Part shown: piece by piece, positions 1 to 64,000 of the stretch
How positions within the stretch are numbered: the first letter of the stretch is position 1
Layout: every line of letters begins with the position of its first letter
Source of the DNA: Sulfurimonas hongkongensis
GTDB taxonomy: Bacteria > Campylobacterota > Campylobacteria > Campylobacterales > Sulfurimonadaceae
Direction: 5' to 3'
Length of the DNA: 64,000 bases
Assembly: GCF_000445475.1 (NCBI RefSeq)
Contig: NZ_AUPZ01000007.1
Coordinates: 1 to 64,000 of the forward strand
Notes under the pieces: model-generated
Told to the model about the DNA's origin: nothing
The model's database searches: none
The model's input: only the letters and a program-made list of their open reading frames with translations
Position numbers and translations under genes: made by a program

Positions 1-34
1 ACTAAATGTAGCTGACACGAAATTTTAAACGGTC

Positions 35-250
35 TCAAAAAATATTTAAAAATTTAGTATTTTCATATATTAAGTATACTAGTTTCTGAAATATTTTTGA
101 TAATGCTCCAGCGATAGCTGTTCCATCATCAAAATTGAAATACAACATTTTCAGTATTGAAATTATAGATGAAATTATTCCTATGAAAAAGATAATGAAT
201 CCAATAAATCTTTTAAATCTTGATTTTTTTAAAGCTTGTTGATAATTCAA
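35..250 (-). CDS. Small membrane protein, unknown function (integron cassette)
   Basis: This 71-residue protein has a basic N-terminus, a strong hydrophobic segment at about residues 14-36 (rich in Ile and Phe) and a weaker one near 45-62, so it is probably an inner-membrane protein. The start is TTG, chosen because AAGGA lies about six bases upstream on the minus strand. It follows the 214-residue gene by only 40 bases with no room for an attC, so both probably belong to one cassette. No family is recognised. Its 3' flank is cut by the window edge, so whether an attC follows cannot be seen. Confidence 0.5.
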   Translation of the reverse strand: MNYQQALKKSRFKRFIGFIIFFIGIISSIISILKMLYFNFDDGTAIAGALSKIFQKLVYLIYENTKFLNIF

Positions 251-289
251 ATTTTTCCTTAATATTTTTTTTACTATGTTTTATTAGCA

Positions 290-934
290 TTATATACTAT
301 TTAACTCATTTTTTAATGCTTGTATTAATTTACCTTTAATATTTACTATTTTTGAATTTGAGTGAGTATCAAATTTTTGAATTTCAGCATTAGCATTATG
401 CTTATTAAGAAGGTCAGGTATCGACTCTGCTATTTCAATAAATTTATTATTTACTCTACTTAATTCATTATGAAGTTCTTCCAATATAGATAGAGTCTCT
501 TCATTTGTTGTGAGTTTCAATTGGTTTAATTGTGAAAAAAGTTCAGAGGTTTGTTTTTTTATTTTTGTATCAATATCTCTTGCTGTATTATTAAATTCAA
601 TTGTGTATTTTTTCTTTTTTTCTTCGGTATTACTTTCATAAAACTTCATCATAATAGTTCCTAGTTCATCAAAAAACAAATTAATTCCTAGCGCATTGTA
701 AGTATCAAGTTTATCCATAAATTCATAATATAATTTTTGTTTTGTTTCATACTTATATTTTCTCTTTTGTAAATCTAAGCTATATTCTTGTTTTATCTTT
801 TCTATTTCATTTGTAAGTGATTGATTGTCTTCTAGTAAAGCTCTATTTTTCCCTTTTTCTTTAAAATAAGATATTAAATAACCTGTGAACAGCCCTATAA
901 ATACTAACAATATATGTATAAATTCATATTTCAA
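290..934 (-). CDS. Membrane-anchored coiled-coil protein, unknown (integron cassette)
   Basis: The 214-residue protein starts with one transmembrane segment (about residues 6-23). A long, charged, probably alpha-helical cytoplasmic part follows, with likely coiled coil around residues 32-60 and 140-175. The start is TTG with AAGGA about eight bases upstream. The gene starts 20-30 bases inside the cassette boundary at 954-960, the usual spacing for cassette genes. No family or catalytic motif is recognised. The layout of one membrane anchor plus a helical domain, with a second small membrane protein downstream, resembles membrane-acting effector pairs. That comparison is only a guess from architecture. 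Confidence 0.6.
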   Translation of the reverse strand: MKYEFIHILLVFIGLFTGYLISYFKEKGKNRALLEDNQSLTNEIEKIKQEYSLDLQKRKYKYETKQKLYYEFMDKLDTYNALGINLFFDELGTIMMKFYESNTEEKKKKYTIEFNNTARDIDTKIKKQTSELFSQLNQLKLTTNEETLSILEELHNELSRVNNKFIEIAESIPDLLNKHNANAEIQKFDTHSNSKIVNIKGKLIQALKNELNSI

Positions 935-953
935 CTTTATTTCCTTTACTGTT

Positions 954-1022
954 TGCTAACGTTTAAAATGAGCCGATAAATTCTCCGCAGGGTAATTTAT
1001 TGGCTCCACTGACTTGTTATGT
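954..1022 (-). other. attC: attC-like recombination site, compact type
   Basis: The roughly 69-base site lies directly behind the SIR2-like gene. On the minus strand it begins with ACATAAC, overlapping the stop codon of that gene, and ends with GTTAGCA. Between these heptamers is an imperfect inverted repeat with arms near 974-985 and 995-1006 (GAGCCGATAAATT against AATTTATTGGCTC) and a small loop. Arm sequence and size are very close to the site at 2052-2118. Confidence 0.7.
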
Positions 1023-2030
1023 GTTTTTGCTATTTTCAACATCTTGCAATTCCTGATACCAATTCCAAAGTTCATCAAAATTGGAGTCTTTTGGCAGAGG
1101 ATTGTTTTCAATAAATTTCGCCATCCAATATTGATTATAATATGCCTCACCTGTTCTTCTTGGATGATTTGCAATAAATGAATCATAAAAATTTTTATGG
1201 AACTCTCTGTGATGTGTATGAATAAAGGGACTCCAAACTTGTTCCAAGTCATCTTCTTCTCGAATATCAATAATCTCCGTTTGTTCCATATTCCTATCCT
1301 CAACATCACCCCATGCTTTTTTCATTAGTTCTATTGCACTTTTATCTGACTGAGGAGCACCATAACCAAAAATACTTATCATAAACGCTTTTTCTAAATA
1401 CCCTTGAAGCGTCTCCCATTGAGCTTTAATAAAGCCATCTTTGTGATAATTTTTTTCAGAAATTGGATACAGTAATCTTGTTGGTTGTAAGTCTTTCTCA
1501 CAATACTTACACTTATGACCATTAACACCTGCAAAACTATCTTCTTCACAAAATCCAACTGCAACATTTCCATGCAAAAATAATAGTTTTGGCAATTTAA
1601 AACCTTCCTTACCATTTCTATAATATGCTTGAATTAGAAATGGATCCCAGTTAAAAGTTGCAATAACATCCTTTTCTCTTAATGAAAGCAGTAAGTGATC
1701 ATAGATCGTTGGTTGTTCGGTTATTGATAAATTGTGAAAATATCTATAAACCTCTTCTTCAAGTTCTAACTGTATATCTTGCAAATCTTCGTTTTTGCAA
1801 ATTAAGTCATATATTTCTTCAAAATTGTTTGTTTCAAAGTTTAAATTTGTTTTATCGATCAAGTTCTCTAATTTCAAGGTTGATATTAAGTTATTCATTA
1901 AAGGTAACTTATTGCCATTAATGTCTCCGTTAGGAAAAGCAGCATATGAAGCACCGGCACCCAAAATAACAACATGAGGCGCAAAAATTTCAACTTGATT
2001 AATTTCTTCTTGTTTTGATACTACTCCCAT
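1017..2030 (-). CDS. SIR2-like domain protein (integron cassette, candidate defence gene)
   Basis: This 337-residue protein carries a SIR2-type Rossmann start, GAGASYAAFP, at residues 24-33. It also has FNWDP (Asn127, Asp129) and LFLHGN with a candidate catalytic His153. A Cys cluster at Cys161, Cys174 and Cys177 could hold zinc. These are features of the SIR2-like family whose bacterial members often hydrolyse NAD+ during anti-phage defence (family knowledge). Residues 200-337 are an extension that I do not recognise. The start is ATG with AAAGGG about eight bases upstream, just inside the cassette boundary at 2051-2058. The stop codon overlaps the attC at 954-1022. It stands alone as a single-gene cassette. 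NAD hydrolysis is an inference; a metabolic deacylase is less likely because the domain is divergent. Confidence 0.75.
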   Translation of the reverse strand: MGVVSKQEEINQVEIFAPHVVILGAGASYAAFPNGDINGNKLPLMNNLISTLKLENLIDKTNLNFETNNFEEIYDLICKNEDLQDIQLELEEEVYRYFHNLSITEQPTIYDHLLLSLREKDVIATFNWDPFLIQAYYRNGKEGFKLPKLLFLHGNVAVGFCEEDSFAGVNGHKCKYCEKDLQPTRLLYPISEKNYHKDGFIKAQWETLQGYLEKAFMISIFGYGAPQSDKSAIELMKKAWGDVEDRNMEQTEIIDIREEDDLEQVWSPFIHTHHREFHKNFYDSFIANHPRRTGEAYYNQYWMAKFIENNPLPKDSNFDELWNWYQELQDVENSKNT

Positions 2031-2051
2031 ATGAAAACCCTTTACTTTATC

Positions 2052-2118
2052 ACATAACGGTTGAATATAGCCAATAAATTCCGCTAGGTAATTTATTGGC
2101 TACTATGTTTTGTTATGA
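2052..2118 (-). other. attC: attC-like recombination site, compact type
   Basis: The roughly 67-base site lies behind the ATPase gene. The minus strand starts with TCATAAC, overlapping the TAA stop at 2113-2115, and ends with GTTATGT at about 2058-2052. The central inverted repeat has arms TAGCCAATAAATT and AATTTATTGGCTA around a short GC-containing loop (about 2077-2104). It shares arms with the site at 954-1022, as expected for cassettes collected by the same integrase lineage. Confidence 0.75.
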
Positions 2119-4215
2119 GTTTTGCTCAATATCAATATTACACTCTTTAATTATATAGTGTGGTATTGTCTGATACTGAAAAGGGTTTAGTTGGTATATA
2201 TAATCATTTTCTATATGAAAAGTTTCATTTACAAACTTCCTTATCACTCTATTATCGTTGTTCTCATTAAATAGAATTCTATAAATTTGAAGTTTTTCAT
2301 AATTGTTAGTAGAGTTATTATAAACTCTTTTCATTTCATCATTATTATTTACATTTTGAAAACAAGATAAATAGCAAAATTCTTCTTCAATTTTAGCTGT
2401 AATTTCTTCCGTTGCCTTTTCTATTTCTTCTTCCGTCATATTCCTATCGTCTGAACTTGATTTATAGATGGGTGTTTCTCTTTTATGAAATAAATTTGAA
2501 AGTAATTGATACCCTAAACCTTTATTATTTGTAATTTCATATAATCTTCTAAGATAAATTAATTTATTTATTTGTTCACTAAGGTTTGATATATTTTCTT
2601 CTGCTATATCTATAAAAGTCCTTATATCACTTTTTGTAATTAATTTTTCAATTAAAATACCTTCAATGTTTTCTAAATAATTAGCACTTGGATTTACTGC
2701 ATTAAATATATCAGGATGATGAAAAATTATGTCTACAATTGGTTCAAAATCATGTGTTAGCATAAGAATTGTTTTATCTCTAAAACTTTTTTCACCTCTA
2801 AATAACATTTCCATAATTGCAAATTTTTTATTTTTGTCAAACGAGGAGATTGGGTCATCAAGTATTATTAAGTCTGAATTATTTTTTAAGACTTCATACA
2901 TAAATAAAATTAATGCAAAAGCATTTTTTTCACCAAAACTTAAATGGTTTTTAGCATTGTCTATATCACTTTCTACAAAATCATTATGTATCAATTGCAT
3001 TTTATAAGAGCTATTGTTGGCATCTTCTTTTATGTCTATAAAATAGTTATATCCAGCATATTTTAAAAAAGTATTTATATCTTCTTTATGTTTTTCAATA
3101 GTTTCTTTAACTCTTCTTTTTTGTATATTTACCTTGCCTTGTAATTGTCCAGACTTTTCTAATATTTCATCTAAAGAGTTATTTATTTTTAAAATCTTTT
3201 CTTTTGTAACATCAGTATTAAGATGTGCCATATAGCTAAGGTCAATTTTAAATGTTTTAATAATTTCATCTACTTTTTCAAAATCTTTTAAAGATTGAAA
3301 CCCTAGTTTTTTTACATTTTGCAGTTTATCAATTAAGGTATTGATTTGCTCTCTAATTTCAAGTATAAAAGCTTCTTGTTCTTTTTGTAACCCATCAACA
3401 CTCTTTGATATTTCAATAATTTTATCATAAGTATCTACTGTAAAATATTCTTTTAATTTAGAAATGGTAGTTATGATTTTATTTAAATGTTCAATAAGTT
3501 TAGAATCATATTTTGTGGCAACTGCTTCAATAGTTTCTTTTTTTTCTTCAATATCCGATGAAGTACAATATGGGCAACAATCAGAAATATTTAAATAGTC
3601 TTTTCCCGTCATTTGCCATTTTAACCATTTTGTATTACTGTCATGTTGTATAAAATCTTTATAAACAGTTAACTCATTAGGAATATTTTCTACAGGATTT
3701 CCCTTTCCTACAGCTTTAAAAAAACTACTTGATTTTGCTAATCCTTTGGCTTTACCAAAACTTTCTAATAATTCATTTAAGTCATTTAACATTATTTCAA
3801 TATCTTGATTATCTTCAAATGTTTTAGATATATCTTTGATTAATTCATTTATTTCAAGCATTCCTGTTTGATAAGCTTCATCGTTTATTAAGATATCAAA
3901 ACTATTTTTTAATACTTCATTTGGCTGAAATACATATTGATTTATATAGTCCTCATTAAATATAGCTACATTATTAATCGAATCTAATCCACTTACTTCT
4001 GGATTATTTTCATCTGGGTTATCTCTATATTTAAATGGCTTGAGTTTTAATAATTCATTTGATGAGTTATTTTTATCAATTACATAATACTCGATTGCTT
4101 TAGATATTGTTGATTTTCCAGTACCATTAATTCCATATTTGATATTCAATGAATTATCAGCAATATTAATTTCTCCAGTTTCAATACTATTACATTTTTT
4201 TAATACTACATTCAT
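2113..4215 (-). CDS. AAA/ABC-type ATPase with zinc-hook CPYC motif (integron cassette, candidate defence gene)
   Basis: The protein has 700 residues. A Walker A (GINGTGKST, residues 28-36) lies close to the N-terminus. An ABC-type signature (LSFGEKNAFALILF, about 424-437) and a Walker B with D-loop (LIILDDPISSFD, about 448-460) lie in the C-terminal half. Between them is a coiled-coil region interrupted by CPYC at 214-217, a zinc-hook-like CXXC. This is the layout of the AAA_13 group, which includes RloC- and PrrC-type anticodon nucleases and several defence ATPases (family knowledge). The C-terminal part has a conserved-looking block, VIRKFVNETFHIEND, with Arg, Glu and His that could be catalytic, but I cannot confirm a nuclease site. 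It has its own cassette boundaries. Nucleotide-controlled action is likely; the target is unknown. Confidence 0.75.
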   Translation of the reverse strand: MNVVLKKCNSIETGEINIADNSLNIKYGINGTGKSTISKAIEYYVIDKNNSSNELLKLKPFKYRDNPDENNPEVSGLDSINNVAIFNEDYINQYVFQPNEVLKNSFDILINDEAYQTGMLEINELIKDISKTFEDNQDIEIMLNDLNELLESFGKAKGLAKSSSFFKAVGKGNPVENIPNELTVYKDFIQHDSNTKWLKWQMTGKDYLNISDCCPYCTSSDIEEKKETIEAVATKYDSKLIEHLNKIITTISKLKEYFTVDTYDKIIEISKSVDGLQKEQEAFILEIREQINTLIDKLQNVKKLGFQSLKDFEKVDEIIKTFKIDLSYMAHLNTDVTKEKILKINNSLDEILEKSGQLQGKVNIQKRRVKETIEKHKEDINTFLKYAGYNYFIDIKEDANNSSYKMQLIHNDFVESDIDNAKNHLSFGEKNAFALILFMYEVLKNNSDLIILDDPISSFDKNKKFAIMEMLFRGEKSFRDKTILMLTHDFEPIVDIIFHHPDIFNAVNPSANYLENIEGILIEKLITKSDIRTFIDIAEENISNLSEQINKLIYLRRLYEITNNKGLGYQLLSNLFHKRETPIYKSSSDDRNMTEEEIEKATEEITAKIEEEFCYLSCFQNVNNNDEMKRVYNNSTNNYEKLQIYRILFNENNDNRVIRKFVNETFHIENDYIYQLNPFQYQTIPHYIIKECNIDIEQNS

Positions 4216-4246
4216 TGTATTCCTTTAGTGTCTAATTTTACTATAC

Positions 4247-4366
4247 TCATAACGCAAAGCTAAGACGCGCGCCTAGCCGGGGTTGAGTAAGTTCGGGTTG
4301 TATTGAGATGGCCGAAGCCGATTAAACTAGCGTGCTCGCGCGTCGTGCTTGAGCGAATTGTTAGGC
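4247..4366 (-). other. attC: attC site, long GC-rich type
   Basis: The roughly 120-base site lies behind the dehydrogenase gene. The minus strand starts with the classical GCCTAAC (4366-4360), two bases after the stop codon, and ends with GTTATGA at about 4253-4247. The outer arms pair well: GCAAAGCTAAGACGCGCG at 4254-4271 faces CGCGCGTCGTGCTTGAGC at about 4337-4354, with one or two bulges, typical of attC. It is longer and far more GC-rich than the other two sites, so this cassette probably came from a different source. Confidence 0.85.
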
Positions 4367-4368
4367 AT

Positions 4369-5136
4369 TCAGTTTGTTGTCAATCCACCATCAACGGCCA
4401 AAATTGCTCCTGTAATCCAACGTGCTTGATCAGATGCAAGAAATACCGTTGCACCCGAAATATCATCGGGTTCGCCGATCCGGCCAAGTGGATAGATAGT
4501 TCCAATCATTTCATCGAATTTTGTTTTTCCCTCATCAGTAAGTCTGTTGATATTCGCTTGAACTAACGGGGTATTTACTGTTCCGGGAGCAATTGCATTT
4601 ACCCGTACGCCCCGTTGGCCTGCCTCATAGGCGAGGGACTTTGTGAAAGCATCCATTGCCCCTTTGCTTAATGAATATGCCGTTGACGGTCTTCCTGGCA
4701 ACATGCGGTGTGAGAAATAGGACGAAATGTTTATCACTGAACCTTTTCTGGCCGCAAGCGCATCGAACAGTTGTTGAGTTAGAATGTAAGGTGCTTTTAC
4801 ATTTAGGTTCAGATGTAAATCCAACTCTTCTTCGTTGGTTTCCGTGAATGGGTTAAATCGTGCAATACCAGCATTGTTTACTAACACATCAACTTCCGGC
4901 CATATATTGAGAATATCTTGAGTAGTTTTCTTAATAGTCGAGATATTTGATAGGTCTGCCGATAACACATGAACCTCGACATCAAATTGTGAAAGAGTTG
5001 CGGCTGATTTTTTGAGATTCTCTTCATCTCTGGCTATAAGAAAAACACTGGCATTATTTTCTGCAAATGCCTTGGCAATTCCAAAACCAATGCCATCGGT
5101 GCCGCCTGTTATGATTGTTCGTTTGTTTGATAACAT
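4369..5136 (-). CDS. Short-chain dehydrogenase/reductase (first integron cassette)
   Basis: This 255-residue classical SDR carries the NAD(P)-binding TGGTDGIGFGIA near residue 11, NNAG near 88, the active-site YSLSK (Tyr about 152, Lys about 156) and the usual C-terminal VDGG. It would oxidise or reduce an alcohol/ketone group with NAD(H) or NADP(H); the substrate cannot be told. The start is ATG with GAGAG about seven bases upstream. It is the cassette nearest attI, so it should be the one most strongly expressed from the cassette promoter and, in the usual model, the latest arrival. Its base composition is visibly more GC-rich than the flanking genes and its attC differs, both consistent with recent transfer. 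Confidence 0.9.
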   Translation of the reverse strand: MLSNKRTIITGGTDGIGFGIAKAFAENNASVFLIARDEENLKKSAATLSQFDVEVHVLSADLSNISTIKKTTQDILNIWPEVDVLVNNAGIARFNPFTETNEEELDLHLNLNVKAPYILTQQLFDALAARKGSVINISSYFSHRMLPGRPSTAYSLSKGAMDAFTKSLAYEAGQRGVRVNAIAPGTVNTPLVQANINRLTDEGKTKFDEMIGTIYPLGRIGEPDDISGATVFLASDQARWITGAILAVDGGLTTN

Positions 5137-5183
5137 TTATATCTCTCTTTTATTTTTCTCTGCCTAACTATTTAATCAAACAC

Positions 5184-5189
5184 ATTATA
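5184..5189 (-). promoter_or_regulatory. Probable cassette promoter (Pc), -10 box
   Basis: The minus strand reads GCATATAATGTG, giving a perfect TATAAT about 16 bases before the GTTAGGC cassette junction. A transcript from here would start about seven bases downstream and run into the dehydrogenase cassette. There is no clear TTGACA, which is normal for Campylobacterota promoters. Confidence 0.5.
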
Positions 5190-5361
5190 TGCGAAATAAC
5201 TTTAAATCATATAAATAACTTGCATATTTTTTGTGTGTTAAAAAGGTTGATTTTGTTATTTTTATGTCAATTTGTCATATTTTTGATAAATAATAGAAAA
5301 ATTCTATAGAATTCTTAAAGTTTGAGTATTCGTTCAATACTGTATATCCAAATTAAATCAC

Positions 5362-5405
5362 ATTTTGTAAGTTAATTTGAAAATATCTTACATAACTTAC
5401 AAAAT
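5362..5405. promoter_or_regulatory. Perfect 13-base inverted repeat before intI
   Basis: ATTTTGTAAGTTA at 5362-5374 is the exact reverse complement of TAACTTACAAAAT at 5393-5405, with an 18-base spacer, ending 23 bases before the intI start codon. It could be an operator, a recombinase-binding site or a hairpin in the leader. It does not look like a LexA box. Confidence 0.55.
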
Positions 5406-5428
5406 ATTACTTAAACGAAGGATTGAAA

Positions 5429-6436
5429 ATGGAAGTTAAAAAAAAGCTATTGAATTTGGTTCGAGATAAGATCAGGTTTAAACACTATAGTTATTCAACT
5501 GAGCGAACTTATGTTCATTGGATAAAGCATTATATATTTTTTCATAATAAAAAGCATCCAATAGAGATGAGTAAAGTTGAGATAGAAGCATATTTAACAA
5601 AGTTGGCTACACAAGACAGAGTATCACCAACAACTCAAAATCAAGCTTTTAGTGCCTTGCTATTTTTATATAAAGAAGTTTTAGGAATTGATATGAGTGA
5701 GTGGAATATTCAAGCTCTTCGTGCACAAGAGAGAAAACATATACCAGTCGTTTTAACAAAAGATGAAGTTAGAAGTGTTTTACAAAATATACCTATGGAG
5801 TACAGTCTGCTTGTACATTTGATGTATGGCTGTGGGCTTAGAATGAATGAGGTTTTAAGTTTACGGATAAAAGATATAGATTTTGGCTTTAACAAAATCT
5901 ATATATGGGATTCTAAATCGTTAAAAGATAGAACTCTTCCACTGCCTTTAAAATTAAAGCAGCAACTACTTAGTCAAGTTGAGTTGGTTACAAATCTTCA
6001 TAAACAAGATCTGGGTAACGGTTACGGGAGTGTTTATATACCCTATGCATTAGAGAAAAAGTATCCAAAATCTAAGCTTGAAACAAAACTAGCAAATGCG
6101 GTTTGCGAAGCAAAAGTTTCCTGAAAGTGGCAATTTTTATTTCCCATGAAAAATATTTCAACTGACCCTAGAACTAAAGAGAAAAGACGCCACCATGTTC
6201 ATCCGCAAACTTTAGGGCGAAACATAAAAGTAGCATCTCAAAAGGCAAACCTAAACAAGCGTGTAACTACACATATTTTTAGACACTCGTATGCAACGCA
6301 TCTGCTCCAAGCGGGCATTGATTTGCGAAGCATTCAAGAACTTTTAGGTCATAAAAGCGTTGAGACGACTATGATATATACTCATGTTGTGAGCGAGATG
6401 AACAAGGCTAAAGTTATAAGCCCACTAGATTTTTAA
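5429..6436 (+). pseudogene. intI: Integron integrase IntI, interrupted by an in-frame TGA
   Basis: The reading frame is a tyrosine recombinase of about 335 residues, the usual IntI length. Part one (5429-6121) has the SAM-like N-terminal domain, TQNQAFSALLFLYKEVLG and the first catalytic Arg in LMYGCGLRMNEVLSLR. TGA at 6122-6124 then interrupts. The same frame continues with KWQFLFP, the IntI-specific patch [25 protein letters not shown] (catalytic His and Arg), [14 protein letters not shown] (His and nucleophile Tyr) and the family ending SPLDF. IntI proteins usually have Trp just before this WQ..FP motif, so TGG to TGA is the simplest explanation. Truncated protein would lack the catalytic Tyr. 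The start is ATG at 5429 with AAGGA upstream; a TTG six bases earlier is less likely. A sequencing error is possible but not suggested by anything else. Confidence 0.9.
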
Positions 6437-6447
6437 GGAAAAGTATT

Positions 6448-7956
6448 ATGAAAATGGTCTCTTGTGCTACTTATGAGGGTATAGATGCAAAGCTTGTACA
6501 TGTTGAGTCAACACTTACAAAAGGGCTTCCATCGTTTAGCATTGTAGGAATTGCCTCTGCTTCCATCAACGAAGCAAAAGATAGAGTTAAGTCTGCCCTC
6601 TTAAGCAATGAGTTTAGTTTTCCTCCCAAACGCATAACAATAAACTTAGCTCCGAGTGATCTTAAAAAAGAGGGGAGTCAGTTTGATCTTAGCATTGCTC
6701 TTATGATAGCTCTTGATAGCGAAGAGAGCGATTTTAGTGAGTGGTTTGTCTTTGGAGAGCTCGGACTTGATGGAGCTGTAAAGGAAAATATTCAGCTATA
6801 TCCTCTTATGCTCTCATTAGCAAACCAGAGGGTTGTGAAAAAGGCGATAGTCCCACATGAGAGCTTAGAGAAACTCTCTAAGATTCCAGAGATTGAGTTT
6901 TATGGAGTAAAGTCGCTCCAAGATGCGATAACACTTCTTAAAAATCAAGAGAGTGCAACTCCGAGCATAGAGCAGTCACAAATCGAGTACCCTTTTTATG
7001 AGTTAAAAGGAAAGAAGTATTACTACTCTCATGAGTATGCGGAAGAATTTGTGGATGTAAAGGGGCAAGATATTGCCAAAAGAGCAGCTTTGATCGCTGC
7101 TACTGGATTTCACAACATCCTCTTTGAAGGCTCTCCAGGGTGTGGTAAAAGTATGATAGCAAAGAGACTTAGATATATACTTCCACCCATGACGAGTGAT
7201 GAGATACTTGATGTTGCGAAGCTTCAAGCATTAGAGATGCAGGAGATTGAGTTTAAACCACATAGAAATATGCGAAGCCCTCATCATACTTCTACACTTG
7301 CAAGCGTTTTTGGTGGAGGTTCACACAAAGCAAAGATAGGTGAAGTTGGGTTAGCTCACAATGGCATCTTGTTTTTTGATGAACTTCCGCACTTTTCAAA
7401 GGGTGTTTTAGAGGCTCTAAGAGAGCCCATGCAAGACAATCGTATCAGAATTTCAAGAGTAAACTCTAAGGTAGAGTATCCAAGCGATTTTTTATTTATA
7501 GGTGCTATGAATCCTTGTCCTTGCGGAAATCTTTTAGATGCAAACTTAGAGTGTAGATGCAATGAGTTAGAGATACAAAGATATAAAAATAGACTCTCCG
7601 AGCCATTTTTAGACAGGATAGATCTTTGTGTTGTGATGCAAAATGTGAAGTCTGATGATAAGAGTAGTTTTACCTCAAAAGAGCTTCATAGAAAAGTGGT
7701 TGAAGCTCATATATTTAGAAGTAAAAGAAATCAAGGCGCCTTTAATGCGAAACTAAAAGATAATGAGATAGGGATTTATTGCATCTTAGATGCTGAGGCA
7801 GAGGAGACTTTAGAGATGGCAATTGATAGATTTAAACTCTCTTTTAGAAGTATAAACAAAGTCTTAAAGGTAGCTAGAACCATAGCAGATTTAGATAAAA
7901 GCAAAGATATAGCAAAAAACCATATCTTTGAAGCACTTAGCTATAGACGAAGATAA
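6448..7956 (+). CDS. comM: ComM/YifB-type AAA+ ATPase (Mg-chelatase-like)
   Basis: The 502-residue protein has an N-terminal Lon-like fold domain (about 1-170, including LPSFSIVGIASASINEAKDR). The Mg-chelatase-type AAA+ domain follows, with Walker A GSPGCGKS near 229-236, Walker B ILFFDE near 307 and the Cys-rich NPCPCGN...CRC segment near 353-370. In other bacteria ComM is a hexameric helicase that promotes branch migration when transformed DNA is integrated. Length and domain order are normal. It starts 11 bases after the intI frame with AAGGA eight bases before ATG, so it may be read through from the intI promoter. Its position beside the integron may be chance. Confidence 0.9.
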   Translation: MKMVSCATYEGIDAKLVHVESTLTKGLPSFSIVGIASASINEAKDRVKSALLSNEFSFPPKRITINLAPSDLKKEGSQFDLSIALMIALDSEESDFSEWFVFGELGLDGAVKENIQLYPLMLSLANQRVVKKAIVPHESLEKLSKIPEIEFYGVKSLQDAITLLKNQESATPSIEQSQIEYPFYELKGKKYYYSHEYAEEFVDVKGQDIAKRAALIAATGFHNILFEGSPGCGKSMIAKRLRYILPPMTSDEILDVAKLQALEMQEIEFKPHRNMRSPHHTSTLASVFGGGSHKAKIGEVGLAHNGILFFDELPHFSKGVLEALREPMQDNRIRISRVNSKVEYPSDFLFIGAMNPCPCGNLLDANLECRCNELEIQRYKNRLSEPFLDRIDLCVVMQNVKSDDKSSFTSKELHRKVVEAHIFRSKRNQGAFNAKLKDNEIGIYCILDAEAEETLEMAIDRFKLSFRSINKVLKVARTIADLDKSKDIAKNHIFEALSYRRR

Positions 7957-8051
7957 AATACGCTACTACACATTTTTTTCACACTATCGGGATGTAAAAT
8001 GCAACCTTAAGAAGAAAAGGATGAACTTGAGACACTCACCTTTTTCTTTTA

Positions 8052-11000
8052 TCATACATTGTAATACGAGGCATTTGGATGATATACTACTAAGGCACTA
8101 GTCGATTGTTCTGGGTGGATTTGAAAAGTCTCACTCAGTTCTATTCCAAACTCTTCAGGCTTTAACAGATCAAAAAGGGGACGGTTGAGTTCCAAGTCAG
8201 GACAAGCTGCATAACCAAAAGAGTACCTACTTCCTTGATATCTATTCATCCGAACATCACTCAAGCTACTTCCTTCGCCATCAGAGATATTTAGATCAAG
8301 CCTTATCTGCTTATGTGCTATTTCAGCTAAAGCCTCAGCTAACTCAACTCCAAGACCGTGAAACTGGTAGTAAAGAGTATATTCGCCTCTATCATAAATT
8401 TCTCTCTCAACCTCACTAAGTTTTTCTCCGGCACTCACACAAGTAAGAGCTATTACATCGTGTCTGTCACTGTGGAAAAAGTCACTTAGTGCACGATGAG
8501 GCTCTTTGCTTTGTCTTGGAAATGTAAAGTGCTTTATCGCCCTTGGCATAACATGCTCTAAAGGCTCATTGTTTACTTCATCAAGAGAGTTATAACCCTC
8601 ACTCTCATCAAAGATAAGAATAGTATTGTCATCACTTCTACAAGGCCAGTAGCCATAAAGGATAGTTGGTTCAAACAGTTTTTCATCTAGAAACTGTGCT
8701 TTTAGCTTCTCGTATGCTGGCCAGACAACTTCATCGAGCTGTTTTTGGTACTCCTCTTTTTTCATTCCCTTAGAACTATAACCCCAACGAGCCTTAAAGA
8801 GAAGTTTGTGGTTTATCCACTCAAAAGCCATCTCTATCTGTGCTGGAGTGAGCTTCAACTCTCTTCTTCCCCAAAAGGGAGGAGTTGGCACAACTACATC
8901 GCGAGATGGCATCTTAAGTTCATCAAATGGTGGAATGATTACTTCTTTTTTCTCTTTTACTATTTTTTCTTCTTTGTCTTTGCCATGGAGGTCTGTGTCA
9001 AAGTTTCCAGCTTCTATACGGCTCATAGCGGTCACTCCATCAAAGGCATCTTTGCAGTAAAAGATTGGGCCATCGTAGATGGGGCGGCAAAAGTCATCTA
9101 TAAAGGAGCGCGTTAGAGCTGCACCGCCAAGAAGTATGGGGATTTTAATATTAAGAGATTTTAAAATTTCAAGATTTTCTTTCATAACTTGAGTTGATTT
9201 TACGAGTAGTCCGCTCATCCCTAAAGCGCTAATGTGCCCATCCTTCATAGTTTGCATAAAATCATCTAAATCCACCTTGATGCCAAGATTTACTACTTTG
9301 TAGCCATTGTTTGAGAGGATTATATCTACAAGATTTTTACCAACATCATGTACATCTCCTTTTACAGTTCCAAGAGCTAGAGTAGTGTCGGCCTCTTTTT
9401 CAACCTTTGGAAGATGCGGCTCAAGATAGTCAACTGTCTTTTTCATAGTCTCAGCACTTTGGAGGACAAAAGGGAGTTGCATCTGACCAGAGCCAAAAAG
9501 ATCACCTACGACTTTCATAGCATCTATAAGTATCTCATTTACGATTACCTCAGGTGCAATAGTATGTCGAACTTCTTCAACAAGGGGAATCATCCGCTCT
9601 TTATCTCCATCCATCAGAAGTTTTGCTATTTTTTCCTTATCGCTCAAGCGCAAATATTCTTCATCTACAGCATCATTATCAACAACTTCTTTAGTGCTAA
9701 AGTGCTCTATAAAGTTAAAAAGAGCCTCTCCATTTGGTTTGCGGTTGAAAATCAAATCATCACATATTTCTTGATCTTCTTGGCTAATTTTGTTGATGGG
9801 GATAATATGTTTTACATTTATGATAACAGAAGTAAGACCTGCTTCGATGCAGTGATGTAAAAACATAGAGTTTAAGTAAGGTCTTGCATCTTTATCTAGT
9901 CCAAAAGAGATGTTTGAGAGCCCTAAAGTAGCACTAACTTCTGGGTGCTTTTTGCGTAGCTCTCTGATAGCTTCTATGGTGTTTATCCCAGCACCCCAGT
10001 ACTCTTCATCTCCACTTGCTAAGGTAAAAGTTAGAACATCAAAAATCAAATCCTCTTTTTTTATGCCATGGCGATTAGTCGCTAGGTCTATGATTCTATC
10101 AGCAATGGCAAGCTTTTTCTCAACTGTTTTAGCCATACCAACTTCATCAATAGTTAGACAGACTAAACTAGTTCCAAACTTTTTCGCTAAGCTACACACT
10201 GCATCAAACTTTGGCTCACCATCTTCGAGATTTACAGAGTTTAAGATTGGCTTTCCGCCTATGCTTTTAAGAGCAGTCTCAAGGCCGGTAGTTTGTGTGG
10301 AGTCTGGCATAAGTGGAATTGAGATTTTTTGGTTGTACATACCCATAACTGCGTTCATATCTTTTGTCTCATCACGACCTGCGAAGCCTACATTTACATC
10401 TATAACATGAGCACCAGCACGAACTTGCTGTTGAGCGACACTTAGAGTTCCCTCGTAATCCTCTGCTAAGAGAAGTTCTTTAAAGGCTTTTGAACCAGTT
10501 GCATTTGAGCGCTCTCCCATCAGAAGTGGAGCTGGCTCTTGTATGAGAGTTGTGGTGTTAAATAGAGATGCGATAGAGTTTGGATGAGAACCGCTTGGTG
10601 CTTTTGGCTTTTTCACACTTACTCTATCTACAAGTCTTTTGATATGTTCAGGTGTAGTTCCGCAACATCCACCTAAAAAGCTAACACCATCAAAGTCTAA
10701 AAATGCTTCTTGCTTGTTTGCAAACTCATCAGGACCCATAGGATAGTAAGTAACACCTCCACGATTTTGTGGAAGTCCAGCATTTGCATGAATGCTTATA
10801 GGTTTATGCCAAACTTCACTTAGAGTTCTTACATGTTTGAGTACTTGCTCTGGTCCAGTTCCACAGTTAAACCCTAAAGAGAGAATGTCAAAAGGCTCTA
10901 AAATAGTCGCAATAGTGCTCGCATCTGTACCGATGAGCATAGTTCCACTAAGCTCAATAGTCACAGATATCATGATGGGAATCTCTATACTTCTTTGTTT

Positions 11001-11543
11001 GCAAGCCTCCTCGCATGCATGAAGTGCAGCTTTTATCTGAAGTGGATCTTGTGCAGTCTCAAGCAGAAAAACATCAACTCCTCCATCAATGAGAGCGAGT
11101 GCCACCTCTGTGTAGCCCTCATACATCTCATCATAAGTTATGTGACCAAGTGATGGAAGTTTTGTACCAGGACCTATAGTTCCCAAACAAAAGCGAGGAT
11201 AGGAGGGTGTTGAGAACTTTTCACATAGAGTTTTTGCAAGTTTTGCTCCTGCATATGTAAGCTCATAAGCGCGATTAGCAATGTTATAATCATCCAAAAC
11301 CCAGGCAAAGGAACCAAAAGTGTTTGTTGTGATAAAGTCAGCACCGGCACTTAGATAACCATCGTAGATCTTGTTTAAAATCTCAGGGCAAGTTACATTT
11401 AAAAGCTCATTACAGCCCTCATTTTCTTCCCATGCCTCTTTAGGAATCTCTACGTCATAAAGCTGAAGCTGAGTTCCCATCGCCCCATCTATGATAAGCG
11501 GGCGTTTTTTTATAGTCTCTAAAATATACTTTTTTGTATTCAT
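8052..11543 (-). CDS. metH: Cobalamin-dependent methionine synthase
   Basis: The 1163-residue protein has the full four-module layout. The homocysteine-binding domain is at 1-320, with zinc-ligand blocks LGFNCGTG and GGCCGTTPEHI. The pterin-binding domain starts with MGERSNATGS at about 345. The cobalamin-binding module holds DVHDVGKN near 730, where His is the lower cobalt ligand. The AdoMet-dependent reactivation domain fills the last 260 residues (RYSFGYAACPDL). It transfers methyl from methyl-tetrahydrofolate to homocysteine. It stands alone, convergent with comM, and no cobalamin riboswitch is visible before the start. Length is close to that of other MetH proteins. Confidence 0.97.
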   Translation of the reverse strand: MNTKKYILETIKKRPLIIDGAMGTQLQLYDVEIPKEAWEENEGCNELLNVTCPEILNKIYDGYLSAGADFITTNTFGSFAWVLDDYNIANRAYELTYAGAKLAKTLCEKFSTPSYPRFCLGTIGPGTKLPSLGHITYDEMYEGYTEVALALIDGGVDVFLLETAQDPLQIKAALHACEEACKQRSIEIPIMISVTIELSGTMLIGTDASTIATILEPFDILSLGFNCGTGPEQVLKHVRTLSEVWHKPISIHANAGLPQNRGGVTYYPMGPDEFANKQEAFLDFDGVSFLGGCCGTTPEHIKRLVDRVSVKKPKAPSGSHPNSIASLFNTTTLIQEPAPLLMGERSNATGSKAFKELLLAEDYEGTLSVAQQQVRAGAHVIDVNVGFAGRDETKDMNAVMGMYNQKISIPLMPDSTQTTGLETALKSIGGKPILNSVNLEDGEPKFDAVCSLAKKFGTSLVCLTIDEVGMAKTVEKKLAIADRIIDLATNRHGIKKEDLIFDVLTFTLASGDEEYWGAGINTIEAIRELRKKHPEVSATLGLSNISFGLDKDARPYLNSMFLHHCIEAGLTSVIINVKHIIPINKISQEDQEICDDLIFNRKPNGEALFNFIEHFSTKEVVDNDAVDEEYLRLSDKEKIAKLLMDGDKERMIPLVEEVRHTIAPEVIVNEILIDAMKVVGDLFGSGQMQLPFVLQSAETMKKTVDYLEPHLPKVEKEADTTLALGTVKGDVHDVGKNLVDIILSNNGYKVVNLGIKVDLDDFMQTMKDGHISALGMSGLLVKSTQVMKENLEILKSLNIKIPILLGGAALTRSFIDDFCRPIYDGPIFYCKDAFDGVTAMSRIEAGNFDTDLHGKDKEEKIVKEKKEVIIPPFDELKMPSRDVVVPTPPFWGRRELKLTPAQIEMAFEWINHKLLFKARWGYSSKGMKKEEYQKQLDEVVWPAYEKLKAQFLDEKLFEPTILYGYWPCRSDDNTILIFDESEGYNSLDEVNNEPLEHVMPRAIKHFTFPRQSKEPHRALSDFFHSDRHDVIALTCVSAGEKLSEVEREIYDRGEYTLYYQFHGLGVELAEALAEIAHKQIRLDLNISDGEGSSLSDVRMNRYQGSRYSFGYAACPDLELNRPLFDLLKPEEFGIELSETFQIHPEQSTSALVVYHPNASYYNV

Positions 11544-11676
11544 AAAAAATCTTTTTGAAAGGAAATTAAAGATATATTTTAACCAATATAAGCATAAAGA
11601 AGACTTTTGATAAGTATATTCGAAAATATTATAGTAATTATAAGAATTATTAAATAAAAACTCAACTTGTATTTGC

Positions 11677-11682
11677 TATAAT
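11677..11682 (+). promoter_or_regulatory. Probable promoter -10 box of ccoG
   Basis: The sequence reads TTTGCTATAATGC, a perfect TATAAT with an extended TG-like context, 70 bases before the ccoG start. It is in the only gap between divergent metH and ccoG. Confidence 0.5.
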
Positions 11683-11751
11683 GCTCTTACAATATGAAAT
11701 ATGTTAACAGTAAAATTACTTTTACTGCAAGTGAATTAAAGGAAGTCTCTT

Positions 11752-13188
11752 ATGAGCAAAAAAAACATCGGTATAACTATACCGACACCGTGGAGAATTA
11801 AACGCTACTATCTATATGCAGTGGTAACTATAGTTGCGTTAGTGTTACCTTGGATTACAGTAGATGGAAATCACTTCTTTCTACTAAGTTTTGACAAATT
11901 AAAACTACACCTTGCATTTGTTGAGTTTGATATGCAAGAATTATATTTAATGCCATTTTTACTGATGCTACTCTTTTTAGGAGTATTTGGTATGACAGTT
12001 ATGGGTGGTCGTGTCTTTTGTGGATGGGTTTGTCCGCAGACTATTTTTAGAGTAATTTATAGAGATTTGATAGAAACAAAGCTATTAAGGCTTAGAAAAC
12101 GAATCAAAAACAAACAGTTAGATCCAGATATGAGTAAGTTTGAAAATAAAGTAAAAAAAGCAGTGGCTATTTTGATATGGTCGGCTCTTGCAATTATTGC
12201 AGGATCAAACTTTATGTGGTACTTCGTTCCTCCTGAGGATTTTTTTGCCTACCTTGGGGACTTTAACAATCACTGGGTGCTCTTTGGTTCGGTTATAGGA
12301 ATTGCAGTTTTTCTTATATATGATATAGTGTTTTTACAAGAGGATTACTGTATATATGTCTGTCCATACTCAAGAATTCAGTCAGTCTTGTATGATGAAC
12401 ACACGGTTATGGCTATTTACAATATGCACAGAGGAGGACACATATATGATGAACAACACAACAAAGTATATACAAAGCAAAAAGATCTTCAAGCAGTTGA
12501 GCCTCATGCTGAGTGTACAGCTTGTGAGAGTTGTGTAACAGTTTGTCCAACGCATATTGATATCCGTAAGGGTCTTCAGCTAGAGTGTATAAACTGTTTA
12601 GAGTGTGTTGATGCTTGTACAACTGTTATGGGCAAACTAGGAAAACCTTCACTCGTTACTTGGTCAAGCGACTATGAGATAGTAGATCAAAAAGGTAAAA
12701 CAAAGTACTTTAGAACAAAAGTCTTAGCTTATATGGGGCTTTTAGTTGGTATCATGATAATACTAGGGATGATGGGAAGTACAAAAGAGCATATGCTCTT
12801 AAACATAAACAAAGAGACTCGTCTTTACTCTGTAAAACATCTAGATGATGGTAAGTTTAGAGTTGAGAATGCTTATGAATTTTTACTTCAAAATACTGAA
12901 AATGAAGAGATGAAGTTTTTCTTTGAAGTTATTCCTCCAGAGGGAATGGAAGGTAAAATAACTATAGCAAAACCTAAAGGCGAATTTACAGCAGTTCCGG
13001 GTATGAAAAAGAAAGAGATAGTAGTTCTTAGAACTGAGGAGATGCTAGTTGATGATAGTAGAAAAGATACAGTTATCCCTATCACTATCCGTGCTTACGC
13101 TGTTGGACATGAAGATAGAGTTGTTGTCTTTAGAAAGTCAACTTTTGTTTTTCCTCGTGCAGACATTATAGCTGATGGTAAGCAATAA
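11752..13188 (+). CDS. ccoG: Cytochrome c oxidase accessory protein CcoG (RdxA/FixG)
   Basis: This 478-residue inner-membrane protein has several N-terminal transmembrane segments and the CGWVCPQTIFR block typical of CcoG. Two 4Fe-4S clusters are supplied by CTACESCVTVCP and CINCLECVDAC near 260-290. A periplasmic Ig-like C-terminal domain completes it. CcoG helps deliver reduced copper to cbb3-type oxidase. Start ATG has AAAGGAAG upstream. The other cbb3 maturation genes are not in this window. The length matches the family. Confidence 0.95.
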   Translation: MSKKNIGITIPTPWRIKRYYLYAVVTIVALVLPWITVDGNHFFLLSFDKLKLHLAFVEFDMQELYLMPFLLMLLFLGVFGMTVMGGRVFCGWVCPQTIFRVIYRDLIETKLLRLRKRIKNKQLDPDMSKFENKVKKAVAILIWSALAIIAGSNFMWYFVPPEDFFAYLGDFNNHWVLFGSVIGIAVFLIYDIVFLQEDYCIYVCPYSRIQSVLYDEHTVMAIYNMHRGGHIYDEQHNKVYTKQKDLQAVEPHAECTACESCVTVCPTHIDIRKGLQLECINCLECVDACTTVMGKLGKPSLVTWSSDYEIVDQKGKTKYFRTKVLAYMGLLVGIMIILGMMGSTKEHMLLNINKETRLYSVKHLDDGKFRVENAYEFLLQNTENEEMKFFFEVIPPEGMEGKITIAKPKGEFTAVPGMKKKEIVVLRTEEMLVDDSRKDTVIPITIRAYAVGHEDRVVVFRKSTFVFPRADIIADGKQ

Positions 13189-13266
13189 TTACGAATTAAT
13201 ACATTGAGAGCAGAAGGGATTGAGCAAGATTTAAGATAAAAATGTAATAGAGTGATAACTTTTAGA

Positions 13267-13272
13267 TATAAT
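13267..13272 (+). promoter_or_regulatory. Probable promoter -10 box of the YeiH-type gene
   Basis: TATAAT lies 31 bases before the start codon at 13303, within a short gap after ccoG. Confidence 0.4.
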
Positions 13273-13302
13273 TTGTTTTAAAAAAATATCATAAGGAAGT
13301 AG

Positions 13303-14349
13303 ATGTCATTTTCAAAGCAAAATCGTAAAGGCACCCTAAGCGGAGTAATTTTTGTAGCAATTTTTGCAGCAGCAGCTACGCTAGTAGCAGACTTAAAATT
13401 TGTAAGCTCTTTGGGGATTTCACCCTTAGTTATTGGTATAGTTATGGGCATATTTTATGCAAATACACTCCATAATCAAACCCCAAATGAGTGGCGGAGA
13501 GGCATCACCTTTAGCGCTAAAAAGGTTTTAAGATTTGCCATTGTGTTTTACGGTTTTCGCATCACTTTTCAGCAGATTGCTGAGGTTGGCATTGATGGCT
13601 TTATGGTCTCACTTATTATGCTTACAACTACTTTTATACTAGGAATTTACTTAGGTGTAAAAGTTTTTAAGATGGATAGAGATACTTCGATGCTAACAGC
13701 AGCTGGTGCATCTGTTTGTGGAGCAGCTGCGGTTTTAGCGACCGAACCAGTTTTAAAAGCACAAGAGCATAAGACGGCAGTTGCAGTTTCTATGGTTGTA
13801 CTGTTTGGAACTATAGCTATGTTTTTGTATCCGCTTTTATATAGTGCTGGCATCTTTGATATGACATCAAGAGAGTTTGGTATCTATGTTGGTGGAACTA
13901 TCCATGAAGTAGCACAAGTTGTAGCAGTTCCAGCGTCCATTCCCGGAGCAGATGCTGAGATGGCAAACGATGCAATTATAGTTAAAATGACAAGAGTTAT
14001 TATGATAGCTCCAATGCTTATCATTCTTGGCATCTATCTATCTTATACTGCAAAAAGAGAGGGTGGAGAAACAGGTGGTATTAAACTTGTTATCCCTTGG
14101 TTTGCTGTCTATTTTGTAGCTATGGCGGGCTTTAACTCTTTAGAAATAGTTCCCCAAAATATTGTAGATGTTATAAATGACATAGATACATTTTTGCTAA
14201 CGATGGCTATGACTGCACTTGGAATGGGTACACGATTTTCAATGTTTAAAGGCTTAGGATTAGCACCGCTCTATACAGCTTTTGGAATGTTTGTGTGGCT
14301 TGTTGTAGGTGGTTACTTTATCACAAAATGGGTCGTAGCTACCTTTTAA
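13303..14349 (+). CDS. YeiH/UPF0324 family membrane transporter (putative sulfate exporter)
   Basis: The 348-residue protein is almost entirely hydrophobic, with about ten transmembrane segments. It has the family blocks TAAGASVCGAAAVLATEPV and GGTIHEVAQVVAV. The family is commonly annotated as a putative sulfate exporter, which would suit an organism that makes sulfate from reduced sulfur, but direct proof for the family is weak. ATG with AAGGAAG upstream. It appears to be a single transcription unit. Confidence 0.85.
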   Translation: MSFSKQNRKGTLSGVIFVAIFAAAATLVADLKFVSSLGISPLVIGIVMGIFYANTLHNQTPNEWRRGITFSAKKVLRFAIVFYGFRITFQQIAEVGIDGFMVSLIMLTTTFILGIYLGVKVFKMDRDTSMLTAAGASVCGAAAVLATEPVLKAQEHKTAVAVSMVVLFGTIAMFLYPLLYSAGIFDMTSREFGIYVGGTIHEVAQVVAVPASIPGADAEMANDAIIVKMTRVIMIAPMLIILGIYLSYTAKREGGETGGIKLVIPWFAVYFVAMAGFNSLEIVPQNIVDVINDIDTFLLTMAMTALGMGTRFSMFKGLGLAPLYTAFGMFVWLVVGGYFITKWVVATF

Positions 14350-14471
14350 TGGAGACGTTTGTTAAGAAACTATATAATTACAAACAGATCTTGTCCCTGC
14401 CATAGAGTGGGTGAGTTTGTTTTAATAAGTTATAATAAGCAAAAAAGTACTTCATAAAGGAGCTAAAGAAG

Positions 14472-14939
14472 ATGTCACACTTACCAAATAAGCTTAACTC
14501 TTTTTGGCTTTGGAGAGAAGTATCTTCAAAATTAGGTGTCTCAAATCCAGCTTATAAGTACTGGAAAGAGACGCCAAATATAAAATTAAATAATAAGTAC
14601 ATCTTTATACAAAAAAACACTCTTCCAAAAAAACATGAGTATGTAGAAGAGGTATTAACAGATCTCTCTGGTTATCTTCCTATAAGATATGCCTCAGATA
14701 GACTTCATGTAAATGAGCGAATATTTTCATATGATAAGATGAGGCTATATAAAGAGTTTGAATATAAGTTTGTAGAGGATATAAAGTTTGTAAACATTAA
14801 AAAATTTTTTAGAGAGTTTGGCATCAAAGTTAGTAAAGATTCTATAGTTCAACTTGGCCGAATAAAAGACTTAGAATTTACTCCAAATTCAACATTTTAC
14901 AATCTTAAAAATGATTATGGCATAGTAGTTTATGAATAG
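14472..14939 (+). CDS. Conserved hypothetical protein
   Basis: This 155-residue soluble protein is basic and rich in aromatic residues; no domain is recognised. A TATAAT box lies at 14431-14436 and a purine-rich AAGGAG about ten bases before the ATG. It overlaps the start of the TPR gene by eight bases, so it is the first gene of the unit that runs on through rnhA, rnc and aroC. Position next to RNA-processing genes hints at a cellular housekeeping role but proves nothing. Confidence 0.75.
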   Translation: MSHLPNKLNSFWLWREVSSKLGVSNPAYKYWKETPNIKLNNKYIFIQKNTLPKKHEYVEEVLTDLSGYLPIRYASDRLHVNERIFSYDKMRLYKEFEYKFVEDIKFVNIKKFFREFGIKVSKDSIVQLGRIKDLEFTPNSTFYNLKNDYGIVVYE

Positions 14940-15978
14940 CTTTTTTATAGAGTTTCGTGATCCCCTTTTTGGCATCATAGTGTTTTTTGTACTTGTTTTT
15001 GTGGTTGCTTTTTTTTCTTACTGGTGGGCAAGGTTTAGAACCAAAGAAGATCATCGCCATCTTGATAAGTTTTTAAGAGGATTTCGCACACTTCCATCAA
15101 AGGGCGAGCTAAAAGTTCTTATCTCAAAGGGTGAACTGCCTGAGAAATCATGGCTACTTTTGGCACACTCTTACTTTAAAAATGGCGATTATGAAAAGTG
15201 TATAGAGATTTATAGCGAGCTCTTAAGTGTTGGAAGCAAAAAAAACTATAGAGAAACACTCTTTTTACTAGGAAGAACTTACTTTAGAGCTGGTTTTCTT
15301 GAACGTGCAAAAGAGATATTTTTAAAGATACTACAAAACAATCCAAGAACTCCCCAGGCTCTTGCATACTTGCTTCTAGCTTATGAGTATATGAGAGAGT
15401 ATTCTTTGGCCCTTGAAGTACTTGAGCCATTGGATGAATTGAAAAAGGATATAAAAAAAGATAGCGTTTACCTAAGAATTTTAGCACTTTTAAATGATGC
15501 TAAAATAAGCACAGATGATAAGTTAAAAAATCTTGTAGAGATCTACAAAGAAGAGAGGATACTCTCTCGTATGGTTTTTGAGTATCTTTTTAGTAAAGAC
15601 GCAAACCTTGCTTGGCAAAATCTTGATGTATCTAAGTGCGAGATGATAAGCGATGTGCTTTGGCGATTAGATAAAAAAGATTTGAATTTAGATATAATTA
15701 CACAAAATGGCTATCTAAGGGAGCTTTATACGGCTAGAGGCGATGTTGATTTAGCTAAAAGTAGCTCAGTGTTTGAGCTTGATGTGTTGATAAACTTAAA
15801 CAAAAAAACAAATGCCACACTTAGTTTTGAGTATATTTGTGATAATTGCAAGGTGCTAGCTCCCTTTGCATTTAATAGATGTAGCAGTTGTCACGCTATA
15901 GATACCTCACGCATCGAGATAAATTTAACTAAAGATTATCATAGGAATTTTAGTGAAGAAAATAACTCTTTTCAGTGA
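14932..15978 (+). CDS. Membrane-anchored TPR protein with C-terminal zinc ribbon
   Basis: The 348-residue protein has one N-terminal transmembrane segment (about residues 12-33), then tetratricopeptide-like helical repeats over roughly 65-260. A zinc-ribbon pair follows near 300-325 (CDNC...CSSC). This architecture matches LapB (YciM), which links lipopolysaccharide synthesis to proteolysis in enterobacteria, but similarity is at architecture level only. It overlaps the previous gene by 8 bases and rnhA by 26, so translation is probably coupled. Confidence 0.75.
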   Translation: MNSFFIEFRDPLFGIIVFFVLVFVVAFFSYWWARFRTKEDHRHLDKFLRGFRTLPSKGELKVLISKGELPEKSWLLLAHSYFKNGDYEKCIEIYSELLSVGSKKNYRETLFLLGRTYFRAGFLERAKEIFLKILQNNPRTPQALAYLLLAYEYMREYSLALEVLEPLDELKKDIKKDSVYLRILALLNDAKISTDDKLKNLVEIYKEERILSRMVFEYLFSKDANLAWQNLDVSKCEMISDVLWRLDKKDLNLDIITQNGYLRELYTARGDVDLAKSSSVFELDVLINLNKKTNATLSFEYICDNCKVLAPFAFNRCSSCHAIDTSRIEINLTKDYHRNFSEENNSFQ

Positions 15979-16381
15979 TGGAAGTGCTTTGGGCAATCCA
16001 GGACCAGGCGGTTATGGTGTCATCCTTAGATATGGTGATAAAGAGAAAGAGATAGTAGGTTCAGAATCTCACACCACTAACAATAGAATGGAACTTTTAG
16101 GTGTTATAGAGGGGCTCCGTGCTTTAACAGAAGAGTGCGAAGTAGAGATAATTTCAGACTCTTCTTATGTTGTAAAGGGCATTAATGAGTGGCTTTGTAG
16201 CTGGATCAAAAGGGACTTTAAAAAAGTTAAAAATCCAGACCTTTGGAGAGATTATATGGAAGTTTCAAAACCTCATAAGATAAGTGCTATATGGGTTCGA
16301 GGTCACGATGGGCATGAAGAAAATGAGAGATGCGACAAACTAGCGCGCGATGAAGCAGAAAAAATAAAAGCTTCACTTTAG
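15953..16381 (+). CDS. rnhA: Ribonuclease HI
   Basis: This 142-residue protein has the RNase HI fold motifs: DGSALGNPGPGGYG with the first catalytic Asp (about residue 9), NRMELLGVIEGL with the catalytic Glu, IISDSSYVVKGI with the second Asp, and WVRGHDGHEENERCDKLA with the His and last Asp. It degrades the RNA strand of RNA-DNA hybrids. The GTG start lies inside the preceding gene (26-base overlap). Length is normal. Confidence 0.96.
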   Translation: MKKITLFSDGSALGNPGPGGYGVILRYGDKEKEIVGSESHTTNNRMELLGVIEGLRALTEECEVEIISDSSYVVKGINEWLCSWIKRDFKKVKNPDLWRDYMEVSKPHKISAIWVRGHDGHEENERCDKLARDEAEKIKASL

Positions 16382-16398
16382 TGATTAAGGGAGAGTAT

Positions 16399-17088
16399 AT
16401 GAGCAGGAATATAGAGGCTCTAGAGGAAACTTTAGGCTACAGATTTAAAGATAAACAGCTCATTATCGAAGCGCTGACACATAAAAGCTACAAACAGCCC
16501 TACGATAATGAGCGACTAGAATTTTTAGGCGATGCAGTTTTGGATTTAATAGTCGGTGAGTATCTTTTTCATAAATTTAAAAAATCAGATGAGGGTAAAC
16601 TCTCTAAGATTAGAGCCTCCCTTGTAAATGAGACAGGCTTTGATAAGCTTGCAAGGTCACTAAATCTTGGAGAGTATATATTTTTATCTAATGCAGAAGA
16701 AAATAATGGTGGAAGAGATAAGCCATCACTGCTCTCAAACGCTTTTGAAGCTGTTATTGGAGCTATATATCTTGAAGCTGGTCTGCAAAAAGTCCAGAGT
16801 ATTGCTATAAAACTAATAGAGAAAAATCATAAAGAGATATCTCTTGACTCACTATTTAGTGATTATAAAACAACACTTCAAGAGCTAACTCAAGCGAGAT
16901 TTGGCATCACTCCAGAGTACAAAGTTGTAGCGAGTCGCGGACCTGACCATCAAAAAGAGTTTGAGGTTGCGGTTTTTATAGAAGATAAAGAGTACGCTAG
17001 AAGTTGTGGCAAGAGTAAAAAAATAGCACAACAAGAAGCAGCTAAACAGGCTGTGGAGATGCTAAATAAAGGAGATGCAAGTGAATAG
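16399..17088 (+). CDS. rnc: Ribonuclease III
   Basis: The protein of about 229 residues has the RNase III signature ERLEFLGDAVLDLIV near 37-51 and a second acidic site NAFEAVIGAIYLEAG. A C-terminal double-stranded-RNA-binding domain covers the last 70 residues. It processes rRNA precursors and structured RNAs. I chose ATG at 16399 because AAGGGAGAG lies just upstream; an in-frame GTG at 16381 is possible but has no ribosome binding site. It overlaps aroC by eight bases. Confidence 0.95.
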   Translation: MSRNIEALEETLGYRFKDKQLIIEALTHKSYKQPYDNERLEFLGDAVLDLIVGEYLFHKFKKSDEGKLSKIRASLVNETGFDKLARSLNLGEYIFLSNAEENNGGRDKPSLLSNAFEAVIGAIYLEAGLQKVQSIAIKLIEKNHKEISLDSLFSDYKTTLQELTQARFGITPEYKVVASRGPDHQKEFEVAVFIEDKEYARSCGKSKKIAQQEAAKQAVEMLNKGDASE

Positions 17089-18151
17089 TTTTGGAAGTAG
17101 GCTACGCTATAGCACTTTTGGAGAGTCTCACGGTGTGGCTATTGGATGTCTTCTTGATGGAGTTCCCGCAGGGCTCAAGATAGATGAAGCTTTTATCCAA
17201 AGTGAATTGGACCGTAGAAAACCTGGTAAGAGTGAGTTTGAGACAGCCAGAAAAGAGGATGACAAGGTTGAGATCTTAAGTGGTACTTTTGAAGGTTATA
17301 GTACGGGAACTCCTATAGCTATGCTTATCTACAACACAAACCAAAAATCAAAAGACTACTCAAATATTAAGGACATCTTTCGCCCAGGACATGCTGACTT
17401 TACTTATTTTCATAAGTACGGTATCAGAGACTATAGAGGCGGAGGACGAAGTTCGGCTAGAGAGACAGCGGCTAGAGTTGCAGCTGGGGCTATAGCAAAA
17501 CTTATGCTCAATGAGCTTAGCATCGAAGTTAAAAGTGGTATTAGTGAAGTAGCTGGCATTAAGGCTGATATTTTTGATTATGAGAGTGCTAAAGAGAGCA
17601 TTATTTATGCTCTTGATGCAAGCAAAGAGTCAGCCCAAAAGGCTGCTATCCTTAAAGCTAAAAATAGTCATGACTCAGTTGGTGGAGTATCTAGGATTAT
17701 CATTAAAAATGCCCCTATCGGGCTTGGGCAACCGCTTTATTATAAACTAGATGGAGTTCTAGCAGATGCTATGATGGGGTTAAATGCAGTAAAAGCAGTT
17801 GAGATAGGTGATGGAATACTCAGTGCTTCTATAGAGGGTTCACAAAACAACGATGAGATAAGAGCAGATGGCTTTAAGACAAATCATTCAGGCGGAGTAC
17901 TTGGTGGCATTAGCAATGGGGAAGATATTATTCTTAATGTTTACTTTAAACCAACACCATCTATCTTTAAAGAGCAAGAAACCGTAACTACTACAAATAA
18001 AGAGGTGAATTTTTCTCTAAAAGGGAGACACGACCCATGTGTAGCCATCAGAGGAAGCATAGTTTGTGAGGCAATGGCAGCATTAGTTATTGCAGATATG
18101 TTACTTTTAAATATGGGTTCAACAATGAGTGGTATTAAAAAATACTATTAA
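17081..18151 (+). CDS. aroC: Chorismate synthase
   Basis: The protein of about 356 residues makes chorismate from EPSP with reduced FMN. Family signatures are clear: FGESHG near the N-terminus, RPGHADFTYFHKYG, RDYRGGGRSSARETA and RHDPC near the end. GTG at 17081 gives the typical N-terminus MNSFG and has AAAGGAG at ideal distance; the ATG at 17075 sits directly on that ribosome binding site and is unlikely. It is the last gene of the rnhA-rnc unit. Confidence 0.96.
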   Translation: MNSFGSRLRYSTFGESHGVAIGCLLDGVPAGLKIDEAFIQSELDRRKPGKSEFETARKEDDKVEILSGTFEGYSTGTPIAMLIYNTNQKSKDYSNIKDIFRPGHADFTYFHKYGIRDYRGGGRSSARETAARVAAGAIAKLMLNELSIEVKSGISEVAGIKADIFDYESAKESIIYALDASKESAQKAAILKAKNSHDSVGGVSRIIIKNAPIGLGQPLYYKLDGVLADAMMGLNAVKAVEIGDGILSASIEGSQNNDEIRADGFKTNHSGGVLGGISNGEDIILNVYFKPTPSIFKEQETVTTTNKEVNFSLKGRHDPCVAIRGSIVCEAMAALVIADMLLLNMGSTMSGIKKYY

Positions 18152-18276
18152 TATAAGAGAACAAGCTATAAAGTAACATTATATATTAAAATGGTTGGAG
18201 AGGAAGATACTTTTTTGCTAATTTAAGATTTATGTGTTATTATTATCACAAAAATCTTACAATTTAAGGGATCAAA

Positions 18277-18636
18277 ATGAAAAAAATCATTCTTTGCGCG
18301 ATAGTAGCGAGTGCTACTTTATTGGCTGCAGATAGTGCATCAGTGTACAAATCAGGGGTGTTGTTACCGGCAAACGGTGAAGCGATTTATAAACAAGACT
18401 GTATTCAATGTCATGGTGCAGATGGGAAGCAAACAACAGATTCAGGATTTTCTAGAATTGTATATTCGCCAATTAATGGGCTAGATGCTGCTAAACTAGC
18501 AAAAGAGCTAAAAGACTACAGATATGGAAGTGTTAATAAGTATGGTTATGGCCAATTAATGAAAAGCACATTAGTAGATCTTTCTTATGAAGAGATAGAT
18601 GCTCTTGCTGAGTACATTAGCACTAATATGAAATAG
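18277..18636 (+). CDS. Periplasmic monohaem cytochrome c
   Basis: The 119-residue protein has a Sec signal peptide (cut after about residue 18), one CIQCH haem-binding motif near residue 42 and a Met in GYGQLMKS near 97 as probable sixth ligand. It is a class I cytochrome c likely to shuttle electrons in the periplasm. It lies in the sulfur-oxidation region and may accept electrons from sulfur enzymes, but no partner is fused or overlapping. Confidence 0.9.
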   Translation: MKKIILCAIVASATLLAADSASVYKSGVLLPANGEAIYKQDCIQCHGADGKQTTDSGFSRIVYSPINGLDAAKLAKELKDYRYGSVNKYGYGQLMKSTLVDLSYEEIDALAEYISTNMK

Positions 18637-18646
18637 TTAAAGTGTG

Positions 18647-18662
18647 TGCTGAATTTTCAGCA
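18647..18662 (+). terminator. Hairpin after the cytochrome c gene
   Basis: TGCTGAA and TTCAGCA form a short perfect stem ten bases after the stop codon, followed by an AT-rich TATACTTTT tract. Confidence 0.45.
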
Positions 18663-18722
18663 TATACTTTTAGATCACACAGACACCCTTCTTCAAACTT
18701 TTTCCAAAAACAAAGAAAAGCA

Positions 18723-18806
18723 ATGTTGGCATTTGCTAAAGGTTGTGACATAGAAAGTGAACGCTCTTACGAGCAATATCATAAGTTAAAAGCTAAAGGA
18801 CACTAG
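18723..18806 (+). CDS. Tiny possible ORF (27 residues), coupled to the next gene
   Basis: ATG at 18723 opens a 27-residue frame (MLAFAKGCDIESERSYEQYH and on) whose TAG stop touches the start of the next gene. No good ribosome binding site is seen. The frame stays open upstream of the ATG, so it could be the remnant of a longer gene. Weak support. Confidence 0.2.
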   Translation: MLAFAKGCDIESERSYEQYHKLKAKGH

Positions 18807-18808
18807 TG

Positions 18809-19177
18809 ATGCTAAGTGATGCTAAAGAAAAGCTCGAAATGGAGCTAGATAAATACCTTAGAGATGTGGGCGAAGCTACTCCGTACTATCCTGGTATGAG
18901 TGTTCTCTCATCAGAACTTTATAAAAAACAATTAAAAGAGGCATCAGAGCTAATAAAAAAAGAAAATAAAGCTGATGCAAATAATTTTGAGCTTTATCTT
19001 GATACTATAATAGTTAATATGCATACTAAGGTTAAAAAGTATAAAAAATCTATCTATTTTGATAATGAAAAGATAAAAGATATAGAAAATCAAGGATACA
19101 CTATAGTTTTTTATATAGATGAAAAAAAGGGCAAGTATGTTCTTTTAGGTTTAGTAAAATCTAAAGCTACATCTTAA
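18809..19177 (+). CDS. Small hypothetical protein
   Basis: This protein of about 122 residues is charged and soluble, with a long helical N-terminal half and a beta-rich end (YTIVFYIDEKKGKYVLLGLV). The C-terminal part is faintly like the last strands of RelE/ParE toxins, but no catalytic residues can be placed, so this is not a call. ATG at 18809 is preferred over the overlapping GTG at 18806. The tiny frame at 18723 ends at its start. Confidence 0.6.
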   Translation: MLSDAKEKLEMELDKYLRDVGEATPYYPGMSVLSSELYKKQLKEASELIKKENKADANNFELYLDTIIVNMHTKVKKYKKSIYFDNEKIKDIENQGYTIVFYIDEKKGKYVLLGLVKSKATS

Positions 19178-19342
19178 TAACTTGTTTTTATAACGCTGTT
19201 ACAATTTTTCATGTAGTGAATAAATGTAACAAAGTTATCACATTTTAGTTTATTTTTTTAAAATAGTTTTATTTAAGTCTGAAATTTAAAAATTTACGAT
19301 AATGTACAGTTAATTATAAGCTAAAAGTATAAAAGGATAGGC

Positions 19343-20833
19343 ATGGATTATAAATATATTAATAATATGTTATCGAAGATGGACAAAGATCTATCTTCAA
19401 AGGGGATGACAAGGAGAGACGCCATGAAATTAGCAGGTATCTCAGGTGCAAGTTTTATGTTGGGTGGTACTAGTCTTGAAGCGTTGGAAAAAGAACAAAA
19501 ACCAATATCTAAATCAGGGGTAGATGCTAAGATTGTAATCGTTGGTGGAGGGCTTGCTGGAATGAGTACGGCTGCTAGACTAACTCTTAATATTAAGAAC
19601 CCAGATATTACTGTTATTGAGCCTAATAAGCAGTCTGTATCTTATCAACCAGGTCAAACGCTAGTTGCTGCTGGTATTTGGGATGCAGATGAAATCTCTT
19701 ATAACAGAGATGATTTTGTGCCAGAGGGTACAAAGATAATTGAAGATAAAGTTATAGATTTTGACCCAATGAACAATCAAGTAACTACTGCAAAAGGGCA
19801 AGTGATTGATTATGATTATTTAGTTGTAGCTACTGGTTTACAACTTGATTTTGAAAGAATTGAAGGGCTAGAGCATGCTGGTCGCGCCTACTCAACTGGA
19901 GATAATTCAAGACTTCATAAAGCTATAGGTGAGGATAGTGGTATATGTTCAATCTATACAGCTGAGGGTGCTACTAAAACTTGGGAGCAGATGCAAAAAT
20001 ACATCGATAAAGCTAAAAATGCAAAAAATGGTAAAAAAGTGCAATTTCTTTTTACGCACCCAAGTACACCTATTAAGTGTGGTGGTGCTCCAAAGAAAAT
20101 TATGTATCTTACAAATGCGAGACTCAAAGAGGCAGGTGCTAGAGAAAATGCAGAGCTTACCATGTATCCAAATGGTGGAACTATGTTTGGCGTACCTGAA
20201 TATCATGATGCTATCCACGAACAGTTTAAAAGAGAGGGCTTTAAGTGGCACTACAGACACAATCTTGTAGGTGTTGAGCCAGAAAATAAGATAGCTATTT
20301 TTGATTCTCAATGGCAAGAAAAAGGACCTTATGATCCTATTATGAAAGATTTTGAAGTTATTTCCAAGCATGAAAAAATAAGAGTTCCATATGACTTCTT
20401 ACACATAACTCCAGCTGCTGTAGCTCCAAGAGAAGTGGCAGAATCTGATATAGGTTCAGCTAAAGGATGGGTTCCTGTAAACAAAGAAACTCTTCAACAT
20501 ATCAAATTCAAAAATGTGTTCTCGCTTGGTGATATTGCACAAGTGCCAATGGGAAAAACAGGTGGATCTATAAGAAAACAGTATAAAGTGCTTGTAGATA
20601 ACTTAATAGCTCAGATGGAGGGTAAAAAATTACCTTCAAAATATGCTGGTTATACAGTTTGTCCGCTTATTACAGATATCGGTACAGTTATGTTAGCTGA
20701 GTTTGATTGGACTGTTAGACCAACGCCATCATTCCCACTAGATCCACTAGTAGAGAGATGGATATTTTGGTTAATGAAAGTCTATGCTCTTAAACCAATG
20801 ACAATGTACGGAATGCTCTCCGGTAAAGCGTAA
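19343..20833 (+). CDS. sqr: Sulfide:quinone oxidoreductase, type II-like, with twin-arginine N-terminus
   Basis: This 496-residue flavoprotein oxidises sulfide and passes electrons to quinone. The FAD site VIVGGGLAGMSTAARL starts near 65. The redox Cys pair is in PIKCGGAPKKIMYL (about 245) and TVCPLI (about 438), as in the type II SQR group that includes mitochondrial SQR. The amphipathic C-terminus could dip into the membrane. Unusual for SQR, residues 23-45 read TRRDAMKLAGISGASFMLGG, a twin-arginine-type signal, pointing to export of the folded flavoprotein. ATG with AAAAGGAT upstream. A strong terminator follows. Confidence 0.88.
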   Translation: MDYKYINNMLSKMDKDLSSKGMTRRDAMKLAGISGASFMLGGTSLEALEKEQKPISKSGVDAKIVIVGGGLAGMSTAARLTLNIKNPDITVIEPNKQSVSYQPGQTLVAAGIWDADEISYNRDDFVPEGTKIIEDKVIDFDPMNNQVTTAKGQVIDYDYLVVATGLQLDFERIEGLEHAGRAYSTGDNSRLHKAIGEDSGICSIYTAEGATKTWEQMQKYIDKAKNAKNGKKVQFLFTHPSTPIKCGGAPKKIMYLTNARLKEAGARENAELTMYPNGGTMFGVPEYHDAIHEQFKREGFKWHYRHNLVGVEPENKIAIFDSQWQEKGPYDPIMKDFEVISKHEKIRVPYDFLHITPAAVAPREVAESDIGSAKGWVPVNKETLQHIKFKNVFSLGDIAQVPMGKTGGSIRKQYKVLVDNLIAQMEGKKLPSKYAGYTVCPLITDIGTVMLAEFDWTVRPTPSFPLDPLVERWIFWLMKVYALKPMTMYGMLSGKA

Positions 20834-20837
20834 TCTA

Positions 20838-20865
20838 TTAGAGAGAAAAATATTTTTCTCTCTAA
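20838..20865 (+). terminator. Terminator hairpin after sqr
   Basis: A perfect 28-base palindrome (TTAGAGAGAAAAAT and its complement) begins five bases after the stop codon and contains a T-run; it could work in both directions. Confidence 0.7.
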
Positions 20866-20916
20866 TCCCTTCTTTCATAAAACAAAAGAAACACCTTTAA
20901 CACCCAGGATTTTTAT

Positions 20917-21414
20917 ATGCAAGTAAAATTTGAGTTCGCCATCTATGATGAGGCTCTAGACAAGTTTGAGTTAGATGAAAATACCTACTCTTATGAGTTA
21001 AGTGATGAGCAAGCTAAGACTTATAATCTCTTAAAAAGTAGAGAGTTACATCTCTATAACTTCTTTAAAGAGTCTGAATCTATTTCAGACTGGATAAAAG
21101 AAGAGGTATATCCAAACAAGATAGGCAAAAAAATAGCAATTTGTGATATAAATGAGATAAGCTTTAGGAGATACTACTTTTTTAAAGTAACAAGTGCTGA
21201 TGTTCATTATGATTATTTCAAAAAGCTTTTTGGTATCCATCATGAATCAGACTGGCAAGATAGAGAAGAGGTCGGAGAAGAGATTTTGGAGCGACTACTA
21301 GTTAAGCGACAAGAACTTATAATTGAGCTAAAAGAAGATGCTGTAGAAGATGAAAAAGTTGAACCTAATGAAGAGGGCTCACAAGTATCTGCGAAAAATT
21401 TTATAAGCCAATAG
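20917..21414 (+). CDS. Hypothetical acidic protein
   Basis: This soluble 165-residue protein has mixed helix and strand at its N-terminus and a very acidic C-terminal tail (residues about 125-155, Glu/Asp rich). No domain is recognised. It lies between sqr and the sox cluster, but terminators and a long gap separate it from both, so a sulfur role cannot be claimed. Confidence 0.7.
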   Translation: MQVKFEFAIYDEALDKFELDENTYSYELSDEQAKTYNLLKSRELHLYNFFKESESISDWIKEEVYPNKIGKKIAICDINEISFRRYYFFKVTSADVHYDYFKKLFGIHHESDWQDREEVGEEILERLLVKRQELIIELKEDAVEDEKVEPNEEGSQVSAKNFISQ

Positions 21415-21823
21415 TTCCCTCCTTAGCATTAAACTAATCATATATTTTTTGCCTTATAAATAAGTACAAATTTATCACAAATTTTCCTACATAAGACGAG
21501 CAGTATGAATGAGGCTTAAATGAAAATAAATCATCACACCTATGTGCTTGAATCAGAAAAGTTATTCTATTTTAGGGCACTATAAGTGCCCTTGATAAGC
21601 TGTATTAAAAAAAACTATACATTGATTTTTAGTTTTAAAAGCTGTGTTCCTATTGGTAACAGAATCCATGCGAATATCTTTATATCTTTAATTCTTTAAT
21701 CCAATAATGGCATTAACTCTTGTAAAGATGTATAATAACTTTTGTGCCAACTTTGTGATAAAAACAACACAAGGTTAACAGAATTAATGTATTAAAAATA
21801 AGTAAAACTATAAAGGGGAAGAT
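21415..21823 (+). promoter_or_regulatory. Long gene-free leader before the sox cluster
   Basis: No credible gene is seen in these 409 bases. They hold a perfect 8-base-stem hairpin AGGGCACT-ATA-AGTGCCCT at 21574-21592 without a T-run, a TATAAT box at 21731-21736 (likely the sox promoter, leaving an 85-base leader), and an imperfect CTTTGTG...CACAAGG repeat at about 21751-21774. A regulator site is plausible but unproven. Confidence 0.5.
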
Positions 21824-23125
21824 GTGGATAAAGCATTCAAATCAGAAGAATCAACATCTGTTAGCAGAAGAGATTTCTTTAAAAGAACAGCATCTGTAAG
21901 TGCAGTTGCCGCTGTAAGTATTTTAGCACCGGGTGCACTACTTGCTGACGATGAAAACATTATACATCACACTAAGTGGGGGACTACTTTAGGAGATGAG
22001 TGTAACTATAATCCTTATGGATTACCATCTAAGTATGAGCACAACATAGTAAGAAGAACCTCTCCTCTTATGTCATCGGCTGGAGATATGCACGCTGCTA
22101 TATCTATGTCGCCTTTGCATGAGTTAAGTGGTATTATCACTCCAAATGGCTTACACTTTACTCGTACTCACAATGGTGTAGCTCAAGTTGATCCAAATAA
22201 GTTTAGACTAATGATTCATGGACTTGTGGACAAGACAATTGTTCTTACTTTAGATGAACTAAAAAGATATCCAAGTGAGAGTAGAATTCTATTTTTAGAG
22301 TGTCCATCAAATGGGGCTGCTGAGTGGAAAGGTCCACAATTTGGTTCTTTACAATTTGTAAAAGGAATGATGAGTTGTGCAGAGTGGACAGGCGTTCGTT
22401 TAAAAACTATACTTGATGAGTTAGGTCTAAAACCAAACGCTAGATGGATGCTTGCAGAGGGAAGTGATGGCTCAGAAATGAGTAGAACTGTTCCTGTTGA
22501 AAAAGTTTTAGATGATGCTATGATAGTTTGGGCTCAAAATGGTGAGGCACTGCGTCCTGAGCAGGGTTATCCAGTTCGTTTAATGTTGCCGGGTTGGGAA
22601 GCTAACCTTTGTGTCAAGTGGCTAAAAAGACTAGAGTTTGGTGAAGATCCATGGTATGCGAAGGAAGAGACTTCTAAATATACTGTATTAACTCCAAGTG
22701 GTAGAGCTATTCAGCATTTCTATGCAAATGAAGTAAACTCTATTATTACATCTCCATGTCCTGAAAAGCCTTGGACTGATCTTAAAGTTGGAGATTTAGT
22801 CGAAATAGAAGGTTTAGCATGGACTGGTCACGGAACAATAACAAATGTTGATATAAGTTTTGATGGTGGAAAAAATTGGACAGAGGCACACCTTAAAGGT
22901 TTAGTCCTTCCAAAAGCTTGGACTAGATTCTCATATATGTATAGATATGAAGGAAAACCGTTATTGCTTCAGAGTCGTGCAGTTGATGATAGTAACAATG
23001 TTCAACCTACAGTAAATCAAGAAAAGAAAGTTGTTGGTGTTGAGGGTGTTTATCATAGAAATGCAATCTGTACTTGGGAAGTGACTGATAAAGGGGAGGT
23101 GAACAATGTTCAAGTTAGATCATAA
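21824..23125 (+). CDS. soxC: Sulfane dehydrogenase SoxC, molybdopterin subunit
   Basis: The 433-residue protein of the sulfite-oxidase family starts with a twin-arginine signal (SRRDFFKRTASVSAVAAVS) and is exported folded. The molybdenum-ligating Cys is in FLECPSNGAAEW near 159, and the Mo-co dimerisation domain forms the C-terminal third. With SoxD it oxidises the sulfane sulfur bound to SoxYZ. The start is GTG with AAAGGGGAAG upstream. It overlaps soxD by 20 bases. First gene of soxC-D-Y-Z-H. Confidence 0.95.
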   Translation: MDKAFKSEESTSVSRRDFFKRTASVSAVAAVSILAPGALLADDENIIHHTKWGTTLGDECNYNPYGLPSKYEHNIVRRTSPLMSSAGDMHAAISMSPLHELSGIITPNGLHFTRTHNGVAQVDPNKFRLMIHGLVDKTIVLTLDELKRYPSESRILFLECPSNGAAEWKGPQFGSLQFVKGMMSCAEWTGVRLKTILDELGLKPNARWMLAEGSDGSEMSRTVPVEKVLDDAMIVWAQNGEALRPEQGYPVRLMLPGWEANLCVKWLKRLEFGEDPWYAKEETSKYTVLTPSGRAIQHFYANEVNSIITSPCPEKPWTDLKVGDLVEIEGLAWTGHGTITNVDISFDGGKNWTEAHLKGLVLPKAWTRFSYMYRYEGKPLLLQSRAVDDSNNVQPTVNQEKKVVGVEGVYHRNAICTWEVTDKGEVNNVQVRS

Positions 23126-24320
23126 ATCTATTTTAATAGGAGCATCTGCTGTTGCAAGTGTAGCGCTTCTTTTTACAGGGTGTTTATCTTCATCGTCAAG
23201 TACTAATGAAGCAACTTCTGCAAAGGCTAAAGAAAACATTTTAACTGGACCGTATGCTGGGAAAATGGGTGCCATAGATGGTGGTGTTATTTATCCTAGA
23301 GAAAACGGAATGTATACAGCTTATGTTCTAAATGAACAAAGCACAAAAGGCATAAATCACGGTAGACCTGCCACAGCCAATGAGATAAAAGCATGGGACT
23401 TGGATGCACTACCAGATGGTTCAGGTTTACCTGAGGGTGAAGGTTCTGTTGAAGAAGGCGATGAGCTTTATGAGGCTCAGTGTGCATCTTGTCATGGTGA
23501 CTTTGGCGGTGGTGGACACGGCTATCCAGCACTAGCAGGCGGTAATCAATCTAAAGATGAAAATGGAGTTATTATCACGCTTAAAAATCAAAGAGAGTAT
23601 GGGAAAACAGAGGCACCAAAAAGAACCGTTGGTACTTATTGGCCTGTAGCTACTACACTCTTTACATATATTAGAGATGCTATGCCATATGCAACTCCTA
23701 AAAGCTTAAGCAATGATGAAGTTTATGCTATTACAGCTTATATATTGGCTCAAAACTATATAAAGATTGATGGCGAAGTGATGGATGAGGAGTATGTTCT
23801 AAATGCAGAAAAACTTGCAAAAGTAGTTCTTCCAAATAGAGATGGGTTTTATCCAAATATCGATGGCCCAACAGGTCCAGCTGATGTAAAAGCATTTTAT
23901 GCAGATCGTGCTAAAAATATTGGTGCTGGTGTAAGATGTATGACTGACTGTAAAGATCCAGGTGGTCAAGATGGTAAGACTGAAGCTAAAGTTGTAAGAA
24001 TAGCTTACGAAATGACAGATGTTAGTCCTCCATATTCAACAGTTAGAGATTTACCACCTGAGGTTGAAGACGCAACCATATCTAAAGCTGAAAAAATGTA
24101 CAATGATTCATGTAAGCTGTGTCACGCAACTGATAACATGGGAGCACCAGCTCTTGGAGATGTAGAAGCATGGCGTGCAGTTACAAAAAAAGGTATTGAT
24201 GAAGTGGTAAAAAACTCTATCAATGGTGTAGGTGGTATGCCTCCAAAAGGTGGTAATGCTGACTTAACACAATCGGAAATTAGATCAATAGTCGAATTTA
24301 TGATAGATTCAAGTAAGTAA
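23106..24320 (+). CDS. soxD: SoxD-type dihaem cytochrome c
   Basis: The 404-residue exported protein has a lipoprotein-like signal (LLFTGC, Cys about 26) and two haem motifs, CASCH near 127 and CKLCH near 337, with Met-containing loops as probable ligands. It is the electron-accepting partner of SoxC. The ATG lies inside soxC with GGGGAGG upstream. The region between the two haem domains holds an extra CMTDC pair near 279-283 of unknown role. The length is close to other SoxD proteins. Confidence 0.92.
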   Translation: MFKLDHKSILIGASAVASVALLFTGCLSSSSSTNEATSAKAKENILTGPYAGKMGAIDGGVIYPRENGMYTAYVLNEQSTKGINHGRPATANEIKAWDLDALPDGSGLPEGEGSVEEGDELYEAQCASCHGDFGGGGHGYPALAGGNQSKDENGVIITLKNQREYGKTEAPKRTVGTYWPVATTLFTYIRDAMPYATPKSLSNDEVYAITAYILAQNYIKIDGEVMDEEYVLNAEKLAKVVLPNRDGFYPNIDGPTGPADVKAFYADRAKNIGAGVRCMTDCKDPGGQDGKTEAKVVRIAYEMTDVSPPYSTVRDLPPEVEDATISKAEKMYNDSCKLCHATDNMGAPALGDVEAWRAVTKKGIDEVVKNSINGVGGMPPKGGNADLTQSEIRSIVEFMIDSSK

Positions 24321-24348
24321 AACATTAAATTAAAATAAGGAAAACAAA

Positions 24349-24810
24349 ATGGATAGAAGAAAATTTTTAGGCGTAGGTCTTGCAGCTTTTGTTGCAATTG
24401 TTGCACCAGGAACAGATTTAAGAGCAGTAGACTTTAGAAAAACTAAGCCAAAAGCATGGGAAGTAGAAAAAACAGTTGATGGTATTAAAGCCCTTTATGG
24501 TAATGGCGAATTAAAAACAAGTAAAAAATTATCATTTAAGGCTCCAAAGCTAGCTGAAAATGGTGGTTCAATTCCAATCACGATCAAGTCGTCATTAGAT
24601 TTGGAATCAGTAGCACTTTTTCAAGATGCGAATCCTAGATGTTTAACTTGTGTATTCTCTGTACCTGAGGGTGCTATTATAGATTATGATTTTAGAATTA
24701 AATTAAGACAAACTGCAGTTGTTACTGTTGTTGGTAAAGAGAGAGGTACAGGTAACTTATATACTGCATCAAAAGAGATAGATGTGTCTATTGGTGGTTG
24801 TGGAGGTTGA
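24349..24810 (+). CDS. soxY: Sulfur-carrier protein SoxY
   Basis: This 153-residue protein has a twin-arginine-type signal (DRRKFLGVGLAAF) and ends in GGCGG, the swinging-arm Cys (about residue 151) on which sulfur intermediates are carried through the Sox cycle. It pairs with SoxZ encoded next. ATG follows AAGGAAAA. Length is normal. Confidence 0.96.
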   Translation: MDRRKFLGVGLAAFVAIVAPGTDLRAVDFRKTKPKAWEVEKTVDGIKALYGNGELKTSKKLSFKAPKLAENGGSIPITIKSSLDLESVALFQDANPRCLTCVFSVPEGAIIDYDFRIKLRQTAVVTVVGKERGTGNLYTASKEIDVSIGGCGG

Positions 24811-24866
24811 TCTACCTTCCCACCCAACAACAAAATAAATATAAAATAAAATAAAAAGGTAATAAA

Positions 24867-25169
24867 ATGGCAAAGATGAAAATTAAGGCAAAAGAAAAAA
24901 AAGGCGTTGTTAAAGTAAAGGCGATGTTTACGAGCTTGATGGCTGACAAAGAAGAAGCGATCAAAAAAGGAATAAGCCCTTCATATATCAGATACATTAC
25001 AGCTAAGGCTAACGATAAGATAGTATATGAGGTTACCACAAGTGGCTTTATGTCTGAAAACCCGCTTGTAAAGTTTGAGTTCAAGGGAGCTAAAAAAGGT
25101 GATAAAATTACTTTTACTACAGTAGACAATGAAAATAAAACGGAAACAAGCAGTAAAAAAATCAAATAG
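24867..25169 (+). CDS. soxZ: SoxZ, partner of SoxY
   Basis: The 100-residue beta-sheet protein has no signal peptide and is expected to be exported bound to SoxY. Family features include an early MKIKA start, GFMSENPLVKFEF and the strand pairs at the end. ATG follows AAAAAGGT. It lies 57 bases behind soxY and 10 before the hydrolase. Confidence 0.95.
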   Translation: MAKMKIKAKEKKGVVKVKAMFTSLMADKEEAIKKGISPSYIRYITAKANDKIVYEVTTSGFMSENPLVKFEFKGAKKGDKITFTTVDNENKTETSSKKIK

Positions 25170-25178
25170 GGATACCTT

Positions 25179-26294
25179 ATGAAAATTAAAATCATAATTT
25201 TATTATCGGTAATTGCATTTGTTATATCTATGCCATTTATCTTTAATAAAAGCGTTACAATCACAAATCCTAGTAAGCTTGATGCAGATGAGAATTTTAT
25301 TCTTTACGAATGGGTTGAACCGCGCACAGGTACGAATAAAGAGTGGGATTATAACCTAAAACCAGTACAGGTTAGCGACAGAGTGTGGTGTTTCTTTGGT
25401 GCTATGGAGATGCCAACTAAAGAGAATGCTGGTGATATGTCTAACAGTTGTTACATAAAAGGTACTGATAGTTGGATAGCATGGGACACTGGACCATCTT
25501 ACATATTTGCTAAGCAAGCTCACGCGGCTATGAAAAAGATTGCTGACTTGCCTGTTAAAACGGTTATAGTAAGTCATGAGCATGATGATCACTGGTTAGG
25601 TAATAATTACTACAAAGAGACACAGGGTGCTACTATATATGGTCCAAAGTCTATTAATGTTAATTATCTTGGTTTTGATGAGCATACAGGTAAACCAAAT
25701 GAAAATACTAGGGATATACCACCTCAAACTAGAATGATTAGAGCTCTTTATCAAAATGCAATTAGAGGCACTAAACTAGTTCCAGTTGATGAATATTTTG
25801 ATGACACAACTGAATTTACACTTCATGGTGTTAAAATGGAGTATGTAAAAGTTGGTTATGCACACTCTGAAGAGGATTGGTTCTTATATCTTCCAGATGA
25901 CAAGGTTGTCCTTGTGGCAGATGTTGTAATGAATGGTAGAGTAACTTCAAATCGCGATGGTATAGTTGTTGGTCAGTTAAATGCACTCAAAGCTATTAAA
26001 GATAGAGATTGGAATCACTTAGTTCCAGGGCATGGTTTTATAACCGATAAGACGGCTGCTGATGAGGCTGTTCAATATTTTACTCTTTTAAAAGATAGAG
26101 TTTTAGAGGGTATTGAAGAAGAGATACATCCGGATATGATTACTAAACATGTAACTCTTGAAGAGTTTAGAGACAAAGAGTTGTATTACCTTCTAAGCCC
26201 AGGTAATGTTTTTAGATCTTATGAAGAACTAGAAATGTTTGATGAAGACGACTTAGACTCTAATGATGACGAAGACGAAGATGACGACGAGTAA
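25179..26294 (+). CDS. soxH: SoxH-like metallo-beta-lactamase-fold hydrolase
   Basis: The 371-residue protein has an N-terminal signal or membrane segment (residues 4-22) and the metal-binding motif SHEHDDHW near 132-139, with later His/Asp ligands (GYAHSEEDW and VPGHG). SoxH proteins accompany sox genes but their reaction is unknown. The extreme C-terminus is a run of more than a dozen Asp/Glu residues, unusual for an exported enzyme. It follows soxZ by nine bases and closes the cluster. Confidence 0.85.
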   Translation: MKIKIIILLSVIAFVISMPFIFNKSVTITNPSKLDADENFILYEWVEPRTGTNKEWDYNLKPVQVSDRVWCFFGAMEMPTKENAGDMSNSCYIKGTDSWIAWDTGPSYIFAKQAHAAMKKIADLPVKTVIVSHEHDDHWLGNNYYKETQGATIYGPKSINVNYLGFDEHTGKPNENTRDIPPQTRMIRALYQNAIRGTKLVPVDEYFDDTTEFTLHGVKMEYVKVGYAHSEEDWFLYLPDDKVVLVADVVMNGRVTSNRDGIVVGQLNALKAIKDRDWNHLVPGHGFITDKTAADEAVQYFTLLKDRVLEGIEEEIHPDMITKHVTLEEFRDKELYYLLSPGNVFRSYEELEMFDEDDLDSNDDEDEDDDE

Positions 26295-26372
26295 CAATCT
26301 ATAAAAGATTGCACTCTTCTTTGTCTCTATTTTAAATATCAGTAGTGTTGGTATGGATAAAATTTTAAGCGA

Positions 26373-26410
26373 TGCAAAAAAATCAATACACATCATGTGA
26401 TTTTTTTGCA
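26373..26410 (+). terminator. Terminator after the sox cluster
   Basis: TGCAAAAAAATCA and TGATTTTTTTGCA form a perfect 13-base stem with a 12-base loop. A weaker stem CAATCT/AGATTG lies just after the stop codon of the hydrolase. Confidence 0.65.
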
Positions 26411-26521
26411 TAGACCAAATAGTGCTTATTACTAAGACAATGATAGAGTTGGCACTACTCAGTAAACAATCAAAACTTTGTTTTTGTTAAGATAGACTTA
26501 AACACAAGAGAGCAGTATTAT

Positions 26522-26959
26522 ATGTCATTAATTCAAGCCGGAAAAATTTTAGAACTATTTTATTCTACAAATAATGGTAGAGTAAATACAACCGAGTTGG
26601 CTCTTGATGATAAGGGTGTTATAGAAGATAAGTATTATAATAAAGACATACAAAGATCTGTTTTAATAACTTCGCAAGAGAGTTATGAACTAGCAGCTAG
26701 TCACGGTATAGATGCACCATATAGTGCACTAGGGGAAAATATTCTTATAGATTATAATCCTTACCACTTAAGACCAGGAGCGAGATTTGCAATAGGTAGT
26801 CTTGAATTAGAGATTAGCCAAAATTGTACACTTTGTAAGAGTTTAGCAAAGGTAGATGCAAGATTGCCAAAATTACTTAAAAATGATAGAGGCGTCTTTG
26901 CAAAAGTTATTGGTAGTGGAACTATCCGCAGGGGCGATAATATTTATCTTCTAAAATAG
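26522..26959 (+). CDS. MOSC-domain protein
   Basis: This 145-residue protein has the MOSC fold pattern (ALGENILIDY, LRPGARFAIGSLELEI, ending GVFAKVIGSGTIRRGD) and a CTLC pair near 101-104. MOSC proteins bind sulfur-carrying molybdenum cofactor or handle sulfur transfer through a Cys (family knowledge). Lying next to soxC, a molybdenum enzyme gene, a cofactor role is reasonable, but the substrate is unknown. Confidence 0.8.
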   Translation: MSLIQAGKILELFYSTNNGRVNTTELALDDKGVIEDKYYNKDIQRSVLITSQESYELAASHGIDAPYSALGENILIDYNPYHLRPGARFAIGSLELEISQNCTLCKSLAKVDARLPKLLKNDRGVFAKVIGSGTIRRGDNIYLLK

Positions 26960-26997
26960 AGGATAAAATCTCACAAAATTAATAAAAAGGGAAAGAA

Positions 26998-27939
26998 ATG
27001 AAATTAATGATCAAAAGTATAGTTGTAGGACTGATGCTAGTAACTGGAGTTGTAGCGAGTGGGGCGCAAGATATTCAGATATATACGGCTGACAACTCAA
27101 AAGGTAAAATCACAGGGGCTTCCATAGAGAAAGCTTTTGCGGATGCGGGGTTTGTAATATCTGGAAATAATGATATGAATGTTGCATTTGAATCAAAGTT
27201 CAAAAAAACAAATCATAAGATGTATCATCTTTTTACTCTCTATAAAAAAGACTTAGTTTTAGAGCTTGTTAAAATTACCCCTAAAGCTGCACTATTTGCA
27301 CCTCTTAGCATGTCAATATATATGGAACAAGGTTCAAATGATATCTCTATTTCATCTTTGTCGATAGATGGTATGGCAAAAGTTATTGGCATACCTGCTT
27401 CTAATAAGCACATGGTAGAGTACAATAAGCTTATTAGAGCTACTCTAGCTAAAGCATTGCCAAATGGTCATTTTGAAAAAACATCATATAAGATATTGGC
27501 ACCTAAGGGGGAGCTTATAACTTCGTTTACTGGTGAGATGGAAGCTCAAGGTGAAGATGTTGAAGATGAATTAGAAAGTCTTCAAATGGAACTAGAAGGT
27601 TCATTAGAAACTCTTGGGTTTGTAATTGCAGGATACAATAAACTAGGGGATGAGTTTAGTGATGCAGGTTATGATAAATATGATTTTTTCGATGCATACT
27701 CTATTTGTAAATTAACAGTTATTTTTGAAGTATCAAAAACTCATCCTGAAGCAGGTGCATTTGCCCCTTGTACACTCTATATGTATAAAGAAAAGGGCTC
27801 TACTGAATTAAAAATGGCATATCCATCAGTATATAACTGGATTAGCTCTTTGGACATTGAGGATAAACCTTCAAATGAAGTACTAGAAGGTGCTCAAAAA
27901 CAGATGATAGAAGCAATTAGTGGAACTATAGAGTTTTAA
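26998..27939 (+). CDS. Periplasmic protein with two DUF302-like repeats
   Basis: The 313-residue protein has a Sec signal (cut after about residue 20) and an internal duplication. Residues about 40-170 and 195-313 share the pattern of a long helix, then AxFAPxxxxxYxEKGS, then a C-terminal helix, with an acidic linker between. The pattern fits DUF302, though I give that name with moderate confidence. The second copy has Cys residues near 242 and 260. It is probably co-transcribed with the FCSD-type flavoprotein 25 bases downstream. Confidence 0.7.
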   Translation: MKLMIKSIVVGLMLVTGVVASGAQDIQIYTADNSKGKITGASIEKAFADAGFVISGNNDMNVAFESKFKKTNHKMYHLFTLYKKDLVLELVKITPKAALFAPLSMSIYMEQGSNDISISSLSIDGMAKVIGIPASNKHMVEYNKLIRATLAKALPNGHFEKTSYKILAPKGELITSFTGEMEAQGEDVEDELESLQMELEGSLETLGFVIAGYNKLGDEFSDAGYDKYDFFDAYSICKLTVIFEVSKTHPEAGAFAPCTLYMYKEKGSTELKMAYPSVYNWISSLDIEDKPSNEVLEGAQKQMIEAISGTIEF

Positions 27940-27964
27940 AATAGTTTAAAGAAAAGGTGTTCAA

Positions 27965-29308
27965 ATGGCTATATCAAGAAGAAAAGCTTTACAATTATCA
28001 GGTGTTACTGCTGCTGCTGTAGCAATAAGTGGATGTAGTAAAGCCAAGAGCCTAAAACCAGAGCAAACGACGAAGCCTAAAACTACCTACAAAGCGCCTA
28101 TAGCTAATGCAAAAGGTCCTAGGGTAGTTGTAGTAGGCGGTGGATGGTCAGGCCTATCTATTGCAAAATATACAAAGATATTTGCTCCAAATGCAGATGT
28201 TATCTTAGTTGAACAAAGACATGAGTTCGTATCATGTCCTCTTAGTAACTTATGGCTAGTAGATAAAATTGAGTTAGAGTTTTTAACTCATGATTATCTT
28301 CAAGCTGCAAGAGAAAATAATTATACTTATTTTCATGCAACTGCAATCGGACTTGATAAAAAAAATCGTATTTTAGAGACTAGCGATGGTGATATCAGCT
28401 TTGACTACTTGGTTTTTGCACCAGGTATTGATTATGACTATTCTAGATGGACAGACGATATAGCATTTGAGACAAGGCTTAGACAAGAGTATCCGGCAGG
28501 TTTTATACCTGGTTCTGAACATCTTACCCTGCGAAACAAGATTCTTAACTTCAAAGGTGGAAACTTTATTTTAACAGTTCCAAGCGGGAATTATAGATGT
28601 CTTCCAGCTCCTTATGAAAGAGCATGTGTGATTGCAGATTATTTTAAACAAAAGAAATTAAAAGCAAAAGTTATACTGCTAGATGAAAACAACACCATAA
28701 CGATCAAAAAAGAAGGTTTCCAATCTGCTTTTGATGAACTCTATGGCGATTATATTGAGTATATGCCCAACACAGTTATAAATAATATAGATCTAGACAA
28801 TAAAATAGTTGAAACTGATTTTGATGAAATTGATTTTGAAGAGGCTGCTTTTTACCCTCATGTTAGAGGTGCAAAGATATTAGAAAGAGTAGGTATAGCC
28901 AAAGATGCAAAAAATATGCTTGAGGGTGATATTAACACTCTTACATACGAAGTCAATGGCGAAAAAGATATATATATCGCAGGCGATTCTAGACCAATGG
29001 GCTTTTCAAAGTCAGGAAATACTGCCAATTCAGAAGGGCACTTTGTAGCTAAACTAATAGCTCAAAAAATAAATAAAACAAGAGAAATAAAGTGGGAGTC
29101 ACCAACTACTACTTGTTTTTCTGCTATTTCTATAGAACCAGAGAGAGCGATCTATATCTATACTCAATATGCTCATAATAAAACAGATTTAGCATTTAAT
29201 TTTGCATCAACGACTAGTAGTGAGGACTGGCTTAAAGATGGAGAGGTTAATGCAAGTTCTATTTATCAGTGGGCAGCTGCTCTATATACAGATATGTTTA
29301 GTAAATAA
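27965..29308 (+). CDS. FCSD/SoxF-type flavoprotein, twin-arginine lipoprotein
   Basis: The 447-residue protein resembles the flavin subunit of flavocytochrome c sulfide dehydrogenase. It starts with a twin-arginine signal ending in a lipobox (SRRKALQLSG...ISGC). The FAD site VVVVGGGWSGLSIAKY follows at about 53, then the redox Cys pair in VSCPLSN (about 95) and NYRCLPAPYERAC (about 217). The C-terminal FCSD domain is present. It would oxidise sulfide or a related thiol in the periplasm. No FccA-type cytochrome subunit lies beside it, so its electron acceptor is unclear. Confidence 0.88.
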   Translation: MAISRRKALQLSGVTAAAVAISGCSKAKSLKPEQTTKPKTTYKAPIANAKGPRVVVVGGGWSGLSIAKYTKIFAPNADVILVEQRHEFVSCPLSNLWLVDKIELEFLTHDYLQAARENNYTYFHATAIGLDKKNRILETSDGDISFDYLVFAPGIDYDYSRWTDDIAFETRLRQEYPAGFIPGSEHLTLRNKILNFKGGNFILTVPSGNYRCLPAPYERACVIADYFKQKKLKAKVILLDENNTITIKKEGFQSAFDELYGDYIEYMPNTVINNIDLDNKIVETDFDEIDFEEAAFYPHVRGAKILERVGIAKDAKNMLEGDINTLTYEVNGEKDIYIAGDSRPMGFSKSGNTANSEGHFVAKLIAQKINKTREIKWESPTTTCFSAISIEPERAIYIYTQYAHNKTDLAFNFASTTSSEDWLKDGEVNASSIYQWAAALYTDMFSK

Positions 29309-29360
29309 TAAGTAATTTGTAGCTATGTGAATAAATTTTTAATCACGGTGCTTATATTAT

Positions 29361-29395
29361 AAAAAATAGGTTGTTTTTAGACAAGCCTATTTTTT
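29361..29395. terminator. Bidirectional terminator
   Basis: AAAAAATAGGTTGT pairs with ACAAGCCTATTTTTT (one bulged base), with a T-run on both strands, between convergent genes. It overlaps the stop codon of the minus-strand gene. Confidence 0.8.
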
Positions 29396-30439
29396 CTCTT
29401 TATCCATCGCACCTTTAGCAGTTTTTATAGCACTTCCAAGAGCTGTTTTTGCAACCCTCCAGGCTTGTTTACCCATTCTTTTTGCCTCTTGTGCAGCTTG
29501 AGATTTAAGAGCTGTATCTGCACGTGAAACAGCAGTTTTAGCAAAAGACGAGAATCTCTCTCTCATCATATCTGCAGCTTCTTTAGAGATATAGACTAAC
29601 TCTTCTAAATCATAACGCATATTTTTGTTGATGTTTATAAGAAGTTTATTTATCATTACAGAGTTTTCACTAGCTTGAGTTTGAACTACTTGAGAGAATA
29701 GAACATCTGTTTGATTTAGATCTTCCATAATGGTGTCATAATCTTCTATAAGTATGTGCTTAGCTTCAACCGGCATATATGCGAGACGTTTTTTAAATCT
29801 ATCTATGGAGTGAATAAGTCCACTTCTCATTCCCTTTAGAGTTGCAGTTAGGATATCTTCTGCTTTTGTTGGAGTAGCTTCTGCAACATCTATAGCACAT
29901 TGTAGGATGGTAGAGAGGATTTTTCTGATTCTGATGGTATTTAGTGAGCCTTCTTTTATGGCTTCAAAAGTTAAGTCCTTTATGACCTCTTGTATGCTCT
30001 CTTTTATATCTCCATCAGTGTCTCGCTCAAGAGCTGTGATGATGGCAGACTCTACTAGCTCGCTTAGAAACTCATAAAGGTCTATGGATTGAAGTTTTAC
30101 TTGATGGAGTTTTAAAAGAGCAGGTTCATTGCTATTTAACTCTAATTCAATAGCGTTAAAAACACTATACTTTGTCTCTTGAAGCTCTTGAGCCTTTTTC
30201 TCTAACTTTCTATCTAAGGCTTCCTTTTGAGCTACAAGTGATGCCACATCTTCTTTAAGAGATTTTGTCTCGATTTCTAAAATAGTCGCAGCAATATTTT
30301 TAATTTCATGAAAGTTTAACTTATCTATCTCTGTCTCATTACCAAGTTTTTTAATAGCATCTGAAACTCTTGTTTGAATATCTTCTAGGGTTTTGTTATA
30401 TGAATTTTTTATATCAGTTGTTAGTTTATCTACTTCCAT
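29387..30439 (-). CDS. Helical hypothetical protein
   Basis: The 350-residue protein is mostly alpha-helical, with a coiled coil at about residues 60-95 and a basic, Ala/Lys-rich C-terminal tail after residue 300. It has no signal peptide. It resembles the uncharacterised DUF6781-like group seen in Campylobacterota, but this is from memory of general character only. It lies downstream of the moaC/DUF493 pair on the same strand. Confidence 0.7.
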   Translation of the reverse strand: MEVDKLTTDIKNSYNKTLEDIQTRVSDAIKKLGNETEIDKLNFHEIKNIAATILEIETKSLKEDVASLVAQKEALDRKLEKKAQELQETKYSVFNAIELELNSNEPALLKLHQVKLQSIDLYEFLSELVESAIITALERDTDGDIKESIQEVIKDLTFEAIKEGSLNTIRIRKILSTILQCAIDVAEATPTKAEDILTATLKGMRSGLIHSIDRFKKRLAYMPVEAKHILIEDYDTIMEDLNQTDVLFSQVVQTQASENSVMINKLLININKNMRYDLEELVYISKEAADMMRERFSSFAKTAVSRADTALKSQAAQEAKRMGKQAWRVAKTALGSAIKTAKGAMDKEKK

Positions 30440-30458
30440 TTTAAAGTCCTTAGTTTTT

Positions 30459-30728
30459 TTATAGTACCATTTTGATATTTTGATGAGCCTTTAGAGCTTC
30501 ATATATAAAGTTTCTATCATCTTCATTGTGAACAAGCAAGTCGAGATTCATGCTTACATACTTGCCACCTTTTGAGTTTTTAGAGTGTGTGAGCTTATGA
30601 CTTCTCTCATCTATAACATCTTTTATAGCTTTCTCTAGCGCTTCTCTTTCGCCTGCTATTAGCTTGTAAGACCAAGAACAAGGATACTCAAGGATTAGTT
30701 TCTCATCTCTATCGTTTAAAATCTCCAC
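30459..30728 (-). CDS. DUF493 (HP0495-type) small regulatory-fold protein
   Basis: This 89-residue protein has the DUF493/YbeD pattern: FPCSW-like [13 protein letters not shown] near the start and [10 protein letters not shown] in the middle, with an ACT-like ferredoxin fold. Function is not settled for the family. The GTG start inside moaC has a textbook AGGAGG at the right distance, giving a 20-base overlap and likely translational coupling. Confidence 0.85.
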
Positions 30729-31179
30729 TCTTTCCTCCTGACTTTTTTTCTAGTTGGACATCTCTTATTATCATGCCTTTATCTATAGCTTTTACCATAT
30801 CGTATATTGTTAAAAGTCCGATGCTCACACCTGTAAGTGCTTCCATCTCAACTCCAGTTTGACCTGTTAGTTTTGCAGTAACTTGTAACTTAAAACCTGG
30901 TAGAGCTGTAAGTTCTTCAACATCGCAGTTGATGCCACTAAGGTTTAGAGGATGGCACATCGGTATAAGCTCGCTCGTTTTTTTTGTGCCCATAATAGCC
31001 GCAATAACAGCAGTTTGAAGCACAGGGCCTTTTTTAGTTTTTTCACTTACTATGGCGTCATATGCATCTTGGCTCATCTCTATATATCCTGATGCAACTG
31101 CTACTCTTGTTGTTTGATTTTTGTCCGATACATCAACCATTTTCGGTCTTTGGTTTTTATCTAAGTGTGTTAAGTTCAT
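30709..31179 (-). CDS. moaC: Cyclic pyranopterin monophosphate synthase MoaC
   Basis: The 156-residue enzyme acts in the first stage of molybdenum cofactor synthesis. Typical MoaC blocks are visible: AGYIEMS-like [32 protein letters not shown] and MVKAIDKGM with the catalytic Lys/Asp region. Molybdenum cofactor is needed for SoxC and periplasmic nitrate reductase. Length is normal. Confidence 0.96.
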
Positions 31180-31230
31180 TATGTTTCTTTTCTTTTTGCT
31201 TTATTATAGCAAAGAGGAGTTAAATTTGTG

Positions 31231-31818
31231 CTAGATTAATTTTAGAGCTTCTTTATACTCATAAGGGTAGTTCAGATTTAAAAAGGCTCTCTCATCTTCA
31301 AACTCTACAAAAGTTGTCTTTGAAGATTTTAGTAAGTAGCCTAGTTTGTGGTTGTCTTCTTGGAGCATTTTAATAAACTTACTCTCTAATGAGCGATGAT
31401 AGATGCCACACATGGGTTGAATGCCAAATGCAGTTTTTGCTACAGTTGCATCTGCATGAGGAGTGTCTGCATCTACGATGGTTTTAATCTCTTTGAATCC
31501 TACAAAAGGCGCATCTACGCTAAGAGCAAAAAAAGAGTCTGTTTTTAGTGTAGCAAAGATTGCAACGAAACCAGCAGTAGGGGCAAAAGTTTGGGATGAT
31601 TTAACATCTTCTATAAAAGAGTCCTCCCCAATTTGTGCTTCAAAATCAAACCTACTTTTGTCTTTGCATGAAATATATACATTTTTAAAGATTTTTTGAA
31701 GCCGTGAGAGTTGAAACTCAGCTAAGGTGTCAAAGCCTCCAAATGAAAGAAGAGCTTTGTCTTGTTTCATTCTTGAACTTTTGCCACCTGCAAAGATTAC
31801 GCATGGAAGGTCGAACAT
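31231..31818 (-). CDS. mobA: Molybdenum cofactor guanylyltransferase MobA
   Basis: This 195-residue nucleotidyltransferase has the GTP-binding start [16 protein letters not shown] and DAPFVG-type metal-binding Asp near 98. It attaches GMP to molybdopterin to form the bis-MGD cofactor, as used by nitrate reductases. Its ATG follows directly on the stop codon of the OmpA-type gene. Sitting close to moaC, it forms a small cofactor locus. Confidence 0.9.
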
Positions 31819-32910
31819 CTAATCTCTGTTTAACTCAGCTTCAGCGCGTCTATTTTTAGCACGACCCTCAGCAGTTGAGTTGTCAGCTACTGGATCAAGC
31901 TCGCCTTTTCCCACAGTCGATACTTTTGTAGCATCAACACCATTTTCTATAAGCATATTCTTGACAGAAGTAGCTCTTTTTTCAGATAATTTTTGGTTAT
32001 ATTTTTCGCTTCCTGTACTGTCTGTGTGACCAACTATCTTAGTGCTATAGTTACTATTTTTATTTAAAAAGTCTGCAAAATCTTGGACAGGTTTTTGTAG
32101 TGAATCATCTACTTTAGCAGAGTCAAACTCAAAGTTGATCTTTAGTGTTATATCGATAGGACAACCATCACTATTTATCGCTTGACCCATAGGAGTATCT
32201 GGACAAAGATCTATAGAGTTAGCAACACCATCTTGATCGTCATCTCCATCCACTACAGCTACTACACTTGTAACTTCTTCCTCAACCAAGGTCTCTTCTA
32301 GAACCTCTTTTGCGGGTTCTTCTTTAACTGGCTCAATCACAATTGCTTCACTTGCAGGTGCCACTTTTTGAGAACTTTGCCCAAATGCAAAATTTAGACC
32401 AGCAAGAATCGCTAAGTTATTGTCATATCTAGCATCATTGTGTTTGAGCATGTAGACAGCTTCTAGTTTTAGCGCTAGCATATCATTAAAAGGTATCTTA
32501 GCGCCAACCCCAGCATTAACAAAAGCACTATCAGTGTTTCCAGTCTCTCCCTTGTAGCTGTCACCGTTCATAGTCTCATAACCAAATCCTACTTTAGCAA
32601 GAGGTATGATACCAGCTACTTTGTCGTACTCATAAACACCATTTAAGGCAAAACGCCAAACATCAGTATCTGTACCACTTGAGAGTTTGTTGGTGTTATA
32701 ATCAGCTTTTGAGTAAAAAATAGAAAGTTCAGGCTTTAGAAAAAAGTCTAATGCATTGTATTGAAACTCAGCCCCAAAAGTTGCATAATCATCTAAGTTG
32801 ATGTTGCCCTCAGCGATGTTGTAGCCAATCATAGGCGTGATTTCATAGTCCGCTGCCATCATTAGACTAGATGAAAGCAGAAGTGTAGGTATTAATAGAA
32901 TTTTTTTCAT
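31819..32910 (-). CDS. OmpA-family outer-membrane protein
   Basis: The protein of about 363 residues has a signal peptide (MKKILLIPTLLLSSSLMMA), an eight-stranded beta-barrel-like domain to about residue 185, an acidic Glu-rich linker, one thrombospondin-type-3 Ca-binding segment (DGDDDQDGVANSIDLCPDTP) and a C-terminal OmpA peptidoglycan-binding domain (GHTDSTGSEKYNQKLSEKRA). I moved the start to 32910, where GGGAAG precedes ATG and the signal peptide begins; the longer frame to 32946 has neither. Confidence 0.92.
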   Translation of the reverse strand: MKKILLIPTLLLSSSLMMAADYEITPMIGYNIAEGNINLDDYATFGAEFQYNALDFFLKPELSIFYSKADYNTNKLSSGTDTDVWRFALNGVYEYDKVAGIIPLAKVGFGYETMNGDSYKGETGNTDSAFVNAGVGAKIPFNDMLALKLEAVYMLKHNDARYDNNLAILAGLNFAFGQSSQKVAPASEAIVIEPVKEEPAKEVLEETLVEEEVTSVVAVVDGDDDQDGVANSIDLCPDTPMGQAINSDGCPIDITLKINFEFDSAKVDDSLQKPVQDFADFLNKNSNYSTKIVGHTDSTGSEKYNQKLSEKRATSVKNMLIENGVDATKVSTVGKGELDPVADNSTAEGRAKNRRAEAELNRD

Positions 32911-32945
32911 GTTTCTTCCCTTACTTAAGATTAGTGAGAGTAACA

Positions 32946-34208
32946 CTAAACTCTTGGATCTGCTATATAGCCTTTTATAGCTGAGATAGCCGCTACTGCG
33001 GAGTTTGCTAAATATACTTTTGAACTTCTTGAACCCATGCGACCGACGAAGTTACGATTAGTTGTAGATACAGCTACTTCTCCATCTCCTAAGATTCCCA
33101 TATATCCGCCTAAGCAAGCCCCACATGTTGGATTTGACACAACTCCACCTGCATCTATTATAGCATCAATATAGCCTAATCTATAAGCTTCTTTTAAAAT
33201 ATTTTGAGTTCCTGGAGTGACTATCAGGCGGACATCTTCATGTACTTTGTTTCCCTTTAGTATCTCGGAGGCAACTTTTAAATCGCCTAAGCGACCATTT
33301 GTACAGCTTCCTATAAAGGCTTGGTCTATTTTTATCTCATCTTTTACAGCTTGAGTGATGGAGTGACCATTTGATGGCAAAAATGGATAAGCAATAACTG
33401 GCTCAAGTTTATCTATATCTATGTTTAAAACCTTTACATATGATGCATCTGCATCAGAGTAATGGATTCTTGGTTCTCTTGCTAAGTTTTTGTCACTCAA
33501 AAACTCTTTTGTGACATCATCGTAAGCGACTATGCCATTTTTTGCACCGGCCTCTATCGCCATGTTGCACATTGAAAATCTATCATCCATATTTAGATGC
33601 TCTATAGTGCTTCCAGTAAACTCTAGAGTCTTATATAAGGCACCATCAACACCAATAAGGCGGATAATTTCTAAGATGATATCTTTACCAGTAGTATGCT
33701 CTTTTGGTTTTCCGCTAAGGTTTACCTTGATAGTCTGAGGAACTTTAAACCAGTTTTCTCCAGTTATCATTGCAAAGGCTAAGTCAGTTGAGCCCATGCC
33801 AGTTGAAAATGCTCCTAGTGCGCCGTGAGTACAAGTATGTGAATCTGCACCGATGATTACATCGCCTGGGACAATAAGTCCTTTTTCAGGTAAAAGAGCG
33901 TGCTCTATGCCCATATCTTTTTCATCAAAAAAGTTTTTAAGTTTATGTTTTTTTGCAAATTCACGGCTGATTTTAGCTTGGTTGGCAGATGCAATGTCTT
34001 TTGCTGGGATAAAGTGGTCTAGAACTATAGAAAAACCATCTGGATTTGCTAGTTCTTTAGCACCGCTAAGATTAAAAGCGCTAATAGAGATAGGGGTTGT
34101 AATGTCATTTCCAATAACCATATCGATATCACAGCGAACAATCTCGCCTGCAAAAACTTCTCTACCAACATGTTGTGAAAATATCTTTTCTGTTATAGTT
34201 TGAGCCAT
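32946..34208 (-). CDS. leuC: 3-isopropylmalate dehydratase large subunit
   Basis: The 420-residue aconitase-family protein carries the 4Fe-4S ligands in FIGSCTNGR (about 300) and PTCGACLGG (about 361, 364), plus GADSHTCTHGALG near 125. It acts with LeuD in leucine synthesis. It is the shorter archaeal-like class typical of Campylobacterota and some thermophiles, so homoaconitase-like activity cannot be excluded. leuD is not next to it. ATG follows AAAAAGG. Confidence 0.93.
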   Translation of the reverse strand: MAQTITEKIFSQHVGREVFAGEIVRCDIDMVIGNDITTPISISAFNLSGAKELANPDGFSIVLDHFIPAKDIASANQAKISREFAKKHKLKNFFDEKDMGIEHALLPEKGLIVPGDVIIGADSHTCTHGALGAFSTGMGSTDLAFAMITGENWFKVPQTIKVNLSGKPKEHTTGKDIILEIIRLIGVDGALYKTLEFTGSTIEHLNMDDRFSMCNMAIEAGAKNGIVAYDDVTKEFLSDKNLAREPRIHYSDADASYVKVLNIDIDKLEPVIAYPFLPSNGHSITQAVKDEIKIDQAFIGSCTNGRLGDLKVASEILKGNKVHEDVRLIVTPGTQNILKEAYRLGYIDAIIDAGGVVSNPTCGACLGGYMGILGDGEVAVSTTNRNFVGRMGSRSSKVYLANSAVAAISAIKGYIADPRV

Positions 34209-34256
34209 AATAAACCTTTTTATAAGTAATAATTTCGCGATTATACCATCTAAGAT

Positions 34257-34760
34257 TTAAGATTCGTACTTTAGTGCTTTTTTTGTAAACTCATTTGAGC
34301 AAAAAAACATAGCCATAAAGATAGGGTTTATGCTTACTTGATCATCTTTTGTAGTCTCAAACGGAGCAAACTCAAAACCCTCTGCCTCGTTATCATCTCT
34401 AGGGGCTATTATAAATGTGATAGGAGATAGAGTTTTCACCATATTTAGGATTTTTTTTCTTTTTTTAGCATTGTCTTGGTCTAAAATATTGAACTTAATA
34501 CCCTCTGAACTCTTACGAGTATATAAAATCTCTTCTAAAACATCTATTTTGTCTTTGAAAACTACCTTATTCCATGATATACTAAGTTTTGGTGAGACAA
34601 TTTTTCTGTCTTTATGCATAAGTGCATTTGGTCGATTCTCTTTCATCTTCTCCATAAGTCCTAGTAAAAAGTTGGTTCCTCCAACCTTTTGAGCTAGTTT
34701 ACTTATTAAAAGATGGAGTAGTTCTTTTGTATTTTCGTTTTGTTTGTTAAAATTACACAT
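34257..34760 (-). CDS. Conserved hypothetical protein
   Basis: This soluble 167-residue protein has a helical N-terminal third and a mixed C-terminal part. No domain is recognised. It lies between leuC and divergent nifS with its own upstream gap, so no operon partner gives a clue. Confidence 0.65.
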   Translation of the reverse strand: MCNFNKQNENTKELLHLLISKLAQKVGGTNFLLGLMEKMKENRPNALMHKDRKIVSPKLSISWNKVVFKDKIDVLEEILYTRKSSEGIKFNILDQDNAKKRKKILNMVKTLSPITFIIAPRDDNEAEGFEFAPFETTKDDQVSINPIFMAMFFCSNEFTKKALKYES

Positions 34761-34909
34761 GCTTTTACCCTTTTAGATGGAATTATACCTTAAATAAAAG
34801 TGTAAGTCAGTTTAGTTTAAGCATAACATAATAACAAACTTTATATGATGTCAAAAGTAAAAGAAGACAAAAATTGTCTTAATTAGAAACAACCCTAAAT
34901 TAAAGGTAA

Positions 34910-36127
<1,218 letters not shown>

Positions 36128-36224
36128 ACGAGTTAGTGATGGCACCTGCTATTTAATTAGAACGACATTTGAACAAGTCCAAGTGCCAAGAGCCTTGTGC
36201 TGAGTAAAACCAAGCGTTAGCGTA

Positions 36225-36248
36225 GGTATCGGAATTACTTCTGATACC
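36225..36248 (+). other. Hairpin in the nifS-nifU gap
   Basis: GGTATC at 36225-36230 pairs with GATACC at 36243-36248, and inner GAA with TTC, around a TTAC loop. No T-run follows, so it is more likely an RNA processing, attenuation or protein-binding structure than a simple terminator. Confidence 0.4.
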
Positions 36249-36305
36249 GTGACAAAATAGATGAAGGTTCTCTTCATTTTATGAAATAAAATTAAGGAAA
36301 ATAAG

Positions 36306-37280
36306 ATGGCAAGAGCAGATATGTTAGGCGAGTCCCTTTGGGACGCGTACTCAAATAAAGTAACAACGTTGATGAACAACCCTAAGCATCAAGGTGAAAT
36401 AAGCGAAGCAGAGGCAGAGTCCCGTGGTAATAAACTTATCGTTGCAGATTTTGGTGCAGAGAGCTGTGGAGATGCTGTTCGTTTGTATTGGGAGATAGAT
36501 CCGACAAACGATAAGATTGTAGATTCAAAGTTTAAGAGCTTTGGTTGTGGAACTGCTATCGCATCTTCTGATGTTATGACTGAGCTTTGTATTGGTAAAA
36601 CAGTTGATGAGGCTGTAAAGATTACAAATATCGATGTTGAGTTTGCACTTCGTGATGACCCAGATACTCCAGCAGTTCCACCTCAAAAGATGCACTGTTC
36701 AGTTATGGCTTATGATGTTATAAAAAAAGCGGCGGGTCTTTACAAGGGTGTAGATGCTGAGAGTTTTGAAGAAGAGATTATTGTTTGTGAGTGTGCGAGG
36801 GTTAGTCTTAGCACCTTAAGAGAAGTTATACGACTAAATGACTTAACAACTATCGAGCAGATAACAGACTATACAAAAGCTGGTGGTTTTTGTAAGAGCT
36901 GTATTAAGCCAGGTGGACATGAAGAGAGAGAGTGGTACTTAGTGGATATTTTAAGAGATACAAGGAAAGAGATGGATGAGGAAAAAATGAAAGCAGCAGC
37001 TGATGCAGGTGCTTCAGGAGACTTTGCTAGTATGACTCTAGTTCAGCAGATAAAAGCAGTTGATGCTGTTATAGATGAGAGCGTTAGACAGTTCCTTATC
37101 ATGGATGGTGGAGATATGGAAGTTATAGACATCAAAAAAGGTGATGAGTACATAGATATTTACATTCGCTACTTAGGTGCTTGTAATGGATGTGCATCAT
37201 CTTCAACTGGCACACTTTATGCCATAGAAGCAACTCTAAAAGAGAAACTATCAAAAAACATTCGTGTTCTCCCAATTTAA
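36306..37280 (+). CDS. nifU: Fe-S cluster scaffold protein NifU
   Basis: The 324-residue modular scaffold has an IscU-like domain at about 1-140 with cluster Cys residues (GCGTAIASSD, MHCSVM). A central 2Fe-2S domain follows (CECARVSL and CKSCIKPGG, about 161-205), then a C-terminal NifU domain with GACNGCASSS near 295. It receives sulfur from NifS and passes clusters to apo-proteins. ATG follows AAGGAAAATAAG. Confidence 0.96.
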   Translation: MARADMLGESLWDAYSNKVTTLMNNPKHQGEISEAEAESRGNKLIVADFGAESCGDAVRLYWEIDPTNDKIVDSKFKSFGCGTAIASSDVMTELCIGKTVDEAVKITNIDVEFALRDDPDTPAVPPQKMHCSVMAYDVIKKAAGLYKGVDAESFEEEIIVCECARVSLSTLREVIRLNDLTTIEQITDYTKAGGFCKSCIKPGGHEEREWYLVDILRDTRKEMDEEKMKAAADAGASGDFASMTLVQQIKAVDAVIDESVRQFLIMDGGDMEVIDIKKGDEYIDIYIRYLGACNGCASSSTGTLYAIEATLKEKLSKNIRVLPI

Positions 37281-37339
37281 TGATTTAGGGTTTGAACGTA
37301 TAGAATATTTTTAAAAATGTTCACCAGAGCCCAAAATAG

Positions 37340-37358
37340 AGCCGAAGGTGATTCGGCT
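37340..37358. terminator. Hairpin between nifU and a convergent gene
   Basis: AGCCGAA and TTCGGCT form a perfect stem around GGTGA, followed by TGTATTGTT. It probably ends nifU transcripts and perhaps those of the convergent small gene. GTTAGGC at 37365-37371 directly follows. Confidence 0.55.
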
Positions 37359-37371
37359 TGTATTGTTAGGC

Positions 37372-37683
37372 TTATCGCCAATAGTTGTTTGCAATAGCTA
37401 TGGTTTTAAACTCAATTGCTACTAGCTCCACTGCGTACATTAAGAGTTCAGGGTCATCTTGGTATTTTTTTCTAACGGCTTGTTTAATTTTTGGATCTTG
37501 CTGAATAGCACCTATTGTTTTTCTTACCATTTTTATAGCAAGCATACGCCCTTCAAGAGGAGTTTTAGTGATCAAACTTGGCATATAGTCTTGGGTGCTT
37601 TTCATATCTGCTGCTTGCACACAGCTAATAGATCCAAGTGACAAAAAAGATAACAACAACATGGATTTGAGTATATTTTTCAT
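37372..37683 (-). CDS. Small exported protein, unknown
   Basis: The 103-residue protein has a signal peptide (to about residue 24) with a Cys just before the cleavage site (SISCVQA), which could also be a weak lipobox. The mature part is short, helical and basic. No family is recognised. ATG follows AAGGAGAATT. Located between nifU and the two-component system, on the strand of the latter but separated by 150 bases. Confidence 0.7.
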   Translation of the reverse strand: MKNILKSMLLLSFLSLGSISCVQAADMKSTQDYMPSLITKTPLEGRMLAIKMVRKTIGAIQQDPKIKQAVRKKYQDDPELLMYAVELVAIEFKTIAIANNYWR

Positions 37684-37831
37684 GATAATTCTCCTTAGTG
37701 ATTAAAAGTTAGAAGTTTATACAAAAAGGCAAAACTCTAACTATCTATTAGCAAACACTTTGTTTTGCTAAAACCGCCTTGTTTTATAAAATATAGTATA
37801 TCACAAATTGGTATTTTGATTTTTAAGGGCA

Positions 37832-39019
37832 TTATAGCCGTAGCACAATCTGATACTTTGAATCTATGCTATGGGCATCAAATTCCCATTTATAGTAGTT
37901 ACAAAGAGTCTTTACAATCTCTAAACCTTTGCCTGTGGAGTCAATAATTTTATTTTTCTCCCTAGAGATTGGGTTTGTAATTGTTAAGACAGCTTGTCTG
38001 CAATGGATATGAATTGTTGCTCCTTTGAGACTATGGTTGATAGTGTTCTCAATAAGAATACGTAGCACTCTTTGATAGGCTTCAACTGGAAGATTTAAAA
38101 CCTTATCTTGCGACATGTCTATCTCAAATGTGAGCCCTCTATGTTCCCATAAAGGTTGGAGCTCATCTATGAGATACAAAACAGATTTTTTAAGGTGTGT
38201 TTTTTCTACCTTTTGGCTGACTTTACGTGAATGCAAAATTTTTGTAATCTTATGTGAGATTTCATCTATCTCTTTTTTTGCTTCCTCAATCGATTCTTCA
38301 CTCCATTTTCCTTTTTGATTTGCCAAATCGATACGCAAACGTAGTTGAGCAAGAGGAGTTTTTAGCTCATGAGTAAGTGCTTTCATCGACTCATGCTGTG
38401 CTTTTTGTAGCCGGCTGATGCGTTGTTGGAGCGAGGCAATTGCATCACGAAGTGTGATAATCTCCGATCCACCAGTTACTCCCTCGGGCTTTTTGTCAGG
38501 GTCTTCACAAGTGAGACAGTGGTTTACGAGCTTATTAAATGGAATAAACAAAAGGCGTACAAGAAAGTAGATAAGAAGAGATGTAAAAACAAAGCCAAAG
38601 ATAAAAAAAACCCATCGGTCACTGACCATGCTGACAAGCTCTTCGTTAATCTTTTCAGTCGAAGAGCTTACAGTAAAGTAGCCTTCGTTACCGAGTTTTT
38701 TAAACTGATAGATACGCTCTTTATTTGAGAGAGGTTTATAGGAGAGCATCTCTATTTTGATATCATAAATCAGTCCCCCTTGGAGTACATTTAGAAGTTG
38801 TGGATGCTGATACATCTGTGTTTGCATTGTCTTAGAATACTCTTTTGTATCAAACTCAATAGAGAGCATATTTGTCAAAAAGGAGAGGCTTCTGTTGAGG
38901 CATTTGTGCATATGCTGATGGTATATGCCAGAGAGCCCATAGCCAAAAATAAGAACAGAGACGATTGTCATCCCTAAAGATACGGCTAATATCCTTCCTT
39001 TAAATGTTTTTAAGAGCAT
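37832..39019 (-). CDS. Sensor histidine kinase
   Basis: The 395-residue membrane kinase has transmembrane segments at about 10-32 and 136-159 enclosing a periplasmic sensor region of about 100 residues. The phospho-acceptor His217 is in MKALTHELKTPLAQLRLRI. The N-box is IENTINHS and a short G-box is STGKGLEIVKTL. The ATP lid is reduced, typical of the ArsS-like kinases of this phylum. It overlaps the response regulator gene by 20 bases. Confidence 0.92.
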   Translation of the reverse strand: MLLKTFKGRILAVSLGMTIVSVLIFGYGLSGIYHQHMHKCLNRSLSFLTNMLSIEFDTKEYSKTMQTQMYQHPQLLNVLQGGLIYDIKIEMLSYKPLSNKERIYQFKKLGNEGYFTVSSSTEKINEELVSMVSDRWVFFIFGFVFTSLLIYFLVRLLFIPFNKLVNHCLTCEDPDKKPEGVTGGSEIITLRDAIASLQQRISRLQKAQHESMKALTHELKTPLAQLRLRIDLANQKGKWSEESIEEAKKEIDEISHKITKILHSRKVSQKVEKTHLKKSVLYLIDELQPLWEHRGLTFEIDMSQDKVLNLPVEAYQRVLRILIENTINHSLKGATIHIHCRQAVLTITNPISREKNKIIDSTGKGLEIVKTLCNYYKWEFDAHSIDSKYQIVLRL

Positions 39020-39650
39020 AGCCTCTTCCTTTGAGTGTCTCTATGGGGTTTATGGGAAGTTTTTTACGGATATTGCTAATGACTACATCAATAGTGTTAG
39101 AACTCATAGAAGTGGGGTCGTTATAGATCGCATTAGTGATATCGTCACGTGTTAAAATTTTATCAGGGTGAGCAGCGAGAAAAAAGAGAAGATCATGCTC
39201 TTTTTTGGAAAGACGTAGAGGCTGTTGCTCATAGTGCAGTTGTTCAAGTTTGATGTCAATGTAAAGTCCATCTATTTCAATGATATCAGGGCAATAGCGA
39301 TGAACAAGAGCGTCAATACGCATCTTGAGTTCGCGTAGGTCGTAAGGCTTCTCAAGATAGTCATCTGCCCCAGCACTCAAGCCACTAATCCGCTCCTCTA
39401 CTCCTCCATACGCACTTGCAATTATCACGGCACACGAGGGCTGTAATTTTTTGAGCTTTGGAATAATCTCCATACCTTCATCCACTCCCGAGAGATTCCT
39501 ATCAAGCAAAAGCGCCTCATAAGCGAAGCTCTCTATATAAGCATAGGCCTCTTCAAGCGAACTCAAAGCATCAACTATGTAAAAAGGTGCAAGAGCATCA
39601 CATAGCATGGTTCTCATTTTATTATCATCTTCTATTATAAGTATTCTCAT
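39000..39650 (-). CDS. OmpR-family response regulator
   Basis: The 216-residue regulator has a receiver domain with acidic pocket (IIEDD), phospho-acceptor Asp50 (LLLDRNLSG) and Lys in EKPYDLRELK, followed by a winged-helix DNA-binding domain (SKKEHDLLFFL...VISNIRKKL). It is divergent from the porin gene across a 127-base gap, so the porin and the following flavoprotein are the natural target candidates. Confidence 0.94.
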   Translation of the reverse strand: MRILIIEDDNKMRTMLCDALAPFYIVDALSSLEEAYAYIESFAYEALLLDRNLSGVDEGMEIIPKLKKLQPSCAVIIASAYGGVEERISGLSAGADDYLEKPYDLRELKMRIDALVHRYCPDIIEIDGLYIDIKLEQLHYEQQPLRLSKKEHDLLFFLAAHPDKILTRDDITNAIYNDPTSMSSNTIDVVISNIRKKLPINPIETLKGRGYALKNI

Positions 39651-39777
39651 GACAACTATTATAGTTAATTATATCTATATAGATTCTTTTATAATAAAAA
39701 GTTATCACATTTTAATGATTTTTTCATCTAGGACAAGTAGAATTGAGTTGTAATTAAAAATCTTAAGGAGATAAGAG

Positions 39778-41151
39778 ATGAAAAAAGGGATAGTTTTATC
39801 ACTAAGTGCAGTTGTTGCAACGCAAGTAATGGGAGCTAATATTGAAGTAGGCGGTAAAGACGCAGGCGAATTAACAATGCAGTTTAAAGCAATGACGGTT
39901 TTAAGTGATAAAGAGAATGGTTTTGCACCTTCAAATGGAACGGGGTATCTTGTAAAGCTCAAATATGAGACAGCGGATATTTTAACACAGGGGCTTAAAA
40001 TAGGAGTAGCTACTTATATCAATGGGGACGCAGGACTCACTGAGTGGGATGAAAATAATGCAGCAGATGGATATAACAAAGGAGCCTATGGCATGGTCAC
40101 AGATGCTGGTGGTGCATCAAAAGGGGTACTAGGTGAATTGTATCTCTCTTATAAACATCAATATTTTGATGCAACATTAGGGCGTCAAATACTTAAAACA
40201 CCACTTACACAGATTCAGACATCACTCACTCCAAATTTTTATGAAGCATATATGTTAGGTACAGAGGTAATAGATGGTCTTCGTCTTACTGCTGGACATA
40301 TCACAAAAATGTCTTTAGGTTCTCGTGCAGCGCCTGATGCGGGTGTGATAGGTGAAAACACGGGAACAGCAGGTGTTGGTTTTGCAAATAGTAAGCTTGT
40401 AAGTTTTGGTGGCAATATGGAGCAAGCAAAGTTTTATAATATGGGAATTATTGCAGGTTTAGGAAAAGAGACAGATGGTCGCTCTATGATTGGAGCTACT
40501 TATACAGGAGTAAAAAACTTAAGTGTAGATTTATGGATGTATCGTTCTGCTGATATTGCAAACGATTTTTACGGGGAACTCAAGTATGGTATGCCAGTAG
40601 CTAAGGGTATCAAGCTAAATATGAACGCTCAGTATCTAGTGCAAAAGGATACAGGAGATTCACTTGCAGGGGAGAGAGATTTTAATATGCTGGGCGCAAA
40701 AGTAGCCCTAGGCAATAAAAAATGGGGCGCTTTTATTGCTTATAACAAATCTGGAGATGCCGAGGGAACAAAAGGGCAGTACTTCAATGCTTGGGGAGCT
40801 GATCCAGCGTACACAAGCTCTATCTTCTCGCGTAATGCTTACCGTACGGATGTAAGTGCATATAAAGTGGGTGTACATTATGTGTTTATGAAAGGCTTGA
40901 AGCTTATGGTCAATTATGCAGACTATGGAAAATCAAAAAGTACTCTAGGGGGCGCAACAACTACAACGCCAAATACAGCTTTAGAAGATGCTACAGAGAT
41001 AGATACAGTGTTAGTCTATAAACCAAATAAAGAGTGGATGTTTAAAGTGTTTAATGCGATACGCACAAGTGAATACAATGGGCGAGTAATTGCAAAAACA
41101 CCTGAGAGAAAAATGAATCACTTTCGTGCGATCGCATCGTATACATTTTAA
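39778..41151 (+). CDS. Outer-membrane porin (OprD/MOMP-like)
   Basis: The 457-residue protein has a signal peptide (cut after about residue 20), alternating beta-strand pattern throughout and a terminal Phe in IASYTF, the sign of outer-membrane insertion. Composition and length match porins of the OprD/major outer-membrane type in Campylobacterota. Substrate is unknown. ATG follows AAGGAGA. The next gene, an FCSD-type flavoprotein, starts 29 bases later and is probably co-transcribed. Confidence 0.85.
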   Translation: MKKGIVLSLSAVVATQVMGANIEVGGKDAGELTMQFKAMTVLSDKENGFAPSNGTGYLVKLKYETADILTQGLKIGVATYINGDAGLTEWDENNAADGYNKGAYGMVTDAGGASKGVLGELYLSYKHQYFDATLGRQILKTPLTQIQTSLTPNFYEAYMLGTEVIDGLRLTAGHITKMSLGSRAAPDAGVIGENTGTAGVGFANSKLVSFGGNMEQAKFYNMGIIAGLGKETDGRSMIGATYTGVKNLSVDLWMYRSADIANDFYGELKYGMPVAKGIKLNMNAQYLVQKDTGDSLAGERDFNMLGAKVALGNKKWGAFIAYNKSGDAEGTKGQYFNAWGADPAYTSSIFSRNAYRTDVSAYKVGVHYVFMKGLKLMVNYADYGKSKSTLGGATTTTPNTALEDATEIDTVLVYKPNKEWMFKVFNAIRTSEYNGRVIAKTPERKMNHFRAIASYTF

Positions 41152-41180
41152 AAAATCGAAAATAGACAAAGGAGAGAGAT

Positions 41181-42551
41181 ATGGATATATCAAGAAGGAA
41201 TTTACTCAAGGCCTCAGGTCTGAGTGTTGCAACTTTTGCAGTAACTGGAAGTGGTGCTATTGCGGCTGTGACATCTGACTCAAAAACAGATGAAAGAGTA
41301 AAAAAACTGATGCCAAAATCAACTGGCAAAAGAGTTGTGATTGTTGGTGGTGGGTGGGGTGGTCTAACAGCTGCACGAAACATCAAGAAAAAAGCACCTG
41401 ACGCTGAGGTTGTAGTCCTTGAAAAAAGAGCTGTATTTACTTCATGTCCAATCTCAAACGAGTGGATTGTAGGGGAGATTCCACTTGACTTTTTAACTCG
41501 TGATTTTTTTACTGGGGCAAAAGAGTATGGATATACGATGCTCCAAACAACTGTAACAGATATTGATCGTAAATCAAAAACAGTTGCAACGGCTAACGGT
41601 ACAATCGACTATGATTATCTTGTTCTCTCTCCTGGGATTCGTTATGACTACTCTAGCTGGTTTGGCGATGATGCACAGATGTCCGAGAGGTGCCGACAAG
41701 AGTGTCCGCCAGCTCTGATTCAAGGAAGTGAACACGCGGCACTTAAGAAGATATTAGAAGAGTTTGACGGAGGTAACTTTATCATCTCTATCCCTGATGG
41801 TGCCTATAGATGCCCACCAGCACCCTATGAGCGAGCCGCACTAATTGCAAACTACTTTAAAAAGAACGATATCGATGGCAAAGTAATTATCTTAGATCCA
41901 AAAGAGAGTCCAAAGCCAAAAGGACCGGGTTTTATGGCGGCTTATAAAGAACTCTATGGGGATATCGTAGAGTATCATCCAAACTCTTCAGTTAAAGGTG
42001 TAGATCTTGATAAAAAGGAGTTAAAAGTAGCTGTAACAGATGCAGATTTAAAAACAACGATGAAAACTCTCAAGTTTGATGCAGCAAACCTTATCCCCGT
42101 AAATGCTGCATCAGAGCTAATCGAAAAAGCAGGTGTTTCTATGGGTAGAGCGGGATGGGGGCAGATGAAGGCACCAACATTTCAAACTAAAGCTGATGAG
42201 AGAGTTTTCGTCATTGGTGACTCTGTAGGTGGATACCCGTATCCAAAATCAGGCTCTATCGCAAATGGTCAAGGGCATATTGTTGCAGATCAGATTGCAA
42301 GTAGAATCAATGGCGCCAAAGAGTTGGCAAATGTAACACTACCTATAAACACTTGCTACTCGATGGTCAATGACACAGAGGCGATCTCTATCTCAGCTTC
42401 TTTTTCTCTTGTAGATACAAAAGATCCTCAAGGGAATGCTATCAAAAAAATCAAAGGGAGTAAAAAAGCAAACAACAAACGTTCATCAGCACTTGGAAAA
42501 GGAACACACAACTGGTTCCAAGGTATGATGACTGATATATTCGGTGCGTAA
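41181..42551 (+). CDS. FCSD-type flavoprotein, second copy
   Basis: This 456-residue paralogue of the flavoprotein at 27965 has a twin-arginine signal (ISRRNLLKASGLSVATFAV) and FAD site VVIVGGGWGGLTAARN near 53. The Cys pair is in FTSCPISNEW (about 94) and AYRCPPAPYERAA (about 212). Unlike the first copy it has no lipobox Cys, so it should be soluble in the periplasm. No cytochrome subunit lies next to it. Co-location with a porin and a two-component system suggests substrate-controlled expression. Confidence 0.88.
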   Translation: MDISRRNLLKASGLSVATFAVTGSGAIAAVTSDSKTDERVKKLMPKSTGKRVVIVGGGWGGLTAARNIKKKAPDAEVVVLEKRAVFTSCPISNEWIVGEIPLDFLTRDFFTGAKEYGYTMLQTTVTDIDRKSKTVATANGTIDYDYLVLSPGIRYDYSSWFGDDAQMSERCRQECPPALIQGSEHAALKKILEEFDGGNFIISIPDGAYRCPPAPYERAALIANYFKKNDIDGKVIILDPKESPKPKGPGFMAAYKELYGDIVEYHPNSSVKGVDLDKKELKVAVTDADLKTTMKTLKFDAANLIPVNAASELIEKAGVSMGRAGWGQMKAPTFQTKADERVFVIGDSVGGYPYPKSGSIANGQGHIVADQIASRINGAKELANVTLPINTCYSMVNDTEAISISASFSLVDTKDPQGNAIKKIKGSKKANNKRSSALGKGTHNWFQGMMTDIFGA

Positions 42552-42584
42552 GCCTCTAGAGACAAAATTTTCATTCTTTTTCAT

Positions 42585-42616
42585 TTTTATGCGAGAACTT
42601 CTCCTCTCGCATAAAA
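42585..42616. terminator. Bidirectional terminator
   Basis: TTTTATGCGAGA pairs perfectly with TCTCGCATAAAA across an eight-base loop, between the convergent flavoprotein and cytochrome b genes. Confidence 0.75.
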
Positions 42617-42634
42617 TCAAACCATAGGCTTCTT

Positions 42635-43204
42635 TTATTTTTCCCCATTTATCATAGTCGATACTATTCCTTTTTCATCTCTGTTTTCAGCTATAAAGAC
42701 ACCTATAATGTGTAGTGGTACAAAGTATAAAAGGATATTATAGACTAGTTCGTGGATTTCTTTTATGCTGTGAGCTGTCTCTTCTGCAAGCCCTAAAGCC
42801 TCATAAAAGTACATAGTAAAACCACTAACACTCATAAAAAGGATAGTTGCATATACAATATAGTAAGAGATGCGAACTACTTTTTTGTGAGTGCTCAAAG
42901 AGCTAAAGCTTCTCTTTTTTGAACCCTCTTTAAAGTGTATAAATATTCTAAACAAGAGTAGCGCGACTAGAGCGTAGCCCAAAATATAGTGCCACTCCCA
43001 CATACCTGCCCTGATGGCTTTTGCTATGACTTTTGCCTGCTCGCTTGTTATGCTAATGTCAATCTTTGAGAGTTCTAACATGATAAGCTCAGAGTTAGTC
43101 CTCCAACTTAAAAAAGTTTTTCTTAAAAGTACAGTGCCGATAAGCCCTAGGATAACTAGAGCGTTTAGCCAGTGCCAAATGCGAAAAGATGTTGAGTATT
43201 TCAT
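42635..43204 (-). CDS. Cytochrome b561-type membrane protein
   Basis: The 189-residue integral membrane protein has four transmembrane segments. His residues suited to bind two b haems are in RIWHWLNAL (start), EWHYILGYAL, EIHELVYN and VPLHIIGVF. The pattern resembles the b subunit of Ni-Fe hydrogenases and formate dehydrogenases, but no such enzyme is next to it. It may be a stand-alone quinone-linked electron carrier. Confidence 0.85.
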   Translation of the reverse strand: MKYSTSFRIWHWLNALVILGLIGTVLLRKTFLSWRTNSELIMLELSKIDISITSEQAKVIAKAIRAGMWEWHYILGYALVALLLFRIFIHFKEGSKKRSFSSLSTHKKVVRISYYIVYATILFMSVSGFTMYFYEALGLAEETAHSIKEIHELVYNILLYFVPLHIIGVFIAENRDEKGIVSTMINGEK

Positions 43205-43237
43205 TGAAACTCCTCTGTTTGTGATATTATAGCAAAG

Positions 43238-44017
43238 ATGAAATATAAAAAAATAAACAACATAAACACTCCAGAACTAGCTATTTATCAACAGCTAAGA
43301 GATAATGCTTTTACAGCTGACAACAGCTTTATAGCCGATAGCCCTAAGGTTGTAAATATGCTTTTAGGCAGTGATATAGAAGTAAAAAGCATCTTGGCAA
43401 CAAAAGAGTATTATGATGAATTTTCACATTTTGTAGAATTAAAAAACATTAAGAATCTTTTTCTTGCAACTAAAGAGGAGATGCAAAGCATTGTCGGACA
43501 TAAAATTCATCATAACTGCATGCTACATGGAGTTCGCCCAGATGAGACTCCGCTAGAGGCACTAGGAGAGAGCATCTTGATGTTAGATGCCATAACATCT
43601 ACAGAAAATGTCGGCTCCATTGCAAGAAGTGCAGCTGCGCTTGGAGTTGACTCTTATCTCTTATCGCGTCAGTCACCGCATCCCTATGGTAGACGTGCTT
43701 TAAGGGTCTCTATGGGGTATGTGAGCAAGCTAAAAATTCACATCTATAAAGATATAAGAGAGACAATAGAGGTACTTAAAAAAAATGGGTATAGAGTATT
43801 TGCTGCAGAAGTTACACCAGATGCAACTCTTCTCTCACAAGTAAAAGCTTCCGAAAAATGGGCTCTTTTAATGGGGCATGAAGGTTTGGGAATATCAGAT
43901 GAAGTGCTTAATCTGTGTGATGAAGTTCTGACTATAGAGATGGCTGATGGTGTTAAGAGTTTTAATGTCAGCGTTGCAGCTTCCATCATGATGTATCAGC
44001 TTTTATCTAGGAGCTGA
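43238..44017 (+). CDS. TrmH/SpoU-family RNA 2'-O-methyltransferase
   Basis: The 259-residue protein has an N-terminal substrate-binding domain and a C-terminal SPOUT domain with motif 1 SIARSAAALGVDSYLLS, motif 2 LLMGHEGLGIS and motif 3 FNVSVAASIMMY, which form the trefoil-knot AdoMet site. The RNA target (rRNA or tRNA) cannot be told from sequence alone. A TATTAT box lies just upstream. Confidence 0.9.
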   Translation: MKYKKINNINTPELAIYQQLRDNAFTADNSFIADSPKVVNMLLGSDIEVKSILATKEYYDEFSHFVELKNIKNLFLATKEEMQSIVGHKIHHNCMLHGVRPDETPLEALGESILMLDAITSTENVGSIARSAAALGVDSYLLSRQSPHPYGRRALRVSMGYVSKLKIHIYKDIRETIEVLKKNGYRVFAAEVTPDATLLSQVKASEKWALLMGHEGLGISDEVLNLCDEVLTIEMADGVKSFNVSVAASIMMYQLLSRS

Positions 44018-44051
44018 TTGCAGAGACGTAACTACATTAAGAGCTAAAAAA

Positions 44052-44270
44052 TCATAAACTAGGAAGTCCATACCTAGTAGTTAAATTTATATCTAGCTCA
44101 TACCCCAAACTAGCAAGGATAATATCGAGTGTTTTTACAGATACACTTCCAAGCTTATCTCTTTCTATGTTGCCCAACGTTACACGGCTAATGCCACTTA
44201 GATTTGCTAGTTTTGCCTGAGTCATAGCTTTTTCTTTTCGTAAAGTTTTAACTCTTTGAGATTCACTCAC
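44052..44270 (-). CDS. XRE/HipB-like helix-turn-helix regulator
   Basis: The helix-turn-helix is clear: MTQAKLANLSGISRVTLGNIE. I set a GTG start at 44270, giving 72 residues, because a longer frame to 44369 would run antisense through the next gene and lacks a normal N-terminus. The protein looks like the small DNA-binding antitoxin type, but no toxin gene is adjacent. Confidence 0.6.
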   Translation of the reverse strand: MSESQRVKTLRKEKAMTQAKLANLSGISRVTLGNIERDKLGSVSVKTLDIILASLGYELDINLTTRYGLPSL

Positions 44271-44274
44271 AGGG

Positions 44275-44550
44275 GTGAAAGGCTTGTCTTTAAAAGGCTT
44301 AATGACAACTGAGAAGATTACAGCTATAATCACACACTTAAAAACTAAAGGTTTGGTTATGGATGGCACTAAGAGAAAAGATATAAAAAGTGGTCAAAGC
44401 GTGGCTATTGTTCTAAAGCAAGATCAACAGAGTGGGCTTCTTACTGATGGTATCGTTCGCGACATTCTTACAAAATCTCCATCTCATCCTCATGGTATAA
44501 AAGTGCGACTTATGAGTGGTGAAGTTGGCCGAGTTAAGGAGACATACTAA
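44275..44550 (+). CDS. YwbE-like small protein
   Basis: The core matches the YwbE family: KRKDIKSGQSVAIVLKQDQ, GIVRDILTKSPSHPHGIKVRL and GEVGRV. The family is about 65 residues, so ATG at 44302 or even later may be the real start instead of GTG at 44275. Function is unknown; a nucleic-acid-related OB-like fold is plausible. It abuts dbpA with its TAA just before the dbpA ATG. Confidence 0.75.
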   Translation: MKGLSLKGLMTTEKITAIITHLKTKGLVMDGTKRKDIKSGQSVAIVLKQDQQSGLLTDGIVRDILTKSPSHPHGIKVRLMSGEVGRVKETY

Positions 44551-45905
44551 TGAAATTTTCAAATTTGGCTTTATCAAAAGAGATGTTAGCAAACTTGGAA
44601 GATATTGGCTACAAAGAGATGACAGAAGCTCAAGCTCAAGCACTACCTTTCATACTAGAGGGTAAAGATGTAGTAGCCCAGGCAAAAACTGGAAGTGGTA
44701 AGACTGCAGCTTTTGGAATTGGGCTACTTGAAAAACTCGATGTTAAAAAGTTTAAGCCACAATCTTTAGTGCTTTGTCCAACAAGAGAGCTCGCAGATCA
44801 AGTGGCAAAAGAGCTTAGACTCTTAGCTCGGGCTACTCACAATGTTAAGATTCTAACTCTTTGTGGAGGTGCGGCTTTTGGCCCACAGCTAGGATCTCTA
44901 AGACATGGCGCTCACATAGTTGTTGGGACTTGTGGACGGATTTTAAAGCATCTTAAAAAAGAGAGTTTGAGCCTTGATGAGCTTGATATTTTAGTCCTTG
45001 ATGAAGCCGATAGAATGTTAGATATGGGTTTTAGCGATGAGATAAATGAGATACTATCATTTTGTAAAAAGAGAAAACAGACACTACTTTTCTCAGCTAC
45101 TTATACTGATGAAGTAAAGGATATTGCTAGTACCATCACGCATGAAGCGGAGTTTGTAAAAACAACTTCAAAAGAGGTAGCAAATAAGATAAAAGAGAGA
45201 TTTTACGAATCTAATGACAAGCTAGATGCCATCATCAAGATACTAAGTAATTTTGAACTAGACAATGCCATTATCTTTACAAACACAAAGATAGAAGCTG
45301 ATGAGCTTGCCAAAAACCTACAAAAAGTAAAGATAGATGCACTTGCAATTCACGGAGATTTAGAGCAGTACGACAGAACTGATGTCTTAGTTCAGTTTGC
45401 AAACAAGAGTTGCCCGATTCTCATAGCAACAGATGTAGCGGCTCGTGGACTAGACATAAAAGAGCTGACTATGGTTATAAACTACGATCTGCCTCACTCT
45501 CCTGAGATCTACACTCACCGTATCGGCAGAACAGGTCGTGCTGGATGCGAGGGTTTGGCTTTTAGTCTCTACACTGCTTATGAGAGCGACAAAGCGGATG
45601 AGTATAGAGATGCCCAAAGAGAGTTTTTAGACATAAGTGAGTTAAAAGTTGTAAACGGATTTGAGATGAAACCGAAATTTATCACGCTTGTGATCGAGGG
45701 TGGAAAAAAAGATAAACTTAGAGCTGGAGATATTTTAGGAGCTCTTACAAAAGATGCAAATATAAGTGGAAGTAGCATTGGAAAGATCGATATCTACGAT
45801 AGACAGAGCTATGTTGCTATAGAGAGTTCTATGATTGATGCAGCGCATGAAAAACTCAAAAATTCTAAGATAAAAGCTAAAAAATTCTCTTTGTGGATTT
45901 TTTAA
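44550..45905 (+). CDS. dbpA: DbpA-type DEAD-box RNA helicase
   Basis: The 451-residue helicase has motif I AKTGSGKTAA, motif II VLDEADRM, motif III SAT and motif VI HRIGRTGRAG. The last 75 residues form the DbpA RNA-binding domain (FITLVIEGGKKDKLRAGDIL), which directs the family to 23S rRNA during ribosome assembly. It starts on the last base of the YwbE-like gene frame. Length is normal. Confidence 0.92.
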   Translation: MKFSNLALSKEMLANLEDIGYKEMTEAQAQALPFILEGKDVVAQAKTGSGKTAAFGIGLLEKLDVKKFKPQSLVLCPTRELADQVAKELRLLARATHNVKILTLCGGAAFGPQLGSLRHGAHIVVGTCGRILKHLKKESLSLDELDILVLDEADRMLDMGFSDEINEILSFCKKRKQTLLFSATYTDEVKDIASTITHEAEFVKTTSKEVANKIKERFYESNDKLDAIIKILSNFELDNAIIFTNTKIEADELAKNLQKVKIDALAIHGDLEQYDRTDVLVQFANKSCPILIATDVAARGLDIKELTMVINYDLPHSPEIYTHRIGRTGRAGCEGLAFSLYTAYESDKADEYRDAQREFLDISELKVVNGFEMKPKFITLVIEGGKKDKLRAGDILGALTKDANISGSSIGKIDIYDRQSYVAIESSMIDAAHEKLKNSKIKAKKFSLWIF

Positions 45906-45954
45906 AAATATCTAAATTATAATAAAAAAAGTCTCATATAGTATAGTCTTGTGT

Positions 45955-45960
45955 TATAAT
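45955..45960 (+). promoter_or_regulatory. Probable promoter -10 box of the HiPIP gene
   Basis: TTGTGTTATAATAAAT gives a perfect TATAAT 46 bases before the start codon at 46006. Confidence 0.45.
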
Positions 45961-46005
45961 AAATCTTATCGATTTTGCGATACTAACATAAGCTAGGAGG
46001 CTATT

Positions 46006-46257
46006 ATGGAAGATTTATCGAGAAGAGTGTTTTTTAGATATATGGCGGTGCTTGGGCTTGCTACTTTTAGTGCCACACCTTTACTCGCAAAAGGAAGCAA
46101 GGCTCAGTACAACTATCAAGAAACCCCAAAAGATGGGAAGATTTGCGCTGATTGTATGCACTTTTTACCTAAGACGAACGAATGTAGAATGGTTGAAGGT
46201 TCTATAAATCCACAAGGCTGGTGTTCAGCTTACTATGAGAGACCTAAAAAGAAATAG
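46006..46257 (+). CDS. High-potential iron-sulfur protein (HiPIP)
   Basis: The 83-residue precursor has a twin-arginine-like signal (SRRVFFRYMAVLGLATFSA). A very short mature part has four Cys in HiPIP spacing (ICADCMHF, CRMVEG, WCSAYY) for one 4Fe-4S cluster. Such proteins carry electrons in the periplasm. ATG follows AGGAGG. Confidence 0.88.
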   Translation: MEDLSRRVFFRYMAVLGLATFSATPLLAKGSKAQYNYQETPKDGKICADCMHFLPKTNECRMVEGSINPQGWCSAYYERPKKK

Positions 46258-46354
46258 ACAAATGGATGAGTGAGTTTTAAAAGCAGATAAGTTCATCCAT
46301 CTAAGTTCTTTATGTGTATAATATATTTATTTATATCTAAATATTGGAAAAACA

Positions 46355-47959
46355 GTGAATATATTATCAAAAGATGCCCCGCTAGAAGTCTCGATCAAAA
46401 AGATGAAAAAAGTCTTAGAAGATATTGGATGTAAAACTAACATCTCAGAGGGGCATCATCCACTACAAAACTGCTACTCTCTAAATCTTAGCTCCCATGA
46501 AGCTCCAAATCACATCTACTCAAATGGAAAAGGTACACTTAAAGAGTCTGCTATGGCTAGCGCTTATGGGGAGTATATTGAGAGGCTTCAAACAAATCTT
46601 TTTTTTAGCGATTTTTACATTCCAAACCAAAAACACTATCCTGATGAAGTGGCATTTGAGCTTGATGGTGATTTTTTAAATGAGGAGTTGCTAGATATTT
46701 ATGATGCAAGTGGTGAACTTATGGGAGAAGACTTTGTTGACTTTAATTCTGGGTATAGTGACAGAGTTATCTCACTACCATTTCTAAAATTCTCTACAAA
46801 AGAGAAGATATATTTTCCTATAAATCTTTTGCACAACCTCTATGTTAGTAATGGCTTAGCCGCTGGAAATACAAGAAATGAGGCTCAAGTTCAAGCTCTT
46901 AGTGAGATTTATGAGAGATATGTTAAGTTTGAGATTATAAAAAATGGCTACGCTCTGCCAAAGTTTCCGCAAAGTGTTATAGAACCATTTACAAAGCTAA
47001 ATGAAGATGTTATAGCGCTCCGTAAGCTTGGGTATATTGTAGAAGTTCTTGATGCCTCACTTCGCGGAGTCTTTCCAGTCACTGCTATCTCGCTAATAAA
47101 TCCAAAAAACTCAACTCTCTTTGTCTCTTTTGGCGCACATCCTATCCTTGAAGTGAGCCTAGAGCGAACTATGACAGAACTTATGCAGGGTCGCTCTCTT
47201 GATAGGCTTGATGATTTTGAGTCTCCTACTTTTGATATGAGTGTAGTGCGTGATAGCTTCAACTTAGAGTCTCACTTTGTGGACTCAAATGCGAAGCTAG
47301 GGTTTGGTTTTTTAAGCTCAAAAAAAAGTTTTGAATACTCACCTTGGAAGTACGATATAGAGATGGATGAGTTTGAATTTTTAACAGGTATTGCTAAAGA
47401 GCTGGGCAAGGAGATCTATCTAAGGGAGTATGATTATCTAGGCTTTTACTCATGTCAGATGCTCATTCCTAGCATCTCAGAGGTTTATCCTATAGAAGAT
47501 TTAGTATATAACAACAAAAATAGTGCAAAAGCTATCCGCGATATGGTTTTAAACCCTAATGACTATGATGCTGAGGATATACAAGAAGCAGTTATCTCGC
47601 TTGATGACTCTTTGAATATGGAGAAATACATAGGTGTTATCTTTAAAGACAACTTCACAATGTTAGAGTTTAAAGCACAGCTGTATCTTCTTTTGGATGA
47701 GAGAGACGCAGCACTAGAATTTTTACAATTTAGTACAAAAAAAGATGCAAAAATCATCTCAGAACTTATTTACATGGAAGAAGCGGGACTTGATTTTGAA
47801 GACTACTCAGAGGCTCTTTTTAATGTTTTTTCAAAACAAAGCGTAGAAAAAGCACAAAGAGTTCTTAAAAAAGAGGAGCTTTTTATAGACCTTACCCTTC
47901 ATGATGATTACTATAATGTGTTAGCGATGTATGATAGGCTTGAGAAGAAAAAATCTTAG
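46355..47959 (+). CDS. ycaO: YcaO-type protein
   Basis: The 534-residue protein has a YcaO domain in the first two thirds. ATP-binding motifs include SAMASAYGEYIERLQ and GNTRNEAQVQALSEIYERYVK. A helical C-terminal extension is as in E. coli YcaO, which is linked to RimO methylthiolation of ribosomal protein S12. No peptide-natural-product genes are near, so a stand-alone ribosomal role is more likely than azoline formation. The start is GTG at 46355. Confidence 0.88.
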   Translation: MNILSKDAPLEVSIKKMKKVLEDIGCKTNISEGHHPLQNCYSLNLSSHEAPNHIYSNGKGTLKESAMASAYGEYIERLQTNLFFSDFYIPNQKHYPDEVAFELDGDFLNEELLDIYDASGELMGEDFVDFNSGYSDRVISLPFLKFSTKEKIYFPINLLHNLYVSNGLAAGNTRNEAQVQALSEIYERYVKFEIIKNGYALPKFPQSVIEPFTKLNEDVIALRKLGYIVEVLDASLRGVFPVTAISLINPKNSTLFVSFGAHPILEVSLERTMTELMQGRSLDRLDDFESPTFDMSVVRDSFNLESHFVDSNAKLGFGFLSSKKSFEYSPWKYDIEMDEFEFLTGIAKELGKEIYLREYDYLGFYSCQMLIPSISEVYPIEDLVYNNKNSAKAIRDMVLNPNDYDAEDIQEAVISLDDSLNMEKYIGVIFKDNFTMLEFKAQLYLLLDERDAALEFLQFSTKKDAKIISELIYMEEAGLDFEDYSEALFNVFSKQSVEKAQRVLKKEELFIDLTLHDDYYNVLAMYDRLEKKKS

Positions 47960-48102
47960 CATAAGTGTTTAAACTTTTGTATCCTTAAAGTGAGCAGAGA
48001 ATCTTTATTGATACTTAACCTATTATCTGCTACAGTGAGGCATTAGTAGTTTCTATCAAAAGAAAACATAAGTTTTCAAACTAAAAATAAAAAGGAATTA
48101 TC

Positions 48103-48534
48103 ATGGAGTCAAATTTAATTATAATAGTTGATTTACAACATTTCAAGTTATTTAAAGTCAAGCAAGATCCTTTAAAAAGAGAGTCTGTTGAAATGATTAA
48201 GAGTAGTAAAAATCTTGATTTTTACTTAAAAGCTGATGAAAAATATTCAGATAGAAAAGGAAATTTTACAAGTAAACAGAGTAGTGGCTCTAATGAAAAT
48301 CAGAATCTTGAACTTGAAGAAGAGCGCCGAAGAATCCAGGATATTGCAGATCATATTTCTGAGATTTTAGGCAAGTATAGTCATTCATCTTGGTATTTCG
48401 CAGCACCAGAAGCTATTAATAATCAAATTGTTGAGTTGCTTGACAAAAAGGATATAGAAAATATGGAAATAAATCTTAAATTAAATTTGGCTAATACTCC
48501 AAATGATAAGATATTAGATTATTTTTCAAAATAA
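48103..48534 (+). CDS. Host-attachment-protein-like (baeRF group) small protein
   Basis: The 143-residue soluble protein has the general pattern of the host-attachment/baeRF family: an initial strand LIIIVDLQHFKLFKV, a charged middle segment with DRKGNF, and WYFAAPEAINNQIVELL towards the end. The family name comes from Agrobacterium attachment work and does not define function. ATG follows AAAAAGGAA. Confidence 0.6.
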   Translation: MESNLIIIVDLQHFKLFKVKQDPLKRESVEMIKSSKNLDFYLKADEKYSDRKGNFTSKQSSGSNENQNLELEEERRRIQDIADHISEILGKYSHSSWYFAAPEAINNQIVELLDKKDIENMEINLKLNLANTPNDKILDYFSK

Positions 48535-48535
48535 A

Positions 48536-48554
48536 AAGGGTGCTAATCACCCTT
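48536..48554 (+). terminator. Hairpin after the 143-residue gene
   Basis: AAGGGTG and CACCCTT form a perfect seven-base stem just after the stop codon; the T-run is poor. Confidence 0.45.
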
Positions 48555-48613
48555 ATGTCGTGACAATCTAAGTTTATCAACTACTCAAGCCTATTCCTAT
48601 AAATCGAGTTTTG

Positions 48614-49408
48614 CTAGCTGATAAACTTATCAAACAGATATTTTATCTCTTCATTTGAGATCTTATACCCAAATTTTTCTCTTAAGATGGAAGTGAACTC
48701 TTTTTTGGTTTTTATGATAACTTCATCTTTTTTCTCTTTAGACATCTCATGATAGGAGTTGTTTTTTAGGGAGTAAATCTTTTTATCTGTTATCTTTGAG
48801 AGGACAAGATTGTTCACAAAGGGTGCATCTTTATGTTTAGAAGAGTAAAAGTGACCCATCTCAAAATCTTGCTCGTTGTGTTTAGTCAGATCAAAGGAGT
48901 AGAGAGTATAGGGACCTTCTTTACGTAGCATTGTTAGCTCAAAGTTATTTGCATCTAGCTCCTTTACGATATAGTCTCTTTCAAATATAGTCTTTGTTGG
49001 AGTATCTCCAAATCTGATAGCTGAGTTAGGTGACATAAATGAAAAACCTGCATCTACGATGTATCTCTCGCCCCTAAAAGATAAAAGTGTAAAGCGATGA
49101 GTCTTTGGCACATCTACCTTTTGGTTGTTTAAAACTCTTGCAAATGGAGCCTCTACTTCAAAGCCAAAATATTTTAAAGCCTCATATATGAGCTTGTTAT
49201 GCTCAAAACAGTAACCGCCCTTTTTTTCTTCTATCATTTTTTGTACTATTGCTTTTAACTCTAGGGATATCTCATCGCCAAGTAAAACAGGGATATTGCA
49301 AAAGTAGAGTGATTGTAGATGTTTTTTAATGAAATCATTTATATCAGAAATACTGTTTGGTTTTTTCTCTACACTTATGCTCTGTAAATAACGCTCTATT
49401 GCTTGCAT
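48614..49408 (-). CDS. Arylamine N-acetyltransferase family protein
   Basis: The 264-residue protein has the NAT catalytic triad: Cys67 in KKGGYCFEHN, His104 in KTHRFTLL and Asp119 in YIVDAGF. It would move acetyl from acetyl-CoA to an amine or related nucleophile; the natural substrate is unknown. Length is normal. It stands alone, divergent from the FapA-type gene. Confidence 0.9.
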   Translation of the reverse strand: MQAIERYLQSISVEKKPNSISDINDFIKKHLQSLYFCNIPVLLGDEISLELKAIVQKMIEEKKGGYCFEHNKLIYEALKYFGFEVEAPFARVLNNQKVDVPKTHRFTLLSFRGERYIVDAGFSFMSPNSAIRFGDTPTKTIFERDYIVKELDANNFELTMLRKEGPYTLYSFDLTKHNEQDFEMGHFYSSKHKDAPFVNNLVLSKITDKKIYSLKNNSYHEMSKEKKDEVIIKTKKEFTSILREKFGYKISNEEIKYLFDKFIS

Positions 49409-49526
49409 CTATCTCTCACTTTTTAAAATATATTGGTATTATATATAAAAAGAACTAATCTATTATTTAACAGAAATGGGTATAATTAAAGCGAATTTTG
49501 ATTTAAATCAGGCAAAAGAGCTAAAC

Positions 49527-51392
49527 ATGACTGACTCTATAGATATCTCAACAAACAATGTTTACAAAGAACTCCTACGCATTGCTGCACAAAATTCTAT
49601 ACCCATCTCAAGACTCTATATCCGCATCAATGAGATACAAACTTTTACAAAAAACAAGGACGCAAGCCTTGTTAAGCTCTCTGATGCAGAGCTTAATAAA
49701 TATGCAACAGAAGAGGAGTACTTAAGAGATGCAACTATAGAGCTCGAACAACATTATGACATTACAGTTAGCCCTTACTATAAAGGGTATCCCTTTTTAA
49801 GGATGATAAGTGAGATAGAATTTAATGAAGATGAAACTCTTGCTTACTTTGTGATTAAAAGAGGTTCTCAGATAGAGTATTATGATAATATTTATGATGA
49901 TTTTCTAGACTATATAGATGAAAAAAAGCTAAGAGCAGGTATCTTGTTTTATCTCTTTGATGTTGAGTTTGAGACAAGCATAGAAGAGTTTGTAAAAGCC
50001 ATAAAAAGAGTAAAAAAGGTCGTTTTTAAAGAGGATAAAAAGATACTCGTAGCAAAAGGTTTAGAAGCAGTAGAATCTATAGAAGCTCAGCTACATATGA
50101 GCATAGAAGAGAGAAATAGTGTTGGAGCTGAGGATAGCTCAGGCAGAGTTGACTACTCAAACAGAGGTTTTATGCTTAGTTGTTCTGAGGGTGAAGAGCT
50201 TTTTGAGTTTATAAAGCCTCAGCAAGGCAAACATGGCAGAACTTGCAAGGGCAAAATCATTGAAGTTAAAAGTGTAAATTTAGATGTATCTCCCACATTT
50301 ACAGTCGAAGATGGCATAGAGATTCAAGATAGCTTTGATAACATTAAATATCTCTCAAAAAAAAGTGGTTATCTTGTAAAAAATGGTAATGAGTACGATG
50401 TTGCAAATACTATAGATGTAGATGAGATATCTTTTAAAACTACAGGAACAATTAACTCTAACTTAGATTCTGAGATAACCATAAATGTAGTAAAAAACAA
50501 TCCCTTAGAAGACGCTATAGAAGAGGGCATGCAGGTTAAGGTTCAAAATATTTTCATTCAAGGAAGTGTTGGCCCAAATACCCAAATAGAAGCTAGAGAA
50601 GTAAAAGTTGAGGGACAAACGCATGGAGAATCTTTCATAAAGTGCATAAATGCCTCCATCAGCCTTCACAAGGGAAAAGTTATAGCTAGAAAAGTTGAGG
50701 TCAAAAATTTAGAAGGAGGAGAAATTATAGCCGATGAAGCTATAGTTAAAAGTGCTACAAGAGGGAGAATAAGAGCAAAAAAAATAACAATCGAGACCTT
50801 AGGCTCACATGTAACGATGGAAGCATCTCAATATATAGAGATACAAAAGGTCAAAGGTGAGGAGAATGAATTTATCTTGGACTCTTTGATAAATAGTGGT
50901 TTTGATGATAGCAAAACAGATGACGATATATACTTTAAAAAGATAAAAGAGGAGTTTGATGAGCTACAAAGTAAGTTTAAAGCTAGTGCTAGAAAAGTGA
51001 AAGAGAGCCTAAAATCGTGCCAAAAGATAAAAGATCTCATCATCAAAAATCAAAATGAAAAAGAAGAGATACCCTCAGCTCTCATAAAAAATTTTAAAAT
51101 TTGCAAAGTCATCAGGGTTCAATATAAAAAATTAAAAGAAAAACTTGAGTATAAGCAAGCTCAGTACGATAAGGCAAAAGATAAGATACAACAAGCTTAT
51201 CCAGATATATTTGAGGCTAGAATACTTCTAGGCGAGCCTCTAAGAGGCTTTAATCATATAAGGTATAAACTTCACAATCCAAATAGAGAGATAGAGCTTA
51301 GAACTAATGAAAGAATGACTAAAAAAACTTTTGAACTCTATGAAGATGATGATGGAGTGCTAAAAATTATCAACTCAAAAACAAGGAGCTAA
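49527..51392 (+). CDS. FapA-family (DUF342) protein
   Basis: The protein has about 621 residues. The middle part (about 230-430) is a right-handed beta-helix of the FapA type, with repeats such as GSVGPNTQIEAREVKVEG and GGEIIADEAIVKSATRG. A long coiled coil follows at about 460-560. FapA-family proteins are tied to polymer or surface organisation and cell-envelope tasks; the role here is unknown. ATG at 49527 has a purine stretch upstream; an in-frame ATG at 49476 has none, but cannot be excluded. Confidence 0.8.
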   Translation: MTDSIDISTNNVYKELLRIAAQNSIPISRLYIRINEIQTFTKNKDASLVKLSDAELNKYATEEEYLRDATIELEQHYDITVSPYYKGYPFLRMISEIEFNEDETLAYFVIKRGSQIEYYDNIYDDFLDYIDEKKLRAGILFYLFDVEFETSIEEFVKAIKRVKKVVFKEDKKILVAKGLEAVESIEAQLHMSIEERNSVGAEDSSGRVDYSNRGFMLSCSEGEELFEFIKPQQGKHGRTCKGKIIEVKSVNLDVSPTFTVEDGIEIQDSFDNIKYLSKKSGYLVKNGNEYDVANTIDVDEISFKTTGTINSNLDSEITINVVKNNPLEDAIEEGMQVKVQNIFIQGSVGPNTQIEAREVKVEGQTHGESFIKCINASISLHKGKVIARKVEVKNLEGGEIIADEAIVKSATRGRIRAKKITIETLGSHVTMEASQYIEIQKVKGEENEFILDSLINSGFDDSKTDDDIYFKKIKEEFDELQSKFKASARKVKESLKSCQKIKDLIIKNQNEKEEIPSALIKNFKICKVIRVQYKKLKEKLEYKQAQYDKAKDKIQQAYPDIFEARILLGEPLRGFNHIRYKLHNPNREIELRTNERMTKKTFELYEDDDGVLKIINSKTRS

Positions 51393-51396
51393 GAAG

Positions 51397-51594
51397 ATGG
51401 GATGGACTTGTCAACATGACCATAAAGGGTATTGTAAACTTGTTAAAAAACCTTGTGTTCCTGGTATGAAAGGGTGTACTTTGAAAAAGAGTGACTACAT
51501 CTTTACTACAGGAAACTTTGAAGAGGACAAAAAAGCAAAAGAAGAAAATAAAGAACAAGAGATAGATTTTGCAGCACTAGCTAGAAGCAACTAG
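51397..51594 (+). CDS. Small Cys-rich protein
   Basis: This 65-residue protein has four Cys and two His in the first 28 residues (CQHDHKGYC, KPCVPGMKGC), likely a metal site, and an acidic helical tail. It starts four bases after the FapA-type gene, so it is co-transcribed. Function is unknown. Confidence 0.7.
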   Translation: MGWTCQHDHKGYCKLVKKPCVPGMKGCTLKKSDYIFTTGNFEEDKKAKEENKEQEIDFAALARSN

Positions 51595-52280
51595 TCCCAA
51601 AATTTCAGAGGATCTGGGTGTAAAAAGGTGTAGTTAAGTTCATCTATAATCTTTTGTGAGTTTACTATACGATGGCTTTTGCCCTCAAAGGTACCAAGCT
51701 CAAAGCCAAAGACTAAAGAGTTTTTTTTATGAACATCAGATCTTAGTGGATGCAGAGGTGCAACTAGATTGTAGATACCACTGACAATGTCTTGAGCTAT
51801 CAACTCTTTTGTGATGGCGATGACATCATCTCTGTGTATGTAGTTTACATACGAGTCGCAAAATGAAGAAGCACTCTTCCATCTACCTGAAATTCTATCT
51901 TCACCCATCAAACCGCCAAGACGCAAAATAATAAGATTTTTGTTTAAATCTTGCATAAGTATTTCAGCCTCTCTTTGGAGTGCTATCTCTGTTATGATGG
52001 CATCTTCATTAACTTCTTCATCAAACTCTCTATAAACAGAGGTGGAACTCATAAGTATGATGGTAGTTTTATTTGAGATTAGTTTAGAGAATTTTTTTAG
52101 AGTTTGTAAATAGTTGTTTTTTGTATTGATGGCGATGATGATGATATCTCTTTGCCAAAATGAAATTTTTGTATCTGTAGTTTTTCTCTTATAGCACTCA
52201 GTGTCAAAAGAGTTACTTAGTTGCTCTTTGAGCTTTTTTCCCAGCCATCCACAACCAATGATGCCTATGCTTTTTTTCAT
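51591..52280 (-). CDS. NAD(P)-dependent epimerase-like protein (YeeZ type)
   Basis: The 229-residue protein begins with a Rossmann motif IGIIGCGWLGKKL and has STSVYREF near 90, similar to extended SDR/YeeZ proteins. The reaction is unknown. It is the last gene of a five-gene minus-strand unit with ATGA-type overlaps starting at 54127. Its 3' end overlaps the convergent Cys-rich gene by four bases. Confidence 0.75.
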   Translation of the reverse strand: MKKSIGIIGCGWLGKKLKEQLSNSFDTECYKRKTTDTKISFWQRDIIIIAINTKNNYLQTLKKFSKLISNKTTIILMSSTSVYREFDEEVNEDAIITEIALQREAEILMQDLNKNLIILRLGGLMGEDRISGRWKSASSFCDSYVNYIHRDDVIAITKELIAQDIVSGIYNLVAPLHPLRSDVHKKNSLVFGFELGTFEGKSHRIVNSQKIIDELNYTFLHPDPLKFWD

Positions 52281-52570
52281 CTCTTTGGATCGTTTTTATT
52301 GTAACTTTTTTTGATAAGGATTAGCTCATAAACAGAGATTTTTTCTCCCGCTTCATCAATTAGTTTATCAGTGTCGCTAAACTTACCTTTCATCTCATTT
52401 ATAGCTTTATAGCCAGCTGGTTTAATTTCGCTCATAGCTATGTTTATAGATGCTGCCCACATAAGGACGATTACAAGCCAGACAGTTTTTTTTGCCCCAG
52501 CGTAAACACCTATGAAGTGAAAAATTATACTTAAAACTATCCCAACAATTAAAATAATACTCAAGCTCAT
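52277..52570 (-). CDS. Small membrane protein
   Basis: The 97-residue protein has two transmembrane segments (about 3-24 and 29-47) and a charged C-terminal part. No family is recognised. Its ATG overlaps the TGA of the 53-residue gene and its own stop overlaps the next gene, so translation is coupled on both sides. Confidence 0.75.
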   Translation of the reverse strand: MSLSIILIVGIVLSIIFHFIGVYAGAKKTVWLVIVLMWAASINIAMSEIKPAGYKAINEMKGKFSDTDKLIDEAGEKISVYELILIKKSYNKNDPKR

Positions 52571-52728
52571 CTGTTTATACTCTCTCCTCGTGGTTTCATT
52601 TTAAGACCTGTGTCTTTTATCATCTTATCTCCAAATTTCATGACACCCATAGTCCCTGCTATCATCAAAACTATAACTAAAAACAAAAAGATAATTGCCA
52701 TAGAATAGCGTTTTAGTATCTCTTTCAT
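52567..52728 (-). CDS. Very short membrane protein (53 residues)
   Basis: The frame runs from ATG at 52728 to TGA at 52567-52569. It encodes MKEILKRYSMAIIFLFLVIV and on: one transmembrane helix (about 9-28) followed by a basic tail. Both ends overlap the neighbours in ATGA form (start with the stop of the 131-residue gene, stop with the start of the 97-residue gene). That exact fit is strong evidence that it is real. Confidence 0.75.
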   Translation of the reverse strand: MKEILKRYSMAIIFLFLVIVLMIAGTMGVMKFGDKMIKDTGLKMKPRGESINR

Positions 52729-53120
52729 TGCGCTTCTGGCTCTGGTTCTATACCATCAAATTCTATACACCTTGAACTATGAAAATCTCTCTCATAATCA
52801 TCATTTTTGAACTTATTGTCTTCAAGTCTCCAACCCAACTCTTTTGAGAGCAAAACTGATCTTGAGACGCTTCGTTGCATCTTGTTCTCACAAATGACAG
52901 TTTCGCCATTCTCAAAGATAGCTTGAACACCCTCCATACGAGAGGTCGTCATAAAATAGTGTGCCATAATCATGATAACTAGGATTGACCCTACACTTAA
53001 CATTCCTCTCTTAAATGCAACTTTTGGCATAAACTCTCTTGTTGTGACAATTGCTGTTACACTTAGTATAAAGATACCTATGACTATGTAAACAATCTCT
53101 AGTTCAATAAATAGTTCCAT
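52725..53120 (-). CDS. Membrane protein with soluble C-terminal domain
   Basis: The 131-residue protein has two transmembrane helices (about 8-27 and 40-58) and a soluble domain with two Cys (VICENK and SSRCIEF). No family is recognised. It overlaps the siroheme decarboxylase gene by one base, so it belongs to the haem-linked unit. Confidence 0.75.
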   Translation of the reverse strand: MELFIELEIVYIVIGIFILSVTAIVTTREFMPKVAFKRGMLSVGSILVIMIMAHYFMTTSRMEGVQAIFENGETVICENKMQRSVSRSVLLSKELGWRLEDNKFKNDDYERDFHSSRCIEFDGIEPEPEAQ

Positions 53121-54127
53121 TATGATTCACCTCTTTGATATTTTTCTTCCCACTCATCCATAGCTTTAGTAAAGTACTCGATACGAACTTTTTTAAACTC
53201 TCTTGAGCTATAGAGAGGCATATGCGATTTTGACTCTATCTCTTTTGCCATCTCAGCGATGATGGAGTCTGTTTCCTCTTTTGTTTTACCATGAACCATG
53301 GTAAAAAGATTATATGGCCAGTTTGGATATTTTGGGCGAAGATAGCAGTGGCTAACCGCACTAAATGCAGCAGCTTTTGCACCAATTTCCTCGCCTTTTG
53401 TCTCATCAACATCCCAAACAACCATAGCGTTTGCATTAAACCCTGCTTTTCTATGGTTTAAAATAGAAGCAAATCTTCTCATAACACCAGCTTCTTGAAG
53501 CTCTTTTAAGATTGAGAAAAATTTTTCATAATCGATACCAAGCTCATCTACCATCTTTTTAAATGGCTCGCTTATCATCTCTATATCATACTGAGCAGCT
53601 CTTACTATTGCATGATGTAGAGGTGTCATCTCGATCTCAGTATGAACAACTTTTTTCACCTCTTCCTTTTTCTCATCTTTGCCAGTTGTATTTAGTTTGA
53701 CATTTATCTTAAAGAGTTTTAGTGTTGGTAGCATGATAAATTCATCTGCTTTTGTAAGTTTAGCTAAAAGTGAAACTGTGCCATCAAGTCCAAGTTTTGA
53801 GTGGGGTGGAACTGCTAGTGTAAACCAGATATTAAAATCATGGTTTCGCTCATAATTGTGAGAGATACCAGGATGAGAGTTTATAATCTTAACTGCATCA
53901 CTAATCTTCTCTTTTGCGATTTTAAAGGCTACTAAAGATGACTTATATCCAAGTCTCTTTGTATCAAATATAGCCGAAGTTTGACGAATAATATTTTTCT
54001 TTTTTTGTTCTTGTAAAATGCTAAGAACTTCATCTTCACTCATGCCTAACTCATCTGCTATAATCTCAAATGGCTTAGCAACTAAAGGAAACTTTTTTTG
54101 TATTCTAGAGAGTATTTCATCTGTCAT
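53120..54127 (-). CDS. Fused siroheme decarboxylase (AhbA-AhbB / NirD-L type)
   Basis: The 335-residue protein has two copies of an AsnC/Lrp-like unit (about 1-150 and 165-335), each with a winged helix and a ligand domain. The second carries HYERNHDFNIWF-like and KYPNWPYNLFTMVHG segments typical of siroheme decarboxylases. It converts siroheme to didecarboxysiroheme for haem d1 (cd1 nitrite reductase) or the alternative haem route. A denitrifier suits the haem d1 reading. A promoter with an FNR-type box lies upstream. Confidence 0.88.
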   Translation of the reverse strand: MTDEILSRIQKKFPLVAKPFEIIADELGMSEDEVLSILQEQKKKNIIRQTSAIFDTKRLGYKSSLVAFKIAKEKISDAVKIINSHPGISHNYERNHDFNIWFTLAVPPHSKLGLDGTVSLLAKLTKADEFIMLPTLKLFKINVKLNTTGKDEKKEEVKKVVHTEIEMTPLHHAIVRAAQYDIEMISEPFKKMVDELGIDYEKFFSILKELQEAGVMRRFASILNHRKAGFNANAMVVWDVDETKGEEIGAKAAAFSAVSHCYLRPKYPNWPYNLFTMVHGKTKEETDSIIAEMAKEIESKSHMPLYSSREFKKVRIEYFTKAMDEWEEKYQRGES

Positions 54128-54187
54128 TTTTATGTTCTTTGTTGTAATTTTATCTAAAGATTGTAAGATAATCTATATTAATAATCG

Positions 54188-54201
54188 TTGATGTACATCA
54201 A
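54188..54201. promoter_or_regulatory. Perfect FNR-type box in a divergent promoter
   Basis: TTGAT-GTAC-ATCAA is a perfect palindrome, centred at 54194.5. To the right a TATGAT box (54225-54230) predicts a start about 42 bases from the centre. To the left, on the minus strand, TACAAT (54165-54160) predicts a start at the same distance. This is the class II spacing of FNR/CRP-family activators, working for both the siroheme decarboxylase unit and the precorrin-2 dehydrogenase gene. Confidence 0.8.
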
Positions 54202-54255
54202 GTTTGTCATTTTACCTATTATGCTATGATGTTGCAAACATTATAAAAGAGATAT

Positions 54256-54825
54256 ATGTCTTACTTTCCAGCTTTTTTAAATCTCCGTACTAAACGAATA
54301 CTCATAATAGGTGGTGGGATTATCGCCTATAATAAGCTTGTGCATCTCTTAGATTTTACAAAAAATATTCATATCATTTCTCAAGAGTTTTGCGATGACA
54401 TGCTCTATACTATAGAGAAAAAATCTCTCTCATATCAGCAAAAAGCTTATAAAGTAGGTGATATAAAAGAGTATGAAATTGTCATTATTGCCATAGATGA
54501 TAGGGCACTTGCAAAAAATATATATGAAGAGTCAAGAGAGTACAAATGTCTTTGCAATAGCGTTGATAACTTAGAGCATTGTGACTTTACTTTTGCTTCA
54601 TACATAAAGCAGGGTGATTTAACTCTAGCCATCTCAACAAATGGCTCGTCACCAGCCTTTGCCAAGCAGTTGAAGATCTACTTAGAGAGTATTATCCCAA
54701 GGGATGTAAGTGGGTTCTTAAAAGAGATGAAAGAACTCCGTGCTACACTTCCAAAAGGAAAAGAGAGAATGAATATGCTTAAAACTAAAGCAAAAAACTA
54801 TATCAAATCATGGAGAAAAATATGA
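54256..54825 (+). CDS. Precorrin-2 dehydrogenase / sirohydrochlorin ferrochelatase-like
   Basis: The 189-residue protein matches the Met8p/CysG N-terminal module: Rossmann start RILIIGGGIIAYNKL, central VDNLEHCDFTFASY with conserved Asn/Asp, and AISTNGSSPAFAKQLK. It makes sirohydrochlorin and perhaps siroheme from precorrin-2, supplying the divergently encoded decarboxylase. ATGA overlap with the next gene. Confidence 0.9.
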   Translation: MSYFPAFLNLRTKRILIIGGGIIAYNKLVHLLDFTKNIHIISQEFCDDMLYTIEKKSLSYQQKAYKVGDIKEYEIVIIAIDDRALAKNIYEESREYKCLCNSVDNLEHCDFTFASYIKQGDLTLAISTNGSSPAFAKQLKIYLESIIPRDVSGFLKEMKELRATLPKGKERMNMLKTKAKNYIKSWRKI

Positions 54826-55199
54826 GCGTAAAAAAAGGACTAATTTTTGGACTACTTTTTGGGTTTTTAGCCCTAGGATACATTGCTATGCAAAGAGCTA
54901 CGCCAGCACACAAAGAAGAGAGAATCTATAAAGCTATCAAAGTTTATAGTCCATATCAATTAGAAAAAAGAATGGGTGGACTAACCATCATCAACACTCA
55001 AACAGGTGACAAAGAAAAGCCAAGTGCAGCTGAAGTACTGCATCGCTTAGATGAGCTTGATAAAGAGTGGGGTAAATCTCACTTAAGAGTAGATGGTAGC
55101 GATCTTTTAATCCTAGGCGAGAACAATCAAACCATAGTAAAAATCTTTATACAAGGTGAAAAAGAGAGAGAATTTCTTAGAAGCTTTTATGGCATCTAA
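54822..55199 (+). CDS. Membrane-anchored hypothetical protein
   Basis: This protein of about 125 residues has one N-terminal transmembrane helix (about 6-24) and a small periplasmic or cytoplasmic alpha/beta domain. ATG at 54822 overlaps the TGA of the previous gene and has GGAGAAAA upstream; an earlier in-frame ATG at 54810 is less suitable. No family is recognised. Confidence 0.7.
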   Translation: MSVKKGLIFGLLFGFLALGYIAMQRATPAHKEERIYKAIKVYSPYQLEKRMGGLTIINTQTGDKEKPSAAEVLHRLDELDKEWGKSHLRVDGSDLLILGENNQTIVKIFIQGEKEREFLRSFYGI

Positions 55200-55208
55200 G
55201 AAGAAATC

Positions 55209-56414
55209 TTAATCTTTTAACTTAAAAGAGTAGTAAAGCGATAGGCAAAGCATAGCAGATGCTACGCTGTATAAAACTGTATAACCAAAAAAGTGTAAAA
55301 GTGCCCCACCAAGTATGGAGAAAAAGAGTCCAAAAGAGACAATATTTATCTGTATAGCTACATAAGTAGGTCGTTTATGCATAGGTGCTATGGAGAGGAT
55401 AAGGTTTCCAGATGCGATGCGGTTTCCATCAAGTGCAGCACCTATGAGAAAAAATATAAAAGCATATTCATAGATGCTAGCTGCTACAAAAGCCATAAGA
55501 ATGGCAACTATCTGCATCATGATGGAGAGATTTGCAGTTAGTCTGTTTTTTCCTTTTCCGCTAAGTCTTCCCCATAAAAAATTACTAAGCATAGCGCCTA
55601 CCATCTGAGTGGTTATCAAACTACCAATAGCCACACCATCAAGCTCTATCTTTGTTTGAGCATCGAGTATGATAAAAGGGAGTGCTATAAGATAGGCATA
55701 GGCTAAAAAGAAGGTTTTTAGCTGGATTTGTAAATCTTTGTCGCCTCTTAGAGTAAGCCATGAGTTGTGTAAAAACCTCCTAAATGAGTTCTCCCTTTTA
55801 GCTACCTCTTCTTTTACTGGCTCATCAATCGTCCCAAATGCGATATAACCCAAACCCATAATAAAAGAGCTAATCATAAAGAGATATCCATAACTATATG
55901 GTGCTTCAAAGGCGTGAATAATCCAACCAGCTAAAGCACCACTAAGAAGCCCGCCAGCTCCACTAAAGAACTGTCTATAAGCCATAGTTTTTCCGCGGAA
56001 TTTATGAGAGAAAATCTTAGCTGTGATATCTTTGAAGTAAATTGCCCCAAAGCCAGCACTAAAAGAGAAGATAAAAAGACCAATACCTATGGAGAAAAGT
56101 GTAAGATTTGGATAATTTTCTCCAAAAAGTATAATGGCCAAACCGATAAAAAACCATGCTAAAAAGCGAATAGCAAAAACTCGCCTCATGTATGGCAGCA
56201 TAAGCTTGTAGCTTTGAGCCTGAAATGCAGCAAAGAGTTGAACAACAACAGCTCCACCACGTAAAAGTGCTGCAAAAAAACCAACAAGCATAGAGCTTCC
56301 ACCAAAGTGATTTACGATGAGAGGCAAGATAGTAGAAGGCTCAGCTATAGTAGTTCCGATAGTTAGAAAAAAACCATGTAAAATATTTCTTATATGGTTT
56401 GAGAATTTATCCAT
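55209..56414 (-). CDS. MFS transporter
   Basis: The protein of about 401 residues has some 11-12 transmembrane helices and a loop MAYRQFFSGAGGLLSG near residue 130, consistent with the major facilitator superfamily. Substrate is unknown. I chose ATG at 56414, one base after the stop of the upstream gene, because the longer frame adds a non-hydrophobic N-terminus overlapping that gene. Confidence 0.85.
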   Translation of the reverse strand: MDKFSNHIRNILHGFFLTIGTTIAEPSTILPLIVNHFGGSSMLVGFFAALLRGGAVVVQLFAAFQAQSYKLMLPYMRRVFAIRFLAWFFIGLAIILFGENYPNLTLFSIGIGLFIFSFSAGFGAIYFKDITAKIFSHKFRGKTMAYRQFFSGAGGLLSGALAGWIIHAFEAPYSYGYLFMISSFIMGLGYIAFGTIDEPVKEEVAKRENSFRRFLHNSWLTLRGDKDLQIQLKTFFLAYAYLIALPFIILDAQTKIELDGVAIGSLITTQMVGAMLSNFLWGRLSGKGKNRLTANLSIMMQIVAILMAFVAASIYEYAFIFFLIGAALDGNRIASGNLILSIAPMHKRPTYVAIQINIVSFGLFFSILGGALLHFFGYTVLYSVASAMLCLSLYYSFKLKD

Positions 56415-56415
56415 A

Positions 56416-57312
56416 CTACTGTAGCATCTCCCATCCCTCATCGATGCTTGAGGCTCTCTGCACCACAAAAAGGTAGATCGCTGCATTTAGTTTTGCAAGT
56501 TTGATGAACTCATCTGATGGGTCCTCTATTTGTTGCAAGGACTCTTGGAGCGTGATGGCATCCCATGACTTTGTGTAGTTGATACCGTAGTGTTCTGGGT
56601 CTACGATGATTTCTTCAACATCTTTGTTGTTGCAAATCCAAAGTCTTCCTTTGCTAAAAAGTTCAGGGGTTCCTTCATTTCCCTGAATGAGTGCAAATCT
56701 TTTGTACTTGTCTGAGTAGATTTCTACATATTTTTGAACAAAAGGTTTGTGAAAAACTCCTGTTATTGCGTACTCGCTATCTGCTACATTTGGAAGTTTC
56801 TCTATAGTATTTAGTCCTGTACGAAGCCCTAAGTTCATACGAATCTCTGTTAAATCACTCATCTCTTTAAAGAACTCGGCTCTATCAAAATAGTAAGCGT
56901 TTTTATTAAGAGGCATATTTGTACAGATATCCTTTACAGTGATGCCACCTTTTGCTGGAGTTAGTTTGTCTCCTACAAGGATAAGGTTTAGTTTTGAGTC
57001 TTCTAAGACTTTTGCGACAAGCGGAAAGATATAAGGGTTATTAACCTTTCCATCAAATGGATAACCTAGCTCTAAAGAGTTTTCAACTCTGCTCTTTTTA
57101 ACATAAGCTTCGCTCGCCTCAACAACGCCTCTAAACTCCGTAGTCGTTTCAGGTTTTAGCCTCCAACCCAAAAGAAAAGCAGCTATCTGCTCGTTTGGCA
57201 CACTTCGATCTAGCATCTGCTTCATCAAATCTTTTGACTCATCAAAACTTAAATCTCTGTTGCCTTTAACCCCTGTCCCTACCGCATGTATATACTTGAA
57301 AAAATCCATCAC
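56416..57312 (-). CDS. TrpD2/YbiB-like phosphoribosyltransferase-fold protein
   Basis: The 298-residue protein resembles the N-terminal helical and central domains of anthranilate phosphoribosyltransferase: LMKQMLDRSVPNEQIAAFLLGWRLKPET and GLRTGLNTIEKLPN. It lacks the glycine-rich PRPP loop (GTGGD) of true TrpD, having only LVGDKLTPAKGG. This points to the nucleic-acid-binding TrpD2/YbiB group, not tryptophan synthesis. Confidence 0.8.
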   Translation of the reverse strand: MMDFFKYIHAVGTGVKGNRDLSFDESKDLMKQMLDRSVPNEQIAAFLLGWRLKPETTTEFRGVVEASEAYVKKSRVENSLELGYPFDGKVNNPYIFPLVAKVLEDSKLNLILVGDKLTPAKGGITVKDICTNMPLNKNAYYFDRAEFFKEMSDLTEIRMNLGLRTGLNTIEKLPNVADSEYAITGVFHKPFVQKYVEIYSDKYKRFALIQGNEGTPELFSKGRLWICNNKDVEEIIVDPEHYGINYTKSWDAITLQESLQQIEDPSDEFIKLAKLNAAIYLFVVQRASSIDEGWEMLQ

Positions 57313-57520
57313 TCTTCCTATTATTAAATATTATATTGCTTTATATTTGCGTCTTTATACTTCGCAGTGGAGCTATTATATTTGTAAAATCTTTATTCCT
57401 CTTTAGAGTATCATCAGTTATAGCTATTTTTACCTATATTTTATGTTTAATAAAAATAATTTTTTTTCTTTATTGTTAAGCCATGTGATAAGTTTCAGTG
57501 ATTTAGATATAAAACTTTGT

Positions 57521-57526
57521 TATAAT
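57521..57526 (+). promoter_or_regulatory. TATAAT box immediately before the PilZ-type gene
   Basis: TTTGTTATAATACTC places a perfect TATAAT only seven bases before ATG 57533, which would give a leaderless message if used. Confidence 0.4.
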
Positions 57527-57532
57527 ACTCTT

Positions 57533-58609
57533 ATGGATGCAAATATTTTAAAAGAGTTTTTAAAGCTTTATAACCAACTTCCATGTGGCATTATGATCTT
57601 TAAAAATGATGACTTATACTTTATTAATAACCATTTGCGGGAGATATTGACACTACAAAACCTTGATGTAGAGAACTCTCTTGATGTCATAGCATCTCTG
57701 TTACATCTGCCCCCTTCTAGTGAAGAACTCCTTGCCTTTTTTTCAAATAAATCTTTTTTCTCCTACAAAGAAAAATATATTCAAATTTCTCACAAAAAAT
57801 ATGAAGAGTATGAAATACTAGTATTTGTAAAACTAGACACATCGGTTTTAGAAGATATCTTTATAAACTTCAAAGAAGCGAGTAAAATTACTATGAAGGA
57901 GATAGAAGATTCTATTTCTGAGCTAAACGAAGAAAATCAAGATTCAAAAATATTAGAGTATTTTGATAAAAAGCGTAATGTTAAAGTAATTGGCATTGTA
58001 CTTTATAAAGGGGTACCACTTATATCTGAAAATATTGTACTTAGAACTTATAGAAATTTACTTGTAGTAAAAATAGAAGATAAACAAATAATCTCTTCGA
58101 CAATAGGTACTACCTGGATTATTAAAACAAAGGACGGTGTGGTTTTTCAAGCTGCAATCAAAAAAGTAAATAATGATAAAAAGCTCATATTTTTATCTAA
58201 TCCAAAAATCATAAAAGATGGCTATCATAAGCGCCAACGCATTAGATACGAACTAAACCATGAACAGACTATAGAGATTTATCTGCATAAGATAAAAACT
58301 ACACTCGACATTGTAGATATTTCTGAAAATTCTTTAAAAGTACTTATAGATAATGCTAGTGTTCTAAAGGACTTAATAGAAAAAAAAGATACTATAGAGG
58401 CTACAATGAAGATAAAAGATAAAACAATAAATCTAACATGTACATTTTTAAAAGAGGGAAAAATATATGATCAAAAAGTAGAAATAATATTTTTATTTAC
58501 ACTTAATGATAGTTCAAAAGTAGTGCTGAATAAATGGTTAAATGAACAACAAATAAAAGTAATTAATAAAATACGCATGTTCAAAAACAATTCAACTCTA
58601 TCTAATTAA
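57533..58609 (+). CDS. PAS-like plus PilZ-like signalling protein
   Basis: The protein of about 358 residues has an N-terminal PAS-like domain (LPCGIMIFKNDDLYFINNHLREIL). A linker follows, and the C-terminal part carries PilZ hallmarks: KRQRIRYEL (RxxxR-type) and DISENSLKVLID (DxSxxG-like, with the Gly missing). PilZ domains bind cyclic-di-GMP; the altered second motif could weaken this. ATG at 57533 is preferred; an in-frame ATG at 57443 adds a hydrophobic stretch without a ribosome binding site. Confidence 0.65.
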   Translation: MDANILKEFLKLYNQLPCGIMIFKNDDLYFINNHLREILTLQNLDVENSLDVIASLLHLPPSSEELLAFFSNKSFFSYKEKYIQISHKKYEEYEILVFVKLDTSVLEDIFINFKEASKITMKEIEDSISELNEENQDSKILEYFDKKRNVKVIGIVLYKGVPLISENIVLRTYRNLLVVKIEDKQIISSTIGTTWIIKTKDGVVFQAAIKKVNNDKKLIFLSNPKIIKDGYHKRQRIRYELNHEQTIEIYLHKIKTTLDIVDISENSLKVLIDNASVLKDLIEKKDTIEATMKIKDKTINLTCTFLKEGKIYDQKVEIIFLFTLNDSSKVVLNKWLNEQQIKVINKIRMFKNNSTLSN

Positions 58610-58710
58610 CAATCTTTTATACTAAAAGAAATTCTTATGTTGACAGGAAACAATATTTTCTTTTTTCATTTATCGTATACTATTTCAAGAAAAAACAATA
58701 GGATATTAAG

Positions 58711-59925
58711 ATGAGATTTTTTATAGGTGCTTTTGCTTTTATAGTACTTCTACTTTTTAGCGTATCTCTACTTCTTCCTACAAAAGAAAAACGCATATTT
58801 AGTGATGATGGACTAAGAGAGGCCGCACTCTCACGAGATATGTCGAGCACGCCAAATAACTACGAAGAGCTTCTAAAACTCTTAAAAATAGACAAAGATG
58901 ATCTTTTTAGAGAAAAAGTTGAGCTTGGACGTGATTTGTACTTTGAAAAAAAGCTCTCAAACAGTAGTGATATTAGTTGTGCCACTTGTCATGTTCTAAG
59001 CAAAGATTTAAAAGATAAAAACATCTTCATAGATGCACTAATTTCTGAAGCAAATGACAAAACCGACTGCGTAGTTTGCCATCTATCAGATCAGAGTGCA
59101 ACTGATAGGTTTGAGACATCTATCGGAGATGGCGGTAGAGAAAATCCTTTCCATTTAAATACACTTACAACTCTAAATGCAGCTTTAGCGAAGTATCAAA
59201 CTTGGGATGGAAGCGTTAAAAGTGTTGAAGAACAGGTTGGGCTCTCTATAAAAGACGCATCACAGATGAATCTCTCGGCAGATGAAGCAGTTGCTAGGTT
59301 AAGTCAAGATGAAAACTATGCTAAAAGATTTCAAGAGGTCTATGGTGAGTTAGATTTTAAAAATATAGAAGATGCCATCGCTGCTTATCTTAAAACTCTC
59401 ATTACTAGAGGTGACTACGATAGGTTTTTAGATGGAGATAATAAAGCTATGAGCACAAAAGCCAAAAAAGGTTTAGCGCACTTTTTAAACTTTGGATGTA
59501 AGGGTTGTCACACTGGAGTTAGTGTTGGTGGGCAAAGTATTCAGAAGTTTCCATTAAGAGACTATAACTCAGTAGTAGATGTTACAAACTCATTTAATGA
59601 GTCTCAAAAAGGGAGAGAAGTGGCTACTTTTGACTTCAATGCTAAGATGTATCACCCTTTTCCTTTTGAAAACAAGGGCGGGTTTATGGGCAAAGATGGA
59701 GAGAGACTCTTTAGAGTCCCAATGCTAAGAAATGTCACAAAAACTTCCCCATATTTTCATAATGGAGGAGTTGCAAAACTTAGAGAAGCTGTGCATCTGA
59801 TGGGCAAACATCAGCTTGGCATGAACTTAACAAATACCCAGATAGATGAGATAGTAGAGTTTTTAAGAGCTTTAGAAGGCAGTGTTGTTGAGTTTGATAT
59901 TCCATCAAAAAAGGGCGAAGTATGA
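58711..59925 (+). CDS. Cytochrome c peroxidase/MauG-like protein with three haem motifs
   Basis: The 404-residue exported protein has an N-terminal membrane/signal segment (residues 5-22). Three CXXCH motifs are visible: CATCH near 89, CVVCH near 122 and CKGCH near 264. Di-haem peroxidases have two; the extra middle motif sits in an insertion. The C-terminal half has the family blocks FRVPMLRNVTKTSPYFHNG and LGxxLTxxQIxxIVEFLRAL. It could reduce peroxide or oxidise another substrate. ATGA overlap with the next gene shows co-translation. Confidence 0.85.
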   Translation: MRFFIGAFAFIVLLLFSVSLLLPTKEKRIFSDDGLREAALSRDMSSTPNNYEELLKLLKIDKDDLFREKVELGRDLYFEKKLSNSSDISCATCHVLSKDLKDKNIFIDALISEANDKTDCVVCHLSDQSATDRFETSIGDGGRENPFHLNTLTTLNAALAKYQTWDGSVKSVEEQVGLSIKDASQMNLSADEAVARLSQDENYAKRFQEVYGELDFKNIEDAIAAYLKTLITRGDYDRFLDGDNKAMSTKAKKGLAHFLNFGCKGCHTGVSVGGQSIQKFPLRDYNSVVDVTNSFNESQKGREVATFDFNAKMYHPFPFENKGGFMGKDGERLFRVPMLRNVTKTSPYFHNGGVAKLREAVHLMGKHQLGMNLTNTQIDEIVEFLRALEGSVVEFDIPSKKGEV

Positions 59926-61739
59926 AAAGCTCATATATGAAAATCTTTATCATTATAATGTTTTTAAGCGGAGTTTTGCAATACAGCATCTTTGATCTTG
60001 ATTGGGAGTATTTTAGAGTTGTGCAAGCTACTCATATCATAGGCTCCATCCTTATCGCTGTTTTCTTGCTTATACCCTATGTTAATATGCATACTTATGA
60101 GTTTATGATAGTAAAAAAAGCAAAGAGTGTGAGTGGAGTTTTACTAGGCATTACACTATTTTTTATCATACTTAGTGGCTTTTATCTCTTTTTTGTCGGA
60201 AACAGAGGAGAAGATGTCTTAGGTTCTCTCTCTTTTTATATCCATCTTTATGGCTCTTTTGTTCTTTTGTACTTTTTGTTCTCTCATGCGAGAAAAAGGC
60301 TTCACACAAAACCTCTAGTGGTACTTTTCTTTGCTCTAAGTATGACCTTTGTAGATAGTACATACGCACAAGAGAAGCTAACAAATATCAAAATTGAAGA
60401 GGGTGTTGATAGATATCATAATGAAGACTGGACATCATCTGCAAAGTGTAAAAGCTGCCATGAAGAGATATTTAATCAGTGGGCTGATTCAAACCATCGC
60501 CATTTAGTTGGAACAAATCCTTACTATATGGTGATGGAAAATTTAGCTGGTGCAGATATGGGGGATGAGTTTAGACAGTGGTGCATGGGTTGTCATAATC
60601 CTAGTGCAGTTACAACTGAGCAAAAAAGAACTACACATGAGATGGATGGAAATTTGATGCCAAATATTTTGTTTGAGAGTGGTTCAAAAAGGCTTTTAGA
60701 TGACTTTAAAGCTCATGGCAATTCAAGACTTGAACAAGGCGTTTCATGTGTTGCTTGTCATAGAATTACAGAGGCCGACTCAAAGGGAAATAGTGCTTAT
60801 GCTCTTAAAATTAGAGATAGAAAAAAGTACGCCTTTGAAGATAGTAGCTCAGGGGTTGAGGCGTGGCTAAGTGAGAAGTTTATAAATTCAAATCCAAAAG
60901 TTCATAAAGATAGCTACTCAAATAAACTCTATAAAAAAAGCTCTTATTGTGCATCTTGTCACGATGAATTTTTGCCAGATGAGTCAAAAAGAGCAGTAGT
61001 CTCTACCTTTAAAGAGTGGCAAGACTCGCCTTATAATAACCCTGATGATCCAACTAAACATAAAGATTGTATAGATTGTCATATGACTTACTTAAAAGAT
61101 GGAGAGTTCGCACCTCTTAAAGGTCGATCAACAGATGGCGGAGTTATAAAAGATGATATAAAAGTTCACTACTTCTCAGGTTCAAACCACTTTTTATCTG
61201 GACTAAAAAGCAAAGAACATGAAGACCAAACCCTGCAACTCCTTCGTACATCCGCAAAGCTTGATGTTGATATAAAAGATACAAATATCTCAGTTGGCGT
61301 TAAAAATGTTGGAGCTGGACATCACTTGCCAACTGGAGTATCTGATTTTAGAGAGCTTTGGCTTGATATTACCATAACAGATGCAAAAGATAGGGTAGTC
61401 TTTAGTAGCGGAAAGCTCCAAGAAGATGGAAACCTAGGAGAGGATGCAAGACCTTTTATGAAAGTATTTGGAGATGAAAACTCTAAACCTGTTGGACTTT
61501 TGTTTTGGAGATATAAAAAACTCTTAAGTGACACTAGAATCCCAGCAGGAGAGAGACGAGTAGAGTCCTACAAGATAGCTGATGCAAAAAATCTAAAATA
61601 TCCTCTAAAAGTAGTTGTAAAACTAAACTTTAGAATCTACCCACAGTGGGTGACTGATGCAGTAAAAAGAGCCTATCCACAGTTGCCAAATCCTGATGTG
61701 GTTTTAGTCGAAAAAATAGAGAAGAGTTTTGAGAAATAG
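59922..61739 (+). CDS. Membrane domain fused to pentahaem cytochrome c
   Basis: The 605-residue protein has four transmembrane helices in the first 145 residues, with His residues in ATHIIGS, FYIHLYGS and FSHARKRLH that could bind b haem. After a cleavage-like STYAQ site, the periplasmic part has five CXXCH motifs: CKSCH (about 176), CMGCH (221), CVACH (276), CASCH (343) and CIDCH (383). A beta-rich C-terminal domain follows. The multihaem part is cytochrome-c554-like. The whole could pass electrons between quinol and periplasm. It overlaps both neighbours. Confidence 0.85.
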   Translation: MKSSYMKIFIIIMFLSGVLQYSIFDLDWEYFRVVQATHIIGSILIAVFLLIPYVNMHTYEFMIVKKAKSVSGVLLGITLFFIILSGFYLFFVGNRGEDVLGSLSFYIHLYGSFVLLYFLFSHARKRLHTKPLVVLFFALSMTFVDSTYAQEKLTNIKIEEGVDRYHNEDWTSSAKCKSCHEEIFNQWADSNHRHLVGTNPYYMVMENLAGADMGDEFRQWCMGCHNPSAVTTEQKRTTHEMDGNLMPNILFESGSKRLLDDFKAHGNSRLEQGVSCVACHRITEADSKGNSAYALKIRDRKKYAFEDSSSGVEAWLSEKFINSNPKVHKDSYSNKLYKKSSYCASCHDEFLPDESKRAVVSTFKEWQDSPYNNPDDPTKHKDCIDCHMTYLKDGEFAPLKGRSTDGGVIKDDIKVHYFSGSNHFLSGLKSKEHEDQTLQLLRTSAKLDVDIKDTNISVGVKNVGAGHHLPTGVSDFRELWLDITITDAKDRVVFSSGKLQEDGNLGEDARPFMKVFGDENSKPVGLLFWRYKKLLSDTRIPAGERRVESYKIADAKNLKYPLKVVVKLNFRIYPQWVTDAVKRAYPQLPNPDVVLVEKIEKSFEK

Positions 61740-62130
61740 TATAAAGTTTTTACTTCTATTGCCACTATTTATCACTACTCTTCAAGCAGATCATGTTAGA
61801 TGGCTGAATGACTTTGACAAAGCCCATCATCAGGCTATTAAACAGAATAAAAAACTTATGGTATTGCTTATAAAAAAAGAGTGTAAAGGGTGTATAGAAA
61901 CTATTAAAACAACCTTCATAAATCAGCCATATATAGAAAAAATAAACAGAGAGTATATTGCAGTGTTAATTACTAAAGACCAAAGAAGTAGTTACCCCAT
62001 AGAGATGCTATATACACTCCAATATCCATCACTATTTTTTTTAGACAATAGAGAACTTTTTGTATGTAAACCAATTAGAGGAGAGATCACTCCAAATGAG
62101 CTAAATAGCTATTTGGAGGAGTGTAAGTAA
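61729..62130 (+). CDS. Exported thioredoxin-like protein
   Basis: The 133-residue protein has a signal peptide (to about residue 20) and a thioredoxin-like fold with CKGC near 52-55 and a cis-Pro-type QYPSLFF loop near 98. It is similar to SoxW/DUF255-type periplasmic thioredoxins. It could keep haem-binding Cys residues reduced during cytochrome maturation. The TTG start lies inside the multihaem gene (11-base overlap). Confidence 0.75.
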   Translation: MRNSIKFLLLLPLFITTLQADHVRWLNDFDKAHHQAIKQNKKLMVLLIKKECKGCIETIKTTFINQPYIEKINREYIAVLITKDQRSSYPIEMLYTLQYPSLFFLDNRELFVCKPIRGEITPNELNSYLEECK

Positions 62131-62150
62131 CTTAACAGGAAGAAGCTTTT

Positions 62151-62516
62151 TTACTTTTGTAGCTCTTCAACAATTGCTTTTCTGAGCTCTTTTAGCTCGT
62201 CCCCTGAAGCCTCATCATCACCTGAAATGTGCTTGTTGTAAACTTTAATAGTTCTAGAGATTGTTTCGCCATTAACAGCTTTTTCAACAATTACAGCGTT
62301 ACTTTTAAACTCAGTTACTCTCCAATTAGTCTTTTTTGCAGCTTCTTTAACCGCTTCAATTGCTTTTTCATTGCTTAAGTTGCCTATATATATAGCTGTT
62401 TTAACTGTAGACTCGTCAGTCTCATCTATTTGAGCACCCATTTTTTTTGAAGTACAGCCAGCTGATAGAACAAGAGCGAGAGTAGAGATTAAAGCCAAGT
62501 TTAAGATTTTGTTCAT
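62151..62516 (-). CDS. Small lipoprotein
   Basis: The 121-residue protein has a signal peptide with lipobox LSAGC (Cys about 21). The mature part is a small alpha/beta domain of about 95 residues, with NLSNEKAIEAVKEAAKKTNWRV-type charge pattern. No function is known. An FNR-type box at 62610-62623 lies upstream and has a suitable -10 for this direction. Confidence 0.8.
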   Translation of the reverse strand: MNKILNLALISTLALVLSAGCTSKKMGAQIDETDESTVKTAIYIGNLSNEKAIEAVKEAAKKTNWRVTEFKSNAVIVEKAVNGETISRTIKVYNKHISGDDEASGDELKELRKAIVEELQK

Positions 62517-62609
62517 TTTATGATCCTTTTTTTAATTTTCTTAATAAAATATAAAACTTTACAAAGAAATTTAACCAATCAATGATATAATAACAATCTT
62601 AAAAAGAAA

Positions 62610-62623
62610 TTGATGTAAGTCAA
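62610..62623. promoter_or_regulatory. FNR-type box between divergent genes
   Basis: TTGAT-GTAA-GTCAA, one mismatch from the palindromic consensus. For the minus-strand lipoprotein gene, TATCAT at 62587-62582 lies at the spacing expected for activation. For the plus-strand 63-residue gene no -10 fits well. Confidence 0.55.
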
Positions 62624-62655
62624 GATTTTAAACTACGTATCAGATAAGGTAAATT

Positions 62656-62847
62656 ATGATTTTAGATGTTGTCATTGTATTGGTTATGGCGGTTCCTATG
62701 CTCCTCTTTGGAGTCTATCCAGGTCTTCTATTAGGGGATTTTTTAGAAAAAAAGCACAATATTGAAGAGGGACTAAAAAGAAAGATTGTTATCATTACAA
62801 CCATAGTTTTTACTATAACTTTATCTTCTATTTTACATTACTTATAA
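62656..62847 (+). CDS. Small membrane protein, 63 residues
   Basis: Two transmembrane helices (about 3-26 and 43-61) are joined by a charged loop. ATG follows AAGGT. No family is recognised. It lies in front of the nor locus and behind an FNR-type box, suggesting expression when oxygen is low. Confidence 0.6.
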   Translation: MILDVVIVLVMAVPMLLFGVYPGLLLGDFLEKKHNIEEGLKRKIVIITTIVFTITLSSILHYL

Positions 62848-62937
62848 TATAATTATTTTTAATGTTCAAACCATTAATGTTTCACAAAGTAACATTAAAT
62901 ATAAAACTTTCCTTAAATTTTAAATTAATCAATCAAA

Positions 62938-62951
62938 TTGATTTATGTCAA
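62938..62951 (+). promoter_or_regulatory. FNR-type box of the nor locus
   Basis: TTGAT-TTAT-GTCAA centred at 62944.5. TAAACT at 62974-62979 is a weak -10 at the distance expected for class II activation of the gene at 63024 and norC. Confidence 0.6.
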
Positions 62952-63023
62952 TCATTTTTAATATAAATAGCACTAAACTACCTTTGATTCTGAAAAATTA
63001 CAACAATTACAAAAGGAGATACA

Positions 63024-63350
63024 ATGATAGAAGAAGTGGTTATGAGACAGGATATAGCTCTAGGTGATTTTTTAACTATCTTTGTATCTTCTGCTCTTGT
63101 TTTAGTATTTGGAGGATTCTATGTTGGTATATATACCGCTGTAAAAGTTAATTTACTTAAAAACTGGACTATGTTCTTAGCATATTCATTTTGGATGTTA
63201 ACTGCCTATTGTTTGTATTTGATGGGAAGTTTAATGCATGTAGGTGAATTTACAGCAAAGGCTTTAGTGGTTGCTGCAATTGGATTGTTATTACTTCCAC
63301 ACGCAGTCTATTTTATGCAGCATCAAGTTCATGAAGAGAATGAACATTGA
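63024..63350 (+). CDS. Small membrane protein of the nor locus
   Basis: The 108-residue protein has three transmembrane helices (about 17-41, 48-70 and 77-98). ATG follows AAAGGAGAT. It lies 42 bases before norC with no terminator, so it is read with it. No assigned function; conservation next to norC would support a role in assembly or activity of nitric oxide reductase. Confidence 0.75.
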   Translation: MIEEVVMRQDIALGDFLTIFVSSALVLVFGGFYVGIYTAVKVNLLKNWTMFLAYSFWMLTAYCLYLMGSLMHVGEFTAKALVVAAIGLLLLPHAVYFMQHQVHEENEH

Positions 63351-63392
63351 TTTACTGCTATATATGTCAACAACAATTTATAGGAGGGCACA

Positions 63393-64000
63393 GTGGCTAA
63401 TAAAGTATCCGTATGGAGCGATAATCGTTTCTGGCAACGATCAGCAGCTTGGGTTACAGGATTCGCAGCAGTACTATTGATTTGGCTAACATTTGATACA
63501 TCAGCTCAAATTTCAATGGGTACAGACGAAGATATACAAAACGGCGTAACTAAGAGGGTTCCAGGACCAACGGTTATTAATTATAAAATCACTTATGAAA
63601 TGAGTGCTAAACGTGGACATGAAGTGCCAATCATTGGTGGCAATGATGGTAAAGGGATGTCTCTATTTCAAGAAAAAGAAAAGTTCTTTGGAAGAGATGA
63701 CTGGTCTGAAGAAGAAGCAAGAGAGTTACTTCACCTAGGTAAACTCGGCTCTCAAACTAAAAACTGTATGAACTGTCATACACTTCTTGGTAATGGCGCT
63801 TACTATGCACCAGATTTAACTAAAGCATGGTTAGACCCAGCTTGGGAAGATGGAACAATGATGGCAATGACAGGCAAAGATACAAAAGAAGAGGCTATGG
63901 CTGAGTTCTTACAGCATCCTTCAACTTATCCAACTCATGCTAGAATGATGCCAGATCTTGGTATTACAGCAGAAGAGGCTAAAGGCTTAGTTGCTTTCTT
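63393..64000 (+). CDS. norC: Nitric oxide reductase subunit C (partial at window edge)
   Basis: The first 202 residues are visible. One transmembrane anchor (about 15-30) is followed by an extra segment of about 80 residues, then a cytochrome c domain with CMNCH near 130, LLGNGAYYAPDL and the Met-containing ARMMPDLG. These match NorC, which feeds electrons to NorB to reduce NO to N2O. The segment between anchor and haem is longer than in Pseudomonas-type NorC. GTG start with AGGAGGG upstream. norB is expected just outside the window. Confidence 0.9.
   Translation, partial: MANKVSVWSDNRFWQRSAAWVTGFAAVLLIWLTFDTSAQISMGTDEDIQNGVTKRVPGPTVINYKITYEMSAKRGHEVPIIGGNDGKGMSLFQEKEKFFGRDDWSEEEARELLHLGKLGSQTKNCMNCHTLLGNGAYYAPDLTKAWLDPAWEDGTMMAMTGKDTKEEAMAEFLQHPSTYPTHARMMPDLGITAEEAKGLVAF

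Follow-up and report, generated by a model that had tools for sequence, protein, structure and literature searches.

What does a 700-residue ATPase carrying a zinc hook do in an integron cassette, and what does the long region behind its ATPase domain contribute? The gene lies in a window of 64,000 nucleotides, by which is meant the whole stretch of DNA analysed, from Sulfurimonas hongkongensis. The question is taken up here from the cassette and the protein motifs, through the relatives and their neighbourhoods, to the C-terminal domain and its possible action.

The ATPase gene and its cassette

The cassette array, in order of position, contains the following features.

955-1025: attC of the SIR2-like cassette; fold z -3.4
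1017-2030, minus strand: third cassette, SIR2-like protein of 337 aa; motifs GAGAS, TFNWD, LHGN and GYGAPQSD recognised by eye
2050-2118: attC of the ATPase cassette; z -6.2 for the single-stranded DNA fold, equalled by none of 200 shuffles
2113-4215, minus strand: zinc-hook ABC/AAA_13 ATPase with C-terminal helical domain, 700 aa; open reading frame, PADLOC PDC-S06, Pfam AAA_13
4247-4367: attC of the upstream SDR cassette, whose left border starts the ATPase cassette; fold z -2.0; core boxes GCCTAAC and GTTATGA
4369-5136, minus strand: first cassette, SDR oxidoreductase of 255 aa; adh_short_C2, 5.5e-59
5423-6436, plus strand: integron integrase gene intI; TIGR02249 matches both halves; single in-frame TGA at 6122-6124

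Read along the minus strand, the order is intI (on the opposite strand), SDR oxidoreductase, ATPase, SIR2-like protein and a 214-aa protein. The ATPase gene has the layout of a cassette, being a single open reading frame followed by a foldable attC and oriented away from intI. It begins with ATG, and its TAA stop falls within the R'' box of the attC. Judged from the core sites, the cassette probably measures about 2.2 kb, from about 2058 to 4252. The reading of the gene as an integron cassette, first made from sequence only, is thus borne out by the attC hairpin, and the same attC repeat recurs on two other contigs of this genome, C14 and C16. The window copy of the integrase is probably inactive because the in-frame TGA splits intI. 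No terminator was found for the ATPase cassette and promoter-like sites are no commoner than in shuffles, so that it is no more than an assumption that the integron promoter drives the gene.

The neighbouring cassettes show some features of their own. The SIR2-like protein has no match at curated cut-offs in Pfam, PADLOC or NCBIfam, and relatives of 42-48% identity occur in records of Vibrio, Stenotrophomonas and Pseudoalteromonas. The 214-aa open reading frame in fourth position (290-934, minus strand) carries a hydrophobic stretch at its N-terminus and, after it, a probable coiled coil; it has no family match in Pfam. On contigs C14 and C16 there are more cassettes with the same attC repeat (L116, 6245-8786, and L117, 1113-3452), in which two toxin-antitoxin-like gene pairs and a 780-aa protein of restriction or methylase type were recognised by eye.

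The protein matches Pfam AAA_13 above the family cut-off (8.7e-15). Conservation was assessed with 25 non-identical homologues, with identity down to 29%, and 74 positions are invariant across them, including the ATPase motifs and three of the four residues of the hook. The motifs of the ATPase part, all on the minus strand, are as follows.

4108-4134, minus strand: Walker A, GINGTGKST, residues 28-36; G31, G33, K34 and S35 invariant (n = 25 homologues)
3565-3576, minus strand: zinc hook CPYC, residues 214-217; C214, P215 and C217 invariant in 25/25
2929-2943, minus strand: ABC signature LSFGE, residues 425-429; L425, S426, G428 and E429 invariant
2836-2871, minus strand: Walker B and D-loop LIILDDPISSFD, residues 449-460, with Walker B as LIILDDP (449-455); L452, D453, D454, P455 and D460 invariant
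2752-2754, minus strand: H-loop histidine H488; invariant in 25/25

The CPYC motif, which had been proposed as a zinc hook at the tip of a coiled coil, sits in a coiled-coil insert and is seen as CPxC in every homologue; in the AF2 model it forms a low-confidence loop with the helices of the insert on either side. The model of the full protein (mean pLDDT 82.7) combines a Rad50/SMC-like head (VIA Z ~17) with a confident C-terminal helical domain. Foldseek and VIA-align 2 matches to the full model cover mainly the ATPase head and include Septu PtuAB and retron PtuA. PtuA (Septu, retron Ec78), a defence protein, has a Rad50-like ATPase head too (VIA Z ~15) but works with a separate HNH nuclease, PtuB, and the window gene has no such partner.

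Family, distribution and gene neighbourhoods

The PADLOC model PDLC04889 of PDC-S06, a phage defence candidate, covers residues 1-698 of the protein (E = 9.9e-271, 898 bits), with equal length and motifs. PDC-S06 gathers under one name at least 12 rather dissimilar models, the majority RloC-like. RloC-type proteins from Campylobacterota give full-length matches to other PDC-S06 models and only partial matches to PDLC04889, mainly in the part from hook to ATPase. In a quick tree of 55 proteins with long branches, comprising relatives of the window protein, three RloC-type groups, PrrC and PDC-S46, the 25 relatives form one clade (support 100) apart from the RloC-type groups and PrrC. PDC-S46 is the nearest neighbour in this tree, a relationship that is unsure because of the long branches. 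The window family is of the RloC kind, as a variant distinguished by its C-terminal domain.

The suggestion that the gene represents an undescribed stand-alone system holds in part only, as the family is already catalogued as a defence candidate under PDC-S06; its function appears to be undescribed. The literature naming PDC-S06, where examined, lists it from genome scans. No published test of the window subfamily was found under that name, most subscription papers being outside reach, and the accession of the E. coli relative led to no paper.

The nearest relative (82%) is from Sulfurimonas sp. OB5, of the same genus as the host, on a contig of 4,921 bp. Full-length relatives are sporadic; within the phylum, 6 of 298 genomes contain one. 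Plasmid records with a relative number 905, of which 619 are conjugative; WP_000350638.1 is one plasmid relative. A single enterobacterial relative, ~38% identical to the window protein, is present in 725 complete E. coli genomes out of 5,426, where a plasmid nearly always carries it. The family is thus both common and mobile, and roughly every eighth complete E. coli genome has a member. The E. coli copies are 95-100% identical in DNA among themselves; at least 80% of the gene is present in 556 of 740 E. coli records, while about a quarter hold it partially. These relatives are annotated just as 'AAA family ATPase' or 'hypothetical protein'.

The homologues have varied neighbours, among which restriction-modification (R-M) genes recur. 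In one locus (L115) hsdM, hsdS and a dual-specificity-phosphatase-like gene precede the relative and hsdR follows it; this slot between hsdS and hsdR is where prrC stands in its operon. At other loci the gene is accompanied by a pair of type II R-M genes, by a type III-like pair of methylase and helicase along with HerA and Cap4-nuclease-like genes, or by VapBC with pifC farther away. A cytosine methylase and Vsr were also seen ~2.6 kb from a homologue. Some homologues stand beside prophage tail genes, or beside a satellite-type primase and an integrase. The contexts found, namely plasmids, prophages, R-M loci and the integron, agree with those expected of PDC-S06.

Other neighbours were also observed. 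SbcCD or Mre11/Rad50-like pairs adjoin homologues in L038, L039, L041, L061 and L113, from several taxa. The 82% relative (L002) begins where a transglutaminase-like gene (1776-2411, plus strand; PF01841, 8e-13) ends, a gene absent from the window cassette. L002 is not counted as a cassette, its attC-like end folding no better than shuffles (z -0.98).

The C-terminal domain and its likeness to RloC and PrrC

Behind the ATPase motifs lies a domain of 173 residues, which contains two conserved motifs.

2116-2634, minus strand: C-terminal all-helical domain, residues 528-700, the proposed effector; AF2 of the domain alone
2536-2550, minus strand: R556-x3-E560 (RRLYE); R556 and E560 invariant in 25/25; fits R-x3-E of PrrC/RloC
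2206-2238, minus strand: K660-x2-N663-E664-x2-H667-x-E669-N670 (KFVNETFHIEN); invariant in 25/25; fits [RK]xxNxxxH of PrrC and RloC-type proteins

Modelled alone, the domain has a pLDDT of 85.3 and a pTM of 0.83 and is all helical except for a short hairpin. Its invariant residues among the 25 homologues are R556, E560, F613, K641, R646, K660, N663, E664, H667, E669, N670 and a few others. The sequence-only reading had pointed to Arg-Glu-His spacing in this region; R556, E560 and H667 are indeed conserved in all homologues down to 29% identity. It had named as contrary evidence a lack of such conservation, or membership in a DNA-repair group, and neither was found.

In RloC the catalytic triad is defined as Arg-x3-Glu-x36-52-His, and tRNase activity is lost when R, E or H is mutated (PMC2610378). 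RloC (Geobacillus kaustophilus; Campylobacter) resembles the window protein in its ABC ATPase interrupted by a zinc-hook (CxxC) coiled coil, in its C-terminal R-x3-E followed later by a conserved His, and in being encoded by a stand-alone gene that is at times found in R-M loci. It differs in the distance from E to His, 36-52 residues against 106 (E560 to H667) in the window family, so that the triad spacing does not agree, and in having R, where the window family has K, before N-x3-H. H577 (in LFHKR), at a spacing of 16 from E560, was ruled out as the triad histidine, as it is K in some homologues. RloC-type motifs include MRNILE; RYINRESH and RIINEFSH fit K660-x2-N663-x3-H667 with Arg in place of Lys, while RLVLHGESH of one RloC group fits it only loosely.

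PrrC likewise consists of an ATPase followed by C-terminal R-x3-E and RxxNxxxH, and its motifs LRNILE and RIINLSSH parallel R-x3-E and KxxNxxxH of the window protein. However, PrrC is about half the size, lacks a zinc hook and is coupled to a linked R-M enzyme, whereas the window protein has 700 aa and CPYC, and no hsd genes adjoin it in the window. According to PMC3710099, the domains of PrrC and RloC belong to the HEPN RNases, whose motif is Rx4-6H. The spacing of K660-x6-H667 fits this motif, but K replaces R in 25/25 homologues and the motif itself is lacking. PDC-S46 shares the ATPase head, and its C-terminal motifs xRNxxE ... LTxxLHxK and NIHxNSFMYEP resemble YLRRxxE ... LLSNLFHKR and FHIENDYIYQL of the window family; it differs by the absence of the CxxC hook in the copies examined, and its C-terminal profile matches the window family only at E = 0.004 over 49 columns.

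The agreement of motifs was compared with shuffles. The pattern fixed beforehand, R-x3-E and then [RK]x4-6H, turns up in 0.8% of shuffles when the labels of the invariant residues are permuted; with R required instead of [RK], the window family does not match. A fuller pattern including N is matched by 0.006% of shuffles, a post hoc figure since this pattern was spotted after inspection. A Pfam scan of 17 C-terminal domains found no family, hhalign of C-terminal profiles against PrrC and one RloC group gave no significant match, and Foldseek with the isolated domain returned nothing under E = 1. Among the rows are two HEPN proteins, Csm6 (VIA Z 3.2) and RNase L (E 3.5), with scores no better than noise. 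No new fold is claimed from this lack of matches.

The proposal of a PrrC/RloC-like nuclease centre is therefore supported by motifs, architecture and context, while homology of the C-terminal domain was not established by profile or fold searches. On the best reading the family is RloC-like in action, yet it is filed neither as RloC nor as HEPN.

Proposed action and alternative explanations

A role of the window gene in defence is highly probable. The PDC-S06 match, the invariant hook, ATPase and C-terminal motifs, the motif likeness to PrrC/RloC, the Rad50/SMC-like head and the mobile and R-M contexts all argue for defence and for an RNase. The prediction of an RNase effector in the C-terminal domain is evenly poised, as the x106 spacing, K660 in place of the HEPN arginine, the non-significant hhalign result and the noise-level fold matches weigh against it. 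The preferred reading, equally balanced in its likelihood, is that the gene would encode a self-contained sensor and effector of abortive infection against phages, working like RloC with an RNase as effector.

On this model, the Rad50/SMC-like head and the zinc-hook coiled coil, whose fold and motifs are present, would dimerise and sense a cue of infection, probably abnormal DNA or a disabled restriction system. By analogy with RloC, the head may keep the C-terminal helical domain inactive until it is triggered. The domain, with R556, E560, K660, N663 and H667 at its centre, would then cleave RNA, most likely tRNA, by a metal-free reaction; translation would stop and the infected cell would abort. 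If the protein is such an ATPase-gated RNase, it would represent a common single-gene abortive-infection system with defined residues to mutate. A widespread plasmid-borne gene family thereby gains a testable proposal for its active site, and the window would add a Campylobacterota example of defence genes in integrons.

A tentative alternative, considered rather unlikely, keeps the ATPase in defence but gives its C-terminal domain a role other than that of an RNase: it would bind a nucleotide, a DNA end or a phage protein, or recruit a separate nuclease, for example an SbcCD-like pair close by, and the conserved polar residues would make up the binding site. The domain has no fold or profile match to any nuclease, the SbcCD or Mre11/Rad50-like pairs described above adjoin homologues in five loci, and small WYL-like open reading frames adjoin several homologues, all of which would suit such a role. 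However, most loci, the window included, have neither SbcCD nor WYL partners, the gene moves alone as a cassette, and the invariant charged residues in their R-x3-E and KxxNExxH layout suit a catalytic site better.

It is likewise somewhat doubtful, though conceivable, that the C-terminal domain constitutes a toxic RNase of a new class, having a fold of its own, whose R-E-K-N-H active site merely resembles the PrrC/RloC triad; it would be switched on by the zinc-hook Rad50-like sensor and spread by integron cassettes, plasmids and prophages.

An enzyme attacking phage or host DNA, either a DNase or another nucleic-acid enzyme of unknown class, is quite improbable. The ATPase head is of a DNA-binding type (Rad50/SMC), Septu PtuAB and retron PtuA being among its matches, and the family is associated with R-M loci, but the invariant residues of the domain show no acidic metal-binding cluster typical of metal-dependent DNases, and the likeness of motifs points to the site of a metal-independent RNase.

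Rad50 and SbcC lack the C-region that RloC has (PMC2610378). Finally, a housekeeping ATPase of DNA repair or chromosome maintenance (RecN, SbcC or Rad50 type), caught in a cassette by chance, shares the head fold and could account for the SbcCD pairs near some homologues, but is most improbable and a DNA-repair identity was rejected, given the sporadic and often mobile distribution, the conserved C-terminal domain missing from Rad50/SbcC, the lack of an adjoining Mre11/SbcD gene in the window and the match to a defence-candidate profile.

Two minor observations concern the homologous loci. The homologues in L004, L005, L053, L057 and L059 are broken by stops or frameshifts, from either decay or sequencing error. 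Open reading frames of 90-105 aa, absent from the window, adjoin homologues in L039 (7678-7971), L038 (7684-7995), L113 (8459-8767), L059 (6701-6973) and L051 (9340-9654); they possibly encode an accessory protein or a regulator, and the one in L039 gives a weak WYL match (E 0.0017).
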